From NCBI GenBank assembly GCA_022649665.1, contig JALCOL010000005.1, positions 1 through 64,000 on the forward strand: a stretch of 64,000 nt of DNA, given 5' to 3'. Position 1 is the first letter of the stretch. Each line of letters starts with the position of its first letter. The DNA comes from Enterococcaceae bacterium. Lineage in GTDB: Bacteria; Bacillota; Bacilli; Lactobacillales; Enterococcaceae. The position numbers and the translations under genes were made by a program. Of the stretch, positions 1 through 64,000 are shown piece after piece. Below the pieces are notes generated by a model. It searched no databases and was not told the origin of the DNA. It saw nothing but the letters and a program-made list of their open reading frames with translations.

Positions 1-361
1 GATCGAGCGCGATCCGGTGCTTCAAGGCGGTCGAAAGAAAACAGTGTTCTCGAACGAGCGGGGTCTGTGCATTGAACGTCGCGCCGCATTCTTTGCACAA
101 AAAGCGGGAACGCTTCAACTCCAAGATTGTTTTCTGAGACTGGATCGGCAGGATCTGGACCGTCGTCAGGTGGGTGCCGTGCTTGATGATCTGCCCTTCG
201 TTTTTGATCCCGCATTTGCGGCAAGCAGTTGGGCGATAGCTGAGCGTTGCGCGAATCACATGGACCGTCAGCCGGTCTTCTTTTCGTTCGGTCAGCCAAT
301 TTTCGCTTAAAGAGAGATTTTTATCTGTTAAACCTAAAAGTTTTCTAGTATGATGATCCAT
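1..361 (-). CDS. ISL3-family transposase, N-terminal part (runs off the left edge)
   Basis: Only the first 120 codons are in the window. The start is ATG at 361 with AGGAAAGG about 8 nt upstream. The protein begins MDHHTRKLLGLTDKNLSLSE and carries two CxxCG pairs (CRKCG at about residues 47-51 and CKECG at about 93-97), the N-terminal zinc-finger arrangement of ISL3 transposases, followed in the full protein by the DDE catalytic domain, which lies outside the window. No frameshift is seen in the visible part. Whether the element is intact cannot be judged here. Family assignment rests on the N-terminal pattern and is fairly secure. Confidence 0.8.
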   Translation of the reverse strand, partial: MDHHTRKLLGLTDKNLSLSENWLTERKEDRLTVHVIRATLSYRPTACRKCGIKNEGQIIKHGTHLTTVQILPIQSQKTILELKRSRFLCKECGATFNAQTPLVREHCFLSTALKHRIALD

Positions 362-506
362 GGAGATATCCTTTCCTGATGACTGTTGGTTTTCGTCGAC
401 TACATTTTATCAGTTTGGATATCTCTATTTCTATCCTCAAGAATAAAAAAGAGTGCTGGAAGAAAAACCCGAAGGATTTTCCACCAACACTAAATATTAT
501 AGAACC
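1..506 (-). mobile_element. ISL3-family insertion sequence, transposase-proximal end
   Basis: The element contains the transposase start and about 145 bp of upstream DNA. The outer end is placed near 506 because the minus strand there reads GGTTCTATAATATTTAGTGT, which resembles ISL3 terminal repeats as I remember them. The other end is outside the window, so the inverted repeat pair and the 8-bp target duplication usual for this family cannot be verified. The boundary is an inference. Confidence 0.5.
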
Positions 507-863
507 TCTTTTTTTCGGCTTTTTTGAAAATCCAGTAATTCTTGAGAAGACAAATTCGATACTATGTGTTATTTTAAGTGATTTTTCAAGCGGAATGGCC
601 ATTTTCGGCCGCTGCAGGAGTTTGTGAAAGACCGCACTTCAGTTCAAAATCAAAAAAAGATTTTTTTTGTAAAAAATATGATTATTTAATTATAATCTGC
701 TGTTTTTTGAGAGATAGAAAAAGTCTGGTACTGAACGAAAATTAGTTTGTGATTTCACGAATTAGAGTTTTTGCCAATAAACATAAAGTTATTTTATAAA
801 TTTTAAGCAAAAATAAGCACAAAAGACACAAAAAATTCATATTTATCTTTTATATTATAAGCA
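507..863. other. AT-rich intergenic gap without a recognisable gene
   Basis: About 360 bp lie between the presumed IS end and the candidate small RNA. The sequence is strongly AT-rich with long A and T runs. Short open frames on both strands lack a Shine-Dalgarno sequence and have no protein-like composition. It may be a remnant of DNA disturbed by the IS insertion or an upstream promoter region for the small RNA; nothing more can be supported. Confidence 0.5.
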
Positions 864-970
864 TACCAACCAACAACCCTAGCTCTCGTGAGCCACCCAC
901 TCATGAGACAACACTTTTTCATTTTTTAACTCCTTTTGCCCGCCAGCTACCCACTGGCGGGTATTTTTTT
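864..970 (+). ncRNA. Candidate small RNA with two C-rich-loop hairpins and an intrinsic terminator
   Basis: Hairpin 1 has a 9-bp stem, TCTCGTGAG (884-892) with CTCATGAGA (900-908), and loop CCACCCA. Hairpin 2 has an 8-bp perfect GC-rich stem, CCCGCCAG (939-946) with CTGGCGGG (954-961), loop CTACCCA, and seven Ts (964-970). The two loops differ at one base. There is no open frame with a ribosome site upstream that this terminator would serve, and it lies before the nagA promoter. A -10-like TATTAT is at 853-858 but no good -35 was found. C-rich loops of this kind often pair with Shine-Dalgarno sequences in Gram-positive trans-acting sRNAs; that function is inferred. Confidence 0.5.
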
Positions 971-983
971 CGATCTTAATTGA

Positions 984-1012
984 TTGACAAAAAATCGCGA
1001 AACCGCTAGATT
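984..1012 (+). promoter_or_regulatory. Promoter of nagA
   Basis: TTGACA (984-989), a 17-bp spacer and TAGATT (1007-1012) form a good sigma-A promoter. The predicted transcription start near 1019 makes the ATG at 1028 almost leaderless and without a ribosome site, which supports the later start at 1064. Confidence 0.7.
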
Positions 1013-1063
1013 GAAAGTAGCAGAAAAATGGTATGGACCGGTTTGAAAGAGGGAGGAAAACTC

Positions 1064-2215
1064 ATGAGCAGTTACTATATTTACGCAGATCATTTCTTTT
1101 TCCCAAGTTTTACCGAAGGCCCGGGATATTTAGAGATCACGGATGGGAAGTTCGGCAACTTTCAAAAAGAGAAGCCAGCTGGAGAAATCAAAGATTATTC
1201 AGGCCGCTGGATCGCTCCGGGGCTCGTTGATACACATATCCACGGACTTTTAGGGCATGATGTGATGGATGCCGATCTGGACGGACTGAAAAAAATCGCG
1301 GAGGGATTGTTAGCGTGCGGCGTCACTTCTTGGCTGCCGACGACGTTGACCGCGAGTGTCGAAAGTTTGAATAAAGTCAGCCGCTTGATCGGGGAACATG
1401 CCGCTGAAGTAGACGGAGCCAAGATCCAAGGGATCTTTTTTGAAGGACCGTTCTTTACTGAAAAACACAAAGGCGCGCAAAACCCGGAATACTTTATGGA
1501 TCCGGATGTCGAGATCTTCGACCATTGGCAAAAATTAGCGCACGGTTTGATCAAAAAGATCGCGATCGCGCCTGAGCGCGACAATGTGATCCCATTTATC
1601 CGCGCTCTTGATAAAGAAGGGGTGACCGTTGCTTTAGGGCATAGTGATGCATCCTTTGAACAGGCGAAAGCTGCTGTTGAAGCGGGAGCGGATGTTTTCG
1701 TGCATACGTATAACGGGATGAGCGGCTTGAACCACCGGAAGCCCGGGATGGCCGGTGCGGCGATGAGCTTGAAAGAAGTTTATGCCGAGCTGATCTGTGA
1801 TGGACACCATGTCCATCCGCAAGCGGCAGAGATCTTGATCGAGCTGAAGGGTGAAGATCATTTGGTGCTGATCACGGATTGTATGCGGGCCGGTCATATG
1901 CCTGACGGCGAATATACATTGGGAGACTTTCCGGTGATCGTCAAAGACGGCGCTGCTCGCCTCAAAGAGGACGAAAGCGCTCTGGCAGGTTCGATCTTGG
2001 AACTCAAAGACGCGGTGAAAAATCTCGTGGCGTGGGATCTCGTACGTCCTGACGAAGCGATCCGGATGGCCAGTCTGACACCGGCACGCTCGGTGGGGAT
2101 CGATGACAAATGCGGTTCGCTTTTACCGGATCATGCGGCAGACTTTTTAGTTTTGACGCCGGCCTTGGAACTTGAAGAAACTTACTTGGACGGCATCAGC
2201 CGCTTCCAAAAATAA
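1064..2215 (+). CDS. nagA: N-acetylglucosamine-6-phosphate deacetylase
   Basis: This cytoplasmic metallo-amidohydrolase removes the acetyl group from GlcNAc-6-phosphate to give glucosamine-6-phosphate, feeding recycled or imported amino sugar into glycolysis or wall synthesis. The start at 1064 is chosen because GAGGGAGGA lies 7 nt upstream; an in-frame ATG at 1028 has no such site. The 383-residue product has the usual length. The HxH metal motif is in PGLVDTHIHG (His58, His60), with GHSDAS and a TDCMRAGHMPDGEY segment matching the conserved aspartate loop of the family. The gene is monocistronic between its own promoter and a terminator. nagB is not in the window. Confidence 0.93.
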   Translation: MSSYYIYADHFFFPSFTEGPGYLEITDGKFGNFQKEKPAGEIKDYSGRWIAPGLVDTHIHGLLGHDVMDADLDGLKKIAEGLLACGVTSWLPTTLTASVESLNKVSRLIGEHAAEVDGAKIQGIFFEGPFFTEKHKGAQNPEYFMDPDVEIFDHWQKLAHGLIKKIAIAPERDNVIPFIRALDKEGVTVALGHSDASFEQAKAAVEAGADVFVHTYNGMSGLNHRKPGMAGAAMSLKEVYAELICDGHHVHPQAAEILIELKGEDHLVLITDCMRAGHMPDGEYTLGDFPVIVKDGAARLKEDESALAGSILELKDAVKNLVAWDLVRPDEAIRMASLTPARSVGIDDKCGSLLPDHAADFLVLTPALELEETYLDGISRFQK

Positions 2216-2234
2216 AGCGAAAAGAATATTGCGG

Positions 2235-2269
2235 CAGGGATGCTTTCGAGTATTCCCTGCTTTTTTTTC
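2235..2269 (+). terminator. Intrinsic terminator after nagA
   Basis: GCAGGGA (2235-2241) pairs with TCCCTGC (2255-2261), followed by eight Ts. Confidence 0.85.
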
Positions 2270-2282
2270 GTTTTGAATAAAG

Positions 2283-2311
2283 GTGAAATGGACAGAAAAA
2301 TGGGTTATACT
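2283..2311 (+). promoter_or_regulatory. Probable promoter of the walRK operon
   Basis: TATACT at 2306-2311 is a good -10 box. The -35 is weak (GTGAAA, 2283-2288, 17-bp spacer). It lies between the nagA terminator and walR. Confidence 0.45.
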
Positions 2312-2372
2312 GTTTAGAGCGAACCTTTCCCAGTAGATTTGACCGGAAATTTTGAATGAGGTGAATAACAGG

Positions 2373-3080
2373 ATGAAAAAAATCTTGATCGTAGACGACG
2401 AAAAGCCGATCTCCGATATAGTAAAATTCAATCTTGAAAAAGAAGGATATGAAGTCTTCACCGCCTATGACGGCGAAGAGGCTTTGGAAAAAGTAAAAGA
2501 AGTCGAGCCCGATTTGATTCTTTTAGATTTGATGCTGCCGAAAGTCGACGGCTTGGAAGTGGCACGCGAAGTGCGGAAAAACTACGACATGCCGATCATT
2601 ATGGTGACGGCGAAAGATTCTGAGATCGACAAAGTACTGGGACTGGAACTCGGGGCCGACGATTATGTCACCAAACCATTTTCCAACCGTGAATTGATCG
2701 CGCGTGTCAAAGCGAATTTGCGGCGCGGCACGAACACAGCCCAAAAAGAAGAGGCGGAAGAGGAACCGAGCGAACTGGCGATCGGCGACTTGGTGATCCA
2801 TCCGGATGCTTATATGGTTTCGAAATTCGGCGAAAATGTGGAATTGACGCATCGCGAATTCGAACTTTTATATTATTTGGCGAAACATTTAGGGCAAGTC
2901 ATGACACGCGAGCACTTGCTTCAGACTGTTTGGGGCTATGATTATTTCGGCGATGTTCGGACTGTTGATGTGACCGTCAGAAGATTGCGGGAAAAAATCG
3001 AGGACAACCCGAGCCATCCGACTTATCTCGTTACCCGCCGCGGGGTCGGCTATTACTTGCGCAATCCCGAACAGGAGTAA
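2373..3080 (+). CDS. walR: Essential response regulator WalR (YycF/VicR)
   Basis: OmpR-type response regulator of the essential WalRK system, which controls peptidoglycan hydrolase and wall-metabolism genes in Firmicutes. The ATG at 2373 with GAGGTG 11 nt upstream is preferred over the in-frame ATG at 2352; it gives 235 residues, the family's usual length. The receiver domain has the acidic pair Asp8-Asp9, phospho-acceptor Asp52 and Lys101. The C-terminal half is a winged helix including [12 protein letters not shown] and the terminal RRGVGYYLR hairpin. It is first in a co-directional cluster with walK (3-nt gap), yycH, yycI and walJ. Identification rests on sequence and this gene order. Confidence 0.97.
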
Positions 3081-3083
3081 TCA

Positions 3084-4913
3084 ATGAAAAACAAGATCCA
3101 CTTTTTCCGTTCGGTCAGCTTCAAGATCGCTCTTTCATTTATTTTGCTTCTTTTAGTTTCTATTGAAATCGTCGGTGCGTATTTTATCCAAAAGCTCGAA
3201 CAAAATACGATCGACAATTTTGTTGCGCAATCCAAACCGCAAGTCGAGTCGTGGGCGGTGTCGATCGGCTCGGAACTAGAGCGGACCGATTCCAACCGCA
3301 CGAATATCGACAGCGAGATCAAACGGATCTTGATGGAACGTGCGACGCCGGAAACGTTGGAAGCGCGCGTGATCGATGAGCGCGGGATCGTCCGCGCCAC
3401 GAGTGATTTGAATCGGCAGAGCGATGTCGGAAAAAAGAATAATTATCAGGAAATGAATGAATATACGCTGATGCAGCGGGAAACGCTGGATGGCGACCGG
3501 CGGGTATTGATCAATGTCCAGCCGATCTATTCGGCGACCAGCGGGACGGTCATCGGCGCGCTGTATGTCAAAAGCGATCTAGAGAGCAAATATCAAGAAG
3601 TCAGCGATGTCGTTTTGATCTTTCTGACAGCGGCTTTGATCGCCAGTGCGATCGCGATGATCGTCGCTGTCCTCGTGGCGCGCTCGATCACTCAGCCGAT
3701 CGACGAGATGCGCGAACAGGCGCTCCGGATCGCGCGCGGCGACTATTCCGGAAAAGTCGCGGTCCACGGCAAAGATGAATTGTCGCAGCTTGCGCTGACG
3801 TTCAATGCTTTGTCGGACCGGATCGAAGAAACCCAAGATACGCTTGAGGCCGAACGGAACCGGCTGGATTCCGTTTTAACGCATATGTCTGATGGGGTCA
3901 TCGCGACGAACCGCCGCGGCAAAGTCACGATCATCAATGAGATGGCGCTCAATCTTTTGGATACGACATATGAAGAAGCGATCGGCAGCTCGATCTTGAA
4001 ACTGCTCGATATCGAAGAAGACTATACGTTCCGCAAATTGCTGGAAAATCCTGAAGAACTGCTGCTTCACAATGACAATAAAGACGAAGCCGGCACGCAG
4101 ACGGTCGTCCGGGTAAACTTTTCGATGATCCGCCGCGAATCGGGCTTTATCAGCGGACTTGTTGCAGTACTGCACGACATTACCGAGCAGGCGAAAGACG
4201 ACCGCGAACGCCGCGAATTCGTTTCGAATGTTTCGCATGAGCTGCGGACGCCGCTCACCAGCATGTACAGCTATTTAGAGGCGCTGAGCGAAGGGGCTTG
4301 GAAAAATCCGAAAGTCGCGCCTGAATTTTTAAGCGTGACGCTCGACGAAACCGACCGGATGATCCGCATGATCAATGATCTGCTGAATCTTTCGCGGATG
4401 GACTCCGGCCGCAGCCAACTGCAGCTTGAATATGCCAATTTCAATGAATTGGTGAATTTTGTCTTGAATCGTTTCGATATGATCTTGAAAAAGAAAAATG
4501 AAAACCATACGATCAAACGTGAATTTACCAAACGCGATCTGTGGGTCGAAGTCGATACCGATAAAATGATCCAAGTTTTGGACAATATTTTGAACAATGC
4601 CCTGAAGTATTCACCGGATGGCGGGGTGATCACCTGCCGTTTGATCGAAACGCATAATAATGTCCTTTTGAGCATCAGCGATCAAGGTCTCGGGATCCCT
4701 AAAAAAGATCTGGGGAAAGTTTTCGACCGTTTCTACCGTGTCGACAAAGCCCGCTCGCGTGCTCAAGGAGGAACGGGACTGGGGCTTGCGATCTCTAAAG
4801 AAGTGATCGAAGCGCATGGCGGGAAAATATGGGTGAAAAGCCGTGAAGGCAAAGGCTCGACGTTCTATATCTCCCTTCCTTATCAGCCGTTTGAGGAGGA
4901 TTGGTGGTCATGA
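3084..4913 (+). CDS. walK: Sensor histidine kinase WalK (YycG/VicK)
   Basis: Membrane sensor partner of WalR, 609 residues. Domains in order: TM1 (about 13-35), extracellular Cache-like domain (about 36-175), TM2 (about 176-199), HAMP (200-252), PAS (about 257-370), HisKA with SNVSHELRTPL (phospho-accepting His385) and HATPase_c with LNNALKYSPDGG and GTGLGLAISKEV. Within the PAS domain His267, Asp270, His364 and Glu368 occupy the positions of the zinc ligands described for S. aureus WalK. The start ATG has AGGAG upstream, just after the walR stop. The 3' end overlaps yycH by 4 nt, indicating translational coupling. Confidence 0.97.
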   Translation: MKNKIHFFRSVSFKIALSFILLLLVSIEIVGAYFIQKLEQNTIDNFVAQSKPQVESWAVSIGSELERTDSNRTNIDSEIKRILMERATPETLEARVIDERGIVRATSDLNRQSDVGKKNNYQEMNEYTLMQRETLDGDRRVLINVQPIYSATSGTVIGALYVKSDLESKYQEVSDVVLIFLTAALIASAIAMIVAVLVARSITQPIDEMREQALRIARGDYSGKVAVHGKDELSQLALTFNALSDRIEETQDTLEAERNRLDSVLTHMSDGVIATNRRGKVTIINEMALNLLDTTYEEAIGSSILKLLDIEEDYTFRKLLENPEELLLHNDNKDEAGTQTVVRVNFSMIRRESGFISGLVAVLHDITEQAKDDRERREFVSNVSHELRTPLTSMYSYLEALSEGAWKNPKVAPEFLSVTLDETDRMIRMINDLLNLSRMDSGRSQLQLEYANFNELVNFVLNRFDMILKKKNENHTIKREFTKRDLWVEVDTDKMIQVLDNILNNALKYSPDGGVITCRLIETHNNVLLSISDQGLGIPKKDLGKVFDRFYRVDKARSRAQGGTGLGLAISKEVIEAHGGKIWVKSREGKGSTFYISLPYQPFEEDWWS

Positions 4914-6199
4914 TCAAAAAAAGCAGCGGATATCTGGTGAGGATCGGTTTGGTGCTCTTGATCTTGCTCAGCCTTTTCCTCTCTTACAAGATCTGGCTGA
5001 GCCCAGCCACAAAAGATGCAACTGTCCAAACGGCCAATAGTGACACGACGAACACGAACAAAGCGGCAGCTGATGTCTTCTTAGCTTCGAAAATGGTCTA
5101 CCATCATAAAGAGAAAACATATTTTACGAATACCGATGTCGATTTGAATGCGATGAAGACCGCTCTTTTGAAGATGGACAGCGACCGCTTGAAAAAAATC
5201 AGTTTTTCCAAAGAAAAGTTTATCGAGCTTTCTGAGCGCAAAGAAGCGGTCGAACTGCTCTATATCGATGCTTTTTCACTGAAAGAATTTGCCGATATCT
5301 ATCATTTGAAGACCGATGGATTAAGCGAAGAAAGCTATTCGTTTGAGCGGATCTTGCTGGATTTAGAGAAAAAGAAGCTCTATTTCTACAGCTACGGTGC
5401 TTCCAGCGCCTACGTCACGGATGTCAAGCTGCGGACGGCTGATCTGGAAAAAGTGATGAGCGAAGACATCAGCGGCTATTTGGAAGTGACGCTTGACCCG
5501 AACGATCCTAAATACTATCTGCTCACAAATGACATCCAGCTCAAAAAATACAGCTATATTTTGGCGACGCAGCCCTTTACAGCATTCACGCAAGTTTTCT
5601 TTAACAAAAACAGCGATCTTTTTATCAATGAAGCGGAAAACCACGTGACTGCTTATACGGATAAAGGCGGCAACAATCTGAAAATCAATGACCAGACGGG
5701 CCAAGTCACTTATCAAGGGGCGATGCTCGATAATATCAGCAGCAAAAATATTTACGACAGCAGTTTTGAATATTTGAAACGGATGCCAAGCTCCACCGGC
5801 AATCTGAACTTTTTCAGCCATCACGGCAAAGTGATCAAATATGTCCATTATATTGAAGCTTATCCGATCTTCAGCGACTTGAACAAAGGGGCGTTTACCT
5901 TTAATTCGGAACACAGCGGCCAAGTCAAGATCGATACAAATGTCGATAGTGTCTATATCCCGATCCCCTCCGATGAAAAAGTGACGCTTGTCAACACGCA
6001 AAAATTGAAAGATCAGCTGGCGGAGGTCGGGATCAAAACCGATGCGATCCAGCAGATCCAGATCGGCTATACGTGGCAAAGTCTGGAAGAAACTTCGCAA
6101 GTCGTCGATTTAGTACCGGAATGGTACGTGCTGTATCAAAATCACTGGACCCGTGTCGCTGAGCTCCTTGAACAGCAAAGCAAAGGAGCTGATGCGTAA
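4910..6199 (+). CDS. yycH: WalRK regulator YycH
   Basis: YycH works with YycI at the outer face of the membrane to modulate WalK activity. The 429-residue protein has one N-terminal membrane anchor (about residues 9-29), a short polar linker and a long extracytoplasmic domain, as in the family. The ATG at 4910 overlaps the walK stop as ATGA and has GAGGAGG 10 nt upstream; a TTG at 4901 is possible but poorly spaced. YycH proteins are weakly conserved, so the name rests on position, topology and length together. Confidence 0.92.
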   Translation: MIKKSSGYLVRIGLVLLILLSLFLSYKIWLSPATKDATVQTANSDTTNTNKAAADVFLASKMVYHHKEKTYFTNTDVDLNAMKTALLKMDSDRLKKISFSKEKFIELSERKEAVELLYIDAFSLKEFADIYHLKTDGLSEESYSFERILLDLEKKKLYFYSYGASSAYVTDVKLRTADLEKVMSEDISGYLEVTLDPNDPKYYLLTNDIQLKKYSYILATQPFTAFTQVFFNKNSDLFINEAENHVTAYTDKGGNNLKINDQTGQVTYQGAMLDNISSKNIYDSSFEYLKRMPSSTGNLNFFSHHGKVIKYVHYIEAYPIFSDLNKGAFTFNSEHSGQVKIDTNVDSVYIPIPSDEKVTLVNTQKLKDQLAEVGIKTDAIQQIQIGYTWQSLEETSQVVDLVPEWYVLYQNHWTRVAELLEQQSKGADA

Positions 6200-7050
6200 T
6201 GGATATGAAGCGGATCGAGCGCATCTTTTTTCTGGTTTTTCTGCTTTTGGACCTTTTTCTGTTAAGTGTATACAGCGAGGGAATGGCGGAGACGGTGAAA
6301 TTGAACAGCAGCTCTTCACAGGCTCAAAATATCAAAGCGCGCCTTGAAAAAGATCATATTTCGTACAAAGGAAAATTTTCTGATGAAAAATCGACTGGAT
6401 ATTATCTGTCGGGCGTGCAAGATGATTTTTCTGAAAGTTTAGCCAAAGAGCTGCCGAAATTAAATGCGGCGGTTATCCCGTCGCTGGTCGCTGATCAAAA
6501 TCATATGCTGAGCGGCAAACTGAGCCGCGAAACGTTTTTTGATCAGAAAAAAGCCGCAAAAGAAGCTGCGGCGCTCCTGAAAGGCAAAGATATCCCGTTT
6601 GCCAGAAATTACCGCTATTTGGCGGCGCGTTCCAGTTTCGGCAAAACGAACCCGGTGATCACGTGCGCGCAAAGTTACGAGGGGATTCCGTTTTTTGATG
6701 ATACTGCCTCATTGACGCTGCAGCTGAAAGAGAATGACGGGCGCTTGAGTGCCAGCAGCTATCAAATGCAGCGTTTGAGCGATGTTCAGCCGCTGCGCGA
6801 AAAACAGGCGCTGATCTCAGAAGAGCAGGCGATCACGACGCTGTATTTAAATAATCGGCTGCCGCTCAATGCAAAGATCACGCAGCGAAATCTCGGATAT
6901 TCCAGGATCTTGAAAGTTCGCGAACGCAATGTCTACGTGCCGGTCTGGAGCGTCGAAGTCGAAGCGAGCGGCGTCAATACGACGGAAATGGTCAATGCGA
7001 TCAGCAACTCCGTGATCACCCAAAGTACCGTGCCGAAAATCGAAGATTGA
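6199..7050 (+). CDS. yycI: WalRK regulator YycI
   Basis: Second accessory regulator of WalK, with one N-terminal transmembrane helix (about residues 8-25) and an extracytoplasmic domain resembling YycH in fold. It has 283 residues. The start ATG shares its A with the yycH TAA stop (TAATG), and AGGAGC lies upstream, so it is translationally coupled. A second ATG two codons later is possible. The end carries the promoter of walJ. Confidence 0.92.
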   Translation: MDMKRIERIFFLVFLLLDLFLLSVYSEGMAETVKLNSSSSQAQNIKARLEKDHISYKGKFSDEKSTGYYLSGVQDDFSESLAKELPKLNAAVIPSLVADQNHMLSGKLSRETFFDQKKAAKEAAALLKGKDIPFARNYRYLAARSSFGKTNPVITCAQSYEGIPFFDDTASLTLQLKENDGRLSASSYQMQRLSDVQPLREKQALISEEQAITTLYLNNRLPLNAKITQRNLGYSRILKVRERNVYVPVWSVEVEASGVNTTEMVNAISNSVITQSTVPKIED

Positions 7051-7076
7051 GACATTTTCAAAAATTTGTTTATAAT
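7047..7076 (+). promoter_or_regulatory. Internal promoter for walJ
   Basis: TTGAGA (7047-7052), an 18-bp spacer and a perfect TATAAT (7071-7076). The -35 box overlaps the yycI stop codon. About 70 nt of leader with a GC-rich inverted repeat (GCCGG/CCGGC near 7107-7124) precedes walJ. Confidence 0.7.
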
Positions 7077-7147
7077 AGAGTTTGTAAAGTGTTTGACGAA
7101 GCACTGCCGGTTTTTCGGCCGGCTTCTTACATAGAAAGGACGATCGA

Positions 7148-7951
7148 ATGTTGCAAGATGCACTTAAAATCAGCGTACTCGCCAGCGGAAGTACCGGAAA
7201 CGCGCTGTATATCGAATCAGAAAAAGAGCGTTTGCTGATCGATGCCGGCTTGAGCGGAAAGAAAATCAAATCCCTCATGGAAAAAATCGGCCGCGCGCCG
7301 GAAGACTTGGATGGGGTCTTGATCACACATGAACACCGTGATCATACGAAAGGCGTCGGCGTTTTGGCGCGCAAATATCATTTGCCGGTTTATGCGAATC
7401 GTGCGACTTGGGAAAATATGCAGTCGATCGTCGGCAAGATCCCGCTTGATCAATGTTTCGATTTTGAAATGGGCAAAACGAAGACATTCGGCGATTTGGA
7501 TGTCGAAAGTTTCGGGGTCTCACATGACGCAGCCGCAGCACAATTTTACCGGATCAATCATCACGATCATTCGTTCGTTGTGATGACCGATACCGGCTAC
7601 TGTTCAGATAAAACGAAAGGGATCATTCAAGGGGCGGACGGTTATTTGATCGAAAGCAACCATGATCTCGGCATGCTGCGCATGGGAAAATACCCGTGGA
7701 GCTTGAAACAAAGGATCTTGGGCGACCGCGGACATCTTTCGAATGAAGACAGCGCGATCGTGATGAGCGAAGTGATGGACCGCCATACGAAAAAGATCTT
7801 TCTCGGCCATTTGAGCCAAGAAAATAATTTGAAAGAATTGGCGCGGATGACGATGACCGATACATTGAATGCGCTCGACATCCACGTTGGTGAAGATGTC
7901 TTTATCTACGACACGGACCCGAATGAAGCGACACCGCTCGTTGAGATTTAA
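7148..7951 (+). CDS. walJ: MBL-fold metallohydrolase WalJ (YycJ/VicX)
   Basis: Cytoplasmic metallo-beta-lactamase-fold protein, 267 residues, usually last or next to last in the walRK operon and implicated in wall metabolism and DNA maintenance in relatives. The metal-binding signature HEHRDHTKG is at residues 61-69 (His61, His63, Asp65, His66), with a further GHLSNEDSA and a C-terminal LGHLS histidine. GAAAGGA precedes the ATG. Unlike the tightly coupled genes before it, walJ is 97 bp after yycI and has its own promoter. The htrA gene that commonly follows in relatives is absent. Confidence 0.95.
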   Translation: MLQDALKISVLASGSTGNALYIESEKERLLIDAGLSGKKIKSLMEKIGRAPEDLDGVLITHEHRDHTKGVGVLARKYHLPVYANRATWENMQSIVGKIPLDQCFDFEMGKTKTFGDLDVESFGVSHDAAAAQFYRINHHDHSFVVMTDTGYCSDKTKGIIQGADGYLIESNHDLGMLRMGKYPWSLKQRILGDRGHLSNEDSAIVMSEVMDRHTKKIFLGHLSQENNLKELARMTMTDTLNALDIHVGEDVFIYDTDPNEATPLVEI

Positions 7952-7960
7952 AAATAAAAA

Positions 7961-8002
7961 AGCTCTGCAAAAAATCCAAGCGATTTTTTGCAGAGCTTTT
8001 TT
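7961..8002. terminator. Bidirectional terminator between walJ and the convergent gene
   Basis: A perfect 16-bp stem (7961-7976 with 7982-7997), a 5-nt loop, and T runs on both strands. Confidence 0.92.
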
Positions 8003-8012
8003 GATCGGAAAA

Positions 8013-8342
8013 TCAATTTTCAACTGGATCGAAGCGCAGCAGCGCCCCAGACTTGGCATCGGCGACAAAACGGAACTGAAGCGGCTTGCCGTTTTCATAG
8101 CGGGTCAAGCCGCCCTTGTAGAGCATCATCGGCACGGAATCGATGCTGTGCGGCAAAGGCTTGTCCATGATCCAGCCGTCTTGGGTTTGGCCCTCTTCGC
8201 GCGAACGCTTCATGATGCGCGCCAAAACTTCTTTGGGCGGGACATATTGCGACTGCTCTAAATAGCGGATCCCCGCTGCAGCCGCGGCTGCGCCGAGCAA
8301 TACCCCGAAAGCAAAGGGAACAATAGATGAATTTGATTTCAT
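8013..8342 (-). CDS. Small membrane-anchored or secreted protein, function unknown
   Basis: 109 residues from the ATG at 8342, which has CGAGGTG 5 nt upstream; a longer in-frame extension upstream has no ribosome site and an implausible composition. The N-terminus is MKSNSSIVPFAFGVLLGAAA, one hydrophobic helix (about residues 7-27), followed by a soluble domain of about 80 residues with the pattern KGGLTRYENGKPLQFRF. Such proteins are annotated as small secreted proteins in lactobacilli; I recognise no domain. It faces walJ and is divergent from the M42 peptidase gene. Confidence 0.75.
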   Translation of the reverse strand: MKSNSSIVPFAFGVLLGAAAAAAGIRYLEQSQYVPPKEVLARIMKRSREEGQTQDGWIMDKPLPHSIDSVPMMLYKGGLTRYENGKPLQFRFVADAKSGALLRFDPVEN

Positions 8343-8460
8343 AACGACACCTCGCTCGTTTTTCTTTATTTTACCATACTTGCAAAAAAACAAGCAGTTT
8401 CCCCAATCTTGCCGGATTACGCTATAATAAAAAGAGAAGAGTGAAGAGAGGCAGGTCATT

Positions 8461-9531
8461 ATGGAAGAAAAAACATTTCAACAGATCAAAAAATTGACGG
8501 AGCTCGCGGGCACCAGCGGCGCAGAAAATGAAGTCGCGAATTATTTTGCTTCGCAGATCGCGCCGTCCGTCGATGAAGTCATCCGCGGGCGTCTTGGCGG
8601 GGTATTCGGCGTGCGGAAAAATCCGGAGCCCGCTGCACCGCGGATCATGGTCGCTGCACATCTCGATGAAGTCGGTTTTATGGTCGTGCGGATCAATGCC
8701 AACGGACTTTTAGCGGTCGAACCGCTAGGCGGTTGGAACCCGCTGGTCGTTTCCGCGCAGCGCTTTATTTTAAAAACCAAAGCTGGCGATTATCCAGCCG
8801 TCTCGTCATCGATCCCGCCGCATCTTTTGACCGGCGCGCCGACGCTCAAAGCCGTCAATGAAGTGTTGTTCGATGCGGGCTTTTCAACTCGTACTGAAGC
8901 TGAGCAGTACGGTGTCCGCCCAGGCGACACACTTGTTCCGGATGTGGCGACAGTCAAGACCGCCAACGGCAAAAACATCATCAGCAAAGCTTGGGATGAC
9001 CGCTTCGGCTGCACCGCGATCATCGAAGCGCTCGCTGAGCTGAAAGAGAGCAAACTGCCGAATACGCTGATCGCCGGTGCGAATGTCCAAGAAGAAGTCG
9101 GACTGCGCGGCAGCCGCACCTCCGCCCATGAATTTCAGCCGGACTTGTTCTTTGCCGTCGACTGTTCAGCCGCAGATGATCTTTACGGAACAGCGAAGAC
9201 GTTTGGTCATTTGGGCGAAGGTTTTCTGCTGCGGATCATGGATCCGGGGATGCTCCTGTCCAAAAGCATGCGCGAGTTTTTGCTGGATACTGCCGAGACG
9301 CATCATATTCCTTATCAATACTTTGTTTCGAAAGGGAATACCGATGCTTCAGCTGTCCATACGATGCTTTCCGGGATCCCATCAGCCGTGATCGGTGTCG
9401 CCGGGCGCTATATCCATACTCATCAAACGATGTTCAGCATCCGCGACTATGAAGCTGCGCGCGAGATGCTGGTCCAAGTGATCCGCGCTTTGGATCGTTC
9501 GACTGTCGATACGATCCTTGAACAAAAATAA
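8461..9531 (+). CDS. pepA: M42-family glutamyl aminopeptidase
   Basis: Cytoplasmic di-metal aminopeptidase of the PepA/FrvX (M42) family that trims N-terminal residues, often Glu or Asp, from peptides. The 356 residues carry the metal ligands expected for the family: HLDEVGF (His67), AWDDRFGC (Asp179 or Asp180), the catalytic QEEVGLRG (Glu211, Glu212) and VDCS (Asp234). A perfect TATAAT at 8423-8428 lies upstream. Co-directional with the thioredoxin-like and Usp genes, spaced 15 and 14 nt, so probably one operon. pepA is the L. lactis name; substrate preference is inferred. Confidence 0.9.
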   Translation: MEEKTFQQIKKLTELAGTSGAENEVANYFASQIAPSVDEVIRGRLGGVFGVRKNPEPAAPRIMVAAHLDEVGFMVVRINANGLLAVEPLGGWNPLVVSAQRFILKTKAGDYPAVSSSIPPHLLTGAPTLKAVNEVLFDAGFSTRTEAEQYGVRPGDTLVPDVATVKTANGKNIISKAWDDRFGCTAIIEALAELKESKLPNTLIAGANVQEEVGLRGSRTSAHEFQPDLFFAVDCSAADDLYGTAKTFGHLGEGFLLRIMDPGMLLSKSMREFLLDTAETHHIPYQYFVSKGNTDASAVHTMLSGIPSAVIGVAGRYIHTHQTMFSIRDYEAAREMLVQVIRALDRSTVDTILEQK

Positions 9532-9546
9532 GAAAGCAGGCGAATC

Positions 9547-9864
9547 ATGATTGTTCCAAAAAATAACGAAGAAGCAGAAGAATCGATCAGACACGGCAAG
9601 AAGATCCTTTTTTTCACGGCGGACTGGTGCGGCGACTGCCGTTATATCAAACCAGCCATGCCGGCGATCGAGGCGCAATTTCCCGCGTGGCAATTTGTCG
9701 AGCTGGACCGCGACAAGTTTATCGATCTGGCAGGAAAGTGGCAGATCATGGGGATCCCAAGCTTTGTTGCCTGTATTGGCGGGAAAGAAGTCGCGCGTTT
9801 CGTCAATAAAGATCGCAAAACAAAAGAAGAAGTGGTAAGCTTTATTCAATCGATCGGAAATTAA
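9547..9864 (+). CDS. Thioredoxin-like protein
   Basis: A 105-residue single-domain thioredoxin fold with the active site WCGDC (Cys28, Cys31) in place of the classical WCGPC; the Gly-Asp dipeptide should change redox potential. The conserved cis-proline occurs in MGIPSF. There is no signal peptide, so it is cytoplasmic. It lies between pepA and a usp gene. Thioredoxin reductase is encoded at 23471, so this protein may be one of its substrates; that link is inferred. Confidence 0.9.
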   Translation: MIVPKNNEEAEESIRHGKKILFFTADWCGDCRYIKPAMPAIEAQFPAWQFVELDRDKFIDLAGKWQIMGIPSFVACIGGKEVARFVNKDRKTKEEVVSFIQSIGN

Positions 9865-9878
9865 AGGAGGACGATTTC

Positions 9879-10343
9879 ATGGACAATTCACAAGAGTATG
9901 CAAAAATCCTGGTAGGGATCGACGGCAGCGAACAAGCAAACGATGCCTTTAAAAAAGCAATCGAAGTCGCAAGACGAAACAATGCACGCGTGATCGTTGC
10001 CCACGTGATTGAAAATCAAGTATACGGGTTATGGGGATATTCACCGGTCAACGACAACCTGCTTGAAAACGAATCGGATAACGGCAAGTCGCTTTTGAAG
10101 CAGTGCAAAGAATATGCGGAAAGCGTGAATTACGACAATATCGAAGCAGTTCTCACTTACGGCTCAGCTAAAGAAGTGATGTGTCATGAACTGCCGGAAA
10201 AATATCGGATCGATCTGATCATGGTCGGCCAATCCGGCTTGAATGCAGTCGAACGCTTCATGATGGGGTCCGTTGCCAGCTATATCATCCGCAACGCACC
10301 GTGCGACGTATTGATCTGCTATCCTGACGAAAAAAAGAAATAA
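9879..10343 (+). CDS. Universal stress protein, UspA family
   Basis: 154 residues with AAAGGAGG upstream. The N-terminus ILVGIDGSEQANDAF and the C-terminal ATP-loop GQSGLNAVERFMMGSVASYI (G-2x-G-9x-G-S type) are the usual Usp features, pointing to an ATP-binding member. It is the last gene of the pepA-thioredoxin-usp group and is followed by a dispersed terminator element. A second Usp protein of similar design is at 60260-60742. Confidence 0.93.
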   Translation: MDNSQEYAKILVGIDGSEQANDAFKKAIEVARRNNARVIVAHVIENQVYGLWGYSPVNDNLLENESDNGKSLLKQCKEYAESVNYDNIEAVLTYGSAKEVMCHELPEKYRIDLIMVGQSGLNAVERFMMGSVASYIIRNAPCDVLICYPDEKKK

Positions 10344-10350
10344 AGGCGAA

Positions 10351-10417
10351 GCGGCGGCTGTGACAAAAGGATGCAGTTTTTGAAGAAGCAGCTGTTAGAA
10401 CACCGTTGATTGAAAAA
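10351..10417 (+). repeat. Partial copy of the dispersed 3'-end element
   Basis: GAAGAAGCAGCTGTTAGAAC followed by ACCGTTGATTG matches, with changes, the conserved leader of the family described at 10418-10580. Its own terminator half seems to be missing, as if the long copy inserted next to it or replaced it. Confidence 0.55.
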
Positions 10418-10580
10418 GAGGTTGGGACAAAAGTGTCCAGCTTCGAGAAATAAGAAGAAAAATCCGAAAATAGTTTCTTATATTTTTGAGATTTTTCAGC
10501 TTATTTCCGAAGAAGCTGCTTTTGAAACACCGTTTATTCGGAAAAGAGGCTGGGACATGACTTTTGTCCCAGCCTCTTTT
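10418..10580 (+). repeat. Long copy of the dispersed 3'-end element with terminator
   Basis: About 163 bp. The first part is a long imperfect palindrome (AGCTTC...GAAATAAG against CTTATTTC...GAAGAAGCT). It is followed by GAAGAAGCTGCTTTTGAAAC, ACCGTTTATTCGG and a terminator stem, AGAGGCTGGGACA with TGTCCCAGCCTCT (about 10545-10577), flanked by A and T runs. It sits between convergent genes and can terminate both. It differs at a single base from the copy at 24412-24577. Confidence 0.85.
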
Positions 10581-10591
10581 ATCCAAAAAAA

Positions 10592-11242
10592 TCATTTGTC
10601 ACAGACGGTAAAACGTTCTTGGTGATGCTGCGGGTCCTCGATCTCATTTAAAATGACTTGTGCCATCGTGCCGGAAGTTGTTTCAGATTTCCCTTCCGCA
10701 TTTTTCAGCAGTTCATCGCTTCCTAAAAGATAAGCCGTTGCCGGACCGGCATGAAAATCAGCTGAAGGGGAGATCCCGACCCAATTGACATCGTCGACAT
10801 TTTCCAAAAATTTCAATTCTTTCAACTGGTTTTCAGGCACTTGAACGACGGGGGATGTGCCGAGCATTTTGCGCAAGTCCTCAACGAACAAGTGCAAGTC
10901 GCGGCCGGTCTGCAAACTGCCGGCGCCTAAGATAAAGATGAGCCGCGGTTTTTCCGTTTCGCGGTACATCGCGACGAGCTTTGCGGCTAAATCGACATGC
11001 AGATAGGCTTTTTCAGGAGCTGTCGCAAAACAATCCACGATCACGTCCGGCGTTCCAAAATCATCTTTTGTCAGTTGGAAAACATCCTTTGCCAGCAGTG
11101 TCAGCTGCTTTTGCGGCGGAAAGAGTGCTTTCAGCTTCTCTGCTGAGCGGGCGATCGCCACAACAGTGTGTCCGCGTTTCAGCGCCTCTTTTGCGACTTG
11201 CGAGCCGGCCATTCCGGTCGCACCGATCACGATAATTTTCAT
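10592..11242 (-). CDS. NAD(P)-binding Rossmann-fold oxidoreductase (NmrA/atypical SDR type)
   Basis: 216 residues from the ATG at 11242, which has AGAGGAGAGG upstream; the open frame extends further but without a ribosome site. The N-terminal dinucleotide-binding motif GATGMAGS (about residues 7-14) follows a beta strand, and the overall design matches YwnB/YhfK-like atypical short-chain dehydrogenases that bind NAD(P) and may act on or sense redox metabolites. No clear YxxxK catalytic pair stands out. Substrate unknown. It lies convergent to usp, sharing the terminator element. Confidence 0.8.
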   Translation of the reverse strand: MKIIVIGATGMAGSQVAKEALKRGHTVVAIARSAEKLKALFPPQKQLTLLAKDVFQLTKDDFGTPDVIVDCFATAPEKAYLHVDLAAKLVAMYRETEKPRLIFILGAGSLQTGRDLHLFVEDLRKMLGTSPVVQVPENQLKELKFLENVDDVNWVGISPSADFHAGPATAYLLGSDELLKNAEGKSETTSGTMAQVILNEIEDPQHHQERFTVCDK

Positions 11243-11426
11243 TCGATCCTCTCCTCTAGCTTTTGCTAGTTCCACTATGGAACGAATAGGCATTTCCGTC
11301 AACGAAACTGCCTTTTCTGGGAATTTTCACTGCAAAGCCATCAATAACAGCAGATTTTCCATTAGGCGCGTCCGCAAAAATTTGTTACAATAGACAAGCA
11401 AGCTTTTGAAGGAGGAGACTTATTTA

Positions 11427-12047
11427 ATGATATTCAGCTATAATCGGCCGGCGATCGGCGATACTCTTTTGATCGTTTTAGCACCGATGCAGGAAAAAAA
11501 AGCGATCCACGCAGAGCGGCGCGGAAATATCGTCCGGATCACCGAAGGGAAACAAGTGCTCGGCTGGAATATTTTCCATATTTCGCAAGTGCTGCCGATC
11601 ACAGGGCGTGGGCAGATCCACTTCGACCTCCAAGAGATCGCACAATTGAATGATCTGATCACAGATGCCGGTTTTGACGATCGACTGCCGAAAGAAGAAG
11701 AGGCTCATTTTGTGGTCGGGGATGTCAAAACGTGTGTCGATCATCCCGATTCGGACCATTTGAAAGTGACCGAGACGGAAGTCGATCATGAGGAATTGCT
11801 GCAGATCGTCTGCGGAGCCCCGAATATCGCTGCCGGTCAAAAAGTCGTTGTCGCCAAACCGGGCGCGATGATGCCGGACGGCACGATGATCTGGCCGGGA
11901 AAACTGCGCGGTGTCGAAAGCAGCGGGATGATCTGTTCAGCGCGTGAGCTGCAGATGCCGAACGCGCCGCAAAAGCGCGGGATCTTGGTTTTGCCGGCAG
12001 GCGCAACAGTCGGCTCGCTTGTTGAAGTACCGCCAAAAAAGGAGTAG
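11427..12047 (+). CDS. ytpR: YtpR-family tRNA-binding-domain protein
   Basis: 206 residues. An N-terminal domain of about 90 residues is followed by an OB-fold tRNA-binding domain (about 90-200) like the N-terminus of bacterial PheT and the C-terminus of MetG, with VDHPDSDHLKVTE, IVCGAPNI, VVAKPGA and GVESSGMICS. The ATG at 11427 with AAGGAGGAGA upstream is preferred over an in-frame codon at 11406. A TACAAT -10 box is at 11386-11391. The physiological role of YtpR is not established. Its last codons lie within a perfect palindrome shared with the convergent gene. Confidence 0.92.
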   Translation: MIFSYNRPAIGDTLLIVLAPMQEKKAIHAERRGNIVRITEGKQVLGWNIFHISQVLPITGRGQIHFDLQEIAQLNDLITDAGFDDRLPKEEEAHFVVGDVKTCVDHPDSDHLKVTETEVDHEELLQIVCGAPNIAAGQKVVVAKPGAMMPDGTMIWPGKLRGVESSGMICSARELQMPNAPQKRGILVLPAGATVGSLVEVPPKKE

Positions 12048-12070
12048 CTGCAGCTACTCCTTTTTTGGCG
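12031..12070. terminator. 40-bp perfect palindrome, bidirectional terminator overlapping two stop codons
   Basis: CGCCAAAAAAGGAGTAGCTG (12031-12050) is followed directly by its exact reverse complement (12051-12070). It holds the stop codons of ytpR (+) and of the YibE/F gene (-), and both proteins end in PPKKE because the same bases are read from each side. Confidence 0.85.
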
Positions 12071-12830
12071 GATTTTTTATGCTCGGCCGCGAATACGCCC
12101 AGCTGCAGATCAGCGCAGTCACCGGCAAGATCACGATCGCCCCGATCCCGGTCGTTGCCGCTGTAAGCATTTCTTCTGCAAAAATTTTCGAATTGACGAT
12201 CGCACTGGCCGAATACGCCAAATCGCCGAACCAGATGATCAGCCCCAAATAGCTGCCGACGAAAGCGAAAAAAAGCGTATTGACGGTCGTGCCTAAAATG
12301 TCGCGTGCCATCCGCATCCCGGAAAGAAACAGTCCTTGCTGGGACATTGCCGGATCATGGAGATGGACTTCCGCTAAAGTCGAAGCGATCGCCATTGCCG
12401 AGTCAGTGATCGCGCCCATCATGCTCAAAATCAAGCTGGCGCGGATGATCTTCTGAAAAGAGATCCCGATATTCATCTGAAAAGCTCCGAGCTCTTCAGT
12501 TTCTTCAGCGCCGAAGCCTTGGATATGGGCATGGGCACTTAAAAGATAGATCAAGCCGATCACCAAGACGAGCGTGGCGATCGTCGAAACAAAAGCTGTC
12601 TTGGTTTTCAAATTGTATTCATTGACGAAAAACAAGTTGATCGCGGCGATCAAGAGGCAGCCGGGAAAGACTGCCAACCATAATGGAAAGTTTTTATTGA
12701 GCAGAACTAAGATCACTAAGAAGAGAAAAATATTGAAGAAAAAAGCCGCAAATGAAGTGATCCCTTTGCGCCCGCCGATCAAAGCCATCGCAGCCAAAAG
12801 AATCAAGCTCAAAGCCAGAAAAGTACTCAT
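12054..12830 (-). CDS. YibE/F-family membrane protein (second gene of pair)
   Basis: 258 residues with about seven predicted transmembrane helices and the family segments GRKGITSF, AITDSAMAIASTLAEV and MARDILGTTVNTLFFAFVGS. The ATG at 12830 overlaps the stop of the upstream partner as ATGA and has AGAGGGAG upstream, so the two are translationally coupled and probably form one membrane complex. YibE/F proteins have no agreed function; transport has been suggested. It lacks the extracytoplasmic N-terminal domain of its partner. Confidence 0.9.
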   Translation of the reverse strand: MSTFLALSLILLAAMALIGGRKGITSFAAFFFNIFLFLVILVLLNKNFPLWLAVFPGCLLIAAINLFFVNEYNLKTKTAFVSTIATLVLVIGLIYLLSAHAHIQGFGAEETEELGAFQMNIGISFQKIIRASLILSMMGAITDSAMAIASTLAEVHLHDPAMSQQGLFLSGMRMARDILGTTVNTLFFAFVGSYLGLIIWFGDLAYSASAIVNSKIFAEEMLTAATTGIGAIVILPVTALICSWAYSRPSIKNPPKKE

Positions 12831-13912
12831 GCGCTCCCTCTTTTCATCAAGAGCCGAATGCTCAAAAACAACGTGATCGGAATCGCAAGAACGATCCCCA
12901 GACTGCCGCAAAGTGCGCGGATCAGCTCGAGCGAGAGATTGACGTCGAGCGTTTCACCGAAGGCCCAGCCGTTTTGCATATATAAGATGAGCGAAGTCAA
13001 AGAGCCGCTCAAGTAAGTAAAGAGGAGGACATTGCTCATCGTGCCCATGATATCGGTGCCAATATTTTTGCCTGAACGCCACAATTTGCGGCGCTCGATT
13101 TCGGGATGCTGCTCGAGCAGTTCACCGACACCAGTCACGATCGTGATCGCAACATCCATTACCGCACCGAGCGCACCGATCAGAAGGGAAGACAAGAAGA
13201 TCTGGCGGTACGGACGCGTGATGAAGTTCATCTCTTCATAACGCATTCCGCGTTCATTGGTCAGCTTCATCGCTAAATAGCCGATCACAAGAGCGCAAAA
13301 GGTGCTGGCGACCGTACTGATGATCGCGACCCACGTTTTTTTTCGATTGCCGAACATGATCAAAAGCGTTCCAGCAGCGAAAAAGAGACAGCCGAGACTG
13401 ATGAAAAACAAGAGCGGAAAATGTTTGGAGAGCCGGTACCCCTGCAAAAGAAGCAGCAAGAGCGCGATATTGAAGACGAGACTCGCAAGCGACAGGACAC
13501 CGACTTTTTGACCGATCAACAAAGTGAAAAACAAAAACAGTGCGAGAGCGAAGAAAACATAGCTGTCACGTTTGATGCCGGAAAATTCCGCCGTCAAGCG
13601 TCCTTTTTCTTTTTTGATATTTTTAACAAAGATTTTCTCATGCAGCCGCAGTTCTTCGCTCATCGCGGCCGAAGGATAATAATCATTTGAAAAAGAGACT
13701 TTTTCCCCTTTTTGACGGCCGTTCAGCAGGATTGCCGTGATCGTTTGCCGGTACTGCGGATCAGCAGCAGACTGTGCATCGATCTTTTTGACGGAAAGGT
13801 CCGTGATTCGTACGACCGGTTCAGAATACAGCGAGTAGACGCGCGGCAACAGCAAGGCGGCCATAAGAAGCAGGCCGCCGATCAGTATGAACAGGAATGA
13901 TTTATTTTTCAA
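12827..13912 (-). CDS. YibE/F-family membrane protein with extracytoplasmic N-terminal domain
   Basis: 361 residues. One N-terminal helix (about 7-25), an extracytoplasmic domain of roughly 90 residues, then about seven helices holding the YibE/F signature GALGAVMDVAITIVTGVGEL and GTDIMGTMSNVLLFTYLSG. The start is TTG at 13912 with AGAAGGAA upstream. It is the first gene of a coupled pair with 12054-12830 and may be transcribed with the SPFH gene 15 bp upstream of it. Substrate unknown. Confidence 0.9.
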   Translation of the reverse strand: MKNKSFLFILIGGLLLMAALLLPRVYSLYSEPVVRITDLSVKKIDAQSAADPQYRQTITAILLNGRQKGEKVSFSNDYYPSAAMSEELRLHEKIFVKNIKKEKGRLTAEFSGIKRDSYVFFALALFLFFTLLIGQKVGVLSLASLVFNIALLLLLLQGYRLSKHFPLLFFISLGCLFFAAGTLLIMFGNRKKTWVAIISTVASTFCALVIGYLAMKLTNERGMRYEEMNFITRPYRQIFLSSLLIGALGAVMDVAITIVTGVGELLEQHPEIERRKLWRSGKNIGTDIMGTMSNVLLFTYLSGSLTSLILYMQNGWAFGETLDVNLSLELIRALCGSLGIVLAIPITLFLSIRLLMKRGSA

Positions 13913-13927
13913 AGAGATTCCTTCTTT

Positions 13928-14884
13928 TTAGTCTTTGCTGGTTTTCGTTTTGTCCCACAACTCTTTGACGACCGGGATATTGCCCAATTCGGTCAGATTG
14001 CTGGGCAGGATCACGGTGTTCGCCGGGCTTTTCACAACGTCTTTAAAAGCTTGGATCCCAAGATAGCGCAAGACTTCTTCGTTCAAACCGCTGTCTTTGA
14101 TCGCGGCGTTGAGTGCCAAGATCCGTTTCTTTTCAGCTTCGGTCAAAGTCGCGATTTTTTCAGCTTCGGCTTGCGCATCGATCTGCGTTCTTTTTGCCCG
14201 TGCATCGGCATCGATCTGTGTTTGCTGCGCGCGCGCTTTGGCATCGATCTCCATTTCAGAGGCCTTTGCTTCAGATTCCAAGATCACCGACTGCTTTTTC
14301 CCTTCGGAGATCGTGATCTGCGACTCTTTATCGCGGCTGGCAGTGATCAGTTTATTCATCGAGTTGACGATCTCATCAGAAACCGAGATCTCGCCGATAT
14401 TGATCCGGTCGATCGAAAGACCATAGCCGGCGGTGATGTCTTTGACACTTTCATACAAGAAAGTATTGATTTCTTCTGTCCCGTTCAAAACTTCGTTCAG
14501 ATCCATTTTGCCGATGATCCCGCGCAGATTGCTTTGGCAGTCTTGGATCATTGAGGTCACGCTGTCTTCATTATCGTAAACGAAGGCGCGCGCATCAGTG
14601 ACATGATATTTGATCGCTTCGTCGATCTTGACGATCACATTATCGCGGGTGATCACGCTTTGCGGCGGGATCTCAAGCGGGATCTGTTTCAGCGAAACTT
14701 TCGCCCGGACTGTATACAGGATCGGGATCAAAAAGTGAAGGCCAGGATCAAGCGTGCGGACGTAGCGCCCAAAACTTTCAACCACTTTGACATCCCCCTG
14801 CTGGACGATGATGATGCATTGTGTCAGCAAAAAGATCACTAAAATGAGCAAAAGAATAAGCAAAACAATACTAATGATTGACAA
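13928..14884 (-). CDS. SPFH/band 7 (stomatin-like, QmcA-type) membrane protein
   Basis: An N-terminal membrane helix is followed by the SPFH domain (IVQQGDVKVVESFGRYVRTL through AFVYDNEDSVTSMIQ), then a charged alanine-rich coiled coil (EAKASEMEIDAKARAQQTQI and the next 40 residues) and a C-terminal tail. Such proteins organise membrane microdomains and often pair with NfeD proteins, as here. I place the start at TTG 14884 because GGAGGAG lies 6 nt upstream; the ATG at 14899 has no ribosome site and would contain this Shine-Dalgarno within its own second and third codons. It overlaps the NfeD-like gene by 14 nt. Confidence 0.88.
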   Translation of the reverse strand: MSIISIVLLILLLILVIFLLTQCIIIVQQGDVKVVESFGRYVRTLDPGLHFLIPILYTVRAKVSLKQIPLEIPPQSVITRDNVIVKIDEAIKYHVTDARAFVYDNEDSVTSMIQDCQSNLRGIIGKMDLNEVLNGTEEINTFLYESVKDITAGYGLSIDRINIGEISVSDEIVNSMNKLITASRDKESQITISEGKKQSVILESEAKASEMEIDAKARAQQTQIDADARAKRTQIDAQAEAEKIATLTEAEKKRILALNAAIKDSGLNEEVLRYLGIQAFKDVVKSPANTVILPSNLTELGNIPVVKELWDKTKTSKD

Positions 14885-15101
14885 TATAATCTCCTCCATT
14901 TTCAAAAAGTTCATTATTGACACGGACGTGCAAAAATTGCGAGTCATACGAAACTACTTCGAGCATCGTGCCGACTTCTGGAATGCCTTCGATCACTTTA
15001 TAAGTAAACGGCATGCCAAAAATACGGATCGAATCGACATAGCGGTCGGATTTTGCCCGAAAATATTTGCCGATCGCCCGCTCCATTTGATAATCAGCCA
15101 A
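14871..15101 (-). CDS. NfeD-like OB-fold protein, short soluble form
   Basis: A 76-residue protein whose second half (IPEVGTMLEVVSYDSQFLHV and the rest) resembles the OB-fold domain of NfeD proteins that partner SPFH/stomatin proteins; the protease and membrane parts of long NfeD are absent. The start is taken as TTG 15101 with GCAGGTG upstream. The longer frame beginning at 15155 starts inside the spacer of the promoter at 15133-15161, so it cannot be translated from that promoter. Overlap with the SPFH gene supports co-translation. NfeD assignment is moderate. Confidence 0.7.
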   Translation of the reverse strand: MADYQMERAIGKYFRAKSDRYVDSIRIFGMPFTYKVIEGIPEVGTMLEVVSYDSQFLHVRVNNELFENGGDYIVNH

Positions 15102-15132
15102 TTGTTCACCTGCTTTTCTCGTAGTTTGTTTA

Positions 15133-15161
15133 ATTATAGTGAAGATATCAAGCAAAGTAAA
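15133..15161 (-). promoter_or_regulatory. Promoter of the NfeD/SPFH/YibE-F genes
   Basis: On the minus strand: TTTACT, a 17-bp spacer and a perfect TATAAT. It is divergent from the aldo/keto reductase gene, which has a TAGAAT -10 box at 15188-15193. Confidence 0.7.
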
Positions 15162-15211
15162 TGTTTTTTCTTTTCCGCTCGTTCAGGTAGAATAGAAGCA
15201 AGGAGGGATTT

Positions 15212-16066
15212 ATGATGGAAACAATCGTACCAACGTATGTGCTCTCAAATGGTGTCGAGATCCCCAAAGTCGGTTTCGGGACTTGGCAGACGCCCGATGG
15301 CAAAGTCGCAGTCCAAGCGGTGAAAGATGCACTTGAGGCCGGTTACCGCCATATCGATACCGCGCAGATCTACGGCAATGAAGAAAGCGTCGGGCAAGCG
15401 ATCCAGGAAAGCGAAGTCGAGCGCAGCGAGATCTTTTTGACGACGAAACTCTGGAATGACCACCACAGCTACAAAGGTGTGATGGACAGCTTTGACGAGT
15501 CGCTGGATAAACTGAAAACTGATTATGTCGATTTGTTTTTGATCCACTGGCCGAATCCGAAGGCGCTGCGCGACCGCTGGGAAGAAACGAACGCCGAAAC
15601 GTGGCGCGCGATGGAAGAGCTGTATCGTGCGAAAAAAGTGCGGGCGATCGGCGTCAGCAATTTCCGGCCGCATCATTTGGAAGCATTGGCGAAAACCGCG
15701 GACATCAATCCGATGGTCGATCAGCTTTTCATCAATCCCAGCGACATGGAGCCTGATACAGTTGACTACTGCAATTCGCTCGACATTTTAGTTGAAGCCT
15801 ACAGTCCGCTTGGCACCGGCAAGATCTTCCAAGTGCCGGAATTGAAAGAATTGGCGGAAAAATATCAGCGGAGCGTCGCCCAGCTCGTCTTGCGCTGGTC
15901 GCTCCAGCACGGTTTTTTGCCGCTGCCGAAATCAGTTCACCGCGACCGGATCCGCGAAAATATCCAGTTGTTCGACTTTGCGATCGAGCCGGATGATATG
16001 AAAACGATCGACGGCTTGAAAGGCTGCGCAGGCAGCGCGAAAGATCCTGATCAGCGGGACTTTTAA
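15212..16066 (+). CDS. Aldo/keto reductase (2,5-diketogluconate reductase type)
   Basis: NADPH-dependent cytoplasmic carbonyl reductase, 284 residues. The catalytic tetrad is complete: Asp49 and Tyr54 in HIDTAQIYGNE, Lys79 in LTTKLW and His112 in FLIHWP. PLPKSVHRDRIREN near the C-terminus is the cofactor 2'-phosphate loop. AAGGAGGG precedes two adjacent ATG codons (15212 and 15215); either may be used. True substrate unknown. It is monocistronic; the stop codon merges into a dispersed terminator element. Confidence 0.92.
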   Translation: MMETIVPTYVLSNGVEIPKVGFGTWQTPDGKVAVQAVKDALEAGYRHIDTAQIYGNEESVGQAIQESEVERSEIFLTTKLWNDHHSYKGVMDSFDESLDKLKTDYVDLFLIHWPNPKALRDRWEETNAETWRAMEELYRAKKVRAIGVSNFRPHHLEALAKTADINPMVDQLFINPSDMEPDTVDYCNSLDILVEAYSPLGTGKIFQVPELKELAEKYQRSVAQLVLRWSLQHGFLPLPKSVHRDRIRENIQLFDFAIEPDDMKTIDGLKGCAGSAKDPDQRDF

Positions 16067-16117
16067 CACCGTTTATTCAAAAAAATGGAGTGCAGCGAAA
16101 TGCTGCGCTCCATTTTT
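16065..16117 (+). terminator. Terminator after the aldo/keto reductase gene (dispersed element, short copy)
   Basis: AACACCGTTTATTC (16065-16078), the conserved leader of the family, is followed by a stem of AAAAATGGAG-T-GCAGC (16081-16096) with GCTGCGCTCCATTTTT (16102-16117). It also lies just past the stop of the convergent DUF441 gene and can serve both. Confidence 0.85.
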
Positions 16118-16119
16118 GA

Positions 16120-16599
16120 TCATTTAAAGAAAAACTGAAAACAGCTGAACAAGAAATACGTCATGCCGGCGGCGATCACCGGACCGGCAGCGACACCTTT
16201 CAAGACCACGACACCGATGATCGTGCCCAAGACAAGTGCGACGGTCACTTCAGGGCTTTGCGCGATCAAATTGACTCCGCGCGCCGAAAGCACCGCAACA
16301 AAAATCCCGCAGATGATCGCGATCCAGCCGATCGGCGAACGGAAGGCATTGACCAAATCCTTAAGTCCGATCCGGCCGGTGGCGATCGGGACAAGGATCG
16401 TGATCGAGATCAAAGTGACGCCCCAATTGATCCCTTTAGCCGAAAGCAGTTCAAAGAATTTCTCGATTTGCGGCAGAAAATGCCAGAGTAATTTCAAAGC
16501 CATGATCACGCCGGACGCGATCAACAGGCTCTCATTTTTTCCCAAGGCAGCGATCAAAAGGATCACTGCTAAAAAGATCCAACTTTCCAAAAGTTTCAT
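16120..16599 (-). CDS. DUF441-family membrane protein
   Basis: 159 residues with four to five transmembrane helices and the family pattern of short hydrophobic blocks separated by glycine ([20 protein letters not shown] at the N-terminus, [20 protein letters not shown] near the C-terminus). The start ATG has GGAG close upstream. Function is unknown in all species. It is monocistronic and lies between two dispersed terminator elements. Confidence 0.88.
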
Positions 16600-16660
16600 C
16601 TCCTAATCTGTTTGATGCATGCTTATCATAACATGTTTCAAGCGGCAGAAGAAAGAGAAA

Positions 16661-16748
16661 AAAGCAAGGCTCCGTGACTTACGTTTTGTCACGGAGCCTT
16701 TTGCCGAATCAATGGTGTTCTTAAAGCAGCTTCTTCGGATCATGTCTT
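16661..16748 (-). terminator. Terminator after pbp1A (dispersed element, minus-strand copy)
   Basis: Read on the minus strand, GAAGAAGCTGCTTTAAGAAC and ACCATTGATTCGG lead into GGCTCCGTGAC / GTCACGGAGCC (16669-16679 with 16689-16699) and a T-rich tail. The leader is the family sequence while the stem differs from all other copies. Confidence 0.82.
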
Positions 16749-16778
16749 GAAGCTGAGCACTTTTTACCGTTTCAGTGA

Positions 16779-19355
16779 TCAGTTTTGCGAGTTGTAATTA
16801 CCGGTTGTATTATTGTTTCCATTGGTATTGTTGCCGTTATTCGTGTTATAGCCATAATTGTTATTGTAGCCGTAATTGTTGTTGTAATTTCCATAATTAT
16901 TGTAGTTTCCGGAGTTGTTATTATAGGTTCCGTTGGTGTTCCCGCTAGTCGAATCATTATTGTTCGTATTCGAGTTGCTGTTATTGCTGTTGCTGCGGTT
17001 CGAATTGCTGGAGGAGCTGCTGGTATTATATTGGTTCTTCCAAGCAGTCTCGTAATTTTTGTCGCTCCCGCCGATCCCAAAGTCATATTTGAGGTCGGGT
17101 GCGCCGCCGGTTGCGTAATAGGAAGTGACTTCGTTTCCAGAAGCACTGTATTTCTTACCATCATGCGTGATGCTGCCGGTCTTCGTGCCGGTGAAAGAAG
17201 AAACTTGATCTTTGATCACGCTGCTGTCGAGTTTGAATTTGCTCGAAAGATCGAACAGATCGGGCGAAGAAAGATAGACGGTATTCAAAATATTTGCCCA
17301 GTAAGATTGATTCGAATAGGAGCCTTGATCGCTCATTTGAGTATTGTCGTCATAGCCGATCCAGGAACTGAAGGTCAGCTCGGGCGTCGAGGCGATGAAC
17401 CAGAAGTCGCGATTGTCTTCTGAAGTCCCGGTCTTGCCGACCCAATCGGCTTGGCTCAGCCCGTAGCCCAAGCTGTTCAAGGCGGTCGTCCCGGTTCCTT
17501 CGGTCAATACTTTGCGCATCATTTCCTGCATGATCGAAGCGGTCGCTTTCGAATAAACTGAGACGGGCGTGGATTTGTGCTGGTAGATCACATCGCCGTC
17601 GGAGTCTTTGATCGATTCGATCGAATAGCCTTTTACATACTGGCCGTTATTAGCGAGTGTTGCAAAACCATTCGTTTGTTCATAGACGGTGACGTTGAAC
17701 TGGCCGAACGGTGCTGCTTCTGTGCGGTATTCGGAATCTTTGACGTCGTACCCCATTTTATCCATATATTTTGCCGGATCAACTTTATTCAAGACGGCTT
17801 GATGAAGGTGGTATGCGCAAGTATTCAAGGACTGCTCCAGCGCGCTCGTGGCCGAAACGAATTTGTCCGATGGATTTTGGCCGGCATTTTTGATCTCAGT
17901 GCCGGTCTCTTTGTATTTCGTTTCAAAGTCAGCGATCATGCTTTGTGAGCCGATGATCCCGTTTTCGATCGCCGGTGCATAAGTCAAGACCGGTTTCATT
18001 GTTGAGCCAGCCGGCCGGCCGGTGTAAAAGGCGTGGTTGTTTTGCGATTTTGCGAAGTCGCGGCCAGCGATAAAGCCGTAGATCTGGCCAGTCTTATTAT
18101 TCATCAAAACATTCCCGCTTTGGATCTCAGAACCATTTCCTTCATCGAGCGAGCTGCCGTATTGTTCAACGGCCGTCTGCATCGAGTTGAAAACTGTCTC
18201 ATCGATCGTTGAGGTCACGGTGTAGCCTTTAGTACTCAAGTCGCGTTCAGCCATATTATAGTAGCGGTTGTAAAGATCAGTGCTTTTGGAGAGCTCTTGC
18301 GGATCGACTTTGTCGTTGGTCGCAAGCTGTTCCATCAAGACGTTGATCGCTTCTTGGCGGATATAATAGTACAAATAGCCTTTTTCTTCGACGATCTTCT
18401 TCTCTTGCGATTTAAATTGCGCTTTCAGGTCGACTTTTTTCGCCTCGTCATATTCGGCTTTGGAGATCGCGTTATTGCGGTACATGCTGAAAAGCACATA
18501 GTCTTTGCGCTTAAGACCGGGCTCCAAATCCGATTTCAAGCTGCCGCTGTTGGTGTATGGTGAGTAGGTGATCGGACTTTGCGGCAAGCCGGCGATATAC
18601 GCCGCTTGGGCCAGCGACAAGTCGCTCGCAGAAACCCCAAACAGTCCTTGAGCCGCTTCTTCGACGCCGGCGATATTTTCGCCTTTGTTGTTGCGGCCGA
18701 ACGGTGAGATATTCAAATACGCGGTGATGATCTCATCTTTGGAAAAATATTTGTCGACACGCATCGCGAGCAGGATCTCATTGGCTTTTCGCTTGTAAGT
18801 CGTTTCATTAGAGAGGATCTGCTGCTTGACGAGCTGCTGGGTCAAAGTCGAACCGCCGGAACTTGAACCGACATTGGCAACATCGGACAAAACACCGCGG
18901 AACAAGGCTTTTGGTACGATCCCGTTGTGCTGTGCGAAGTTTTCATCTTCGGTACTGATGACTGCACTTTTCAAATAGGGTGAGATCTTCGCACTTTTGA
19001 CCGCCGTGCGGACAAGGTCGGACTGGATCGAAGCGATCGTCTGGCCGTTCGAATACCGCAAAGTCGAAACTTGCGTCAAGTTGTTGATTTCCTTTGCAAG
19101 TTCTGTTTTGGAAGGGACCGGTGTGTCTTTGATCAGCGAAGCAAAGTAGCCGACGCCGATCCCGAGGCCCAGCGAGCCTAAGAGCAGCAAAAGAGCGATC
19201 CCCAGCAGGATCAATCCCTTTGCAACGGAAAAGAAAAGATCGAAGCGCAGCAATTGTTTCAGACCGCTGCCCGTGCCGGATCCGCCTGACTTTTTTTTGC
19301 GGTTTTTATTTTTTCTTGTATTATTTATTGGTGCACGAGAATTCTGCTCGCTCAC
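16779..19355 (-). CDS. pbp1A: Class A penicillin-binding protein (PBP1A type)
   Basis: Bifunctional peptidoglycan synthase of about 858 residues. A cytoplasmic basic N-terminus is followed by one TM helix, the GT51 glycosyltransferase (STEDENFAQHNG, GGSTLTQQLVKQ, RKANEILLAMRV) and a transpeptidase with SxxK in GSTMKP, SxN in SLNTCAY and KTGT in WVGKTGTSED. The last 85 or so residues are an Asn/Ser/Tyr/Gly-rich low-complexity tail (NNYGNYNNNYGYNNNYGYN and similar). I choose GTG 19355 because GAGGTG lies just upstream; the frame continues 24 codons further without a ribosome site. recU, the usual upstream partner, is absent. Confidence 0.95.
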   Translation of the reverse strand: MSEQNSRAPINNTRKNKNRKKKSGGSGTGSGLKQLLRFDLFFSVAKGLILLGIALLLLLGSLGLGIGVGYFASLIKDTPVPSKTELAKEINNLTQVSTLRYSNGQTIASIQSDLVRTAVKSAKISPYLKSAVISTEDENFAQHNGIVPKALFRGVLSDVANVGSSSGGSTLTQQLVKQQILSNETTYKRKANEILLAMRVDKYFSKDEIITAYLNISPFGRNNKGENIAGVEEAAQGLFGVSASDLSLAQAAYIAGLPQSPITYSPYTNSGSLKSDLEPGLKRKDYVLFSMYRNNAISKAEYDEAKKVDLKAQFKSQEKKIVEEKGYLYYYIRQEAINVLMEQLATNDKVDPQELSKSTDLYNRYYNMAERDLSTKGYTVTSTIDETVFNSMQTAVEQYGSSLDEGNGSEIQSGNVLMNNKTGQIYGFIAGRDFAKSQNNHAFYTGRPAGSTMKPVLTYAPAIENGIIGSQSMIADFETKYKETGTEIKNAGQNPSDKFVSATSALEQSLNTCAYHLHQAVLNKVDPAKYMDKMGYDVKDSEYRTEAAPFGQFNVTVYEQTNGFATLANNGQYVKGYSIESIKDSDGDVIYQHKSTPVSVYSKATASIMQEMMRKVLTEGTGTTALNSLGYGLSQADWVGKTGTSEDNRDFWFIASTPELTFSSWIGYDDNTQMSDQGSYSNQSYWANILNTVYLSSPDLFDLSSKFKLDSSVIKDQVSSFTGTKTGSITHDGKKYSASGNEVTSYYATGGAPDLKYDFGIGGSDKNYETAWKNQYNTSSSSSNSNRSNSNNSNSNTNNNDSTSGNTNGTYNNNSGNYNNYGNYNNNYGYNNNYGYNTNNGNNTNGNNNTTGNYNSQN

Positions 19356-19557
19356 ACAACTCACCTCAGATTTGTTTTTAAATTTCAAGATCTTATGTAT
19401 TATATCAAAAAAAAGTTTGAAAGACACCCGTTGATAAGATCGAAAGCGATTTGTAATCGAAAATTCACAAATAAAACCCGGAAAACATTAGTGCTTTCCA
19501 TTTTGGTAAAAGTTTAGTAAAATGAAAAGATGAGAGCATATGAAGGGAGTGGACAAG

Positions 19558-19776
19558 ATGAGCGTAGGAATGATCGTTCTATTCATTTTAATCGGATTGC
19601 TGATCGGGGCTGTCGGCGGCTTCTTTCTGGCACGTAAATATATGCAAGATTATTTGAAAAAGAATCCTCCAGTCAATGAGGATATGCTGCGGATGATGAT
19701 GCTTTCGATGGGGCAGAAGCCTTCTGAGAAAAAGATCCGTCAAATGATGCAGCAAATCAAATATCAAAGCAAGTAA
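19558..19776 (+). CDS. UPF0154 small membrane protein (YneF type)
   Basis: 72 residues from the ATG at 19558 with GGGAG upstream. One N-terminal helix (about 3-23) is followed by a basic soluble tail with [20 protein letters not shown] and [14 protein letters not shown], the conserved block of UPF0154. Members are widespread in Firmicutes and have no established function. It is divergent from pbp1A and precedes the ABC exporter pair by 65 nt. Confidence 0.93.
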
Positions 19777-19841
19777 CCGCAAATCTTTACGAGCTGACCT
19801 CAGCTCGTTCTTTTTTTTGCAAAAATCGAAAGGGGGAGCTT

Positions 19842-21611
19842 ATGCAGATTTTTAAACAACTGGGCTGGTTCTTCGCTCAGGAGAAAAAACGTTATCTGGT
19901 CGGGATCGCCGCTCTTTTTGCGGTGGCGCTCTTGCAAGTCATTCCGCCCAAAGTGATCGGGATCGTGATCGATGAGATCCATCAAAAAGAAATGAATTTT
20001 TCAGTCGTTTTGCGGTGGGGCGCACTTTTGATCGCAACGGCCCTCTTGCAATATGCCTTCCGCTATATTTGGCGTCGGCGTATTTGGGGCGGCGCCGCTA
20101 AACTTGAAAAAATCCTGCGGCAGCGCTTGTTCCATCATTTCATGAAGATGGATACGATCTTTTATCAAAAGCACCGGACGGGTGATTTGATGGCACATGC
20201 AACGAATGACTTGACGGCGATCCAAAACGTCGCAGGTGCCGGGATTCTGACCTTTGCCGATTCGCTGCTGACCGGCGGAACGACACTGGTTGCGATGATC
20301 TTCGCGGTCAATTGGCGCCTGACGCTTTTAGCGCTTTTGCCGCTGCCGCTTTTGGCGCTGTTTTCGAAACTGCTGGGGGCGAAACTGCATGATGCATTCA
20401 GTAACGCGCAAGCGGCGTTTTCGATGATCAATGACAAAACACAGGAGAGCATCACCGGCATCAAAGTCATCAAAGCATTCGGTCAGGAAAAAGAAGATAT
20501 CGCAGACTTTGAACAAAAAATCGAACAGACGATCAAAAAAAATCAAAAAGTCAATTTTCTGGACGCTTTATTTGATCCAGTTATTACCGTTGTGATCGGC
20601 TTGGCGTATGTGTTGACGATCATTTACGGCGGGCGGCTGGTGATCAACCAAACGATCACGATCGGTCAGCTTGTGACGTTCATTTCATATATCGGGATGC
20701 TCGTTTGGCCGATGTTTGCGATCGGCCGTTTGTTCAATGTACTGGAGCGCGGCAGCGCAAGTTATGAGCGGGTTCATTTTCTGTTAGGGGAAAAGAGCGA
20801 ACGCTTCCAGCCGCAAGAAGCCGTCCGCGATTTGGTGCCGGGAAAAATGAAGTATCACGTCAAAGAATTCACTTATCCGGCAGAAGACGGCAGCGCGTTT
20901 CAGCTTCAAGCAGTCGATTTTTCACTTGCTCCGGGAGAGACGCTGGGGATCGTGGGCCGGACTGGTTCTGGCAAAACGACGATCTTGAAACTGCTGATGC
21001 GCGAATACGATCAATATGAAGGCGAGATCGACTATGCGGGCCATGATATCCGCGACTATACGCTTGATTCGTATTTTTCGCATGTCGGCTATGTGCCGCA
21101 GGATTATTTTTTGTTTTCGATGAGTGTGGCGGATAATATCCGTTTTTCGAATCCGCAGCTTCCTTTTGAAAAAGTTAAAGAAGCGGCGGCGATCGCCGAT
21201 GTCGCTGAAGACATCGAGCGTTTCCCGGAACAATATGAAACGATGGTCGGCGAACGCGGGGTCTCGCTTTCGGGCGGCCAGAAACAGCGGCTGTCGATCG
21301 CCCGCGCTTTAGCGGTCCATCCGGATCTGTTGATCTTGGATGATGCGCTTTCGGCGGTCGATGCCGAAACGGAAGAAGAGATTTTGCAAAATTTGAAGGC
21401 GCTCCACCAAAATCAAGCAATGATCATCTGCGCCCACCGGTTGTCCAGTGTGATGCATGCCAAAGAAATTCTGGTCATGGAGCAGGGACGCGTGGCTGAA
21501 CGCGGGACACATGCAGAGCTTTTGGCGAAAAACGGCTGGTATGCGCAGATGTTCCGCAAACAGCAGCTGGAGCGAAAACTTGGAGAGGAGCTGGATGATG
21601 GAAAAGAATGA
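19842..21611 (+). CDS. ABC exporter half-transporter, degenerate-site subunit (YheI/LmrC type)
   Basis: 589 residues: six-helix exporter domain (about 1-310) and nucleotide-binding domain (about 340-589) with Walker A GRTGSGKTT (about 374-382), signature LSGGQKQR and Walker B LLILDDALSAVD. The catalytic Glu after Walker B is Asp, as in the non-catalytic subunit of heterodimeric multidrug exporters such as LmrCD and BmrCD. GGGGGAG precedes the ATG. The partner gene overlaps its 3' end. Substrate is unknown; drugs or lipids are typical. Confidence 0.92.
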   Translation: MQIFKQLGWFFAQEKKRYLVGIAALFAVALLQVIPPKVIGIVIDEIHQKEMNFSVVLRWGALLIATALLQYAFRYIWRRRIWGGAAKLEKILRQRLFHHFMKMDTIFYQKHRTGDLMAHATNDLTAIQNVAGAGILTFADSLLTGGTTLVAMIFAVNWRLTLLALLPLPLLALFSKLLGAKLHDAFSNAQAAFSMINDKTQESITGIKVIKAFGQEKEDIADFEQKIEQTIKKNQKVNFLDALFDPVITVVIGLAYVLTIIYGGRLVINQTITIGQLVTFISYIGMLVWPMFAIGRLFNVLERGSASYERVHFLLGEKSERFQPQEAVRDLVPGKMKYHVKEFTYPAEDGSAFQLQAVDFSLAPGETLGIVGRTGSGKTTILKLLMREYDQYEGEIDYAGHDIRDYTLDSYFSHVGYVPQDYFLFSMSVADNIRFSNPQLPFEKVKEAAAIADVAEDIERFPEQYETMVGERGVSLSGGQKQRLSIARALAVHPDLLILDDALSAVDAETEEEILQNLKALHQNQAMIICAHRLSSVMHAKEILVMEQGRVAERGTHAELLAKNGWYAQMFRKQQLERKLGEELDDGKE

Positions 21612-23391
21612 GTCGATTTGGCATAAGGCGATCCCGATCAAAGAACAGGCACGGATCATCCAGCGGATCTTTCAGTTCGCCAAACCTTTTCGCAAGTATT
21701 TCACTGGAGCGATCGTTTTTGCGCTCGCACTGGCGACGATCAATGTTTTTCTGCCGAAGATCATCCAGCTGTTCATGGACCGCTATTTGACGAAAGGATT
21801 AGCGAACTGGGATATTTTATTTGGTTTCGGGGCGTTGTATTTTGCTGGGGTCTTATTCAAAAGCGTGGTCTGGTTTTTACAGGCATACTGGTATTCGAAT
21901 GCATCGCTCTTAACGCTGCAGTCGGTCCGCGTCCATTTGTTCAAATATCTTCATACGCTCGGAATGCGCTATTTCGATCAGACCCCGGCTGGCTCGATCG
22001 TTTCGCGGGTCACGAATGATACGGAGACGCTGTTTGAATTTTGGTATGTATTTCTGACGGTTTTGACGGGAATGCTCGCCGTGATCTCTTCTTTTATTGC
22101 GATGTTCATGATCGATTGGAAGATCGCAGTCTGCCTGCTGCTTTTTCTGCCGATCTTGGTTTTTGTGATCTGGTATTATCAAAAATACAGCTCGCGGATC
22201 TACCGGCAGATGCGCGAACGCTTGAGCCAGATGAATACGAAGCTCAATGAGTCGATCAGCGGGATCCAGATCATCCAGCAGTTCCGGCAAGAACAGCGGA
22301 TGAATGCCGAGTTTGAGCATACGAATGAAGAATATTACCAGACTCGGACTGCGATGATCCGGGTGAACTCGCTTTTGCTGAGTCCGATCATCAACCTTCT
22401 TTATACGCTCGCTTTGGCACTTTCACTGAGTTTGTTCGGGGTCGAAGCATTGAAGAATCCAGTAGCTGTCGGGATGATCTATGCATTCGTCTCTTATGTG
22501 CAGGCCTTTTTCAATCCGATGACCCAAATGATGGATTATTTGAGCGTCTTTACTGATGGGATCGTCGCGAGCAGCCGGATCTTGCGGATCTTGGACGATC
22601 CGGAAAAGGCACCGGCGCAATTGGAAGACCCGGCAGCGCACATTACGCAAGGAAAAATCGAATTTCAGCACGTTTCATTTTCGTATGACGGCAAACACCC
22701 GGTCTTGAACGATATCACGTTTACCGCGGAACCCGGCCAGACGATCGCATTCGTCGGCCATACCGGCAGCGGAAAGAGCTCGATCATCAATGTGCTGATG
22801 CGCTTCTATGAGTTCCAAAAGGGAAAAGTCCTGATCGACGGTCAAGATCTGAAAACGATCCCGCTCAAAGAGCTGCGCCGAAAACTCGGCTTAGTGCTGC
22901 AGGATCCATTCATGTTTTATGGCGATATCGCGCAAAATATCCGGCTGCTGGATCCTTCGATCAGCGATCAAGAAGTTCGCGAAGCCGCTGAATTCGTTCA
23001 AGCGGACAGTTTTATCCGCCATTTGCCGGGCGGCTATCACGCCAAAGTGATCGAGCGCGGTGCCGAATACTCAAGCGGCGAGCGCCAACTGATCTCGTTT
23101 GCTCGGACGATCGTCACAAATCCGAAGATCTTGATCTTGGATGAAGCGACGGCCAACATCGATACCGAGACCGAAGCGCTGATCCAGAAGAGTTTGGAAA
23201 AAATGCGCAAAGGACGAACGACGATCGCGATCGCCCACCGGTTGTCAACGATTCGCGACGCTGATCAGATTCTCGTTTTGGATCAAGGGGAGATCGTTGA
23301 ACGCGGAACACACGCGGAACTTTTAGCACAAAAAGGCCGGTATTTTGATATGTACGAACTCCAGCAAATGCAGGCCGAAGAAGTCCGATGA
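21598..23391 (+). CDS. ABC exporter half-transporter, catalytic-site subunit (YheH/LmrD type)
   Basis: 597 residues from ATG 21598 (an ATG at 21595 is adjacent), with GGAGAGGAG upstream inside the end of the previous gene, so translation is coupled. Six TM helices precede an NBD with Walker A GHTGSGKSS (about 386) and canonical Walker B LILDEATANID (about 510). The signature motif is altered to SSGERQ instead of LSGGQ. Together with the Asp-substituted partner this gives one competent and one impaired ATP site, typical of heterodimers. Confidence 0.93.
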   Translation: MEKNESIWHKAIPIKEQARIIQRIFQFAKPFRKYFTGAIVFALALATINVFLPKIIQLFMDRYLTKGLANWDILFGFGALYFAGVLFKSVVWFLQAYWYSNASLLTLQSVRVHLFKYLHTLGMRYFDQTPAGSIVSRVTNDTETLFEFWYVFLTVLTGMLAVISSFIAMFMIDWKIAVCLLLFLPILVFVIWYYQKYSSRIYRQMRERLSQMNTKLNESISGIQIIQQFRQEQRMNAEFEHTNEEYYQTRTAMIRVNSLLLSPIINLLYTLALALSLSLFGVEALKNPVAVGMIYAFVSYVQAFFNPMTQMMDYLSVFTDGIVASSRILRILDDPEKAPAQLEDPAAHITQGKIEFQHVSFSYDGKHPVLNDITFTAEPGQTIAFVGHTGSGKSSIINVLMRFYEFQKGKVLIDGQDLKTIPLKELRRKLGLVLQDPFMFYGDIAQNIRLLDPSISDQEVREAAEFVQADSFIRHLPGGYHAKVIERGAEYSSGERQLISFARTIVTNPKILILDEATANIDTETEALIQKSLEKMRKGRTTIAIAHRLSTIRDADQILVLDQGEIVERGTHAELLAQKGRYFDMYELQQMQAEEVR

Positions 23392-23470
23392 ACAAGCAAA
23401 ATACTCGACTTTCAATGCTGGGGGGAGTATCTTGAAATTAAAGATTTTACGAAAGAAAAGAGGGACTTGA

Positions 23471-24394
23471 ATGGTTTATGATGTAATCGTGATCGGCGCA
23501 GGACCCGCCGGGATGACGGCGGCGCTTTACGCCTCCAGAAGCAATTTGAAAGTACTGCTCTTAGAACGCGGGATCCCCGGCGGTCAAATGAACAATACGT
23601 CGGAGATCGAAAATTATCCGGGCTTTCCAGCGATTTTGGGACCGGAGTTGGCGATGAAAATGGATGAAGGCGTCATGAAATTCGGCACAGAAAAAGCGTA
23701 CGGCACCGTCCAATCACTTGAAGACAAAGGGGCGACCAAGCTGGTACACTGCGAAACGGAAAGTTATGAGACGCATGCGATCGTGATCGCGACTGGCTGC
23801 GACCATGCCAAGCTCGGCGTGGCGGGAGAAAGCGAATATGCCGGCAAAGGCGTGTCTTATTGTGCAGTCTGCGACGGACCGTTTTTCCGCGAGAAAAAGC
23901 TGGTCGTAGCGGGCGGCGGCGACTCGGCGATCGAAGAAGGGATCTTTTTGACGCGATTCGCCGACCAAGTGACAGTCGTTCATCGGCGCGATACGCTGCG
24001 GGCACAGCCGCTGATCCAAAAGCGCGCGTTTGAGAATCCAAAAATGAATTTCGAGCTTGAAAACAATATCGTGAAGATCAACGGCAATGGTCAAGTCGTG
24101 ACCGGAGTAGTCTTGGAGTCGACGAAAGACGGCAGCAAACGGGAAGTCGCTTGCGACGGCGTATTCATTTATGTCGGCTTGATTCCTTTGACTGAACCAT
24201 TCAAGTCGCTCGGGATCACTGATGAACGCGGCTGGATCATGACTGATGACAAAATGCGTACGAAAGTCCCGGGGATCTATGCGATCGGTGATGCCCGTGC
24301 AAAAGGTCTGCGGCAAGTGGCGACGGCTGTCGGCGACGGAGCGGTGGCCGGACAGCAAGTGTATCAATATTTGACGGAGCTGGCGAAAGCCTGA
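23471..24394 (+). CDS. trxB: Thioredoxin reductase
   Basis: Cytoplasmic flavoprotein, 307 residues, reducing thioredoxin with NADPH. It has the FAD motif GAGPAGMTAALYASR (about 9-23), the redox-active CAVCDG (Cys131, Cys134), the NADPH motif GGGDSAIEEG and the C-terminal FAD-binding GIYAIGDARAKGLRQVATAVGDG. AGAGGG lies upstream. A hydrophobic thioredoxin-like partner is at 9547. The gene is monocistronic and followed by a long dispersed terminator element. Confidence 0.96.
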   Translation: MVYDVIVIGAGPAGMTAALYASRSNLKVLLLERGIPGGQMNNTSEIENYPGFPAILGPELAMKMDEGVMKFGTEKAYGTVQSLEDKGATKLVHCETESYETHAIVIATGCDHAKLGVAGESEYAGKGVSYCAVCDGPFFREKKLVVAGGGDSAIEEGIFLTRFADQVTVVHRRDTLRAQPLIQKRAFENPKMNFELENNIVKINGNGQVVTGVVLESTKDGSKREVACDGVFIYVGLIPLTEPFKSLGITDERGWIMTDDKMRTKVPGIYAIGDARAKGLRQVATAVGDGAVAGQQVYQYLTELAKA

Positions 24395-24411
24395 ATCGTA
24401 TATGTAATGAA

Positions 24412-24577
24412 GAGGTTGGGACAAAAGTGTCCAGCTTCGAGAAATAAGAAGAAAAATCCGAAAATAGTTTCTTATATTTTTGAGATTTTTCGGCTTATTT
24501 CCGAAGAAGCTGCTTTTGAAACACCGTTTATTCGGAAAAGAGGCTGGGACATGACTTTTGTCCCAGCCTCTTTTTTT
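24412..24577 (+). repeat. Long copy of the dispersed 3'-end element with terminator
   Basis: Same design and almost identical sequence as 10418-10580, with one substitution by eye, although the two lie 14 kb apart. The terminator stem is AGAGGCTGGGACA / TGTCCCAGCCTCT with seven Ts. It terminates trxB. Confidence 0.88.
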
Positions 24578-24651
24578 AAATGCTGAAACTATCTTAAGAT
24601 TACAGAAAATGCTATGATATAGATAACGAACAAACGAAAGGTGGAATTGGC

Positions 24652-26379
24652 GTGAGTTGGGAAAAAATCTATCATAATTGGGCAAATTTTCAAAATTTGG
24701 ATAAAGATATGAAAAGCAATCTCCATGAGATCGAAAAGGATCCGGAAACATTGAAAGATGCATTTTACATGCCGCTCGAATTTGGGACGGCCGGAATGCG
24801 CGGGCTCCTCGGAGCCGGGATCAACCGGATGAACATTTATACCGTCCGCCAAGCTACAGAAGGATTGGCAAACTTTATCGATGAGCAAGGCGAAGAAACG
24901 CGCCAGCGCGGCGTCGCGATCGCTTACGACTCCCGTCATATGTCGCCGGACTTCGCGATGGAAGCGGCACGCGTCTTGGCGATCCATGACATCCCAAGTT
25001 ATGTTTTCGAATCTTTGCGGCCGACCCCTGAACTATCTTTTGCGGTGCGCTATTTGAAGACGTTTGCCGGGATCATGATCACGGCCAGCCATAATCCGGC
25101 TGAATACAATGGTTATAAGATCTACGGCCAAGACGGCGGCCAGATGCCGCCGGAAGATGCCGACCGCTTGACGCGCTACGTCCGCAAGGTGGAAAATCCG
25201 CTGGTCGTTCCGGTGCTTTCAAAAGAAGAAGCGAAAAACAGCGGTTTGATCCATATCATCGGCGATGATGTCGATGTTCCTTATTTGAAGGAAGTCAAGA
25301 CAGTTACGATCAATCAAGAACTGGTCCATGAAGTCGGGAAAGACTTGAAGCTTGTTTATACCCCGCTGCACGGAACTGGCCGCATGCTGGGCGAACGGGC
25401 ATTGAAACAAGCCGGATTTGAAAAATTTGTGATCGAGCCGACGCAAGGCAAGCCCGATCCAGACTTCTCAACGGTCAAATACCCGAATCCAGAATATCCG
25501 GAAGCATTCACGTTGGCGATCAAACTGGGGAAAAAGGAAGGTGCGGATCTATTGATCGCGACCGACCCTGATGGCGACCGGATGGGCGCAGCCGTCCGCA
25601 AACCAGACGGCGACTATCGGCTCCTGACCGGCAATCAGATCGCGTCTTTGATGGTGCACTATATTTTGGCGGCGCATCAAGAGCTTGGCACGATGCCGGA
25701 CAATGGCGTGATCATCAAGTCGATCGTCTCGAGTGAAATGCCGGCAAAAATCGCCGCAAGTTTTAATATTCCGACGGTCAACACGCTGACCGGCTTTAAA
25801 TTTATCGCTGAAAAGATCCATCAATATGAAGTCGATCATTCGCATACGTTCCTGTTTGGTTTTGAAGAAAGTTACGGCTTCTTGATCAAACCGTTCGTCC
25901 GTGATAAAGATGCGATCCAAGCGCTCGTTATGCTGGCAGAAGTCGCCTGCTTTTATAAAAAGCAAGGCAAGACGCTTTATGACGGCTTGGAAGAACTCTT
26001 CCAAAAATACGGTTATTACCAAGAAAAGACAACTGCGATCACGATGAGCGGGATCGCAGGACTGGATAAAATCAAAGCACTGATGCAGCAATTTCGTGCG
26101 GAAGCACCGACTGCGTTCGGCAAGATCAAAGTCCAGGCAGTGGAAGACTTTTCAAGCGGACTCAAGACGAAGCTGGCAGACGGCAAAAGCGAAAAAATGG
26201 ATTATCCAACATCTAATGTGCTGAAATATCTCTTAGAAGACGGCTCATGGGTTGCGATCCGGCCTTCAGGTACCGAGCCGAAGATCAAATTTTATGTCGG
26301 GACGCAAGGCGAAACCGAGCAGGCAGCATTGGAGAAAGTCAAAGGATTTGAAGATGCGATCCAAGATTTATTAAAATAA
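24652..26379 (+). CDS. pgcA: Phosphoglucomutase / phosphomannomutase (alpha-D-phosphohexomutase)
   Basis: Interconverts glucose-1- and glucose-6-phosphate for UDP-glucose and wall polymer synthesis. 575 residues from GTG 24652 with AAAGGTGG upstream. The active-site phosphoserine is Ser146 in TASHNPAEYNGYK, the metal loop is DPDGDR, the sugar-binding loop FGFEESYG, and the phosphate-binding loop RPSGTEPKIKFY at the C-terminus. The length and the FGTAGMRG start segment match PgcA-type Firmicutes enzymes. Monocistronic. Confidence 0.95.
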   Translation: MSWEKIYHNWANFQNLDKDMKSNLHEIEKDPETLKDAFYMPLEFGTAGMRGLLGAGINRMNIYTVRQATEGLANFIDEQGEETRQRGVAIAYDSRHMSPDFAMEAARVLAIHDIPSYVFESLRPTPELSFAVRYLKTFAGIMITASHNPAEYNGYKIYGQDGGQMPPEDADRLTRYVRKVENPLVVPVLSKEEAKNSGLIHIIGDDVDVPYLKEVKTVTINQELVHEVGKDLKLVYTPLHGTGRMLGERALKQAGFEKFVIEPTQGKPDPDFSTVKYPNPEYPEAFTLAIKLGKKEGADLLIATDPDGDRMGAAVRKPDGDYRLLTGNQIASLMVHYILAAHQELGTMPDNGVIIKSIVSSEMPAKIAASFNIPTVNTLTGFKFIAEKIHQYEVDHSHTFLFGFEESYGFLIKPFVRDKDAIQALVMLAEVACFYKKQGKTLYDGLEELFQKYGYYQEKTTAITMSGIAGLDKIKALMQQFRAEAPTAFGKIKVQAVEDFSSGLKTKLADGKSEKMDYPTSNVLKYLLEDGSWVAIRPSGTEPKIKFYVGTQGETEQAALEKVKGFEDAIQDLLK

Positions 26380-26399
26380 ATTCATTTAATTTTTCACTG

Positions 26400-26426
26400 A
26401 AAAAAGCAGCTGGCAGCTGCTTTTTT
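26400..26426 (+). terminator. Terminator after the phosphoglucomutase gene
   Basis: A-run and GCAGCT (to 26411), 3-nt loop GGC, then AGCTGC and a T run. Confidence 0.9.
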
Positions 26427-26473
26427 CTTTGCAATAATGAAAAAAATCTCATTTTCACTAAAATTCTACTAGG

Positions 26474-26502
26474 CACATTCGACTCAGATAGGCTACAATG
26501 TG
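26474..26502 (+). promoter_or_regulatory. Possible promoter and operator of the ArsR-type gene
   Basis: TACAAT (26494-26499) is a plausible -10 box. It lies within a spaced inverted repeat, CACATT (26474-26479) and AATGTG (26497-26502), which could be the self-regulating operator. Neither the -35 nor the operator matches a strong consensus. Confidence 0.35.
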
Positions 26503-26531
26503 TTTATGTTGTTTTAAAGGAGCACTTAAAA

Positions 26532-26834
26532 ATGAACACTTCAGAAGACAGTATTCAAAAAGTAAGTCGATTATTCAAAGTTTTGAGCGATCCAACACGC
26601 ATCAGGATCCTGGCTTTGCTTGAAGAGCAGGAAGAAAACGTCACCGCGATCGCCAATCGTCTGGATATGGAGCAGTCGGCCGTTTCTCACCAGTTGAAAC
26701 TTTTGCGCGATGCCCAGGTCGTCAAAAGCCGTCGCGTCGGCAAAGAAATTTTTTATAGTCTGGATGACCAGCACGTGGTCGATATTTTGAGCGAGACCTT
26801 CGATCATATCGCGCATAGCCATTCGACGGATTAA
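26532..26834 (+). CDS. ArsR-family metal sensor repressor with a CzrA-type alpha-5 site
   Basis: A 100-residue winged-helix dimeric repressor. The recognition region is MEQSAVSHQLKLLRDAQVV. In the last helix Asp79, His81, His92 and His95 have the exact spacing (D-x-H-x10-H-x2-H) of the Zn/Co-binding alpha-5 site of CzrA and NmtR; the alpha-3 CxC arsenic site is absent. So a zinc-type inducer is expected. AAAGGAG lies upstream. No metal exporter is nearby; the next gene, 11 nt downstream, is homoserine dehydrogenase. What it regulates is unknown. Confidence 0.9.
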   Translation: MNTSEDSIQKVSRLFKVLSDPTRIRILALLEEQEENVTAIANRLDMEQSAVSHQLKLLRDAQVVKSRRVGKEIFYSLDDQHVVDILSETFDHIAHSHSTD

Positions 26835-26845
26835 GGAGGAATCAC

Positions 26846-28138
26846 ATGAAAAAACAATTGAATGTCGGGATGTTGGGGTTTGGGGTCGTCGGCAGCGGGG
26901 TGCCGCAGATTCTGGCGGAAAGTGCTGAGAAGATCCGCCAGATCGCGGGAGTAGAGTTTGTGATCAAAAAGGCGCTCGTGCGTTCAGCGGATGAAACTAG
27001 CGAACTTATGAAGCGGGCGGGCCGCTACGGGATCGAATTGACGACAAAAGCCGAAGATGTGCTGGAAGATGGCGAGATCGATGTCGTAATCGAAGTCATG
27101 GGCAAGATCGAGCCGGCGAAATCATTCATTAAACGTGCGATGAATGCCGGCAAGCATGTCATCACGGCGAATAAAGATCTGCTTGCCCAGCACGGACCGG
27201 AACTTGTTGCGCTTGCGAAAAAGCAGCAGACGGCTTTTTATTATGAAGCGAGTGTTGCCGGCGGGATCCCGATCTTGCGGACGCTGGTCAACAGTTTGGC
27301 AGCGGACCGCATCGAATCAGTCATGGGGATCGTCAACGGAACGACGAATTATATGCTGACACAAATGACCCAGCTCGGCGCGTCTTACGATACGGCTTTG
27401 GCGGAAGCGCAGCGGCTTGGTTTTGCTGAAAGCGACCCGACCAATGACGTCAGCGGGCTTGATGCGCTGTATAAAATGGTGATCCTAAGCGATTTTGCAT
27501 ACGGTATGGAAGTCAGTGTCGATGAAGTCGCGCGCCGCGGGATCGAAGGGCTTTCGACGGATGTCGTCAAAGCTTCCGAAGAACTTGGATTTATCGTGAA
27601 ACTGATCGGGATCACTGAAGACACTGGGCACGGGATCCATGTGGAAGTGGCGCCGATGCTTGTTCCGGCGGATCATCCGCTGGCGAGCGTCGCTAACGAA
27701 AACAACAGTGTCTTTGTGAAAAGCTTCGGGATCAACGGTTCAATGTATTACGGACCGGGTGCCGGCACTTTGCCGACCGCGACCAGTATCGTGAGTGATT
27801 TGATCGCGATCGCTGAAGATATGAAGGCGGACCGTTTGGGAACGCCATTCAATGTCTACCATATGCCGAAAAAAATCGCGGATGATGCGAGCATTACGAG
27901 CCGTTTCTTCTTGGCGATCGGTGTGCCGAACAATAAAGGACAATTGAGCGCTTTGACCGGCATGCTGAGCGGCATGGGAGTCGAATTCGACCAATTGCTG
28001 CAGAAAAACCAAGGGGAGCAAGCGGTATTGAACATTGTCACTTATCCGCTTGATCTCAAAACTTTGCGGAACATCTTGAACGTTTTGTCAGACGATGAAG
28101 CTTATATTCTGCTTGATTGTCTGCGTGTTATTGAATAA
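26846..28138 (+). CDS. hom: Homoserine dehydrogenase
   Basis: Reduces aspartate semialdehyde to homoserine at the branch to threonine and methionine. 430 residues: NAD(P)-binding GFGVVGSGV (about 11-19), catalytic domain with ANKDLLAQHG, GGIPILRTL and GIVNGTTNYML, and a C-terminal ACT domain (about 350-430), which usually mediates feedback by threonine. AAGGAGGAATC precedes the ATG. It forms an operon with thrB 16 nt later and follows an ArsR-type regulator. Threonine synthase is not in the window. Confidence 0.96.
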   Translation: MKKQLNVGMLGFGVVGSGVPQILAESAEKIRQIAGVEFVIKKALVRSADETSELMKRAGRYGIELTTKAEDVLEDGEIDVVIEVMGKIEPAKSFIKRAMNAGKHVITANKDLLAQHGPELVALAKKQQTAFYYEASVAGGIPILRTLVNSLAADRIESVMGIVNGTTNYMLTQMTQLGASYDTALAEAQRLGFAESDPTNDVSGLDALYKMVILSDFAYGMEVSVDEVARRGIEGLSTDVVKASEELGFIVKLIGITEDTGHGIHVEVAPMLVPADHPLASVANENNSVFVKSFGINGSMYYGPGAGTLPTATSIVSDLIAIAEDMKADRLGTPFNVYHMPKKIADDASITSRFFLAIGVPNNKGQLSALTGMLSGMGVEFDQLLQKNQGEQAVLNIVTYPLDLKTLRNILNVLSDDEAYILLDCLRVIE

Positions 28139-28154
28139 TAAAAGGAGTGGTATC

Positions 28155-29018
28155 ATGCGCATTCGAGTCCCAGCGAGCAGTGCGAATTTAGGACCGGGGT
28201 TTGATTCATGCGGAATCGCGGTTTCCTACTATCTTCAGCTGGAAATCGGCGAAGAACAAGCAAATTGGGAAATCATTCACCAATTGGGTGACGAGATCCC
28301 CGCTGATGAAGAAAATATGCTGGTCAAGACCGCTTTGCGCCTTGCCCCGTCACTTGTCCCGCGGAAAATCAAAATGACGACCGAGATCCCGGTCGCCCGC
28401 GGCTTAGGCAGCAGCTCCAGTGTGATCGTTGCCGGGATCGAACTGGCCAATCGGCTCGGATCATTGGGGTTGACGCTGGAAGATAAGCTCAAGATCGCAA
28501 CCGAGATCGAAGGGCATCCGGACAATGTCGCGCCCGCGATGTGCGGCGGATTCGTCACCGCGAGCTTCTATCAAAATGAACTGCATTATGAAAAGCACTA
28601 TTTTCCAGAGTGTGATCTTGTCGCGGTGATCCCGCATGAAGAATTTTTAACGAGCGAGAGCCGCGGACTTTTGCCGCAGGAAATCCCGTTTTCAAAAGCG
28701 GTCGCGCAAAGTGCCATCGCCAACGTGATGGTGGCGGCGATCGTGAAAGGCGACTTGGATGTTGCGGGAAAAATGATGGAAAAGGATCTTTTCCATGAGC
28801 CCTACCGTGCAGGGAAAGTTCCTTGCCTGCGGGAAGTCCGCGAAATCGCGCACGGTGCGCAAGCGTACGGGACTTTTTTGAGCGGCGCCGGGCCGACCGT
28901 TTTGACGTTGATCGCACCCGAGCGTACTGAAAAGTTTCTCAAAGCTTTAGGCGCATTGGGCGATGGATATACGATCGATTCGCTCCATGTCGATACCGAC
29001 GGCGTCCAATTTTTTTAA
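28155..29018 (+). CDS. thrB: Homoserine kinase
   Basis: GHMP-family kinase that phosphorylates homoserine for threonine synthesis. 287 residues from ATG 28155 with AAAAGGAGTGG upstream; an in-frame earlier codon lies inside hom and has no ribosome site. Motifs are VPASSANLGPGFDSCG (about 5-20), the ATP loop PVARGLGSSSSV (about 79-90) and SGAGPTVLTL near the C-terminus. Second gene of the hom-thrB operon. Confidence 0.96.
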   Translation: MRIRVPASSANLGPGFDSCGIAVSYYLQLEIGEEQANWEIIHQLGDEIPADEENMLVKTALRLAPSLVPRKIKMTTEIPVARGLGSSSSVIVAGIELANRLGSLGLTLEDKLKIATEIEGHPDNVAPAMCGGFVTASFYQNELHYEKHYFPECDLVAVIPHEEFLTSESRGLLPQEIPFSKAVAQSAIANVMVAAIVKGDLDVAGKMMEKDLFHEPYRAGKVPCLREVREIAHGAQAYGTFLSGAGPTVLTLIAPERTEKFLKALGALGDGYTIDSLHVDTDGVQFF

Positions 29019-29040
29019 CAAAGCATATCCATTGAAAAAG

Positions 29041-29084
29041 CCGCTTCCTTATGCAAGAATGACTTATCTTGAGAAAGGAAGCGG
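29041..29084 (+). promoter_or_regulatory. Hairpin sequestering the Shine-Dalgarno of the PPOX gene
   Basis: CCGCTTCCTT (29041-29050) pairs perfectly over 10 bp with AAGGAAGCGG (29075-29084), which contains the ribosome site of the next gene. No T run follows, so it does not look like a terminator. Confidence 0.5.
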
Positions 29085-29090
29085 GAAATT

Positions 29091-29468
29091 ATGGATTTGA
29101 AAAATGAAACGCTGCAGCAAGTATTGAAGCATGAGGGAGTTGTCAGCATCATCACTCTTTCCGCAGAACCGACGGCGATCGGCAACACTTGGATTTCTTA
29201 TCTCCATTACGGCAAAAGCGGGGAGATCTATATTCCGGTGGCCGGGATGCATACGCTGGAAGCGGGAATGAAAAAAGACAACCATATCGCACTGACGCTC
29301 GGCAGCAAAGAAGTCCAAGGAACGCAAGGGCCCGGTGCCGGCTTTCACATTACCGGAACTGGCGAATTCATCACTTCCGGACCGATTTTTGACAAAATGA
29401 AAGCAGACTTTCCGTGGATCACGCGTGTTCTCGTTGTGAACGTGACGGATGTTTCGCAAAAAATCTAG
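29091..29468 (+). CDS. Pyridoxamine-5'-phosphate-oxidase-like flavin-binding protein
   Basis: 125 residues with the split-barrel pattern of the PPOX superfamily (TAIGNTWISYLHYGKSGEIY, followed by a GMHTLEAGMKKDNHIALTLG segment). Members bind FMN, heme or F420; this short form probably binds FMN and its substrate is unknown. The Shine-Dalgarno AAAGGAAG is inside a 10-bp hairpin. It stands alone between the thrB gene and a bidirectional terminator. Confidence 0.8.
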   Translation: MDLKNETLQQVLKHEGVVSIITLSAEPTAIGNTWISYLHYGKSGEIYIPVAGMHTLEAGMKKDNHIALTLGSKEVQGTQGPGAGFHITGTGEFITSGPIFDKMKADFPWITRVLVVNVTDVSQKI

Positions 29469-29544
29469 TACGAAAGAAGACCGATCTTTGCTGGCGCAAA
29501 GAGCTCTCAATTGAATTTTTTTCAAAATGATCAACGAGAGAATC

Positions 29545-29598
29545 TAAAAAACCACGAATTCAAGTCCTGTTCAAGACTTGAAACCGTGGTTTTTTTTG
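29545..29598. terminator. Bidirectional terminator between the PPOX gene and ppsR
   Basis: AACCACG-AA-TTCAAGTC pairs with GACTTGAA-AC-CGTGGTT, with A and T runs outside, so it can serve both convergent genes. Confidence 0.88.
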
Positions 29599-29623
29599 GA
29601 CCAGAAGGACGGAGCGTTTTAAC

Positions 29624-30499
29624 TCATTCCGAGTGCTGATCTGCGCCGGAATAGCTGTGGTCTTCCAAGTGGAGTTTTTCCATGATCAAAGCCGCTGTTT
29701 CCTCGATCGAAAGTTTTGCGACATTGATCACAACGCAGCCGAGCTTGCGGTAAAGGTCATCGGCAAACGCCAGCTCTTCACGGATCTTGTCCATGTCCGA
29801 ATAGGCGGTATCAGGATCCAAACCATAGGAGCGCAAGCGTTCACGGCGAATATTCAGCAGGACTGCCGGATCGTTCGTCAGCCCGACGATCTTGCTCGGA
29901 TCGACTTGGTAGATCTGTTCAGGGATATGTGCGTTCGGAACGATCGGCAAGTTCGCAACACGCAGATTTTTATTTGCTAAAAACAAACTGACAGGTGTTT
30001 TTGAAGTTCGCGAGACGCCGAGGATCACCAAGTCGGCTTTCAAGAAGCCGCGCGGATCTTTGCCGTCGTCATATTTGACTGCAAACTCCATTGCTTTGAT
30101 CCGTTTGAAATAGTTTTCGTTCAAATGATGAAGAGCACCGCGTTCACCACTTGGGGCGACTTTAGTGCGCCGCTGGATCTCGCTGACGAGCGGATTTAAA
30201 ATATTCATATAGAATAAATTATTTTCCATGCAAAACTCCGTACAATAATCGCGCAGCGGGTCTTTGACCAATGAAAAGATAACGATTCCGTTTTGCACTT
30301 TGACATCATTCATGACTTTTTTCAAATGATCGATGTCAGAAATAAATGTGCGGCGGAAAATCGTAAATTCCAGACCGGGATACTGCGCCATCGCGGCTTG
30401 CGCCAGCTTGGTTCCGGTTTCGCCGGCCGAGTCAGACAGAATAAAAATATTGATTTCTTCCGGGTTGGAAGTTGAAGCGGGGATATGGGCATCGCTCAT
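29624..30499 (-). CDS. PEP synthase / pyruvate phosphate dikinase regulatory protein (DUF299)
   Basis: Bifunctional ADP-dependent kinase and phosphorylase that inactivates and reactivates PPDK or PEP synthase. 291 residues from ATG 30499 with GAGGAGGTG upstream; the frame extends far beyond without a ribosome site. It has SDSAGETG near the N-terminus (about 22-29), the P-loop-like GVSRTSKTPVSLFLA (about 161-175) and the C-terminal NVAKLSIEETAALI. No target enzyme is encoded in the window. A TATAAT -10 box for it lies at 30527-30532 (minus strand). Homologues are called YqfL or PpsR. Confidence 0.93.
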   Translation of the reverse strand: MSDAHIPASTSNPEEINIFILSDSAGETGTKLAQAAMAQYPGLEFTIFRRTFISDIDHLKKVMNDVKVQNGIVIFSLVKDPLRDYCTEFCMENNLFYMNILNPLVSEIQRRTKVAPSGERGALHHLNENYFKRIKAMEFAVKYDDGKDPRGFLKADLVILGVSRTSKTPVSLFLANKNLRVANLPIVPNAHIPEQIYQVDPSKIVGLTNDPAVLLNIRRERLRSYGLDPDTAYSDMDKIREELAFADDLYRKLGCVVINVAKLSIEETAALIMEKLHLEDHSYSGADQHSE

Positions 30500-30629
30500 T
30501 ACGACACCTCCTCTCGATATAGATTCATTATAACAAATAGAAAAGAAAAAGGGCATGAATCTAGGCGAATTTGATTTTTCCATAAAAAAATAAACAACAG
30601 AAAACTGATTTGAATCAAACGTTTCATGT

Positions 30630-30658
30630 TGACGCGTTTCCCACACTTCGTTATAATA
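30630..30658 (+). promoter_or_regulatory. Promoter of rpsU-yqeY
   Basis: TTGACG (30630-30635), a 17-bp spacer and TATAAT (30653-30658), a near-consensus promoter fitting a ribosomal protein gene. Confidence 0.88.
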
Positions 30659-30730
30659 CTTAAAGGACAGTTGGCATGGAATCATTCCATTCAAACGGTT
30701 ACTTTTTGAGCTCGGAGGGAGGGAATTTAT

Positions 30731-30907
30731 ATGTCAAAAACAGTTGTTCGCAAAAACGAATCTCTTGATGATGCTCTTCGTCGCTTTAAGCGTTCCGTTT
30801 CAAAAGCTGGTACTTTGCAAGAATCTCGCAAACGTGAATTTTATGAAAAACCTAGCGTTAGACGTAAAAAGAAATCAGAAGCGGCACGGAAACGTAAAAA
30901 ATTCTAA
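30731..30907 (+). CDS. rpsU: Ribosomal protein bS21
   Basis: 58 residues, starting [20 protein letters not shown] and ending in the basic tail EAARKRKKF. It is a small-subunit protein near the anti-Shine-Dalgarno region. GGAGGGAGG lies upstream. Codon usage is of the highly expressed kind (GTT, CGT, TCT), unlike the neighbouring genes. It is followed 25 nt later by yqeY, the standard Firmicutes order. Confidence 0.98.
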
Positions 30908-30932
30908 TTGATCTGATAGGAGTTGGGATTTA

Positions 30933-31379
30933 ATGTCCCTGAAAGACACCTTGAATGCAGACATGAAGCAAGCGATGAAGGCGAAGGACAAAGAGACACT
31001 TTCGGTGATCCGCATGTTGAAAGCTGCCGTTCAAAATGAAGAGATCAAGACCGGCCACCCGCTTACCGAAGAGGAAGAATTAACTCTTCTGGCGCGCGAG
31101 ATGAAACAGCGGAAAGACTCCCGCAAAGAGTTTGAAGCTGCCGGACGCAGTGATTTAGCGGAAAAAGCGCAAGAAGAAATCAAAGTGCTTTCTCAATATA
31201 TGCCGCAACCCCTCAGCGATGCTGAACTGGAAGCGATCGTTCAACAAGCGATCCAAAAAACCGGTGCGAAATCACCGAAAGAGTTCGGCAAAGTGATGGG
31301 CGTCGTGATGCCGCAAGTCAAAGGCAAAGCGGACGGGACCCAAGTCCAGGCACTCGTTAAAAAACTGCTCAATGCATAA
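30933..31379 (+). CDS. yqeY: GatB/YqeY-domain protein
   Basis: 148 residues, the usual length. The N-terminal MSLKDTLNADMKQAMKAKDK and the C-terminal KSPKEFGKVMGVVMPQVKGKADG match YqeY, a stand-alone version of the GatB tail domain that may contact tRNA. Its role is not established. TAGGAGTTGGG precedes the ATG. Co-transcribed with rpsU and terminated by a dispersed element. Confidence 0.95.
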   Translation: MSLKDTLNADMKQAMKAKDKETLSVIRMLKAAVQNEEIKTGHPLTEEEELTLLAREMKQRKDSRKEFEAAGRSDLAEKAQEEIKVLSQYMPQPLSDAELEAIVQQAIQKTGAKSPKEFGKVMGVVMPQVKGKADGTQVQALVKKLLNA

Positions 31380-31390
31380 AAAACAAACAG

Positions 31391-31487
31391 GCGGTTCCAA
31401 AAGCCCTTCATTTTGAAGAAGCTGCTTTTGGAACACCGTTTATTCGTAAAAAGGGATCGTGACAATTTTGTCACGATCCCTTTTTGG
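31391..31487 (+). terminator. Terminator after yqeY (dispersed element, medium copy)
   Basis: GAAGAAGCTGCTTTTGGAAC and ACCGTTTATTCG lead to AAGGGATCGTGACA / TGTCACGATCCCTT (about 31450-31482) with a T run. An additional upstream segment, GGTTCCAAAAGC, pairs with GCTTTTGGAAC in the leader. Confidence 0.88.
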
Positions 31488-31519
31488 GACTGATAGTGGA
31501 TTTTCACAAGGAGAATCTG

Positions 31520-31576
31520 ATGACACTTGCCGGCGTCATTGGTCTTTTGTTTTTTTCAATATTTTATTGCTCGTAA
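31520..31576 (+). CDS. Possible hydrophobic micropeptide (18 residues)
   Basis: AAGGAG lies 6 nt before an ATG opening MTLAGVIGLLFFSIFYCS and then a stop. The peptide is almost entirely hydrophobic and could insert in the membrane. With no known family and such a short length it may be chance, or the remnant of a larger gene. It lies in the 165-bp gap between yqeY and the GNAT gene. Confidence 0.25.
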   Translation: MTLAGVIGLLFFSIFYCS

Positions 31577-31654
31577 TTCCACCGCACGAGCCGGATGTTT
31601 TATAAGAAGTGAGCGCATACAGGGGAAGTTGGATATTCAAAGGAGGAGAAAAAG

Positions 31655-32071
31655 GTGATTCATTATGAAAACAAATTGGATCTGCCGCAAGAAGAGGTCT
31701 TGGCACTTTATGAAAGCATCGGCTGGAAGTTTTATACGAAAGACCCCGCGGCGCTTTTAGCTGGCATCAAAAACTCGCTTGCAGTGGTGACCGCTTGGGA
31801 AGGTGACCGGCTGGTCGGGCTGATCCGGGCGGTCGGCGACGGCCATACAGTGCTCTTGATCCAAGATCTATTAGTCGATCCGGCATTTCAAAGCCGCGGG
31901 ATCGCTTTTCGGCTGATGACGAAAGTCTTGGCACTTTATGCCGAAGTGCCGCAGATCTTTTTAGCGACACCGAGCGACCGGGGAGCAGTCAAATTTTACG
32001 AGAGCTGCGGATTCCGCGAAACAAACCCGACGGATGAATTTCAAGTCGTGAAACTGATCCATCACCGCTGA
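31655..32071 (+). CDS. GNAT-family N-acetyltransferase
   Basis: 138 residues from GTG 31655 with AAAGGAGGAGA upstream. Acetyl-CoA-binding core: LIRAVGDG, LLIQDLLVDPAFQSRGIAFRL (motif A, about 68-88) and KFYESCGFRETN. Substrate unknown; close relatives are annotated only as acetyltransferases. Monocistronic with a terminator hairpin that begins inside its last codons. Confidence 0.9.
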   Translation: MIHYENKLDLPQEEVLALYESIGWKFYTKDPAALLAGIKNSLAVVTAWEGDRLVGLIRAVGDGHTVLLIQDLLVDPAFQSRGIAFRLMTKVLALYAEVPQIFLATPSDRGAVKFYESCGFRETNPTDEFQVVKLIHHR

Positions 32072-32091
32072 GAAGATGCAGCGGTTTTTTT
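32065..32091 (+). terminator. Terminator overlapping the end of the GNAT gene
   Basis: CCGCTG (32065-32070) pairs with CAGCGG (32079-32084), followed by seven Ts. The stop codon is inside the stem. Confidence 0.8.
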
Positions 32092-32185
32092 CTGATATTA
32101 AAAATTTTTTTCAGAAAATTCCAAGGAACCGTTTATTAACCGCTCATTTTTTGGTATGCTAAGAGCTGACTATCTTTGAAGGAAG

Positions 32186-32479
32186 GTGAGCGTGCTGCGG
32201 ATTTTCAGCGAAGGATTTATTATTTTGCAATTTTTGTCCCGGACAGCGGTTTTTCTGCTGATCTTGGAGCAATTTCATTTATTCGATTATTGGCCGCGGC
32301 TGCGAAAAAACCTCTGCCGCTCATTGCGGACGCTCCATAAATACGCCAGTCAGCTGCCGCTCATCGAAATCTGCTGTGCTGCATGTCTTTTGACGAAACA
32401 CTTTTTCTTTGTCCGGCGAAATCGGCACAGTTACGCGCTGATCAAACATCAATACCGTTTCTTGATCGGCAGCCCTTAA
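32186..32479 (+). CDS. Small hypothetical protein
   Basis: 97 residues from GTG 32186 with GAAGGAAGG upstream. The first half is hydrophobic (FIILQFLSRTAVFLLILEQF), then basic and Cys-containing (IEICCAACLLTKHFFFVRR). No family is recognised. The frame ends 52 nt before the MFS gene and no competing gene covers the region, so it is plausible but unproven. Confidence 0.4.
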   Translation: MSVLRIFSEGFIILQFLSRTAVFLLILEQFHLFDYWPRLRKNLCRSLRTLHKYASQLPLIEICCAACLLTKHFFFVRRNRHSYALIKHQYRFLIGSP

Positions 32480-32531
32480 CTTTTGTCTGCTTTTTCAGAC
32501 AAAAATAAAAAATTAGGGTGAATTCAAAAAA

Positions 32532-33731
32532 ATGGAAGAAACGAAGTTATTCAACAAAGGCTTTTTAAGCATCACGGTCATTAATTTTATCGTTTATTTG
32601 ATCTACTATTTGCTGATGGTGATCATTGCGGTCATTGCCAAAGATAATCTGGGAGCGACGACCGGCCAAGCTGGTTTTGCCTCGGGGATCTATATCATCG
32701 GCACGCTGCTTGCGCGTTTGTTTTTCGGCAAGAAATTGGAACTATACGGCCGTAAGCAAGTACTGCGTTACGGTATTTTGTTTTATCTAGTGACCACTGC
32801 CGCCTATTTTTATATTCCGACGATCGGCGTGATGTTTGCGATTCGTTTCTTGAATGGATTCGCTTATGGGGTCGTTTCGACTGCCTGCAATACGATCGTG
32901 ACCGCTTATATCCCGAAAAATAAATACGGGCAAGGGATCAACTATTATGGGCTCAGCACCAGCTTAGCTGCGGCGATCGGACCATTTATCGGGATGCTGC
33001 TTTTGAACTTTTCGAATTTTTATGCCATCATTGTATTTTCAACGGTCATGATCGCTTTGACCACTATTGCCTGCTTTGCCATGAAGATCCAAAACATCGC
33101 ACTCAATGCGGATGCGATCCGGTTGGCAAAGAAATATACGCTTGATAGTTTTATCGAATACCGTGTATTGTTCATTTCCTTTATCGGCTTTTTGATCGGC
33201 CTGTCTTATTCCAGCGTCTTATCTTTCTTGGCTGCTTATGCTAAAGAAATCAATCTGGCAGAGATCAGCACGTTCTTCTTTGTCGTTTATGCGCTGGTCG
33301 TGACATTCACGCGTCCCGCATCCGGCAAGATCTTTGATAAGAAAGGCGAAAATTATGTTTTGTATCCAAGTTTCGCCTTTTTAGCGCTCGGGTTGTTCGT
33401 TTTGAGCTTTACAACAAGCGGCGCAATGCTATTGATCTCAGGCGGATTGATCGGCCTCGGCTACGGAACGTTTATGTCGAACGGTCAAGCGGTCTGCTTG
33501 AAGTTGGCACCGATCGCTCGCGTTGGGGTGGCGCTTTCGACGTACTTTATCGGTCTTGACTTGGGACTCGGCGTTGGACCGTATCTCATGGGGATGCTGC
33601 AAAATATGCTGTCCTTTTCAGGATTGTATCAAGTCGCCGGGGTGATCCCGCTTGTCTGCATCGTGCTGTATGGGATCTTTTACCATCCGCAGCCTGCAGC
33701 AGAGCTGGAGATGGAAGCGGAATCCGAATAA
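32532..33731 (+). CDS. Major facilitator superfamily transporter
   Basis: 399 residues, about 12 predicted helices, with the MFS loop motif after TM2 (RLFFGKKLELYGRKQVLRYG) and a second copy in the second half (RPASGKIFDKKGENYVLYPS). It belongs to the drug:H+ antiporter-like group; the substrate cannot be read from the sequence. AGGGTG lies 12 nt upstream of the ATG. Monocistronic. Confidence 0.9.
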   Translation: MEETKLFNKGFLSITVINFIVYLIYYLLMVIIAVIAKDNLGATTGQAGFASGIYIIGTLLARLFFGKKLELYGRKQVLRYGILFYLVTTAAYFYIPTIGVMFAIRFLNGFAYGVVSTACNTIVTAYIPKNKYGQGINYYGLSTSLAAAIGPFIGMLLLNFSNFYAIIVFSTVMIALTTIACFAMKIQNIALNADAIRLAKKYTLDSFIEYRVLFISFIGFLIGLSYSSVLSFLAAYAKEINLAEISTFFFVVYALVVTFTRPASGKIFDKKGENYVLYPSFAFLALGLFVLSFTTSGAMLLISGGLIGLGYGTFMSNGQAVCLKLAPIARVGVALSTYFIGLDLGLGVGPYLMGMLQNMLSFSGLYQVAGVIPLVCIVLYGIFYHPQPAAELEMEAESE

Positions 33732-33753
33732 TCAGATTTCAGTAGTTGCTGAA

Positions 33754-33787
33754 AACAGCCGCGGCAAAATCTGCCGCGGCTGTTTTT
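33754..33787. terminator. Bidirectional terminator between the MFS and OYE genes
   Basis: A 13-bp stem, AACAGCCGCGGCA with TGCCGCGGCTGTT, and T runs. Confidence 0.9.
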
Positions 33788-33803
33788 TGGATAATAAAGT
33801 TAT

Positions 33804-34910
33804 TTAGTCTTCTAAACGGGTGAAGCCCATCGTTTGTTTGAACTGGGTCACGAGATAACTTTGCATGACCGGCGGGATCGCGAGCTCTTCGAAGTCGCAT
33901 GGGCTGATCGTTGTGCGCAAACTGTCCTCATCGCCGTAAGCGATCTTTTGGACCCACTGCGGCTCGCGGATCAATTCTTTCCCGAGACTGGCGAAGTCGG
34001 CTCCCAAAGCGAGTGCTTCTTGCGCTTGCGCCGGAGTTTTGATGCCGCCGACCGCAATCAGCGGCGTTTCACCTTTGACTGCTGCCAGCGCTGAAAGCGT
34101 CAGCTGATCTTCATGCGAAGTTTCGCTTTGTGCTTTGAAATCACTCATTGAAAGATGAAGATAATCGACCTTTTCGCGCAACAGTTCGACCAGCTGCAAG
34201 GTATCCGCCAAGGTAAAGCCGCCGTCTGTTTCTTCCGGGGCAAAGCGAAAGCCCAACAAAAACGGCCGCCGCATTTCGGCATTATCGATCACTTCGCGCA
34301 CACGCTCCACGATCATCAGCGCCAGACGAGCGCGATTTTCGATGCTGCCGCCCCATTGATCCGGCCGCTGATTCGTTTTTGGCGAGAAAAACTGCTGGAG
34401 CAGGAAGCCGCCGTCTCCGTGGATCTCGACCCCGTTGAAGCCTGACGCGATCGCGCGTTTGGCAGCTGCTGCAAAGTCAGCGACGATCGTTTCGATTTGT
34501 GCATCATCCAGCACTTCGACTGAATGATCAGCTAATTTGCTGGGAGCAAGCGGCAATTTGCCGTCTAAAAGAGCGGGCACGGTTTTCGCACCGGCATGGA
34601 ACAGCTGGACCACGAGTTTTGAGCCGCGTGCTTTCACCGCAGTCGACAACCGCAAAAGTTCAGGGATCATGCCGTCGGCGGCGATCGACAACGCCCCCGG
34701 GAAACCTTTTCCGCGAGCACTGACATTGGCTGCTCCGGTCACGATGATCCCCGGTCCGCCGGCGCGGGCCGCGTAATAAGCATGTTCATCGGTCGTGATC
34801 ATTCCATTATAAAAACTGCTTTTCGTCGTCATCGGCGGCATGACGATCCGGTTATTGATGCGCAATCCATTTTTGAATACGTAAGGATATAAAAAATGAT
34901 ATTCTGACAT
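33804..34910 (-). CDS. NADH:flavin oxidoreductase, Old Yellow Enzyme family
   Basis: 368-residue FMN-dependent TIM barrel. NNRIVMPPMTTK near residues 19-30 binds FMN; the substrate-binding pair expected as H-x-x-H/N is in FNGVEIHGDGGFLLQQFFSP, and NQRPDQWGGSIENRARL is the conserved OYE segment. GFRFAPEETDGG and AVGGIKTPAQA complete the barrel. GGAGGGATACA precedes the ATG. It reduces activated C=C bonds; the natural substrate is unknown. Convergent with the MFS gene. Confidence 0.93.
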   Translation of the reverse strand: MSEYHFLYPYVFKNGLRINNRIVMPPMTTKSSFYNGMITTDEHAYYAARAGGPGIIVTGAANVSARGKGFPGALSIAADGMIPELLRLSTAVKARGSKLVVQLFHAGAKTVPALLDGKLPLAPSKLADHSVEVLDDAQIETIVADFAAAAKRAIASGFNGVEIHGDGGFLLQQFFSPKTNQRPDQWGGSIENRARLALMIVERVREVIDNAEMRRPFLLGFRFAPEETDGGFTLADTLQLVELLREKVDYLHLSMSDFKAQSETSHEDQLTLSALAAVKGETPLIAVGGIKTPAQAQEALALGADFASLGKELIREPQWVQKIAYGDEDSLRTTISPCDFEELAIPPVMQSYLVTQFKQTMGFTRLED

Positions 34911-35054
34911 TGTATCCCTCCTTCACAAGCATTATAGCAAAAGCCGGCATTTTCACAATCCGCGACACTTCGAGTTTTCCAAAAATGCCGATTTTCATTC
35001 TGCCGCAGAACAAGGTATAATCAAACAAGAAGCAAATGAAAAGGAGCGTCAAGC

Positions 35055-35756
35055 ATGCAAGGAATGCTTTTGATTTTTGAAAAAACTACTTCAGCTGAAG
35101 AAGCAGCGGCGCAAGAGAAATTTGTGCGCTGGATGGAACAAGCCTTGAAGCGGCCGATTTTTGCCGCCGCAGCGGATCTTTCAGCTGGCGGGTGTGAGAA
35201 ATTGGCTATGCGCATCAATGAAAGCGGGATCGCGGAGCTTTTCATCCAGCCGGTCGTAATGTTTCCCACATTTGCGTTTTCTGAAGACGTAAAGCGTCTG
35301 ACGCAGATCCTTGCGGAACAGACTGCCGTCGCACTTCGGCAGGGAGAGGCGTTCGGCTCAGCAGCGGGGATCGCCAGCTACGTGCGCCAGAAAATATTTA
35401 CGTTGATGAACATCCATACTGCGACTAAGATCATTTTAGCGGTCGGCGGCGACGAGACCGCGGCCGCAGCGGTCCGAAAAATGTTCGCACAGCTCAGCGC
35501 CGGACTTCCGGCGGAGCGGCTGCGTTTGGGGCGCATCAATGAATCTCAAGCGCATGATTCGCTCGCACAGGCGCTGGATGACTGGAAAGACGCTGGGGTT
35601 GCGGTTATCCCGTATTTCCTGCTGCCGGATGAAGATTTCCGCCGGTTGGAAACGGTGATCAAAGAGCGCACGGCAAGCGGGCAGGAGATCGCTTTTCCTG
35701 CGCGGATCCCGTTTGAACCAGCTGAAGATCTGCTGGGCGGGATGTTCGATGAATAA
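35055..35756 (+). CDS. CbiX/sirohydrochlorin-chelatase-like protein lacking the catalytic His motif
   Basis: 233 residues from ATG 35055 with AAGGAGCG upstream. Two halves each resemble a class II chelatase lobe: a beta strand and helix (GMLLIFEKTTSAEEAAAQEK; TKIILAVGGDETAAAAVRKM), then ESGIAELFIQPVVMFPTFAF and DAGVAVIPYFLLPDEDF. Where CbiX has the catalytic GHGS after strand 1, this protein has EKTT, and GGDE in the second half. So it may bind but not metallate a tetrapyrrole, or do something else. No cobalamin or heme genes are nearby. Fold assignment is by eye. Confidence 0.55.
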   Translation: MQGMLLIFEKTTSAEEAAAQEKFVRWMEQALKRPIFAAAADLSAGGCEKLAMRINESGIAELFIQPVVMFPTFAFSEDVKRLTQILAEQTAVALRQGEAFGSAAGIASYVRQKIFTLMNIHTATKIILAVGGDETAAAAVRKMFAQLSAGLPAERLRLGRINESQAHDSLAQALDDWKDAGVAVIPYFLLPDEDFRRLETVIKERTASGQEIAFPARIPFEPAEDLLGGMFDE

Positions 35757-35844
35757 TTTGCAGATCGGCGGAAAAATGGGGAATTCGCCTCCTCTTGAAT
35801 AAAGAAGCGCAAGATCGATCAAAAATAGAAGAGGAGCAATTGAA

Positions 35845-36405
35845 ATGATACCAGCAATTGATTTAAAAGCAGGAATGACTTTTGTCCAAGATGGAAAGCT
35901 GATTCGGGTGCTTTCAGCCGATCACCACAAACCCGGCAAGGGAAATACAGTGATGCGGATGAAACTGAAAGACGTTCGCAGCGGCGCCACATATGAAACG
36001 ACGTTCCGCCCGGAAGAAAAATTCGAACAAGCGATCATCGAGACCAAGCCAGTCCAATATCTCTACAGCCAAGACGACTTGGCGGTCTTTATGGATACTG
36101 AAACATATGAACAATACGAGATCCCGGTGTCGCTGATCGAAAACGAACTGAAATATCTGCTTGAAAACAATGAAGCAAAAATCGACTTTTACGGCAACGA
36201 AGTGATCGGGATCGAATTGCCGACGACGGTCGTTTTGAAAGTCATTGAAACGCAGCCATCGATCAAAGGTGCCACCGTGACTGGCTCCGGCAAACCGGCC
36301 ACGATGGAAACTGGGCTCGTGGTCAACGTGCCGGACTTCATCAATGTCGGTGATGATCTGGAGATCAATACCCAAGAAGGCACTTACTCCAAACGCGCGA
36401 AATAA
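35845..36405 (+). CDS. efp: Elongation factor P
   Basis: Relieves ribosome stalling at polyproline. 186 residues, the usual length, three beta-barrel domains. The tip of domain I is [14 protein letters not shown] with Lys32 as the modifiable residue; KPGKG is the form seen in Firmicutes (5-aminopentanolylation in B. subtilis). The C-terminal signature [20 protein letters not shown] is present. GAGGAG lies upstream. Followed by a dispersed terminator. Confidence 0.97.
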
Positions 36406-36412
36406 TCGCGCG

Positions 36413-36486
36413 GACTGCTTTTGGAACACTGTTTATCCAGAAAGAGGGACCCTGACAAAACTTATGTCACGGTTCCTCTTTATTTT
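36413..36486 (+). terminator. Terminator after efp (dispersed element, short copy)
   Basis: GACTGCTTTTGGAACACTGT and TTATCCAG lead into AAAGAGG-ACC-TGACA / TGTCA-GGT-CCTCTTT with paired substitutions and mismatches relative to other copies, then Ts. Confidence 0.82.
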
Positions 36487-36560
36487 GATTTAAGATGATT
36501 CGGCTAAAATAAGCTCATCAGTTTCATCTGGTAGAATGGAGTAGATCGGGGGAGATCGAA

Positions 36561-37142
36561 ATGAAAAAAATCCTGGGGGCTGGCGGAGCACTCCTCTTGA
36601 GTGCGGCTGCTGCTTACTTGTTGATTTCGGGAGTCGTCGTGCCGCTGCTCGAAAATTATCCGCGGCTTGAAAATATGATGGCGCGCTTTCAATACAGTGA
36701 AGAGACATTGATCATCTTCGTGACGCTTGCAGTCTGGCTTTTTCTGCTGCAGTGGCATTACCGGACGTTTTCGATGATCTATATTTATTTGTTTTATACG
36801 GTGTATCTTTTCTTTCTTTTTGTGATGCTTTTTACGAAAGCCCAAACTTATCACTCATTCAGCTTGAATCCGTTTGATTTTTTGAGGCCGAATATCCTGA
36901 TTTTGAAAGAAGCGTTCTTAAACGTCGTTTACTTTGTCCCGCTCGGTGCACTGTATGGCCTGCGCGCGCGGCCGCTCGAATTTATCACGATCGCACTGTT
37001 GACGATCTTCGGCATTGAAACGATCCAATATGTGTTCTTCATCGGGACGTTCGACATGAGTGATGTTTTGCTGAACTTTATCGGCTGCACTTGCGGCTAC
37101 TTGTTCTGCGGACTCTTTAAACAGCGCATGAAGCTCAAATAG
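36561..37142 (+). CDS. VanZ-like membrane protein
   Basis: 193 residues with five to six predicted helices. The VanZ-like core is NVVYFVPLGALYG, FGIETIQYVFFIGTFDMSDV and LLNFIGCTCGYLFCGL, where the Glu-x-x-Q and D-x-x-D-x-x-x-N polar positions are conserved. VanZ members include a teicoplanin resistance protein; the general function is unknown, presumably envelope related. A TAGAAT -10 box precedes it. GGGGGAG lies upstream of the ATG. Confidence 0.88.
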   Translation: MKKILGAGGALLLSAAAAYLLISGVVVPLLENYPRLENMMARFQYSEETLIIFVTLAVWLFLLQWHYRTFSMIYIYLFYTVYLFFLFVMLFTKAQTYHSFSLNPFDFLRPNILILKEAFLNVVYFVPLGALYGLRARPLEFITIALLTIFGIETIQYVFFIGTFDMSDVLLNFIGCTCGYLFCGLFKQRMKLK

Positions 37143-37212
37143 TTGCCGTTTTGCCCGGGAAAGCTTTTTTCCGTGCTATAATAGATAAAAGAAATTTGAG
37201 GAGGGCATTATC

Positions 37213-38166
37213 ATGGGAAAAGTGTTGACGATCGGCGAACCGCTGGGCCTTTTCAGTGCGCAGACGCCGGGAAAACTAAAAAATGTAGAAATGTTCAAGC
37301 GTTCGATCGCCGGAGAAGTCAGTGTCGCAGTCGGCTTGGCACGGATGGGGCATGGATCAGCATTTGTTTCAGCAGTCGGCAACGATCCTTTGGGCGAGCA
37401 TATCGTGGACTTTTTTCAGCATGAAGGGGTCGATACGTCGATGATCCGGCGCGACAAGCGGCATGCGACCGGGTTTCAAATGAAGGGTCTTTCTGAGGAA
37501 CGCGATCCGGAAGTCGTCTATTTTCGGCAAGATTCTGCGGCGGCTTCGTTAGGACCGGATTTTGCCGAAAATATCGATTTCTCTGGGATCGATATTTTTC
37601 ATTTGACGGGGATCTTTATGGCACTGACGGAGGATACATTTGAACTGACGGAAAGATTAGTGCAAAAAGCCAAAGAACAGGGAACTTTGATCGTGTTCGA
37701 TCCAAATCTCAGACCTGTCCTCTGGCAAGATGAGACGTTGATGATCGAGCGCATCAACCGGATCGCCCGCCAAGCGGATTTTGTCTTGCCTGGTGTTTCG
37801 GAAGGCCGGATCTTGACCGGTTCGCAAGACATCGAAGTGATCGCTGATTTTTATTTGGCACATGATCCGCGCGGTGTCGTGATCAAAACCGGACCAAAAG
37901 GCGCTTTTATGAAATATGTCGATGATGATACCGTTCGTTTGATCCGCGGCGACGGCTTCCCGCTTGATACGGTCGTTGATACGACTGGCGCGGGTGATGG
38001 TTTTACCGTTGGTTTTCTTTCAGCACTTTTGGAAGACTTGACGTATGAAAAAATGCTCGAGCGCGGCAATGCGATCGGTGCGATGCAAGTCAGCCATCCA
38101 AGTGCGATCGATGACTTGCCGACACCGGAAGAGCTGGCAGAATTTTTAGCGGCATACCAGTCATAA
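37213..38166 (+). CDS. PfkB-family carbohydrate kinase (2-keto-3-deoxygluconate kinase-like)
   Basis: 317 residues. It has the ribokinase-fold N-terminal GGE-like start (TIGEPLGLFSAQ), substrate-side GLARMGHGSAFVSAVGNDPLG, and the C-terminal PfkB signature DTTGAGDGFTVGFLSALL with the catalytic Asp. It probably phosphorylates a sugar acid or ketose; similarity in design is to KdgK. AGGAGGG precedes the ATG; an extended -10, TGCTATAAT, lies at 37174-37182. It stands alone with no pathway neighbours. Confidence 0.88.
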   Translation: MGKVLTIGEPLGLFSAQTPGKLKNVEMFKRSIAGEVSVAVGLARMGHGSAFVSAVGNDPLGEHIVDFFQHEGVDTSMIRRDKRHATGFQMKGLSEERDPEVVYFRQDSAAASLGPDFAENIDFSGIDIFHLTGIFMALTEDTFELTERLVQKAKEQGTLIVFDPNLRPVLWQDETLMIERINRIARQADFVLPGVSEGRILTGSQDIEVIADFYLAHDPRGVVIKTGPKGAFMKYVDDDTVRLIRGDGFPLDTVVDTTGAGDGFTVGFLSALLEDLTYEKMLERGNAIGAMQVSHPSAIDDLPTPEELAEFLAAYQS

Positions 38167-38227
38167 ACGATTCGAATTTGTAATAGCCGCTTGCTGAATT
38201 TGTAATAGAAACAGCAGTATGAACTGT

Positions 38228-38270
38228 CCCTGTATGAATGCAGAACTTTGCGTTTATACGGGGATTTTTT
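38228..38270 (+). terminator. Terminator after the PfkB kinase gene
   Basis: CCCTGTAT (38228-38235) pairs with ATACGGGG (38256-38263) with one G-T pair, followed by ATTTTTT. Confidence 0.7.
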
Positions 38271-38418
38271 GTAGATTTGCTGGGAATTACGACCGTTTTT
38301 TGTCAATTGTAAAATGGATTCGCACGTGTTATATTCGAAAAGTAAGAAAAGTTTGGCAAATGCAATTGGTTGTAAGGAAAAAATTTTCCTCAATATAGAA
38401 GAATAGGAGTTCAAGAGC

Positions 38419-39654
38419 ATGAAACAAAACTATCTTGAAGAAGCAGAACCGAGCTACACGATGACGACAGTCATGGAAGAGGCGGCACGCTGTCTTTTGT
38501 GCCATGACGCTCCCTGTTCCGCCCATTGTCCGGCGGATACCGATCCGGCAAAATTTATCCGCAGTGTCCGCTTCCGGAATTTCAAAGGAGCAGCTGAGAC
38601 GATCCGCGAGAACAATGCACTCGGGGCAGTTTGTGCACGCGTGTGTCCAACGGAGAAATACTGTCAGCTCGGCTGTTCGCGGACGCAGATCGATCGCCCG
38701 ATCGACATCGGCGGCATCCAAAAATTTGTGACGGATTTTGAAAATGATGCGCAAATGACGATTTTAGAAAAAGGAGCGGCGAACGGCAAAAAAGTTGCGA
38801 TCGTCGGCAGCGGTCCGGCAGGGCTGCAAGCGGCAGCGACGCTTCTGCAAAAAGGTTTCGCAGTCGATCTTTATGAGCAAAACCAAAAGGCCGGCGGATA
38901 TCTGCGCTACGGCATTCCGGAGTATCGTTTGCCGAACGCGATCGTTGATCTGGAAGTCAAACGGATCGAAGCGCTGGGCGCAGAATTTCATTACGGGATC
39001 ACGATCGGCAAAGATCTGGCGCTTGCGGAATTGAAAAAACTATATGATGCAGTGCTTCTTGATATCGGCATGAGCGAAGCGAAAACATTACCGATGTTCG
39101 AGAACAATCCAAATGTCGAAACGGCGGTTTCATTTTTAGCGCGTGCCAAGGAGAGCGGCGGGAACATCGACGTTCCAGAAAACGTGGTAGTCGTCGGCGG
39201 CGGCGATGTCGCGATGGATGTCGATACGACGCTCAAACTGTTAGGAGCCAAAAATGTCACGGATGTCGTTTATGAAGAGTTCAGCGAATTCAAAGCGTCG
39301 GAAAAAGAACTGGCTGGGGCACGTGCTGCGGGGATCACGATCATCGACGGCTATATCCCAGCTAAAGTTTCTGGGAACCAAGTGACATTCACGCACCGCC
39401 ATATCGCAAGCGAGCTGACGATCACGGCGGATAAGATCATTTTGGCGATCGGCCAAAAACCCGTTGCGGAAAATCTTGATCTGCCGCTCGCGCATGACGA
39501 AGCTGCATTCGCCGGCTATCAAAGTCCGGACAAACAGCTTTTTGTGGCCGGCGACATCGCACAAGGCGACAAAACGGTCGTCTGGGCGGTCAAAAAAGGA
39601 AAAGAAGCTGCTGAAGAAATCGCTGAAATGTTGGGAGGAAGCAGCAATGATTAA
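38419..39654 (+). CDS. preT: Dihydropyrimidine dehydrogenase subunit PreT (NAD(P)H- and FAD-binding)
   Basis: 411 residues. The N-terminal domain has two Fe-S cysteine sets, [14 protein letters not shown] (about 24-37) and [15 protein letters not shown] (about 77-91), followed by glutamate-synthase-small-subunit-like FAD and NAD domains ([37 protein letters not shown]). It passes electrons from NAD(P)H to PreA. ATAGGAG lies upstream. The end overlaps preA by 8 nt. The other enzymes of reductive pyrimidine breakdown are not in the window. Confidence 0.92.
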
Positions 39655-40888
39655 AAAAGACTTATCGATCGATTTTTTAGGCGTTCATTTTGAAAATCCG
39701 TTTTGTCTGTCTTCTTCACCGGTCGACAACTGTTATGAAATGTGCAAAAAAGCCTATGATACCGGCTGGGCGGCGGTCGTTTTCAAAACGATCGGTCCGA
39801 AGCATTATTTGATCGACGAAGTGTCGCCACGTTTTGATAAATTGGACAAAGAAGCCACGCCTTTCGTTGGTTTTAAAAATATGGAGCAGATCGCTGAGCA
39901 TCCATTAGAAGAAAATTTGGCGGATCTGCGCCGTTTGAAAGCTGAATATCCGGAGAAAGTCCTGATTGCTTCGATCATGGGGACGAATGAGGAAGATTGG
40001 ACCGAACTGGCCGGACTCGTCGAAGAAGCCGGCGCGGATATGATCGAAATGAATCTTTCTTGTCCGCAGATGACGACCCACGCGATGGGCTCAGACGTCG
40101 GTGCCAATCCGGAACTGTGTCAAAAATACTGCGAAGCGGTCAAACGCGGCTCGAAACTGCCGCTCTTGGCGAAAATGACGCCAAACATCAAAGATATGGT
40201 GCCGGCTGCACAAGCAAGTCTCACAGGCGGCGCGGACGGGATCGCTGCGATCAACACCGTCAAATCGATCACGCATGTCGATCTTGAGAAAAAAATCGGT
40301 CTGCCGATCATCAACGGCAAATCATCGATCTCGGGCTACTCCGGGAAAGCGGTCAAACCGATCGCACTGCGCTTTATCCAGCAGCTGCGCGACGGGATCC
40401 CGAATGTCCCGATTTCGGGGATCGGCGGGATCGAAACTTGGGAAGACGCGGCTGAATTCATTTTGCTCGGCGCTTCAACTCTTCAAGTGACGACAGCGGT
40501 CATGCAATACGGCTACCGGATCGTTGAAGATTTGAAAAATGGTTTGATGCATTATATGGACGAGCAGGGAGTCGATCATTTGTCCGAACTGGTCGGGTTG
40601 GCAAATAAAAACATGATCCCGGCTGAAGATTTGGATCGTGATTACCAAGTCCGCCTCAAACTCGATAAAGAAAAATGTATCGGCTGCGGCCGCTGCTATA
40701 TTTCATGCTTTGACGGTGCGCATCAAGCGATCGAATGGCATGAAGAAGACCGCTTGCCATCCTTTATCAAAGAGAAATGTGTCGGCTGCCACTTGTGCGT
40801 GTTAGTTTGCCCGGTCGGTGCGATCGCCCCCGGCAAAATCGAAATGAAACCGGGACGCATCGGCGATCCGGAAAAAATCGAGATCTGA
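39647..40888 (+). CDS. preA: Dihydropyrimidine dehydrogenase catalytic subunit PreA
   Basis: 413 residues from ATG 39647 (GGGAGG upstream, inside preT). An FMN-binding dihydroorotate-dehydrogenase-like barrel ([44 protein letters not shown]) is followed by a two-cluster ferredoxin domain, [11 protein letters not shown] and [12 protein letters not shown]. It reduces uracil and thymine to dihydropyrimidines with PreT. This pair is uncommon in lactic acid bacteria in my knowledge. The longer in-frame extension upstream is an out-of-context read through preT. Confidence 0.93.
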
Positions 40889-40892
40889 AGAT

Positions 40893-40937
40893 AAAAAGCA
40901 CCTTGCTGCGGTGAACTGCTCCGGCAAGGTGCTTTTT
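40893..40937. terminator. Bidirectional terminator between preA and thiT
   Basis: AAAAAGCACCTTGC (40893-40906) with GCAAGGTGCTTTTT (40924-40937), 14 bp, and T runs in both directions. Confidence 0.9.
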
Positions 40938-40951
40938 GCTGTACTATATAG

Positions 40952-41506
40952 TTATGGTTTGAAGATCTTCGGATAATTGACGAAAATAATTTCTAAAACG
41001 ACGATCGTCACGATCGCGGTAGCGAGCATCGAAAGACCGTTCAAAACAAGCGAGAAGACAACTGGCCCGAGGCCCCACAGCGCATACGCGCCCCAAAAAA
41101 TGAAGCCGGCAATAAAGTGCCAGAAGTAGCGGGCCACACAACCGATCAATGTGCCGACGATGATGTTTTGTTCGGCAGGATGGCGATCACCATGCATCAA
41201 GTTTGTCTGGAAACGCGGGGCGATCAGCCCGGCAAAACCGGCAAACGTGAAGGCCAGCGGATACTCGATGATCACTTGGATCGGGGTCAAATATTCAACT
41301 TGGCCCAAGGCGAAATGCAGCAGCCCCCAGATAAAGCCGGCAAAGACAGCCGGCTTCCAGCCGCGGCGCAAAGCGAACAGCGTCAGCGGGATCTCGCCCA
41401 GTGAGATGGAAAAGCTGCTGCCGAGTTTTACCGGGATCAAGGATAAGGCCATTGCCAGTGCAGCGAAAATCGCTGCTTCGATCAATACTTTGGTTCTTTC
41501 GTTCAA
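40952..41506 (-). CDS. thiT: Thiamine transporter substrate-binding subunit ThiT (ECF S component)
   Basis: 184 residues, six helices, with the ThiT pattern AAIFAALAMALSLIPVKLGS, GEIPLTLFALRRGWKPAVFA, GFIWGLLHFALGQVEYLTPI and QVIIEYPLAFTFAGFAGL; the Trp, His, Glu and Tyr positions that bind thiamine are present. It works with a shared EcfAA'T module encoded elsewhere. The start is TTG 41506 with AGGAGGA upstream; the longer frame would begin within the riboswitch expression platform. A TPP riboswitch directly upstream confirms the substrate. Confidence 0.95.
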   Translation of the reverse strand: MNERTKVLIEAAIFAALAMALSLIPVKLGSSFSISLGEIPLTLFALRRGWKPAVFAGFIWGLLHFALGQVEYLTPIQVIIEYPLAFTFAGFAGLIAPRFQTNLMHGDRHPAEQNIIVGTLIGCVARYFWHFIAGFIFWGAYALWGLGPVVFSLVLNGLSMLATAIVTIVVLEIIFVNYPKIFKP

Positions 41507-41511
41507 AAAAA

Positions 41512-41546
41512 GTCCTCCTCTGGAACTTGGGTTCACAAAGGAGGAC
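41512..41546 (-). terminator. Riboswitch expression-platform hairpin (terminator that also hides the RBS)
   Basis: On the minus strand GTCCTCCT (41546-41539) pairs with AGGAGGAC (41519-41512), followed by seven Ts (41511-41505) that run into the TTG start codon. The 3' arm is the thiT Shine-Dalgarno, so the hairpin can both end transcription and block translation. Confidence 0.75.
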
Positions 41547-41562
41547 ACAATAAAATAAGCCG

Positions 41563-41656
41563 ATTCTCACAATTCCTACGCTTGAATTATCGAAACAGGT
41601 ACAAGGGTTTAGAAATTAATCAGTCTCAGCCGGACAGGCTCCCCTTTGTGAAGAAG
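41563..41656 (-). promoter_or_regulatory. TPP riboswitch (THI box) upstream of thiT
   Basis: On the minus strand the conserved aptamer blocks occur in order: AAAGGGGAGCC, GGCTGAGA, AAACCCTTG, TACCTG, GATAAT and AGCGTAGGAA. P1 closes through TTCTTCACAA at the 5' end with TTGTGAGAA at the 3' end. Binding of thiamine pyrophosphate is expected to turn thiT off. Confidence 0.95.
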
Positions 41657-41724
41657 TTCTATTTGATTTTATGTTTTTAAGGGTAACATATTCATTAAAA
41701 AATACAAGTGGTAATCGCAAATTG

Positions 41725-41752
41725 TTGACTTTTCACTTTTCTGCGGTATACT
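41725..41752 (+). promoter_or_regulatory. Promoter of the polysaccharide deacetylase gene
   Basis: TTGACT (41725-41730), a 16-bp spacer and TATACT (41747-41752). Confidence 0.65.
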
Positions 41753-41808
41753 TTGCGGCTTTTTTTTGGTAACTTAGAAGGAGACGAAAAGGGGAGTGGG
41801 AAGGGAAA

Positions 41809-43101
41809 ATGATCAAGAAAATTATTGGCGCAGTCGCAATGCTGGCGATCATTTCGATCGGCGTCTACAGCGGCGTAGGAATCTATCATCATTTGAAGCA
41901 AAATCAAAAGACCGCCCAAAGAGTGAGTAAAGTAGAAGCGACAAAAAAAGATGATGAAAAAAAAGCAGAAAAAAGCATCATCACCCAAGCTGAATTTTTA
42001 GGCAAACAATATAATTACGAAGCGGCGCTGAAGCTTCTGCAAGACAAAGATGCTGCCAAAGATAAAAAGGCCAAGGCGCTCAGCGAACAGCTGAAAAAAG
42101 AAGAGGAGCAGCTGATCGTTTGGCCGGACAACGGCAAGATCTCGCATTTGTTCTTCCATTCGCTGATCGCAGATCCTGCCCGTGCTTTTGATGGGGATTC
42201 GAAGGACCAAGGATATCGCGACTATATGGTGACCGTCGATGAATTCAAAAAGATCCTCGATCAATTATATAAAAATCAATTTGTGCTGGTAGCGATGAAA
42301 GATATCGTGGCCGATCAAAACGGCAAAATGACGTATCAAGAGATCAAACTGCCAGAAGGGAAAAAACCGCTTGTGATCTCGCAGGATGATGTCAATTATT
42401 ACGAATACATGGATGGCGACGGATTTGCCAAAAATCTGACGATCAAAGACGGCAAAGTCGTCAATACGTACATCGATGCTGCAGGCAAAACACAATACGG
42501 TGCATATGATATGGCGCCGATCATCGATGAATTTGTGAATGAACATCCCGACTTTTCCTATCACGGCGCTAAGGGGATCTTAGCTTTAACAGGCTATAAC
42601 GGCACGCTCGGCTACCGCTCATCCGTCAGCGAATACGGTGATAATGAGAAAACAAAGGCAGAAGGCGAAAAAGCAAAAAAAGTCGCGGAAGCGCTGCGCA
42701 CCGATGGTTGGGAATTTGCTTCACATTCGTGGGGCCATTTGAATTTCACGAAAACGCCGCTGCCGAATCTTGAAGAAGATACTTCAAAATGGAAGAATGA
42801 AGTCGCACCGCTGATCGGCGATAGTGATATTTTGATCTATCCATTCGGTGCAGATATTTCAGACATCAAGCCGTACGACGGCAATCCGAAGTATGATTAT
42901 TTGAAAGGCCAAGGATTCAAGGTTTACTGCAACGTTGATGCTTCAGTTCCGGCTTGGGCACAACTGGAGGACGGCTATTTGCGGCAAGCGCGCATCAATG
43001 TCGACGGGATCCGCTTTAAATCGGAACTCGACGGCAAAAATACTGTATTGAATGAATTCTTTGATACGAAATCCGTGATCGATCCGATCCGCACAAAATA
43101 A
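41809..43101 (+). CDS. Membrane-anchored polysaccharide deacetylase-family protein
   Basis: 430 residues with an N-terminal membrane helix (about 4-28), a Lys/Glu/Ala-rich linker likely to form a coiled coil (about 40-100), then a NodB-like CE4 domain outside the cell. VISQDDVNYYEY takes the place of the TFDD motif 1, with Asp-Asp kept, and FASHSWGHLNF is the metal-binding H-S-x-x-H motif 2. It may deacetylate peptidoglycan or another surface glycan. Motif 1 is unusual, so activity is not certain. GGAAGGG precedes the ATG. Confidence 0.85.
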   Translation: MIKKIIGAVAMLAIISIGVYSGVGIYHHLKQNQKTAQRVSKVEATKKDDEKKAEKSIITQAEFLGKQYNYEAALKLLQDKDAAKDKKAKALSEQLKKEEEQLIVWPDNGKISHLFFHSLIADPARAFDGDSKDQGYRDYMVTVDEFKKILDQLYKNQFVLVAMKDIVADQNGKMTYQEIKLPEGKKPLVISQDDVNYYEYMDGDGFAKNLTIKDGKVVNTYIDAAGKTQYGAYDMAPIIDEFVNEHPDFSYHGAKGILALTGYNGTLGYRSSVSEYGDNEKTKAEGEKAKKVAEALRTDGWEFASHSWGHLNFTKTPLPNLEEDTSKWKNEVAPLIGDSDILIYPFGADISDIKPYDGNPKYDYLKGQGFKVYCNVDASVPAWAQLEDGYLRQARINVDGIRFKSELDGKNTVLNEFFDTKSVIDPIRTK

Positions 43102-43112
43102 TTTCTCCAGAT

Positions 43113-43142
43113 AAAGAGATTCCGACGGGAGTCTCTTTTTTT
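43113..43142 (+). terminator. Terminator after the polysaccharide deacetylase gene
   Basis: AAAGAGATTCC (43113-43123) pairs with GGAGTCTCTTT (43128-43138) through one G-T pair, with a GACG loop and a T run. Confidence 0.82.
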
Positions 43143-43221
43143 GTGCAAAGGGCTGATAGCACATGAATCTAACAACTTGTGCTATCCTTTGAACAAAGAC
43201 TAGCTGAAGGAGCGAAGAACA

Positions 43222-45762
43222 TTGGAAAATAAATCGAGAGAAATCAAGCGTCCAAAAGCGATCGAAGTTCGCGGCGGCGCTGTCAATAATTTAAAAAAAA
43301 TCAACGTCGATATTCCGCTGGACCGTTTTGTCGCGATCTCGGGCTTATCTGGCTCAGGGAAAACTTCGCTTGCGATGGGCATTCTTTACGCGGAAGGATC
43401 GCGCCGCTATTTGGAAGCCTTGTCGACCTATACGCGGAACCGCTTAGCAAAGAGCGCCCTAGCAAAAGTGCGCACAGTCCGGCATATTCCTTCCGCACTG
43501 GCGCTGAAGCAGCGTCCAAGCATCCCAAATGAGCGCTCAACGGTCGGAACGATGAGCGAGATCTTCAACGTCGTTCGTCTGATCTTCTCCCGGCTCGGCT
43601 CACCTGTTTGTCCGAACGGCCACCGAGTGCCGCCGACGATCGAGATCGCCAAGGCGATGGACCGGCCGATGAACGATCCGTTGATGGGAACGATCAAGTG
43701 TCCAACTTGCGGCGAGCGTTTCCACGTTTTTGCTGCGGAGGATTTTTCTTTCAATTCCGTCGGCGCTTGTCCTGAATGTCACGGAACCGGAAAAGTTCGG
43801 ACGCTTGACGAGTCGAAACTGATCGCTGATCCGAATTTGAGCTTGGCAGATGGGGCGGTCGCTTCTTGGCGTTTGCCGGGGCGTAATTTTATGCATGTGA
43901 TCGCAGAAAAGATCGGGGTGCGGACCAATATTCCTTACAAAGAATTGAGTAAAAAAGAAAAAGAAATCGTGCTCCACGGGAAAAAAGCGCATTATCCGAT
44001 CGATTTGAAGAGTGCGAACGGCCGCGTTTTCCATATGAACAATGCCTTATATGAAAATGCATATGATGCGGTGCTCGATTCACTTGCTACCTCAAAAAGC
44101 GAGCGCTCGATCGCCCGCATCAATCGTTTTTTTCATTTTTCGACGTGTCCGAAATGCCACGGTTCACGGCTTGATCCAAAGCTTTTGACTCAGTTGGCCG
44201 GCGCAAGCAACATCGCGGAAGTCCAAAATATGACACTGGGGGCTTTGCCGGCTTGGCAGAAAGCGGTGATCGCGACACTTCCGGCTAATATGCACGCGAT
44301 GGCGGCCGCTCTTTTTAAAGATCTGCATGAAGATCTGGACCCGCTGCTCAATTTGGGACTCGATTATTTGGTGCTGCTGCGCAGCGGGAACACACTTTCT
44401 ACCGGAGAATTACAGCGGATCCAGCTTTCGCGGACGCTCAGAAGCGAGACGACCGGCGTCTTATATGTTTTAGATGAGCCGTCGATCGGACTTCATCCCG
44501 ACAACGTGCGCGGGCTTTTGCAAGTATTCAATGAACTTCTTGCTCAAGGAAATTCACTGGTCGTGGTGGATCATGAAATCGATATTATCGGCAGTGCAGA
44601 TGAGATCATCGAGATCGGACCGGGCTCAGGAGCTGCGGGCGGGCGCGTGATCGCCCAAGGAACACCGGCCGCACTCGAAAAAAATAAAAATTCGCTGATC
44701 GCGCCCTTCTTAACAGGAGAAGCGCAAGTTCTCGTGCACACGGCAGCGCAGCAAGAAAAAACACCGCCGATCCGTTTTTCGATCAGCGATTATTACAATC
44801 TGCATGATATCGAAGCCACGATCCCGACACATGCGATCACAGCGGTGACCGGCTTTTCAGGGGCTGGGAAAACCAGTTTGATTTTGAACAGCTTGGTGCC
44901 GGCGATCCGGCAAAGAGCGCGCGGCGAAGCATTGCCGCCGCAAGTATCGTCGCTCGAATCACCGATCAGTCAGGTGATCAGTGTCGACGCCAGTCCGGTC
45001 GGCAAAAATGAACGCTCAACGGTCGCAACGTATACGAATATCATGGATAATTTACGAAAATTGTTTGCTGCTCAGCCAGCTGCAAAAGAGCGCGGGTATG
45101 ATCTTTCGTATTTTTCATACAATAATAAAGAGGGCGCCTGCCCAACTTGCGGCGGGACCGGATCGATCACCCTCGATATCCAATTTTTGCCTGATATGGA
45201 AGAGATTTGTCCAACTTGCCACGGGACGCGTTTCAAACCAGCGATCCAGCAGATCAAGTGGCATGGATATTCGATCGTTGACATATTAGATCTTTCGATC
45301 CGAGAAGCGATCCCGGTCATGAAAAGTGTTCCGCAGATCGCCCGACAGCTGAATCTTTTGAATGACTTGGGTCTGGGATACTTGCATGTCGGTGAAAGCA
45401 CGCCGAAATTGTCCGGCGGCGAGGCGCAGCGCCTGAAGCTCGTGAAACATTTGTATAAAAAGGATTTGGACCAGCTCTTTGTTTTTGATGAACCTTCTGT
45501 CGGATTGCATCCGTTAGATGTCCAAGTCTTGATCAAAGTGTTGGAACAGCTGCTGGACCGCGGGGCGACGATCATCTTGATCACACATGACTTGGATCTG
45601 ATGCTCAATGCCGATCATCTGCTCGATCTTGGCCCGCGCGGCGGTGAAGAAGGCGGGAAAATCATGGCACAAGGCGCACCGCTTCAATTGCTCAAGCAGC
45701 CGAATAGTCTGACATTGAAATATTTAGCGGCTTATTACGCGAAATTTTCTAAAAAAAAATAA
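43222..45762 (+). CDS. uvrA2: Class II UvrA-like ABC ATPase (UvrA2)
   Basis: 846 residues, about 100 shorter than housekeeping UvrA. Two ABC ATPase units: Walker A GLSGSGKTS (41-49) and GFSGAGKTS (about 553), and signature motifs including STGELQRIQLSR and LSGGEAQRLKL. Two zinc modules, CPTCGERFHVF...CPECHGTG and CPTCGGTGSIT...CPTCHGTRF. Class II UvrAs probably lack the UvrB-interaction region and have been linked to tolerance of DNA-intercalating drugs in actinobacteria and Deinococcus. The start is TTG 43222 with AAGGAGCG upstream. Monocistronic. Confidence 0.92.
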   Translation: MENKSREIKRPKAIEVRGGAVNNLKKINVDIPLDRFVAISGLSGSGKTSLAMGILYAEGSRRYLEALSTYTRNRLAKSALAKVRTVRHIPSALALKQRPSIPNERSTVGTMSEIFNVVRLIFSRLGSPVCPNGHRVPPTIEIAKAMDRPMNDPLMGTIKCPTCGERFHVFAAEDFSFNSVGACPECHGTGKVRTLDESKLIADPNLSLADGAVASWRLPGRNFMHVIAEKIGVRTNIPYKELSKKEKEIVLHGKKAHYPIDLKSANGRVFHMNNALYENAYDAVLDSLATSKSERSIARINRFFHFSTCPKCHGSRLDPKLLTQLAGASNIAEVQNMTLGALPAWQKAVIATLPANMHAMAAALFKDLHEDLDPLLNLGLDYLVLLRSGNTLSTGELQRIQLSRTLRSETTGVLYVLDEPSIGLHPDNVRGLLQVFNELLAQGNSLVVVDHEIDIIGSADEIIEIGPGSGAAGGRVIAQGTPAALEKNKNSLIAPFLTGEAQVLVHTAAQQEKTPPIRFSISDYYNLHDIEATIPTHAITAVTGFSGAGKTSLILNSLVPAIRQRARGEALPPQVSSLESPISQVISVDASPVGKNERSTVATYTNIMDNLRKLFAAQPAAKERGYDLSYFSYNNKEGACPTCGGTGSITLDIQFLPDMEEICPTCHGTRFKPAIQQIKWHGYSIVDILDLSIREAIPVMKSVPQIARQLNLLNDLGLGYLHVGESTPKLSGGEAQRLKLVKHLYKKDLDQLFVFDEPSVGLHPLDVQVLIKVLEQLLDRGATIILITHDLDLMLNADHLLDLGPRGGEEGGKIMAQGAPLQLLKQPNSLTLKYLAAYYAKFSKKK

Positions 45763-45768
45763 AGACAA

Positions 45769-45800
45769 AAAAAGCAACCAGATTTCTCTGATTGCTTTTT
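45769..45800. terminator. Bidirectional terminator between uvrA2 and the LysM gene
   Basis: AAAAAGCAA-C-CAGA with TCTG-A-TTGCTTTTT around a TTTC loop. Confidence 0.85.
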
Positions 45801-45818
45801 GGATTTGTATGGGACTGT

Positions 45819-46430
45819 TTAGTACCAGCCGTTAGCTTGCCAGAAAGATTGAGCAGCTTCCCAAGAGCCGTAGCGGCTAGATACATAGTTGTCAGCAACG
45901 CGTTCTTGGTTGGCAGCCGAGTAGTCGCCATTCAAGTAAGAAGAATCTAATTGGTAGCGGCCGATGTAGCGGCCGTTCGTTGCGCTGTAAGAACCGCCAG
46001 ATTCTTTGCCTGCGATCCATTCTTTAGCTGAAGAAGAAGTACCAGTGTAAGAAGTGCTTGCAGTTTGTGTAGTTGCTGCAGCAGTTGTTTGAGCTGGTTC
46101 AACATAAGTTTGTTCTTGTTGTACTGGAGCAGCTTGTGCTGCAGGTTCAACATAAGTTTGTTCTTGTTGTACTGGAGCAGTGGTCGTTGCGCCATCAGGA
46201 ACAGTGATCGTTTCGCCAGCAAAAATCATGTTGACGTCGCTGATGCCGTTAGCGCTGGCGATCGAGCTTACCAAGCTGTTGTCTCCTGCAAATTGTTGAG
46301 AAATCGTAGACAAAGTGTCGCCTGATTTAATAGTATATGAGCTATCTGCGAAAGCATTTGCTGCGCCGCCAAAGATTCCAACTCCAAGTGCAAGTGTCGT
46401 TCCTAAGATAATAGATTTGATTGATTTCAT
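45819..46430 (-). CDS. Secreted LysM protein with Apf-like C-terminal domain
   Basis: 203 residues from ATG 46430 with AAGGAGCACAAC upstream. A signal peptide (about 1-28, cleavage near ANAFA-DS) is followed by one LysM peptidoglycan-binding domain (YTIKSGDTLSTISQQFAGDN...ETITVPDG). A linker rich in Thr, Ala, Gln and Val contains two copies of APVQQEQTYVEPA, and the C-terminal domain of about 70 residues (AKEWIAGKESGGSYSATNGR...WQANGWY) has the Glu of a transglycosylase-like fold as in Apf-type proteins. Such genes are often WalR targets; on the minus strand TGTAAA-N4-TGTAAC lies at 46535-46520, close to a WalR box, which has N5. Confidence 0.92.
   Translation of the reverse strand: MKSIKSIILGTTLALGVGIFGGAANAFADSSYTIKSGDTLSTISQQFAGDNSLVSSIASANGISDVNMIFAGETITVPDGATTTAPVQQEQTYVEPAAQAAPVQQEQTYVEPAQTTAAATTQTASTSYTGTSSSAKEWIAGKESGGSYSATNGRYIGRYQLDSSYLNGDYSAANQERVADNYVSSRYGSWEAAQSFWQANGWY
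46096..46182 (-). repeat. Intragenic tandem repeat in the LysM protein linker
   Basis: Two nearly identical units of about 38 bp, 48 bp apart, encode APVQQEQTYVEPA twice. The in-frame period (16 codons) points to a length-variable linker. Confidence 0.85.
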
Positions 46431-46828
46431 GTTGTGCTCCTTCATGTGTTTTTTTTGTTTGTTTATCTAACAACAAAATGAAGTTTAGCATGAATAAGTA
46501 TTGCGTAGGTGAAAGTAAAGTTACACTTGTTTACAATAAAGTTTCAAAAAAACAGGGTATATGACAGAATTGTAATCTGAGAAAAATTTTAATCTTTGTC
46601 ATCAAAAACTGGAAATAACGCGGAAAAAGACTGATATAATGAACCTTGCAAGTGATAAATGGTTAGAATATATTTTTGTGTTTAATTATTTTTAATAATT
46701 GTAACAGGGTTCAAGTGCCGGTCTAACAGGCACTTGCCGTGTTTGTTACAAACGTTGCAGGAAAGAGGTAATATTACTTGAATTTCGCAAACACTTCACA
46801 AAATCTCGTTATTTAGAAAGGAAAAGCG
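46431..46828. promoter_or_regulatory. 398-bp gap: LysM gene control region and structured leader of cutC
   Basis: The left part holds the LysM gene promoter region and a WalR-box-like repeat. A TATAAT (46635-46640) points rightward. Its predicted transcript carries a nested hairpin: TTGTAACA (46699-46706) with TGTTACAA (46744-46751) outside and CAAGTGCC (46712-46719) with GGCACTTG (46729-46736) inside, both perfect 8-bp stems. No T run follows. It ends about 77 nt before cutC. The structure has no recognised riboswitch consensus. Confidence 0.5.
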
Positions 46829-47479
46829 ATGGAAAAAAGGATCCTTAAAGAATTTTGTGCAGAAAATTTCACTAATATTCCGCTAGCGATCGCCCGCGGT
46901 GCCGGCCGCATCGAACTCTGCGATAATCTGGCTGTTGGCGGTACGACCCCTTCGGCGGGGGTGATCGCTGAGACCGTCCGTTACGCGCAGCGAAGAAATG
47001 TACCGGTCATGGTGATGATCCGTCCGCGCGGCGGTGATTTCTCTTATAATATAGTAGAAAACTGCATCATGGAAGAAGATATCCGGATGGCGCGCCGGCT
47101 GCAAGCGGATGGGGTCGTTTTCGGCTGCTTGAAAAAAGATTGGCTTGATGAAGAGCTGCTCCTTCGTTTGATCAAGGAAGCCGCGCCGTTAGCGATCACG
47201 TTTCATATGGCTTTTGATGCCCTTTCGCATTCTCAGCAGCTGAAGGCGATCGACTGGCTGGCGGATCACGGGGTCAGTCGTATCCTGACGCATGGCGGGG
47301 CGCTCAATGAGCCGCTGGAAGAACATATCGATTGGCTGAAACAATTGATTGCTCATGCCAAAGGACGCTTGGTGATTTTGCCAGGCGGCGGGATCACGCC
47401 TGAAAATCGAGCGAAGATCATCCGCGCTCTCGACGCCGCAGAGGTCCACGGAACGAAAGTCGTTGATCTGCATATCTAA
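46829..47479 (+). CDS. cutC: CutC-family protein
   Basis: 216-residue TIM-barrel protein beginning MEKRILKEFCAENFTNIPLA, with RIELCDNLAVGGTTPS, VMIRPRGGDFSYN and ILTHGG, all conserved in CutC. The family was named for copper homeostasis in E. coli, but the role is disputed; in E. faecalis it binds copper. GAAAGGA lies upstream of the ATG. A long structured leader precedes it. Monocistronic. Confidence 0.92.
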   Translation: MEKRILKEFCAENFTNIPLAIARGAGRIELCDNLAVGGTTPSAGVIAETVRYAQRRNVPVMVMIRPRGGDFSYNIVENCIMEEDIRMARRLQADGVVFGCLKKDWLDEELLLRLIKEAAPLAITFHMAFDALSHSQQLKAIDWLADHGVSRILTHGGALNEPLEEHIDWLKQLIAHAKGRLVILPGGGITPENRAKIIRALDAAEVHGTKVVDLHI

Positions 47480-47514
47480 AAAAGACATCGCCGCTATTTG
47501 CGGTGATGTCTTTT
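47480..47514. terminator. Bidirectional terminator between cutC and the membrane protein gene
   Basis: AAAAGACATC-G-CCGC with GCGG-T-GATGTCTTTT around TATTT. The right arm is inside the end of the convergent gene. Confidence 0.88.
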
Positions 47515-48258
47515 GACGCGTGAACCGATTTCAGGAGTTTCTTCCCAATCGGCCGGATGTTTTTCTTCGACCATCAAATGCAGCTGATAAGGTTCTTTGT
47601 AGATTTTGCCGTTTTGTTTGAATTTGCCGCCGGTCAAAAACAAGCCGACCGGCACGAATGGCGGATGGACTTCATCGAGCACCGTCTTGCCCAGCGGTTT
47701 TAGATCATCATAGCTGGTGCCGGCAGTGATCAAAAGCTCATTGTCGTTCAGCTCCTCGATATGGTAATAAGGCAGGAGACAGTACTGATCGATATAATAT
47801 CCTTCTTCTTTATTCAAGTCATGGATCGGCAGCTTCTCTTTATCGACGAGTTTGCTGATCAAATGCAGCAGATCAAGATCTTGCCGAGTCGTGGTCTGGA
47901 CCGGGAGCTCTTTGCCGCGGATCGCTTCGGGCCGGACATGGGGTTGTCCGGCAGCCTCTTCTTTCAGCAAGACGCCCTCCGGCACGAAGCGGTCGATCAA
48001 GCGCGTCAAATCCCACGAAACATTTTTATTTTTAAAATAGTATAAGTAATTCAAAACGATAAAATAAGCAAAAAAGAGAAACAACAACGCGAAAAGCACT
48101 GCACGCACATAATTTTCGTTTTGATAATAGCCGTAGACGAAGCGCAAAAGGTAAAGCGTGGGCAGTGAGGCTAAAATAGTGACGATTCGATTTTTGAATT
48201 TCAAATTGACGTTTAAATAGGAGAAAAAATTATTGATCTCATTGATGATCGTAAACAT
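47494..48258 (-). CDS. Conserved membrane protein of unknown function
   Basis: 254 residues. Two predicted helices near the N-terminus (about 24-46 and 50-73) with FKNRIVTILASLPTLYLLRF, followed by a cytoplasmic domain of about 170 residues (LLPYYHIEELNDNELLITAG, FVPVGLFLTGGKFKQNGKIY) and a basic Arg/His/Lys end. No domain is recognised. The ATG follows the stop of the secreted-protein gene without a gap (TAAATG), with GGAGGAGG spanning that stop, so the two are coupled. Confidence 0.75.
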   Translation of the reverse strand: MFTIINEINNFFSYLNVNLKFKNRIVTILASLPTLYLLRFVYGYYQNENYVRAVLFALLFLFFAYFIVLNYLYYFKNKNVSWDLTRLIDRFVPEGVLLKEEAAGQPHVRPEAIRGKELPVQTTTRQDLDLLHLISKLVDKEKLPIHDLNKEEGYYIDQYCLLPYYHIEELNDNELLITAGTSYDDLKPLGKTVLDEVHPPFVPVGLFLTGGKFKQNGKIYKEPYQLHLMVEEKHPADWEETPEIGSRVKRHHRK

Positions 48259-48729
48259 TTAATTTCCTCCTCCTGTCTGGTCATTTGCCGTATTGTTATT
48301 TTGGACATTGCTTTCGACATCGGCAGAAGAGTTTTGCGTTTTATTGGCGTCAGATGATGGCGTCGTTGAGGCCGGAGTCGCGGAAGAAGAGTTTTGCGAG
48401 TAGCTGTCATTATTTGTGTAATCATTATCAGTGGACGTATTATTGGCTTGCGAGCTGTTCGTCTTGCGGTAGCTGGAGCCGGTCGACGCAACGGACTGTT
48501 CGCGGCTTGCTTCAGTCGAAGATCCGCTGGAGTTTCTTTGCTCTTTTTCAGCTGTGGAACCTGCGCTGGAGCTCGTTCGGCGATCGTCTTTCTTTTGATC
48601 CGAGACGCTCGTTGTCGTTGTTTGCGGAGTTGCATAGCTCTTATGATCAGCGATGATCGTGGTTGTTGCTAAGCTGAGTGAAATCGTAAAAATGGCGACT
48701 GGAGATAAAATTGGAGCCATTTTCCGCAT
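48259..48729 (-). CDS. Secreted Ser/Asn/Thr-rich low-complexity protein
   Basis: 156 residues. A signal peptide or membrane anchor (about 4-27, LSPVAIFTISLSLATTTIIA) is followed by about 125 residues almost wholly of Ser, Asn, Thr, Gln, Asp and charged residues without a hydrophobic core (for example SSSTEASREQ-like blocks and VQNNNTANDQTGGGN at the end). It is probably disordered and extracellular, either a glycosylatable stalk or a wall-associated linker. AAAGGAATG precedes the ATG. Coupled to the downstream membrane protein gene. Confidence 0.65.
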   Translation of the reverse strand: MRKMAPILSPVAIFTISLSLATTTIIADHKSYATPQTTTTSVSDQKKDDRRTSSSAGSTAEKEQRNSSGSSTEASREQSVASTGSSYRKTNSSQANNTSTDNDYTNNDSYSQNSSSATPASTTPSSDANKTQNSSADVESNVQNNNTANDQTGGGN

Positions 48730-48887
48730 AAAATCATTCCTTTCTAATTGTATTCAAAGCTTATCTTGGCCTTTTTTTTGATTGCGGTCAAGCAGAATCA
48801 TCTAACCTTTACTAAGATTTTGAACTTGCAGCGCTCAGCGATCTGTCAAAAAGAAATTCTGTTATACTTATAGATGAGGTGAAAAAA

Positions 48888-49463
48888 GTGGATAGTCAAA
48901 AGCTGCTCGCTAGCATAAAAATGCTGGAAGCGTTGAAAGTCGAGCTGCGGACCGCTTGGGAAAGTTCAGGTCGGCAGGAAAGTGTCGCAGATCATTCATG
49001 GCGGCTGGCGATGCTCGCATGGATCGTGGCAAGCGAGCATGAATACGACTTGCTGAAAGTATTGAAAATGGCTCTGGTCCATGATGCCGGTGAAGCATAC
49101 AGCGGGGATGTCGCCGCACCGCTGGCGGAGGACCCTGAAGAAAAGCATCGGCATGAGCGCGAAAATGCTGAAAAATTGTTCAGCATGCTTTCGGCAGAAC
49201 GCCGCAGCGAAATGCTGTCTTTAATGAAGGAATATAATGAAGGAAAAACTTCGGAGGCGCGCCTGATCAAAGCGCTCGATAAGCTGGAAACGATCATTCA
49301 GCATAATCAGGGGAGCACGCCGGCCGATTTTGATTATGATTTTAATTTAACTTATGGGCGTGCGCTGGCAGCCGATGTGCCTGAGCTGAAAGAGTTTCGC
49401 GCGCTGATCGATGAAAAGACGCAGCGAAAAATCGAGGAAGCAGGAGAAAAAGATGAAAGCTGA
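48888..49463 (+). CDS. HD-domain phosphohydrolase (YfbR-like)
   Basis: 191 residues from GTG 48888 with GAGGTG 6 nt upstream; an earlier in-frame GTG at 48879 overlaps that site. The metal motif H...HD...D is seen in SVADHSWRLAMLAWI (first His), ALVHDAGEAYSGDVA (His-Asp) and KALDKLETIIQHN (Asp). Relatives are 5'-deoxynucleotidases. The gene overlaps the following kinase gene by 11 nt, forming an operon with a two-component system. A TATACT -10 box is at 48863-48868. Confidence 0.88.
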   Translation: MDSQKLLASIKMLEALKVELRTAWESSGRQESVADHSWRLAMLAWIVASEHEYDLLKVLKMALVHDAGEAYSGDVAAPLAEDPEEKHRHERENAEKLFSMLSAERRSEMLSLMKEYNEGKTSEARLIKALDKLETIIQHNQGSTPADFDYDFNLTYGRALAADVPELKEFRALIDEKTQRKIEEAGEKDES

Positions 49464-50475
49464 ACAATGGAACAAATGCTTGGCAGCTCTGCCTGAAGCG
49501 GCTTGGCTCTATGAGGACGAGTGCGTTGTCAGTGCTAATTCCGCAAGCCGGCGCCTTCAAAAAGCAGCGACCGTGCCGCTTGCAAAGATCATGGAGATCG
49601 CGCTTGGTGAAGGATGTTCATTACATAGCATTAAAGATGAATGTCTCCACTGTCCGCTGGAGATCAAACAGGATCCGACGAATTTTCCATTGGTCCTCGA
49701 GAGCAAACGCGGCAAATTGTTGCGTTTTCGCGGCAGCTTGACCCGTCTTGACGAATCACACCGCTTGTTGCGGCTTTTTCCGAGCGAATGGGCCGAAAAA
49801 AACGAAGAGCTTGTCATGAATCAGCTTTTGATCGAGTATGTGAATCAAGCGCATGAAAAAGAACGCCGCTCGTTGGCGCGCGAACTGCACGACGGACTGG
49901 CACAAAGTATTTACAGTCTGATGCTCGAAGTCCGCGGCTTGAAGTGGGTGGCGGCCGAGGAATTGCCGGCTGGGTTGGAGAAGACCGATCAGCATTTCGT
50001 GGAAGTTTTGAAAGAAGTCAAAGAACTAGTCACTGAACTTCGACCGCGTGTTTTAGATGACGGCGGCCTTTTGCCGGCTGTCGCAGTATTGCTCAAACAA
50101 CTCAAGGAACGGACGATGCTCACGGTCACGCAAACGATCACCGGAACGCCGTTTAAACTCAGTGCAGCCGCAGAAACGGCCATTTATCGGGTGATCCAAG
50201 AAGCACTGAACAATATTTTGCGCCATGCGGCCGTTCAGACAGCGACCCTTGCGTTTCATTTTGAAAAGAATCGTCTTGAAGTCTTGATCCAAGACCACGG
50301 AAAAGGCTTCGATTCTGAACGTGAACCGAGCGGTTTCGGTCTGAAAAATATGGAAGAACGCATCCAAAGCGTTCACGGGATCCTCTCAGTCCAAAGTGCC
50401 CGCGGGAAAGGGACGCGTATTTTGCTAGAGGTCCCGCGGCAGAAAGGAGAAAGCCATGCGATTGATGCTCAGTGA
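49453..50475 (+). CDS. Cytoplasmic NarL-type sensor histidine kinase with a Cys cluster
   Basis: 340 residues from ATG 49453 with GCAGGAG upstream. No transmembrane segment is present. An N-terminal PAS-like domain (about 1-115) holds Cys24, Cys55, Cys64 and Cys67, the last two as C-x2-C followed by Pro. A HisKA_3 domain with RRSLARELHDGLAQSIYSLM (His146) and a HATPase_c domain with HGKGFD and GFGLKNMEERI follow. The pattern recalls redox- or oxygen-sensing kinases such as NreB, though the Cys spacing differs. Overlaps the HD gene and the regulator gene. Confidence 0.9.
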   Translation: MKAEQWNKCLAALPEAAWLYEDECVVSANSASRRLQKAATVPLAKIMEIALGEGCSLHSIKDECLHCPLEIKQDPTNFPLVLESKRGKLLRFRGSLTRLDESHRLLRLFPSEWAEKNEELVMNQLLIEYVNQAHEKERRSLARELHDGLAQSIYSLMLEVRGLKWVAAEELPAGLEKTDQHFVEVLKEVKELVTELRPRVLDDGGLLPAVAVLLKQLKERTMLTVTQTITGTPFKLSAAAETAIYRVIQEALNNILRHAAVQTATLAFHFEKNRLEVLIQDHGKGFDSEREPSGFGLKNMEERIQSVHGILSVQSARGKGTRILLEVPRQKGESHAIDAQ

Positions 50476-51091
50476 TGATCATGAACTGATCCGCAATGCA
50501 CTCAGCTTTTTGCTGAATGCGCAGCCTGATATGGAAGTCGTTGCCCAAGCAGAAGACGGCACGCAAACGGTCATGCAGCTCGAACAGCAGGCAGTTGATG
50601 TGCTGCTGCTCGACATCAGCATGCCGCCTGGTGAAAACGGCCTGAAGACGGCCCGCCGCATCAAAGAAGAGTTTCCAAAAGTCAAAGTCATTATTTTGAC
50701 GATGCACGACGAGGAAAGCTATGTCAAAGAAGCGCTTGATGCCGGCGCGGACGGTTTTATTTTGAAACAAGAAAAAGAGGAGCTGCTCTTGGACGCGATC
50801 CGCCGCGTATATCAAGGGGAGCAGGTCTATCCCGGCTACACTGCTGAGCAGCTGGCGGAACTGCGCACAGAGGTGGTCCGTTCGCTGTATGAGACGCTTT
50901 CCAAACGCGAAAAAGAGATCCTGCCTTTGATCGCACTCGGTTATCAAAACAAAGAGATCGCCGAACGACTTTTTATTTCAGTCAAGACGGTCGAAGTCCA
51001 TAAGACGAATATCCGCAAAAAACTGAAAGTTGAAAATTATGCCGACCTTTTGCAGTTCAGCGTTAAAAATCACATCATCGATCTTTCATAG
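50456..51091 (+). CDS. NarL/LuxR-type response regulator
   Basis: 211 residues with AAAGGAG upstream, overlapping the kinase gene by 20 nt. Receiver domain with Asp7-Asp8, phospho-acceptor Asp53 and Lys in GFILKQ; C-terminal LuxR helix-turn-helix with LSKREKEILPLIALGYQNKE and FISVKTVEVHKTNIRKKLKV. Cognate partner of the kinase. Its targets are unknown. Its stop codon overlaps the convergent GNAT gene by 6 nt. Confidence 0.95.
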   Translation: MRLMLSDDHELIRNALSFLLNAQPDMEVVAQAEDGTQTVMQLEQQAVDVLLLDISMPPGENGLKTARRIKEEFPKVKVIILTMHDEESYVKEALDAGADGFILKQEKEELLLDAIRRVYQGEQVYPGYTAEQLAELRTEVVRSLYETLSKREKEILPLIALGYQNKEIAERLFISVKTVEVHKTNIRKKLKVENYADLLQFSVKNHIIDLS

Positions 51092-51523
51092 TCTTTTTTC
51101 CATCATCCGGTGGCGGATCCCGGCATCCAGAAATTCCGGTCCATACGCGCGGTAGCCCAGCCGTACGTAAAAGGGCAGTGCAGAAAGCTGCGCGCCCAAA
51201 CGGATCATCTGAAAGCGGTTCGCGGCAGCCCAGCTTTCGCAAGCCTTGATCAGCTCGCGGCCATAGCCGTGTTTGCGCGCTTCTTTTGCGACTGCCATCC
51301 GCTGCAGCTTGCCGACACTTTCCGGCATCGGTAAAAGGCGGCAAGTGGCGACTGGCTTGTTTTCGGTATATAGGACGAAATGTTCGCAAGCAGCTTCATT
51401 TTGATCGACCTCTTCGGCAAGCGGGACCCCTTGCTCGCCAACGAAAATCGTTTTTCGCAATTGGAGCGCATCGCGGTAGATCGGACTCGCTAAATCACGC
51501 GTATGGAAGATTTCTTTTTTCAT
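51086..51523 (-). CDS. GNAT-family N-acetyltransferase (YjcF-like)
   Basis: 145 residues. It has the FVGEQGVPLAEEVDQNE N-terminal pattern typical of YjcF/ElaA-type GNATs, then TCRLLPMPESVGKLQRMAVA and the acetyl-CoA loop KEARKHGYGRELIKACESW, with FYVRLGYRAYGPEFLDAGIRH at the end. Substrate unknown. AGGAAAATT lies near the start. Convergent with the response regulator; the two reading frames share their last bases and no terminator hairpin is visible between them. Confidence 0.9.
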   Translation of the reverse strand: MKKEIFHTRDLASPIYRDALQLRKTIFVGEQGVPLAEEVDQNEAACEHFVLYTENKPVATCRLLPMPESVGKLQRMAVAKEARKHGYGRELIKACESWAAANRFQMIRLGAQLSALPFYVRLGYRAYGPEFLDAGIRHRMMEKRL

Positions 51524-51609
51524 AATTTTCCTCTTTTCTTTCTATTTCAGCTTCCTTTTTAGTATACTGGAAGTAATAGAATTATAAAGCAAACGATGGA
51601 GGAATGAGT

Positions 51610-52764
51610 ATGGAACGTCTCAAACAGTCAAAACTGATGTTTTGGTCCGTTTGGGCCTTGGTCATCGCAACGTTTATTTTTATGTGCAGCAAGATCAGCT
51701 TTTTATTTTCCCCGCTCGGGACTTTTTTTTCGACTTTGTTCGCACCGGTCTTGATCGCCGGCTTCTTATATTATGTGCTGAATCCGCTAGTGAAGCTGCT
51801 TGAGAAGTTCAAAGTCAAACGGATCATCGCCATTATTTTAGTACTGCTGCTTTTAGTCGGGCTTTTAGCAGTCGCCGTGATGGCGATCTTCCCGAATCTC
51901 TTCCAGCAGCTTTCTTCGCTGGCCAGCAATGTGCCGACGATCTATGAAGATTTGGAAAAATGGCTGCGCAGTCTGGCAAATGAACCGTTCTTCAAAAAAA
52001 TCAATCTGACAAGCTATTTGAATAGTATCAATATCGATTACGGCGGTTTAGTGCAGAAGTTCTTCAACCAGCTGAGCACTTCGATGGGCTCGCTGATCAC
52101 GGTGATCGGCAAAGTCGGGATGGTGTTGATCACGGTGCCGTTCATGCTGTTTTACATGCTGAAAGACGGCGATAAATTTTTACCGGCGATCCGCAAAATG
52201 ATGCCGAAAAGCTTGCAGGACGAAGCGGTCGAACTGCTGAAGAAAATGAACGAAACGATTTCAACGTATATCAGCGGGCAAGCGATCGAGTGTTTGTTCG
52301 TCGGGACGTTCACATTCATCGGCTATCTGCTGGTAGGCGTTGATTATGCGTTTCTGTTCGGGATCACTGCCGGTTTGACGAATCTGATCCCTTATCTCGG
52401 GCCTTACTTGGGTCTCTTGCCGGCCGTGATCGTGACGCTTTTTACCGATCCGATCAAAGCGATCTGGTGCTGTGTCGTTGTTTTGATCGTCCAGCAGCTG
52501 GACGGGAACATCATTTATCCGAATGTCATCGGCAAAACGCTTGAGATCCATCCGCTGACGATCATCGTGATCCTGCTCGTTGCCGGCAACCTGTCCGGTC
52601 TTTTGGGAGTGTTCCTCGGAGTGCCGGTCTATGCGATCCTGCGCACGGTGGTCCGTTATGTCTATAATATCTTTCAGCTGTCCAAACATAATAAGGAAGC
52701 AGCACTCGCAGGCCCCGCAGATCCGGCGGAAGCGGGCAGTGAAACGGCGGAGCCGAAAGAGTAG
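51610..52764 (+). CDS. AI-2E-family (PerM/YdbI) membrane permease
   Basis: 384 residues from ATG 51610 with GGAGGA upstream; an ATG at 51604 overlaps that site. Seven to eight helices with the family blocks PFMLFYMLKDGDKFLPAIRK, SGQAIECLFVGTFTFIGYLL, GLTNLIPYLGPYLGLLPAVI and GNIIYPNVIGKTLEIHPLTI. Despite the name, most members have no proven link to autoinducer-2; some are Na+/H+ antiporters. The C-terminus is Ala/Glu-rich. Monocistronic. Confidence 0.93.
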   Translation: MERLKQSKLMFWSVWALVIATFIFMCSKISFLFSPLGTFFSTLFAPVLIAGFLYYVLNPLVKLLEKFKVKRIIAIILVLLLLVGLLAVAVMAIFPNLFQQLSSLASNVPTIYEDLEKWLRSLANEPFFKKINLTSYLNSINIDYGGLVQKFFNQLSTSMGSLITVIGKVGMVLITVPFMLFYMLKDGDKFLPAIRKMMPKSLQDEAVELLKKMNETISTYISGQAIECLFVGTFTFIGYLLVGVDYAFLFGITAGLTNLIPYLGPYLGLLPAVIVTLFTDPIKAIWCCVVVLIVQQLDGNIIYPNVIGKTLEIHPLTIIVILLVAGNLSGLLGVFLGVPVYAILRTVVRYVYNIFQLSKHNKEAALAGPADPAEAGSETAEPKE

Positions 52765-52783
52765 TCTTCCGAAGGGTATAATA

Positions 52784-52812
52784 TTGAAAAAGAACTATGG
52801 TTGTGGTACGAT
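52784..52812 (+). promoter_or_regulatory. Promoter of the CNNM/CBS gene
   Basis: TTGAAA (52784-52789), a 17-bp spacer and TACGAT (52807-52812). A TATAAT just upstream (52778-52783) may belong to a second, overlapping promoter. Confidence 0.55.
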
Positions 52813-52863
52813 TTTTTTATATTTATCAGATGATTGTTTTTTTAGAATAGGAGAGAATGCTTT

Positions 52864-54264
52864 ATGCAAGCTGATCCGGATAGTGGATCGTTATTAGCGC
52901 AGATATTATTGCTGATTTTTTTGACTGTGCTCAATGCTTTTTTCTCAGGCTCGGAAATGGCGCTCGTTTCTTTGAACAAAACGCGGGTGGAGCAGCGCGC
53001 AGACAGCGGAGATAAAAAAAGTCAGCGGCTTTCCAAGATTTTGCATGATCCGAATAATTTTTTATCGACGATCCAAGTCGGGATCACGCTGATCAATATC
53101 TTGTCAGGGGCTTCCTTGGCAGAGACGCTTTCTGCACGATTAGCGCTCGCACTGGGGAATGCTTCGTGGGCAAAAAGTCTTTCAAGCGTTTTGATCTTAG
53201 CGCTTTTGACGTATGTCTCGATCGTATTCGGTGAATTGTATCCGAAGCGGATCGCGCTGAACAAATCCGAAGAGATCTCAAACGTCAGTGTGCCGATCAT
53301 CCATGTCGTCGGGACGATCATGCGGCCTTTCGTATGGCTGTTGACAGCGTCGACTTCTCTTTTGGCACGGCTGACACCGATGACTTTCGATGATGAAGAG
53401 TCGAAGATCACACGTGAAGAAATGCGTTATATGTTAGAGACGGACGGCGTGTTGGAAAAAGAAGAAGTCGAAATGCTCCAAGGGATCTTCTCGCTCGACA
53501 CGAAAGTCGCGCGCGAAGTGATGGTTCCCCGGACAGATGCGTTTATGGTCGATATCGATGACGACGTGATGGAAAACATCGATGAGATCCTTTCGCAAAA
53601 TTATTCGCGGATCCCAGTGTATCATGAAGATAAAGATAAAGTGATCGGGATCCTGCATATCAAGAATCTTTTGAAGTCAGTCCGTCATAAAAGTTTTGAA
53701 GAGATCAACTTGCATGACTTGATCCATGAACCGCTGTTTGTCCCGGAAACGATCTATATCGATGACTTGTTGTACGAGTTGAAAAAGACCCGCAATCAAA
53801 TGGCGATCTTATTAGATGAATACGGCGGGATGAGCGGACTGGTGACGCTTGAAGATCTGCTGGAAGAGATCGTCGGCGAGATCGATGACGAGTCCGATGA
53901 AGTCGAAACGCTTTATACCCAGCTGACGGAACACGTTTACATGATCCAAGGGAAGATGCTGATCGATGAATTCAATGAAGCGTTCGACACCAAGCTCGAG
54001 ATGGACGACGTCGATACGATGGCCGGATATTTGATCACTGCCCTTGGGATGATCCCGGATGAAAACGAACATTTATCGTTTGAAGTCGACGGCATCAAGC
54101 TGACCTCGGAGCAAATGGAAGGTTCGCGTCTATTGACGTTGAAAGTCGACTTTACCGAACGCGACAACCGGCCGACCGAAGAGGAAAAAGAAGAAGAGGA
54201 GCCGGAACGGCACCTTTTTCGCCACGATAATAATGATCATGAGGACCAAGAGAAAAAAGAATAA
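52864..54264 (+). CDS. Hemolysin-like CNNM/CBS-domain membrane protein (HlyC/CorC family)
   Basis: 466 residues: a DUF21/CNNM domain with four helices (about 10-195; FFSGSEMALVSLNKTRVEQR, GITLINILSGASLAETLSAR, VFGELYPKRIALNKSEEIS), a CBS pair (about 215-340; VMVPRTDAFMVDIDDDVMEN, AILLDEYGGMSGLVTLEDLL) and a C-terminal CorC_HlyC domain ending in an acidic tail. Related proteins transport or sense Mg2+. AATAGGAG precedes the ATG. Confidence 0.93.
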   Translation: MQADPDSGSLLAQILLLIFLTVLNAFFSGSEMALVSLNKTRVEQRADSGDKKSQRLSKILHDPNNFLSTIQVGITLINILSGASLAETLSARLALALGNASWAKSLSSVLILALLTYVSIVFGELYPKRIALNKSEEISNVSVPIIHVVGTIMRPFVWLLTASTSLLARLTPMTFDDEESKITREEMRYMLETDGVLEKEEVEMLQGIFSLDTKVAREVMVPRTDAFMVDIDDDVMENIDEILSQNYSRIPVYHEDKDKVIGILHIKNLLKSVRHKSFEEINLHDLIHEPLFVPETIYIDDLLYELKKTRNQMAILLDEYGGMSGLVTLEDLLEEIVGEIDDESDEVETLYTQLTEHVYMIQGKMLIDEFNEAFDTKLEMDDVDTMAGYLITALGMIPDENEHLSFEVDGIKLTSEQMEGSRLLTLKVDFTERDNRPTEEEKEEEEPERHLFRHDNNDHEDQEKKE

Positions 54265-54288
54265 CTGCAAAATCCGAACAGCGCAGCT

Positions 54289-54324
54289 AAAAGCGTGAAA
54301 ATCATCCGATTTTCACGCTTTTTC
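54289..54324 (+). terminator. Terminator after the CNNM/CBS gene
   Basis: AAAAGCGTGAAAATC pairs over 15 bp with GATTTTCACGCTTTT around ATCC, followed by Ts. Confidence 0.9.
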
Positions 54325-54354
54325 TGCTTTCGTGCTAGGCATTTGAAAAGAAAA

Positions 54355-54363
54355 TGCTATAAT
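54355..54363 (+). promoter_or_regulatory. Extended -10 promoter of acpS-alr-mazF
   Basis: TGCTATAAT, an extended -10 with perfect hexamer; the -35 is poor. It lies 34 nt before acpS. Confidence 0.55.
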
Positions 54364-54396
54364 TAGTAAGAACATCAAAGTAGAGGTGATAGTTCC

Positions 54397-54753
54397 TTGA
54401 TTAGAGGAATCGGGATCGACCTGGTCGATTTAAAGCGGATCAATAAAATCATTGAAAGAAAGCCGCTTTTTATTAAACGAACCTTGACGCCGCGCGAATT
54501 CAGCGAATTTTCCAAGCTGGAGCGGCGCCGCCAGATCGAATATTTAGGCGGACGCTTCGCCTGTAAAGAAGCGTTCAGCAAAGCTTGGGGGACCGGGATC
54601 GGCAAAGTCGGTCTGCAGGAGATCGAGACACTGACGAACGACGCGGGAGCGCCGATCATGACAATGAGTCCTTTCGAGGGGATCCATCATGTCTCGATCA
54701 CCCATACAAAAGATTATGCGATGGCAGAAGTCATCTTAGAGGAAAGAGGCTAG
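54397..54753 (+). CDS. acpS: Holo-[acyl-carrier-protein] synthase
   Basis: Transfers phosphopantetheine from CoA to ACP for fatty-acid synthesis. 118 residues with the signature GIGIDLVDLKRI (Asp8) and LGGRFACKEAFSKAWG (Glu58), then HVSITHTKDYAMAEVILE. The start is TTG 54397 with AGAGGTGAT upstream. First gene of the conserved acpS-alr-mazF order. Confidence 0.95.
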   Translation: MIRGIGIDLVDLKRINKIIERKPLFIKRTLTPREFSEFSKLERRRQIEYLGGRFACKEAFSKAWGTGIGKVGLQEIETLTNDAGAPIMTMSPFEGIHHVSITHTKDYAMAEVILEERG

Positions 54754-54762
54754 TGATTTTCA

Positions 54763-55893
54763 ATGGTTATCGGCAGACATCGGGCGACACGGATCACAGT
54801 TGATCTGGGAGCGATCCGCGAAAATATCAAAAATGAGAAAAAAAGACTGGTTGGCAAAGAAATGTTTGCCGTCGTCAAAGCAGATGCGTATGGACACGGG
54901 GCAGTCCCGGTCGCAAAAGCGTGCGAAGAAGCAGGAGTCGACGGTTTTTGTGTCGCTGTGATGGATGAAGGGATCCAGTTGCGCGAAGCGGGCTTTACTG
55001 AACCGATCTTGATCTTGAGCATGATCGATCCGCAATATTTGAGTTTTTTGATGCAGTATGATCTTGCGGTGACCGCCGGGAGTCTCGAATGGCTCGAAGC
55101 GTGCGGCGGAGTTTGGAAAACGCTGCCGAACCGCCAGCCGCTCAAGATCCACTTGAAAGTTGATTCCGGGATGGGGCGGATCGGGTTCCGCACGCCGGAA
55201 GAAGTGCACGAAGCGGCACGCTTTTTACTAGATGAAGCGGCGTTCGATTTTGAAGGGATCTTCACGCATTTTGCGACCGCTGATGAAGCAGATGAGAAGT
55301 ATTACCAAAAACAAGCCAAACGTTTTTCGCAAGCGGTAGCGGCGCTGCCGGTACGTCCGCCTTACATCCACGTCAGCAATTCAGCGACCGCCTTGTGGCA
55401 TGACGCCGGCGAGATCGGCAACATGGTGCGCTACGGTGTCGCTTTATATGGACTGAATCCATCCGGGGCAGCGCTGGCACTTCCTTATCCGCTGAAACCC
55501 GCGCTTAGTATGACGAGCGAGCTGACGCAAGTCAAAGAAGTCGCGGCTGGTGAAGGGATCAGTTACGGTAAAACATATGTGACCGAAACGGCCGAGTGGA
55601 TCGGGACGATTCCGATCGGCTACGCGGATGGCTGGCTGCGGCGCATGCAAGGCTTTAAACTGCTCGTTGAAGGTGTGCGCTGTGAGATCATTGGGCGGAT
55701 TTGCATGGATCAGCTGATGATCCGTTTGCCAAAGCGTTTTCCGGAAGGGACGACGGTTACGTTAGTCGGTGCCAGCGGGAACGATGCGATCACTTTGGAA
55801 GAGATCGCTGAATATGCCGATACGATCCATTATGAAGTGGCATGCTGCTTCTCGCCGCGGATCCCGCGGGTATATCGCGATTCTGCGGATTGA
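54763..55893 (+). CDS. alr: Alanine racemase
   Basis: PLP enzyme that makes D-alanine for peptidoglycan and teichoic acids. 376 residues: the PLP lysine is Lys39 in [14 protein letters not shown], the second catalytic residue Tyr lies in [14 protein letters not shown], and [23 protein letters not shown] and [13 protein letters not shown] are conserved. The ATG is 9 nt after acpS. Downstream is mazF. Confidence 0.97.
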
Positions 55894-55916
55894 TCTTAAA
55901 AGAAAGGAGTGAGAAA

Positions 55917-56285
55917 ATGGTCAAGCGAGGAGATATCTTTTTTGCCGATTTGTCGCCGGTCATCGGCTCTGAGCAGGGGGGGACGCGGCCGGTTCTGATT
56001 ATTCAAAATAATCTTGGCAATCATTTTTCGCCGACAGTGATCGTTGCGGCGATCACGGCCAAAATCGCAAAACCCAAGCTGCCGACTCATATCGCGATCC
56101 GTGCGGTGGAAACCGGCATCGAACGCGATTCGGTGATTTTGCTGGAGCAGATCCGCACGATCGATAAATCGCGCCTCAAAGAGCGGGTGTGCCACTTGAC
56201 TCCCTGCATCATGGAGGCCGTCGATTTGGCACTTTTAGTCAGCGTCGGCGTCAAAGAGCCGGTCCAAACCCAAATCAATACATAG
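55917..56285 (+). CDS. mazF: MazF/PemK-family endoribonuclease toxin (NdoA type)
   Basis: 122 residues from ATG 55917 with AAAGGAGTGAG upstream. The fold motifs are [31 protein letters not shown] (with the catalytic Arg), [21 protein letters not shown] and [13 protein letters not shown]. Homologues cut single-stranded mRNA at short specific sites. In B. subtilis the antitoxin gene lies between alr and the toxin gene; here the gap is only 23 nt and no MazE is present on either side. Confidence 0.93.
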
Positions 56286-56287
56286 CA

Positions 56288-56431
56288 CAATAAAAACACG
56301 ATCGCAGCCGGCCGAATATTTATGTGACGGCGCGCCGCGCTCTGATTCGAAAGCCGCTTTCGATCGTGTACCGGGCCGAAAGTTCCTGGTCAAACCCCTG
56401 CAGTTCGGGTTTCGGCCGGGTTTTCTTTTTT
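56288..56431 (+). promoter_or_regulatory. Structured leader with putative attenuator ahead of the ABC exporter
   Basis: ACACGATCG (56296-56304) and CGATCGTGT (56361-56369) are a perfect 9-bp inverted repeat enclosing a GC-rich segment. A terminator hairpin follows: CCGGGCCGAAA (56371-56381) with TTTCGGCCGGG (56410-56420), 10 of 11 bp, and a T-rich tail. CCGGCCGAA (56308-56316) is perfectly complementary to the same 3' arm, so two alternative pairings exist. No known riboswitch consensus was recognised. Confidence 0.6.
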
Positions 56432-56459
56432 CTTTCGGTGCATAAAGGAGAATGGATAA

Positions 56460-58184
56460 ATGATACGCATATTGATGAAAAGCATTCGAGAATACAAAAA
56501 AGCTTCTTGGCTGACTCCGGCATTTGTGACCGGCGAAGTCTTGATGGATATCGTGATGCCGCTTTTAGTTGCAGCCTTGATCGATCAAGGGGTCAGCGCC
56601 GGCGATCAGGATAAAATATTTTATTACGGAATGTGGCTGACGGTGGCCGCGATCACCGCGCTGATCTTAGGGGTTTTGAGCGGCCGCTTTGCTGCGATCG
56701 CCTCGACGGGGTTTGCCAAAAATCTGCGCCGCGATATGTTCGTCAATATCCAAAGTTTTTCTTTTTCGAACATCGACCGCTTTTCGCCGTCGAGTTTGCT
56801 GACGCGTTTGACGACCGATGTGACGAATGTTCAAAACGCTTATCAGATGATCATTCGGCTCTTGATCAGAAGCCCGCTGATGTTTGTTTTTTCGATCGCG
56901 ATGGCCTTCAAAGTCAACGCAGAACTCGCTGGAACGATCCTCTGGGTCGTACCGGGCCTGTTCGTCGGCTTGTTTCTGATCATTCGTTTCGCGCATCCTC
57001 TATTCGACAAAGTTTTCAAGATCTATGATCAAATGAACAATGTCGTTCAAGAAAATCTGCAAGGGATCCGCGTGGTGAAAAGCTACGTGCGCGAAGATTA
57101 CGAAAACAAAAAATTTCAAGGGGTTTCGGAAAAGATCTATCGCAACTTTATGAAAGCTGAAAAGATCGTTGCCCTCAACTCGCCCTTGATGCAGTTTTCG
57201 AATTATTTGAGCATGCTTTTGGTTTCGTGGGTCGGCGCACATTTGATCGCCGCGCAGACGATGACGACTGGCGAACTCGTCAGTATGTTCACATACGTCG
57301 GTCAGATCTTGATGAGTTTGATGATGCTTTCAAACGTCTTCGTGATGGTCTTGATCGCGCGCACCAGTACCGAACGGATCGTCGCGGTCCTGCAAGAGAA
57401 AAGCGACTTGACGAATCCGGCGGAGCCGCTTGAAACGCTGGCGAACAGCGAGGTCGAATTCGACCATGTTTCATTCAGCTATTGCGATGATGTCCATAAA
57501 CTCGCTTTGAAAGATATTTCGTTCCACGCCAAAAGCGGCGAAGTGATCGGGATCGTCGGCGGCACCGGCAGTTCCAAATCGACGCTTGTCCAACTGATCC
57601 CGCGCCTTTATGATGTCACAAGCGGCAAACTTCTGGTCGGCGGGGCAGATGTCCGCAAATATGATCTTTCGCGGCTGCGCGATCAAGTCGCGATGGTCCT
57701 CCAAAATAATGTCCTTTTCAGCGGTACGATCGCTGAGAATCTGCGCTGGGGAAATCCGGAAGCGACACAGGCAGAACTGGAACGCGCTTGCCAGATCGCC
57801 CAAGCTGAAGAGTTTATTGCGACCCTTCCGGAAGGGTACGAAACGATGCTTTCTCAAGGCGGCACGAATCTGTCCGGCGGTCAAAAGCAGCGGCTCACGA
57901 TCGCGCGCGCACTTCTCAAGCAGCCGAAGATCTTGATCTTAGATGACTCGACGTCTGCGGTCGATACGCGGACCGACCGCTTGATCCGCGAAGGTTTGAA
58001 AAAAGCGATCCCCGGGATGACGACGTTTATCATTGCTCAGCGGATCGCCTCGGTCCAAGATGCTGACCGCACGATCGTCTTGGAAAATGGCCAGATCCAC
58101 GGCATCGGTACGCATGCTGAGCTGATGGCGCACGATCAGATCTATCAGGAAATGTACAATACGCAGCAGGAGGGATTCAAATAA
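56460..58184 (+). CDS. ABC exporter half-transporter, degenerate-site subunit (LmrC/YfiB type)
   Basis: 574 residues; six-helix exporter domain then NBD. Walker A is GGTGSSKST (about 367-375), with Ser in place of the last Gly of GxxGxGK; Walker B is ILILDDSTSAVD with Asp for the catalytic Glu; the signature LSGGQKQRL is intact. The subunit is therefore expected to form the impaired ATP site. AAAGGAG precedes the ATG. One nucleotide separates it from its partner gene. Expression is probably controlled by the leader upstream. Substrate unknown. Confidence 0.93.
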   Translation: MIRILMKSIREYKKASWLTPAFVTGEVLMDIVMPLLVAALIDQGVSAGDQDKIFYYGMWLTVAAITALILGVLSGRFAAIASTGFAKNLRRDMFVNIQSFSFSNIDRFSPSSLLTRLTTDVTNVQNAYQMIIRLLIRSPLMFVFSIAMAFKVNAELAGTILWVVPGLFVGLFLIIRFAHPLFDKVFKIYDQMNNVVQENLQGIRVVKSYVREDYENKKFQGVSEKIYRNFMKAEKIVALNSPLMQFSNYLSMLLVSWVGAHLIAAQTMTTGELVSMFTYVGQILMSLMMLSNVFVMVLIARTSTERIVAVLQEKSDLTNPAEPLETLANSEVEFDHVSFSYCDDVHKLALKDISFHAKSGEVIGIVGGTGSSKSTLVQLIPRLYDVTSGKLLVGGADVRKYDLSRLRDQVAMVLQNNVLFSGTIAENLRWGNPEATQAELERACQIAQAEEFIATLPEGYETMLSQGGTNLSGGQKQRLTIARALLKQPKILILDDSTSAVDTRTDRLIREGLKKAIPGMTTFIIAQRIASVQDADRTIVLENGQIHGIGTHAELMAHDQIYQEMYNTQQEGFK

Positions 58185-58185
58185 G

Positions 58186-60069
58186 ATGGAAAATAAAAAA
58201 GGAAATCCGAATCATCCTCTGAAAACACTGAAACGCCTCTGGCTGGTGATGTGGGACAATTTTCATACACAACTTTTGATCGTCCTGTTCTTGATCTTGA
58301 TCTCTTCGGTCGCCAATGTTTCCGGCTCGCTGTTTTTAAAAGTCGTGATCGATCAATATATTCTGCCGATCTTAAAAAGCGGCAGCCGCGATTTTTCAGG
58401 ATTGCTGCTGGCGATCGGCAAGATGGGCGGCCTCTATTTAGCCGGCGTCTTTGCGACACTGGCCTTCAACTGGATGATGGTCCGGATCAGCCAAGGGACC
58501 CAAAAGAAGATCCGCGATGACATGTTTTCGCACATGGAGTCGCTGCCGATCGGCTACTTCGATTCGCGCACGCAAGGAGACATCATGAGCCATTATACGA
58601 ACGATATCGATACTTTGCGGCAAATGATCTCGGTCAGCGTGCCGAACCTTTTAGCAGCACTTTTTACTTTTTTGGCGATCTTTGTCGCGATGTTCTCCGT
58701 CAATATCCCGCTGACACTGTTCGTGGCAATTGCTGTTACGCTGATGCTTTTGGCGATTCGCTGGATCTCCAACCGTTCGGGAAAATATTTTGGGTTGCAG
58801 CAAAAGTCACTAGGAGAGTTGAACGGCTTTATCGAAGAACGGCTGCACGGCTTGAAAGTCGTCAAGATCTTCAACCACGAAAAAGAAACGATCGCGGGCT
58901 TCGATACGCTCAATGAACAATTGAAAAGTGCCGCTAATACAGCCAACAGCTATGCGAACACTTTGATGCCGCTGATGATGAATTTGCTGAACTTGCAGTA
59001 CGTATTGATCGCGGTGCTGGGCGGAATGCTGATTTTGCATCATCATGCGATGGCTGCAATGACGCTCGGCGGTTTGGCAAGCTTCCTGCAGCTGAGCCGC
59101 TCGCTCAATATGCCGATCAGCATCGTTTCCCAGCAGATCAACTTTGTCATCATGGCACTGGCCGGCGCAGGCCGGATCTTCAATCTGCTGGATGAAGCAC
59201 CGGAAGACGACCGCGGAAATACGACCTTGATCAATGTGACGCTCGCAGGGGGCGAGATCAAAGAGTCGCGGGAACGGACGGGCCACTGGGCGTGGAAACA
59301 GCCGCAAAAACAGGGACCGGCACGCCTGACGCGGCTTATCGGCGATGTCCGTTTTGAAGATGTCGATTTCGGCTATCAGCCCGATCACTTGGTGCTCCAC
59401 GATATCTCGCTTTATGCTGAACCGGGTCAGAAAGTCGCGTTCGTCGGTTCGACCGGGGCGGGGAAAACGACGATCACTAATTTGATCAACCGTTTTTATG
59501 AAATCAAAACCGGCAAGATCCTTTATGACGGCATCAACATTTCGGACATCAAAAAAGATTCACTGCGCCGCTCGCTGGGGATGGTTCTGCAGGACACGCA
59601 TTTGTTTACCGGCACGATCCGCGAAAATATCCGCTACGGCAAGCTGGACGCGACCGACGAAGACGTTATGAAAGCGGCTGAACTTGCCAACGCAGTTCAC
59701 TTTATCGAGATCCTTCCGCAAGGCTTTGATACGATGATCACGGAAGACGGCGAGGGACTCTCGCAAGGACAGCGTCAGCTGATCGCGATCGCCCGGGCGG
59801 CAATCGCTGATCCACCGGTGATGATCTTGGATGAAGCGACATCAAGCATCGATACACGGACGGAAAGCCTCGTGCAGGCGGGGATGGACCGCTTGATGGA
59901 AGGACGGACAGTCTTTGTGATCGCTCACCGGCTTTCAACGATCCAAAACGCCGATGTGATCATGGTGATGGAGCATGGGCGGATCATCGAACGCGGCACG
60001 CATGACCAGTTGATCAAAGAACACGGAATGTACTATCAGCTGTATACCGGGAAAACAGAACTGTCGTAA
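58186..60069 (+). CDS. ABC exporter half-transporter, catalytic-site subunit (LmrD/YfiC type)
   Basis: 627 residues: six helices, then an NBD with Walker A GSTGAGKTT (about 420), Walker B VMILDEATSSIDTRTE with the catalytic Glu, and an altered signature LSQGQRQ. An insertion of about 30 residues between the membrane domain and NBD (GEIKESRERTGHWAWKQPQK) is characteristic of the LmrD-like partner. The ATG is immediately after the first gene; AGGAGGG lies 13 nt upstream. Followed by a long dispersed terminator element. Confidence 0.94.
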   Translation: MENKKGNPNHPLKTLKRLWLVMWDNFHTQLLIVLFLILISSVANVSGSLFLKVVIDQYILPILKSGSRDFSGLLLAIGKMGGLYLAGVFATLAFNWMMVRISQGTQKKIRDDMFSHMESLPIGYFDSRTQGDIMSHYTNDIDTLRQMISVSVPNLLAALFTFLAIFVAMFSVNIPLTLFVAIAVTLMLLAIRWISNRSGKYFGLQQKSLGELNGFIEERLHGLKVVKIFNHEKETIAGFDTLNEQLKSAANTANSYANTLMPLMMNLLNLQYVLIAVLGGMLILHHHAMAAMTLGGLASFLQLSRSLNMPISIVSQQINFVIMALAGAGRIFNLLDEAPEDDRGNTTLINVTLAGGEIKESRERTGHWAWKQPQKQGPARLTRLIGDVRFEDVDFGYQPDHLVLHDISLYAEPGQKVAFVGSTGAGKTTITNLINRFYEIKTGKILYDGINISDIKKDSLRRSLGMVLQDTHLFTGTIRENIRYGKLDATDEDVMKAAELANAVHFIEILPQGFDTMITEDGEGLSQGQRQLIAIARAAIADPPVMILDEATSSIDTRTESLVQAGMDRLMEGRTVFVIAHRLSTIQNADVIMVMEHGRIIERGTHDQLIKEHGMYYQLYTGKTELS

Positions 60070-60071
60070 AA

Positions 60072-60243
60072 ATACTGTTTATCCAGGCTGTGCCAGCCTT
60101 CCGCTTCGAGAAATAAGAAGAAAAATCCAAAAATAGTTTCTTATATTTTGAGATTTTTCGGCTCCTGATCCGAAGAAGCTGCTTTTGAAACGCCATTTAT
60201 TCGGAAAAAGAGGCTGGGACATGACTTTTGTCCCAGCCTCTTT
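60072..60243 (+). repeat. Long, more diverged copy of the dispersed 3'-end element with terminator
   Basis: Same layout as 10418-10580 and 24412-24577, with several changes; the first part begins GGCTGTGCCAGCC. The terminator stem is identical, AGAGGCTGGGACA / TGTCCCAGCCTCT. It can also terminate the convergent usp gene. Confidence 0.85.
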
Positions 60244-60259
60244 ACTATATTCTATTCTT

Positions 60260-60742
60260 TTATTTATTTTTTTCTTTTTCAATTTTGATCGGTTTGCTTT
60301 CCAAGTCAGTCCGGACGATCAAGACGTCGCATGCGGCGTTGCGGATGACATATTCCGAAACAGAACCGATAAAGAGCCGTTCGACGGCATTCAAGCCAGT
60401 CGCTCCCATCATGAGGAGATCGACATGATGCTCTTCGGGCAGCTGTTTGGCGAGGATCGATTTCGGCGAGCCGAATTCCAAGACATAGCTGACTTCGTTG
60501 ACACCCAGTTTCTTTGCATATTCCGTGTATTCACCCAACGTTTTTTTCGCGGTTTCAGTTGCTTGATCTGCCAAAATATTGTCAAAAGACGAGACCGTTT
60601 GGAAAGCACGGGTATCAATGATGTGCGCTAAAATCAATTTGGCATGGTTCCTGAAGGCAACGTTTGCCGCTTTCTTGAACGCCAGCTCCGCTTCTTTCGA
60701 CCCGTCAACGGCAACCATGATCGTGCGATATTGTTGTAGCAT
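60260..60742 (-). CDS. Universal stress protein, UspA family
   Basis: 160 residues from ATG 60742 with GGAGGAG upstream (a TTG two codons earlier is possible). It has IMVAVDGSKEAELAFKKAAN at the N-terminus and GATGLNAVERLFIGSVSEYV as the ATP loop, then a Lys/Glu-rich tail. It is similar in layout to the Usp at 9879. It lies downstream of the 6S RNA locus on the same strand, the arrangement that gave the Lacto-usp RNA motif its name. Confidence 0.94.
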   Translation of the reverse strand: MLQQYRTIMVAVDGSKEAELAFKKAANVAFRNHAKLILAHIIDTRAFQTVSSFDNILADQATETAKKTLGEYTEYAKKLGVNEVSYVLEFGSPKSILAKQLPEEHHVDLLMMGATGLNAVERLFIGSVSEYVIRNAACDVLIVRTDLESKPIKIEKEKNK

Positions 60743-60821
60743 AAGCAACTCTCCTCCATTTGTTGATCCTTTTATTACGTTTATTTTAGCTCAAAAACCC
60801 CAAAAAAGGAAACGTTTCCTG

Positions 60822-61091
60822 CTAACGGATCCGCCGATTGATGACCATCGCAAAGTAGCTCGAGATCAAAAGTGTCGTAAAAACCAGCGCCAACGCGGCA
60901 TAAATCGAGCCAAAGTAGGCGGCGATGAGACTCAAAACACCGATCGCGAGGTAAGCGAGCCAATAGGGACGCACGAAGCGTTCGGGCTGCGGAATCTTGA
61001 GCTGCTGCAGAAACTCCGGCGCAAACTGCCGGATCCCAAAACTAGTCAAGATCAATAAAAATCCGAAAATAAGCAAAATGATCGTTGTCAC
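60822..61091 (-). CDS. Small membrane protein of unknown function
   Basis: 89 residues from GTG 61091 with AAGGAGCGG upstream. Three hydrophobic helices (about 2-19, 43-62, 64-83) with QFAPEFLQQLKIPQPERFVR between the first two and a basic C-terminus. No family recognised. It lies between 6S RNA and usp and may be co-transcribed with the latter. Confidence 0.7.
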   Translation of the reverse strand: MTTIILLIFGFLLILTSFGIRQFAPEFLQQLKIPQPERFVRPYWLAYLAIGVLSLIAAYFGSIYAALALVFTTLLISSYFAMVINRRIR

Positions 61092-61123
61092 GCTATCCGC
61101 TCCTTACAAATAATCGATGATAC

Positions 61124-61363
61124 AAAGAAAGCGGCTTGTCCGAAGACGAGCCGCCAAGGTCAAACTAAATGGGTAGATCCGTAGATGCCGTTTCTTATCC
61201 CATAGTATTGATCCCGCAAACAAGCAGGTGGGTCTTAAGGTTCATGGATTAGAACTACCAAGAGAAAAGGCATGTTCACACCAATCGCACAACAAAGTCC
61301 CGTATCAATGATAATATGTTCGGTCAACACAGCGAAGGATAACTCGTACATCACAGATTTCCC
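61124..61363 (-). ncRNA. ssrS: 6S RNA (Lacto-usp type)
   Basis: On the minus strand a promoter, TTGCGT-N17-TATTAT (61398-61370), starts a transcript near 61363. Its 5' segment (GGGAAATCTGTGATG) can pair with a 3' segment (CATCTACGGATCTACCC, 61187-61171), giving a closed rod of about 195 nt with a central region, as in 6S RNA. An intrinsic terminator with stem GCGGCTTGTC / GACGAGCCGC (61131-61154) and UUCG-like loop ends it. The position between rarA and a usp gene is the known context. There is no open frame. 6S RNA binds sigma-A RNA polymerase. Confidence 0.82.
61131..61154 (-). terminator. Terminator downstream of 6S RNA
   Basis: A 10-bp stem (one G-T pair) with a four-base loop and a T-rich tail (minus strand 61130-61124). 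Confidence 0.82.
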
Positions 61364-61369
61364 ACCTTC

Positions 61370-61398
61370 ATAATAGCACAGCCGGCAAAGAGACGCAA
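61370..61398 (-). promoter_or_regulatory. Promoter of 6S RNA
   Basis: Minus strand TTGCGT (61398-61393), 17-bp spacer, TATTAT (61375-61370). It begins 11 bp after the rarA stop codon. Confidence 0.75.
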
Positions 61399-61408
61399 TT
61401 CAAAAAGC

Positions 61409-62707
61409 TTATTTTTTGGAAACGTTTTTCTCGGAATCGTGTTTCCATTTTTGGAGCTGCTGGTAGCGCGCTTTAAGGGCCGCTTCATATTTTCCCGTCG
61501 TTTTTGCTTGATAGTAATGCTTGCCGCGCAAGCCTTTCGGCAAATATTCCTGGGCGACCCAGCCGCGCGGGTCATCATGCGGGTAACGATATTCTTGACC
61601 GCGGCCGAGTGCTTTTGCCCCGGAATAATGTGCATCTTGGAGAAAGCGCGGAATTTCGCCGGCGGACCCCGCTGCGAGATCTTTTTCAGCCGCTGCAAAT
61701 GAAGCGATCCCCGAATTTGATTTCGGCGAAAGCGCCAGATCGATCACCGCATCAGCCAGCGGGATCCGGCCTTCCGGCAAGCCTAAACGCTCAGCTGCGG
61801 TGACCGCTTGGACAGTGCGTGCACAAGCATTTGGATTGCCTAAGCCGATGTCTTCATATGCGATCACTAAGAGACGCCGGGTGACGCTTTTCAGATCGCC
61901 GCCGGCTAAAAGCCGTGCTAAATAATGAAGCGCGGCATCGACATCGCTGCCGCGGATCGATTTTTGAAAGGCGGAGATCAAGTCATAATGTGCGTCCCCG
62001 TCTTTATCGAACGCAAATGTTTTCTGCTGCAGGCTTTCTTCCAAATCAGTGATAGTGACATGCCGCGTACCGTCAGCTGCCGGTGCAGTCGATTTGATTG
62101 CGAGCTCCAGCGCATTCAGTGCACTGCGCAAGTCGCCGCCTGAGCGTTCTGCCAAAAAGGCGAGGCCTGCGGGCGGCAGTTCAGCATGCTCTTTTCCTAA
62201 ACCGCGTTCAGGATCTTTCAGTGCTCGTTTAAGGGCTGGAAGGATCTCGGCAGCCGTCAAAGGCTTCACCTCAAAAATCTGCAGCCGGCTGCGGATCGCC
62301 GGATTGATCGAAAAATATGGATTTTCTGTCGTTGCACCGATCAAAATGATTTTGCCATTTTCCAAAAAAGGCAGCAGAAAATCTTGTTTGGTTTTATCGA
62401 GTCGGTGGACTTCATCTAGTAATAAAACGACCCCGCCTGACATCTTTCCTTCTTCAGCAACGACCTGCAAGTCTTTTTTGGAATCGGTCGCAGCATTCAA
62501 AGACCGGAATGCGTAGTGCGTTGAGCCGGCGATCGCACTGGCGATGCTGGTTTTTCCGGTGCCGGGCGGTCCGTATAGAATCATTGACGACAACAGCTTT
62601 GCCTCGACCATCCGCCGAATGATCTTACCGGGACCCAGCAGATGTGTCTGGCCGACGACTTCAGAAAGTTCGCGCGGCCGCATGCGGTATGCCAAGGGTT
62701 TTTCCAT
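61409..62707 (-). CDS. rarA: Replication-associated recombination protein RarA (MgsA)
   Basis: 432-residue AAA+ ATPase acting at stalled replication forks. Walker A YGPPGTGKTS (about 45-54), Walker B VVLLLDEVHRLDK, sensor segment LIGATTENPYFSINPAIRSR with the arginine finger, then a tetramerisation domain with DVDAALHYLARLLAGGDLKS and the C-terminal YLPKGLRGKHYYQ. AAGGAGCT precedes the ATG. Monocistronic; the 6S RNA promoter follows its stop. Confidence 0.96.
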   Translation of the reverse strand: MEKPLAYRMRPRELSEVVGQTHLLGPGKIIRRMVEAKLLSSMILYGPPGTGKTSIASAIAGSTHYAFRSLNAATDSKKDLQVVAEEGKMSGGVVLLLDEVHRLDKTKQDFLLPFLENGKIILIGATTENPYFSINPAIRSRLQIFEVKPLTAAEILPALKRALKDPERGLGKEHAELPPAGLAFLAERSGGDLRSALNALELAIKSTAPAADGTRHVTITDLEESLQQKTFAFDKDGDAHYDLISAFQKSIRGSDVDAALHYLARLLAGGDLKSVTRRLLVIAYEDIGLGNPNACARTVQAVTAAERLGLPEGRIPLADAVIDLALSPKSNSGIASFAAAEKDLAAGSAGEIPRFLQDAHYSGAKALGRGQEYRYPHDDPRGWVAQEYLPKGLRGKHYYQAKTTGKYEAALKARYQQLQKWKHDSEKNVSKK

Positions 62708-62814
62708 GGCGATTCAGCTCCTTTTTCTTGTCTACATTATAGCAGAGAATGCGGGCGAGGAAATCTAGGTGAAATCATGCGGATTTTCGAGTATCATGGG
62801 TGAGAGGTGACACT

Positions 62815-63453
62815 ATGTCGATCAAAGAAATCATTGAAACCAAACCGACGACTTATGTCGCGCAAGCACTCTTGGGGCAGTATTTATCTTATTCAGGACC
62901 AGCTGGCGCGACCGGCGGCTGGATCGTCGATGCCGAAGCATATTTAGGGCCGCTCGACCGCGCAGCACACAGCTACGGCGGGCGTCAGACGCCGAGTCTT
63001 GCGGCAATGTATGCGGCGGCCGGAACGATCTATTTATACACGATGCATACCCATTTGATCTTGAATATCGTGACAAAAAGTGCCGGAACACCAGAAGGGG
63101 TCATGATCCGTGCGATCGAACCCGGCGCGGGGATCCCTTTGATGAAAGAACGCCGCCCAAAAGCAAAAAATATGGCGCAGCTGACGAACGGTCCCGGAAA
63201 ACTGGTGGAAGCGCTTGGCCTGCCGCGCGCTTTATATGGGACGTCGATCTTTGACGGGCCGCTTGAACTGGTGCCGGAAAAAGCGCGCCAGCCGCGCGAG
63301 ATCTTGATGATGCCGCGCGTCGGGATCCCGAACAAGGGACATTGGACCGTCTGGCCGCTGCGTTTTGCGGTCGCCGGCAATCCGTATCTTACCGGGATCA
63401 AAAAAAGCGAAATCGATGCCGCACACCACGGCTGGATCGGAGAAAAACAATGA
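62815..63453 (+). CDS. DNA-3-methyladenine glycosylase (AAG/MPG family)
   Basis: 212 residues from ATG 62815 with AGAGGTGAC upstream. Removes alkylated purines from DNA. The catalytic Glu is Glu41 in WIVDAEAYLGPLDRAAHSYG; the YLYTMHTHLILNIVT and GVMIRAIEP segments and GPGKLVEALGL are conserved. Overlaps the next gene by 4 nt (ATGA). Confidence 0.94.
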   Translation: MSIKEIIETKPTTYVAQALLGQYLSYSGPAGATGGWIVDAEAYLGPLDRAAHSYGGRQTPSLAAMYAAAGTIYLYTMHTHLILNIVTKSAGTPEGVMIRAIEPGAGIPLMKERRPKAKNMAQLTNGPGKLVEALGLPRALYGTSIFDGPLELVPEKARQPREILMMPRVGIPNKGHWTVWPLRFAVAGNPYLTGIKKSEIDAAHHGWIGEKQ

Positions 63454-63929
63454 AAAAAACTAATCTTATCAAATTTTTGGAACAGGAACTGCCGAAGTTT
63501 TTTCCGGAAACTGAGATCGAGCTGGCTTGGGATCCGCAGACCGGCGTGATCGAGCTTAGCGGGACGATCTACATCCATAATCCGAAACATGTCCTGACCG
63601 GAGACGCGTATAAAGTCGAAAGCGCGGAGGAAGTACTTGCGTTTGAAGACCGGATCGCTTTTTATCTGCAAAGCAAAGAGCAGCCGGATCCAGAGGAATA
63701 TCTTCAGATGTATGCGCTCGATAAAAAAGGGATGGATGAAACACGGCTGCTCGCGATCCTAGCGACATTCCGCGATGTACTGGCAGGAGCCGAGGAGCAG
63801 GTGCTCGACTTTTTGGCGGATCCCGCGGCTGAAGAATTCGAATTATCATGGGATGAAGAAGCGTTTGCGCGCTATTTGAAAAAATACAGCCGCAAAGCCG
63901 CGATACTCCATCCCTATCCGCATTACTAG
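63450..63929 (+). CDS. Conserved hypothetical protein between mpg and prmA
   Basis: 159 residues from ATG 63450 with GGAG 8 nt upstream; earlier in-frame codons overlap the glycosylase gene. It is acidic, begins KKTNLIKFLEQELPKFFPET and ends RKAAILHPYPHY. No transmembrane helix or recognised domain. Tight coupling with mpg (4-nt overlap) and 11 nt to prmA suggests one operon. Function unknown. Confidence 0.8.
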   Translation: MKKTNLIKFLEQELPKFFPETEIELAWDPQTGVIELSGTIYIHNPKHVLTGDAYKVESAEEVLAFEDRIAFYLQSKEQPDPEEYLQMYALDKKGMDETRLLAILATFRDVLAGAEEQVLDFLADPAAEEFELSWDEEAFARYLKKYSRKAAILHPYPHY

Positions 63930-63940
63930 GAGGATGAGCA

Positions 63941-64000
63941 ATGAATTGGTTTAAAATCAGCGTGGAAACGACTCATGAAGCAGTCGAAGCGGTCAGTAAT
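63941..64000 (+). CDS. prmA: Ribosomal protein L11 methyltransferase, N-terminus (runs off the right edge)
   Basis: Only 20 codons are present, MNWFKISVETTHEAVEAVSN, which match the start of PrmA (typically MKW..V.T..EA.EAVSN). AGGAGG lies 6 nt upstream. The placement after mpg and near rarA agrees with gene order in Lactobacillales. Identification depends on a short peptide. Confidence 0.7.
   Translation, partial: MNWFKISVETTHEAVEAVSN

Follow-up and report, generated by a model that had tools for sequence, protein, structure and literature searches.

An intrinsic terminator between mazF and a multidrug-type ABC exporter in an Enterococcaceae genome

How is a multidrug-type ABC exporter transcribed when an intrinsic terminator stands directly in front of its first gene, and does the RNA that carries this terminator regulate it? 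The question is raised by a leader in a 64,000-nucleotide stretch of DNA (the window) from an Enterococcaceae bacterium, whose genome of 2.37 Mb in 26 contigs is the only one of its genus in the set compared. The leader separates mazF, the last gene of an acpS-alr-mazF group, from a pair of exporter genes on the same strand (Table 1).

The leader and its flanking genes

Within the exporter, two adjacent half-transporters each carry an ABC_membrane and an ABC_tran domain (Pfam), and the nearest solved chains to subunit A are 4q4j_A and 3qf4_A. The initial annotation had called the pair an LmrCD-type drug exporter; the domains and solved chains point to a heterodimeric multidrug-type ABC pair. 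We regard it as heterodimeric because the ATPase site of subunit A is degenerate by eye, with LDDS after Walker B and AQR at the H-loop; subunit B has the canonical LDEA and AHR (by eye). Among the matches listed, neither subunit reaches an NCBIfam curated cut-off. The closest relative is an exporter of Enterococcus canis, and since the pair is intact and ~68% identical to it, the exporter is presumably expressed. Downstream, between the exporter and a convergent universal stress protein gene (60260-60748, minus strand), a strong near-symmetrical hairpin followed by a T run (60207-60243, plus strand) is perhaps a shared terminator. Farther on lies a 6S RNA (61172-61362, minus strand; RF00013, 63 bits). 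At the other end of the locus, the gene preceding alr is presumably acpS, a name given by resemblance.

Hairpin 1 of the leader starts 11 nt past the mazF stop codon, is closed by the perfect 9-bp inverted repeat of ACACGATCG (56296-56304) and CGATCGTGT (56361-56369), and is finished before the terminator is transcribed. It contains CCGGCCGAA (56308-56316), the exact complement of TTCGGCCGG (56411-56419) on the 3′ arm of the terminator, as well as an ATG directly followed by TGA (56322-56327), which shares the mazF reading frame and, by eye, lacks a Shine-Dalgarno sequence. The inverted repeat, the competing segment, the ATG-TGA and the terminator hairpin with its T tail had all been described in the initial annotation; checks of sequence and folding find them real and correctly placed. 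Two 5′ segments close by can pair almost equally strongly with the 3′ arm of the terminator (56407-56420). Pairing with 56371-56381 gives the stem originally described, and pairing with 56385-56397 gives a compact hairpin, the minimum free energy structure once RNA past the T tract is present; 56375-56382 is also able to pair with 56432-56439. A further possible pairing had been missed, between the end of the mazF coding sequence (56254-56271) and 56407-56424.

Table 1. Features of the exporter locus, in window coordinates.
Feature	Position	Strand	Basis or remark
Promoter-like site TAGGCA-16-TATAAT	54336-54363	+	10/12 consensus match only; TG before -10; ahead of acpS
acpS	54397-54753	+	Precedes alr; name by resemblance
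alr, alanine racemase	54763-55893	+	TIGR00492, 367 bits against a cut-off of 168
mazF/PemK-family gene	55917-56285	+	PF02452, E 2.9e-33; last gene before the leader
mazF tail, possible antiterminator strand	56254-56271	+	Base-pair probabilities on 5′-truncated RNA
Leader	56286-56459	+	Between mazF (end of acpS-alr-mazF) and exporter subunit A
Hairpin 1	56296-56369	+	-29.8 kcal/mol, z -2.2; 9-bp perfect base stem
Competing segment CCGGCCGAA	56308-56316	+	Exact complement of 56411-56419
Intrinsic terminator	56371-56431	+	3′ arm 56407-56420, T tract 56421-56431; -21.7 kcal/mol in terminator scan
Shine-Dalgarno AAGGAG of exporter subunit A	56445-56450	+	By eye
ABC exporter subunit A, 574 aa	56460-58184	+	PF00664 and PF00005
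ABC exporter subunit B, 627 aa	58186-60069	+	PF00664 and PF00005

Transcription of the exporter in the window and its relatives

A scan of the window for the sigma-70 consensus, which other promoter types would escape, finds no plus-strand site matching at least 9 of 12 positions between 54363 and 56713. The nearest upstream plus-strand site of this quality for the exporter is the one ahead of acpS (54336-54363). Sites at this threshold are within chance (13, against 10.3 ± 3.3 in shuffles), and within 300 nt upstream of the exporter there is no sigma-70-like site of even 8/12. Because the 28 nt that separate the T tract from the exporter ATG are too few to hold a promoter and no 8/12 site lies in those 300 nt, transcription most likely arrives by read-through, and the simplest reading of the sequence is that it enters from the acpS-alr-mazF unit.

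We therefore incline, if only slightly, to the view that the exporter sits behind an intrinsic terminator and is made from read-through of upstream transcription. The exporter genes would then form the far end of the acpS-alr-mazF transcription unit, or of a unit that starts at an unrecognised weak promoter just upstream. As polymerase moves through the leader, hairpin 1 would fold first and the terminator second; most transcripts would stop at 56421-56431, with the exporter made from those that read through, and a changed terminator efficiency would change the level of the pump. With terminator efficiency setting this level, the leader would act, in a loose sense of the term, as a transcription attenuator like the one upstream of patA. 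We infer the upstream origin of transcription, the partial termination and the tuning of the terminator by a signal.

A strong rival arises because the leader directly follows mazF: the hairpin may be an ordinary operon terminator that ends acpS-alr-mazF, with the genes once lying between lost, the exporter supplied by leakage through it or by a promoter that escaped recognition, no regulation at the terminator, and the repeat of CCGGCCGAA a coincidence. This is a serious possibility, to which we give tentative credence. A terminator lies at most 150 nt from the stop codon in 12 of the 23 family mazF genes examined, window included (11 of the 22 others). In each of the six relatives compared for synteny, mazF and the exporter share a strand, the exporter following after 1-7 kb that hold unrelated genes; in five of these six a terminator comes soon after mazF. 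The terminator in the window may thus descend from a mazF-operon terminator after loss of the intervening genes. Against this rival, an exporter on an ordinary terminator's far side is left without a promoter, and the additional hairpin 1 (z -2.2) exceeds what a simple terminator needs. An origin in the mazF operon would also be compatible with gating, the terminator having been captured as the exporter's gate.

The mazF gene has features of its own. Its gap to alr is only 23 nt (within 54763-56285), and therefore no mazE antitoxin gene fits between the two. Some MazF enzymes cleave RNA at UACAU, and this motif (T ACA TAA/TAG) overlaps the mazF stop codon in 9 of the 23 family genes, from 7 genera (loci L143-L169), including the window, where TACAT occupies 56279-56283; the overlap occurs despite differing C-terminal tails. 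MazF may therefore cleave the mRNA that encodes it. For E. coli mazEF, post-transcriptional autoregulation is described in the part of PMC5888573 used here.

How is the orthologous exporter preceded elsewhere in the family? Among 105 genomes, 69 (70 places) match the exporter at E ≤ 1e-205 and 36 have no match; G071, whose match starts at residue 48, and a second place in G066 (58% identity) were dropped, leaving 68 genomes. Counting a terminator as near when it is at least as stable as -10 kcal/mol and its T tract begins no more than 62 nt from the start codon, we find one in 10 of the 68: the window (G000), seven g14 genomes (G013, G089, G090, G091, G092, G094, G095), G003 (g4) and G032 (g7). 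The other 58 orthologues have none; in G026 (g14) the terminator lies farther upstream, behind a promoter-like site, and in g10 the upstream gene typically has its terminator 80-190 nt from the exporter start, followed by such a site. A MarR-like gene overlaps the exporter start or ends at most 45 nt from it in 20 of the 68 (all 18 of g8, G016 and G001); the one checked among these, in G105, is MarR by Pfam (E 2.3e-7). No genome combines a near terminator with an overlapping MarR-type gene (0/68), and 38 have neither. The survey suggests that an orthologous exporter is controlled differently within one family, by an overlapping MarR-type gene or by a leader terminator, depending on genus.

The near terminators of the relatives are short hairpins close to where transcription is expected to begin, 34-51 nt ahead of the start codon; they adjoin promoters of their own and are not homologous in sequence to the leader in the window. 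Ten relatives' exporter leaders each carry a promoter-like site of at least 8/12 within the 300 nt upstream. It stands just ahead of the hairpin as TTGAAA-17-TAAAGT in G013/L013, G094 and G095, TTGAAG-17-TAAAGT in G090 and G092, TTGACA-17-GACAAT in G003 and TGGTTA-17-TACAAT in G032; by eye, the sites are TTGTAA-17-TAGAGT and TTGTAA-17-TACAGT in G089 and G091, and TTGCAA-17-TACAGT in G026. A hairpin with a T run near the expected exporter transcription start is seen at L013, L180, L182, L184, L185, L179 and L181 (g14), L006 and L020. The covariation count for the g14 hairpin (alignment A2) used four of nine sequences: G094 is nearly the same as G013; G089, G091 and G026 have differing hairpins; and G093 has none. 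In this alignment 95.3% of 64 cells are paired, against at most 54.7% when slid, and 3 of 16 pairs are changed on both sides; of 500 shuffles, 14 reach the observed share of paired cells, 14 the covariation score and 90 the number of pairs changed on both sides. It is possible that the g14-type exporter hairpins are short attenuators or operators.

Folding of the leader RNA

Whether the leader switches is a separate question from whether it terminates. Of 5000 dinucleotide shuffles, 22 contain a match of at least 9 nt between the upstream 85 nt and the 12-nt 3′ arm, and 45 of 2000 contain a perfect inverted repeat of at least 9 bp. The stability of hairpin 1 is equalled in 28 of 1000 shuffles (z -2.2) and that of the terminator stem in 101 of 1000 (z -1.3); the whole-leader fold has z -2.7, with none of 200 shuffles as stable. 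Among 269 terminator-like hairpins in 464 kb (the 64-kb window plus 400 kb of the same genome), an upstream match of 9 nt is seen for one other and of 8 nt for two; the value of 9 for the leader refers to a hand-set 3′ arm (56409-56420), and the automatic definition, which ends its hairpin 5 nt later, scores it 6. By simple arithmetic, with ~37 such hairpins per 64 kb, chance alone would give a 9-nt match in roughly one of every seven windows, which speaks for coincidence and an ordinary operon terminator.

In the unconstrained RNA to 56431, the terminator has a probability of ~0.86 and the 9-nt antiterminator formed by CCGGCCGAA one of ~5e-6. Unperturbed, this antiterminator is worse than the terminator by 8.5-10 kcal/mol, since hairpin 1 forms earlier and already sequesters 56308-56316. 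It needs the 5′ arm of hairpin 1 to be covered to about 56300: with the RNA covered from 56286 to 56299 its probability is 0.2, and to 56305 it is 0.94. Covering the first 20 nt lowers the native terminator from 0.86 to 0.06, and a drop of at least 0.5 occurs in only 8 of 1000 shuffles of the upstream part, although the 20-nt block length was picked after earlier folds were seen; this rarity argues against an ordinary operon terminator. A stricter measure, from >0.9 to <0.2, was reached by 0 of 1000 shuffles, yet the native RNA (0.858) fails it too, and the drop of at least 0.5 was used instead. A ribosome on the mazF stop codon was considered as the agent that frees 56308-56316 and rejected: its edge would presumably lie at ~56295, where nothing changes, and the flip needs ~56300.

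A second candidate antiterminator, the mazF tail, emerges from a scan of 5′ truncations (RNA to 56425). Ribosome edges from 56261 to 56294 leave the terminator at 0.85-0.86, and it falls to 0.00-0.07 at 56249-56255 and to 0.00-0.01 at 56207-56219; the tail antiterminator reaches 0.84, with hairpin 1 between the pairing strands, and also takes up some of the T tract. A ribosome-controlled attenuator with mazF as leader cistron could work on this basis. Ribosomes finishing mazF would cover 56254-56271 and let the terminator form, and a stall upstream of this stretch would let the tail pair with 56407-56424, so that the exporter is read; the C-terminal tails of MazF differ between relatives, and because of this variation the stretch would be free to evolve as RNA. 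If so, the pump would be induced by translation inhibitors, as BmrB does for bmrCD. We consider such a mechanism unlikely, however. The response is irregular, with the terminator back at 0.84 at edge 56222 and mostly at 0.4-0.86 farther upstream, and the footprint arithmetic uses an assumed size; moreover, drug induction has been demonstrated for BmrB, a leader peptide of 53 aa, whereas mazF is a full gene. The background is also telling: of 268 other hairpins in the 464 kb, a set that includes hairpins within genes, 181 reach a maximum above 0.8, and on 5′ truncation 27 of the 268 go from above 0.8 to a minimum below 0.05 (32 below 0.1, 34 below 0.2), and 20 have at least as many switching positions as the six in the window. 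Because background hairpins switch similarly, our confidence in a ribosome model is lowered. A more elaborate version, in which the position of ribosomes on the last codons of a toxin-family mazF gates the pairing of tail and 3′ arm, stalling drugs open the exporter and MazF cleavage at UACAU locks it off, appears quite improbable.

The same comparison tempers the idea of a switch in general. Since 27 of 268 hairpins switch as strongly, computed bistability is no strong evidence, and the count speaks for an ordinary operon terminator. The two candidate antiterminators (56308-56316 and 56254-56271) are each dominant only with part of the RNA masked. The initial annotation had proposed attenuator logic, with two segments competing for one partner; the competing segment is real and the RNA does flip in computation, but the pairing has a probability of ~1e-5 when unperturbed and such switching is common in the genome. 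A ribosome-based mechanism at the ATG-TGA, also suggested there, did not hold up: this mini-ORF, without a Shine-Dalgarno sequence, encodes no leader peptide, and as the terminator stays at 0.85 for ribosome edges from 56309 to 56342, ribosomes halted there would not, by computation, favour antitermination. A switch is thus weakly supported and, within the read-through reading that we prefer, regulated switching in the exporter leader is possible but less likely than not.

Known RNA classes and known exporter leaders

A ligand-binding riboswitch or a T-box would suit a long structured leader (whole-leader z -2.7), and we rate either as very improbable. Searching the 64-kb window with Rfam 15 at the gathering score returns only the 6S RNA and nothing at the leader, in line with the initial annotation, which matched it to no known riboswitch class. 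The sole Rfam match at E ≤ 5 on 56200-56480, to a CRISPR repeat, scores 14.2 bits against 50 and is due to chance. The leader has no second copy in its own genome and no match in the 104 other family genomes at E ≤ 0.001 (best E 0.0127, over 24 nt). At E ≤ 1, 62 of the 104 genomes give matches that are short (mostly 16-33 nt) and scattered, and these we take as chance. No description of the exporter leader was noticed in the literature searched, the coverage of which was partial.

By analogy, the leader most likely belongs to a known kind of control, represented by patAB, bmrCD and the predicted ABC-leaders. Within the family, the other Enterococcaceae exporters with a near terminator resemble it in having that terminator 34-51 nt before an orthologous start codon, and differ in that theirs are short hairpins at their own promoter, of non-homologous sequence. 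The ABC-leaders of Naville and Gautheret, as presented in the portion of PMC2965389 consulted, are predicted premature terminators and antiterminators before ABC transporter operons, one of which precedes a multidrug exporter in Lactobacillus gasseri and L. johnsonii. They were called from cross-species motifs, in contrast to the exporter leader here, which has no shared motif.

In the bmrB leader of bmrCD in Bacillus subtilis, too, a terminator with alternative stem-loops precedes a heterodimeric ABC exporter, according to the sections of PMC4191407 cited here. There, a small translated leader ORF spans the stem-loops and responds to drugs, whereas in the window only mazF ends just before hairpin 1. 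No translated leader ORF of the BmrB type lies over the stem-loops in the ORF list, since the ATG at 56322 and a GTG ORF at 56324 both lack a Shine-Dalgarno sequence by eye.

The patA leader of PatAB in Streptococcus pneumoniae also has a Rho-independent terminator a few tens of nucleotides before the first exporter gene, and the passages of PMC4319486 drawn on here describe a predicted set of terminator, anti-terminator and anti-anti-terminator, with terminator mutations shown to raise expression. The locus in the window has the corresponding arrangement, a terminator (56371-56431) directly before the exporter with no promoter-like site after it and a promoter presumably upstream. It differs in having mazF immediately upstream, and the likeness is one of anatomy. 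Such terminators are of interest because intrinsic drug tolerance is set by terminators ahead of multidrug ABC exporters; in the pneumococcus, on the evidence of those same passages, loss of the terminator raises resistance (PMC4319486).
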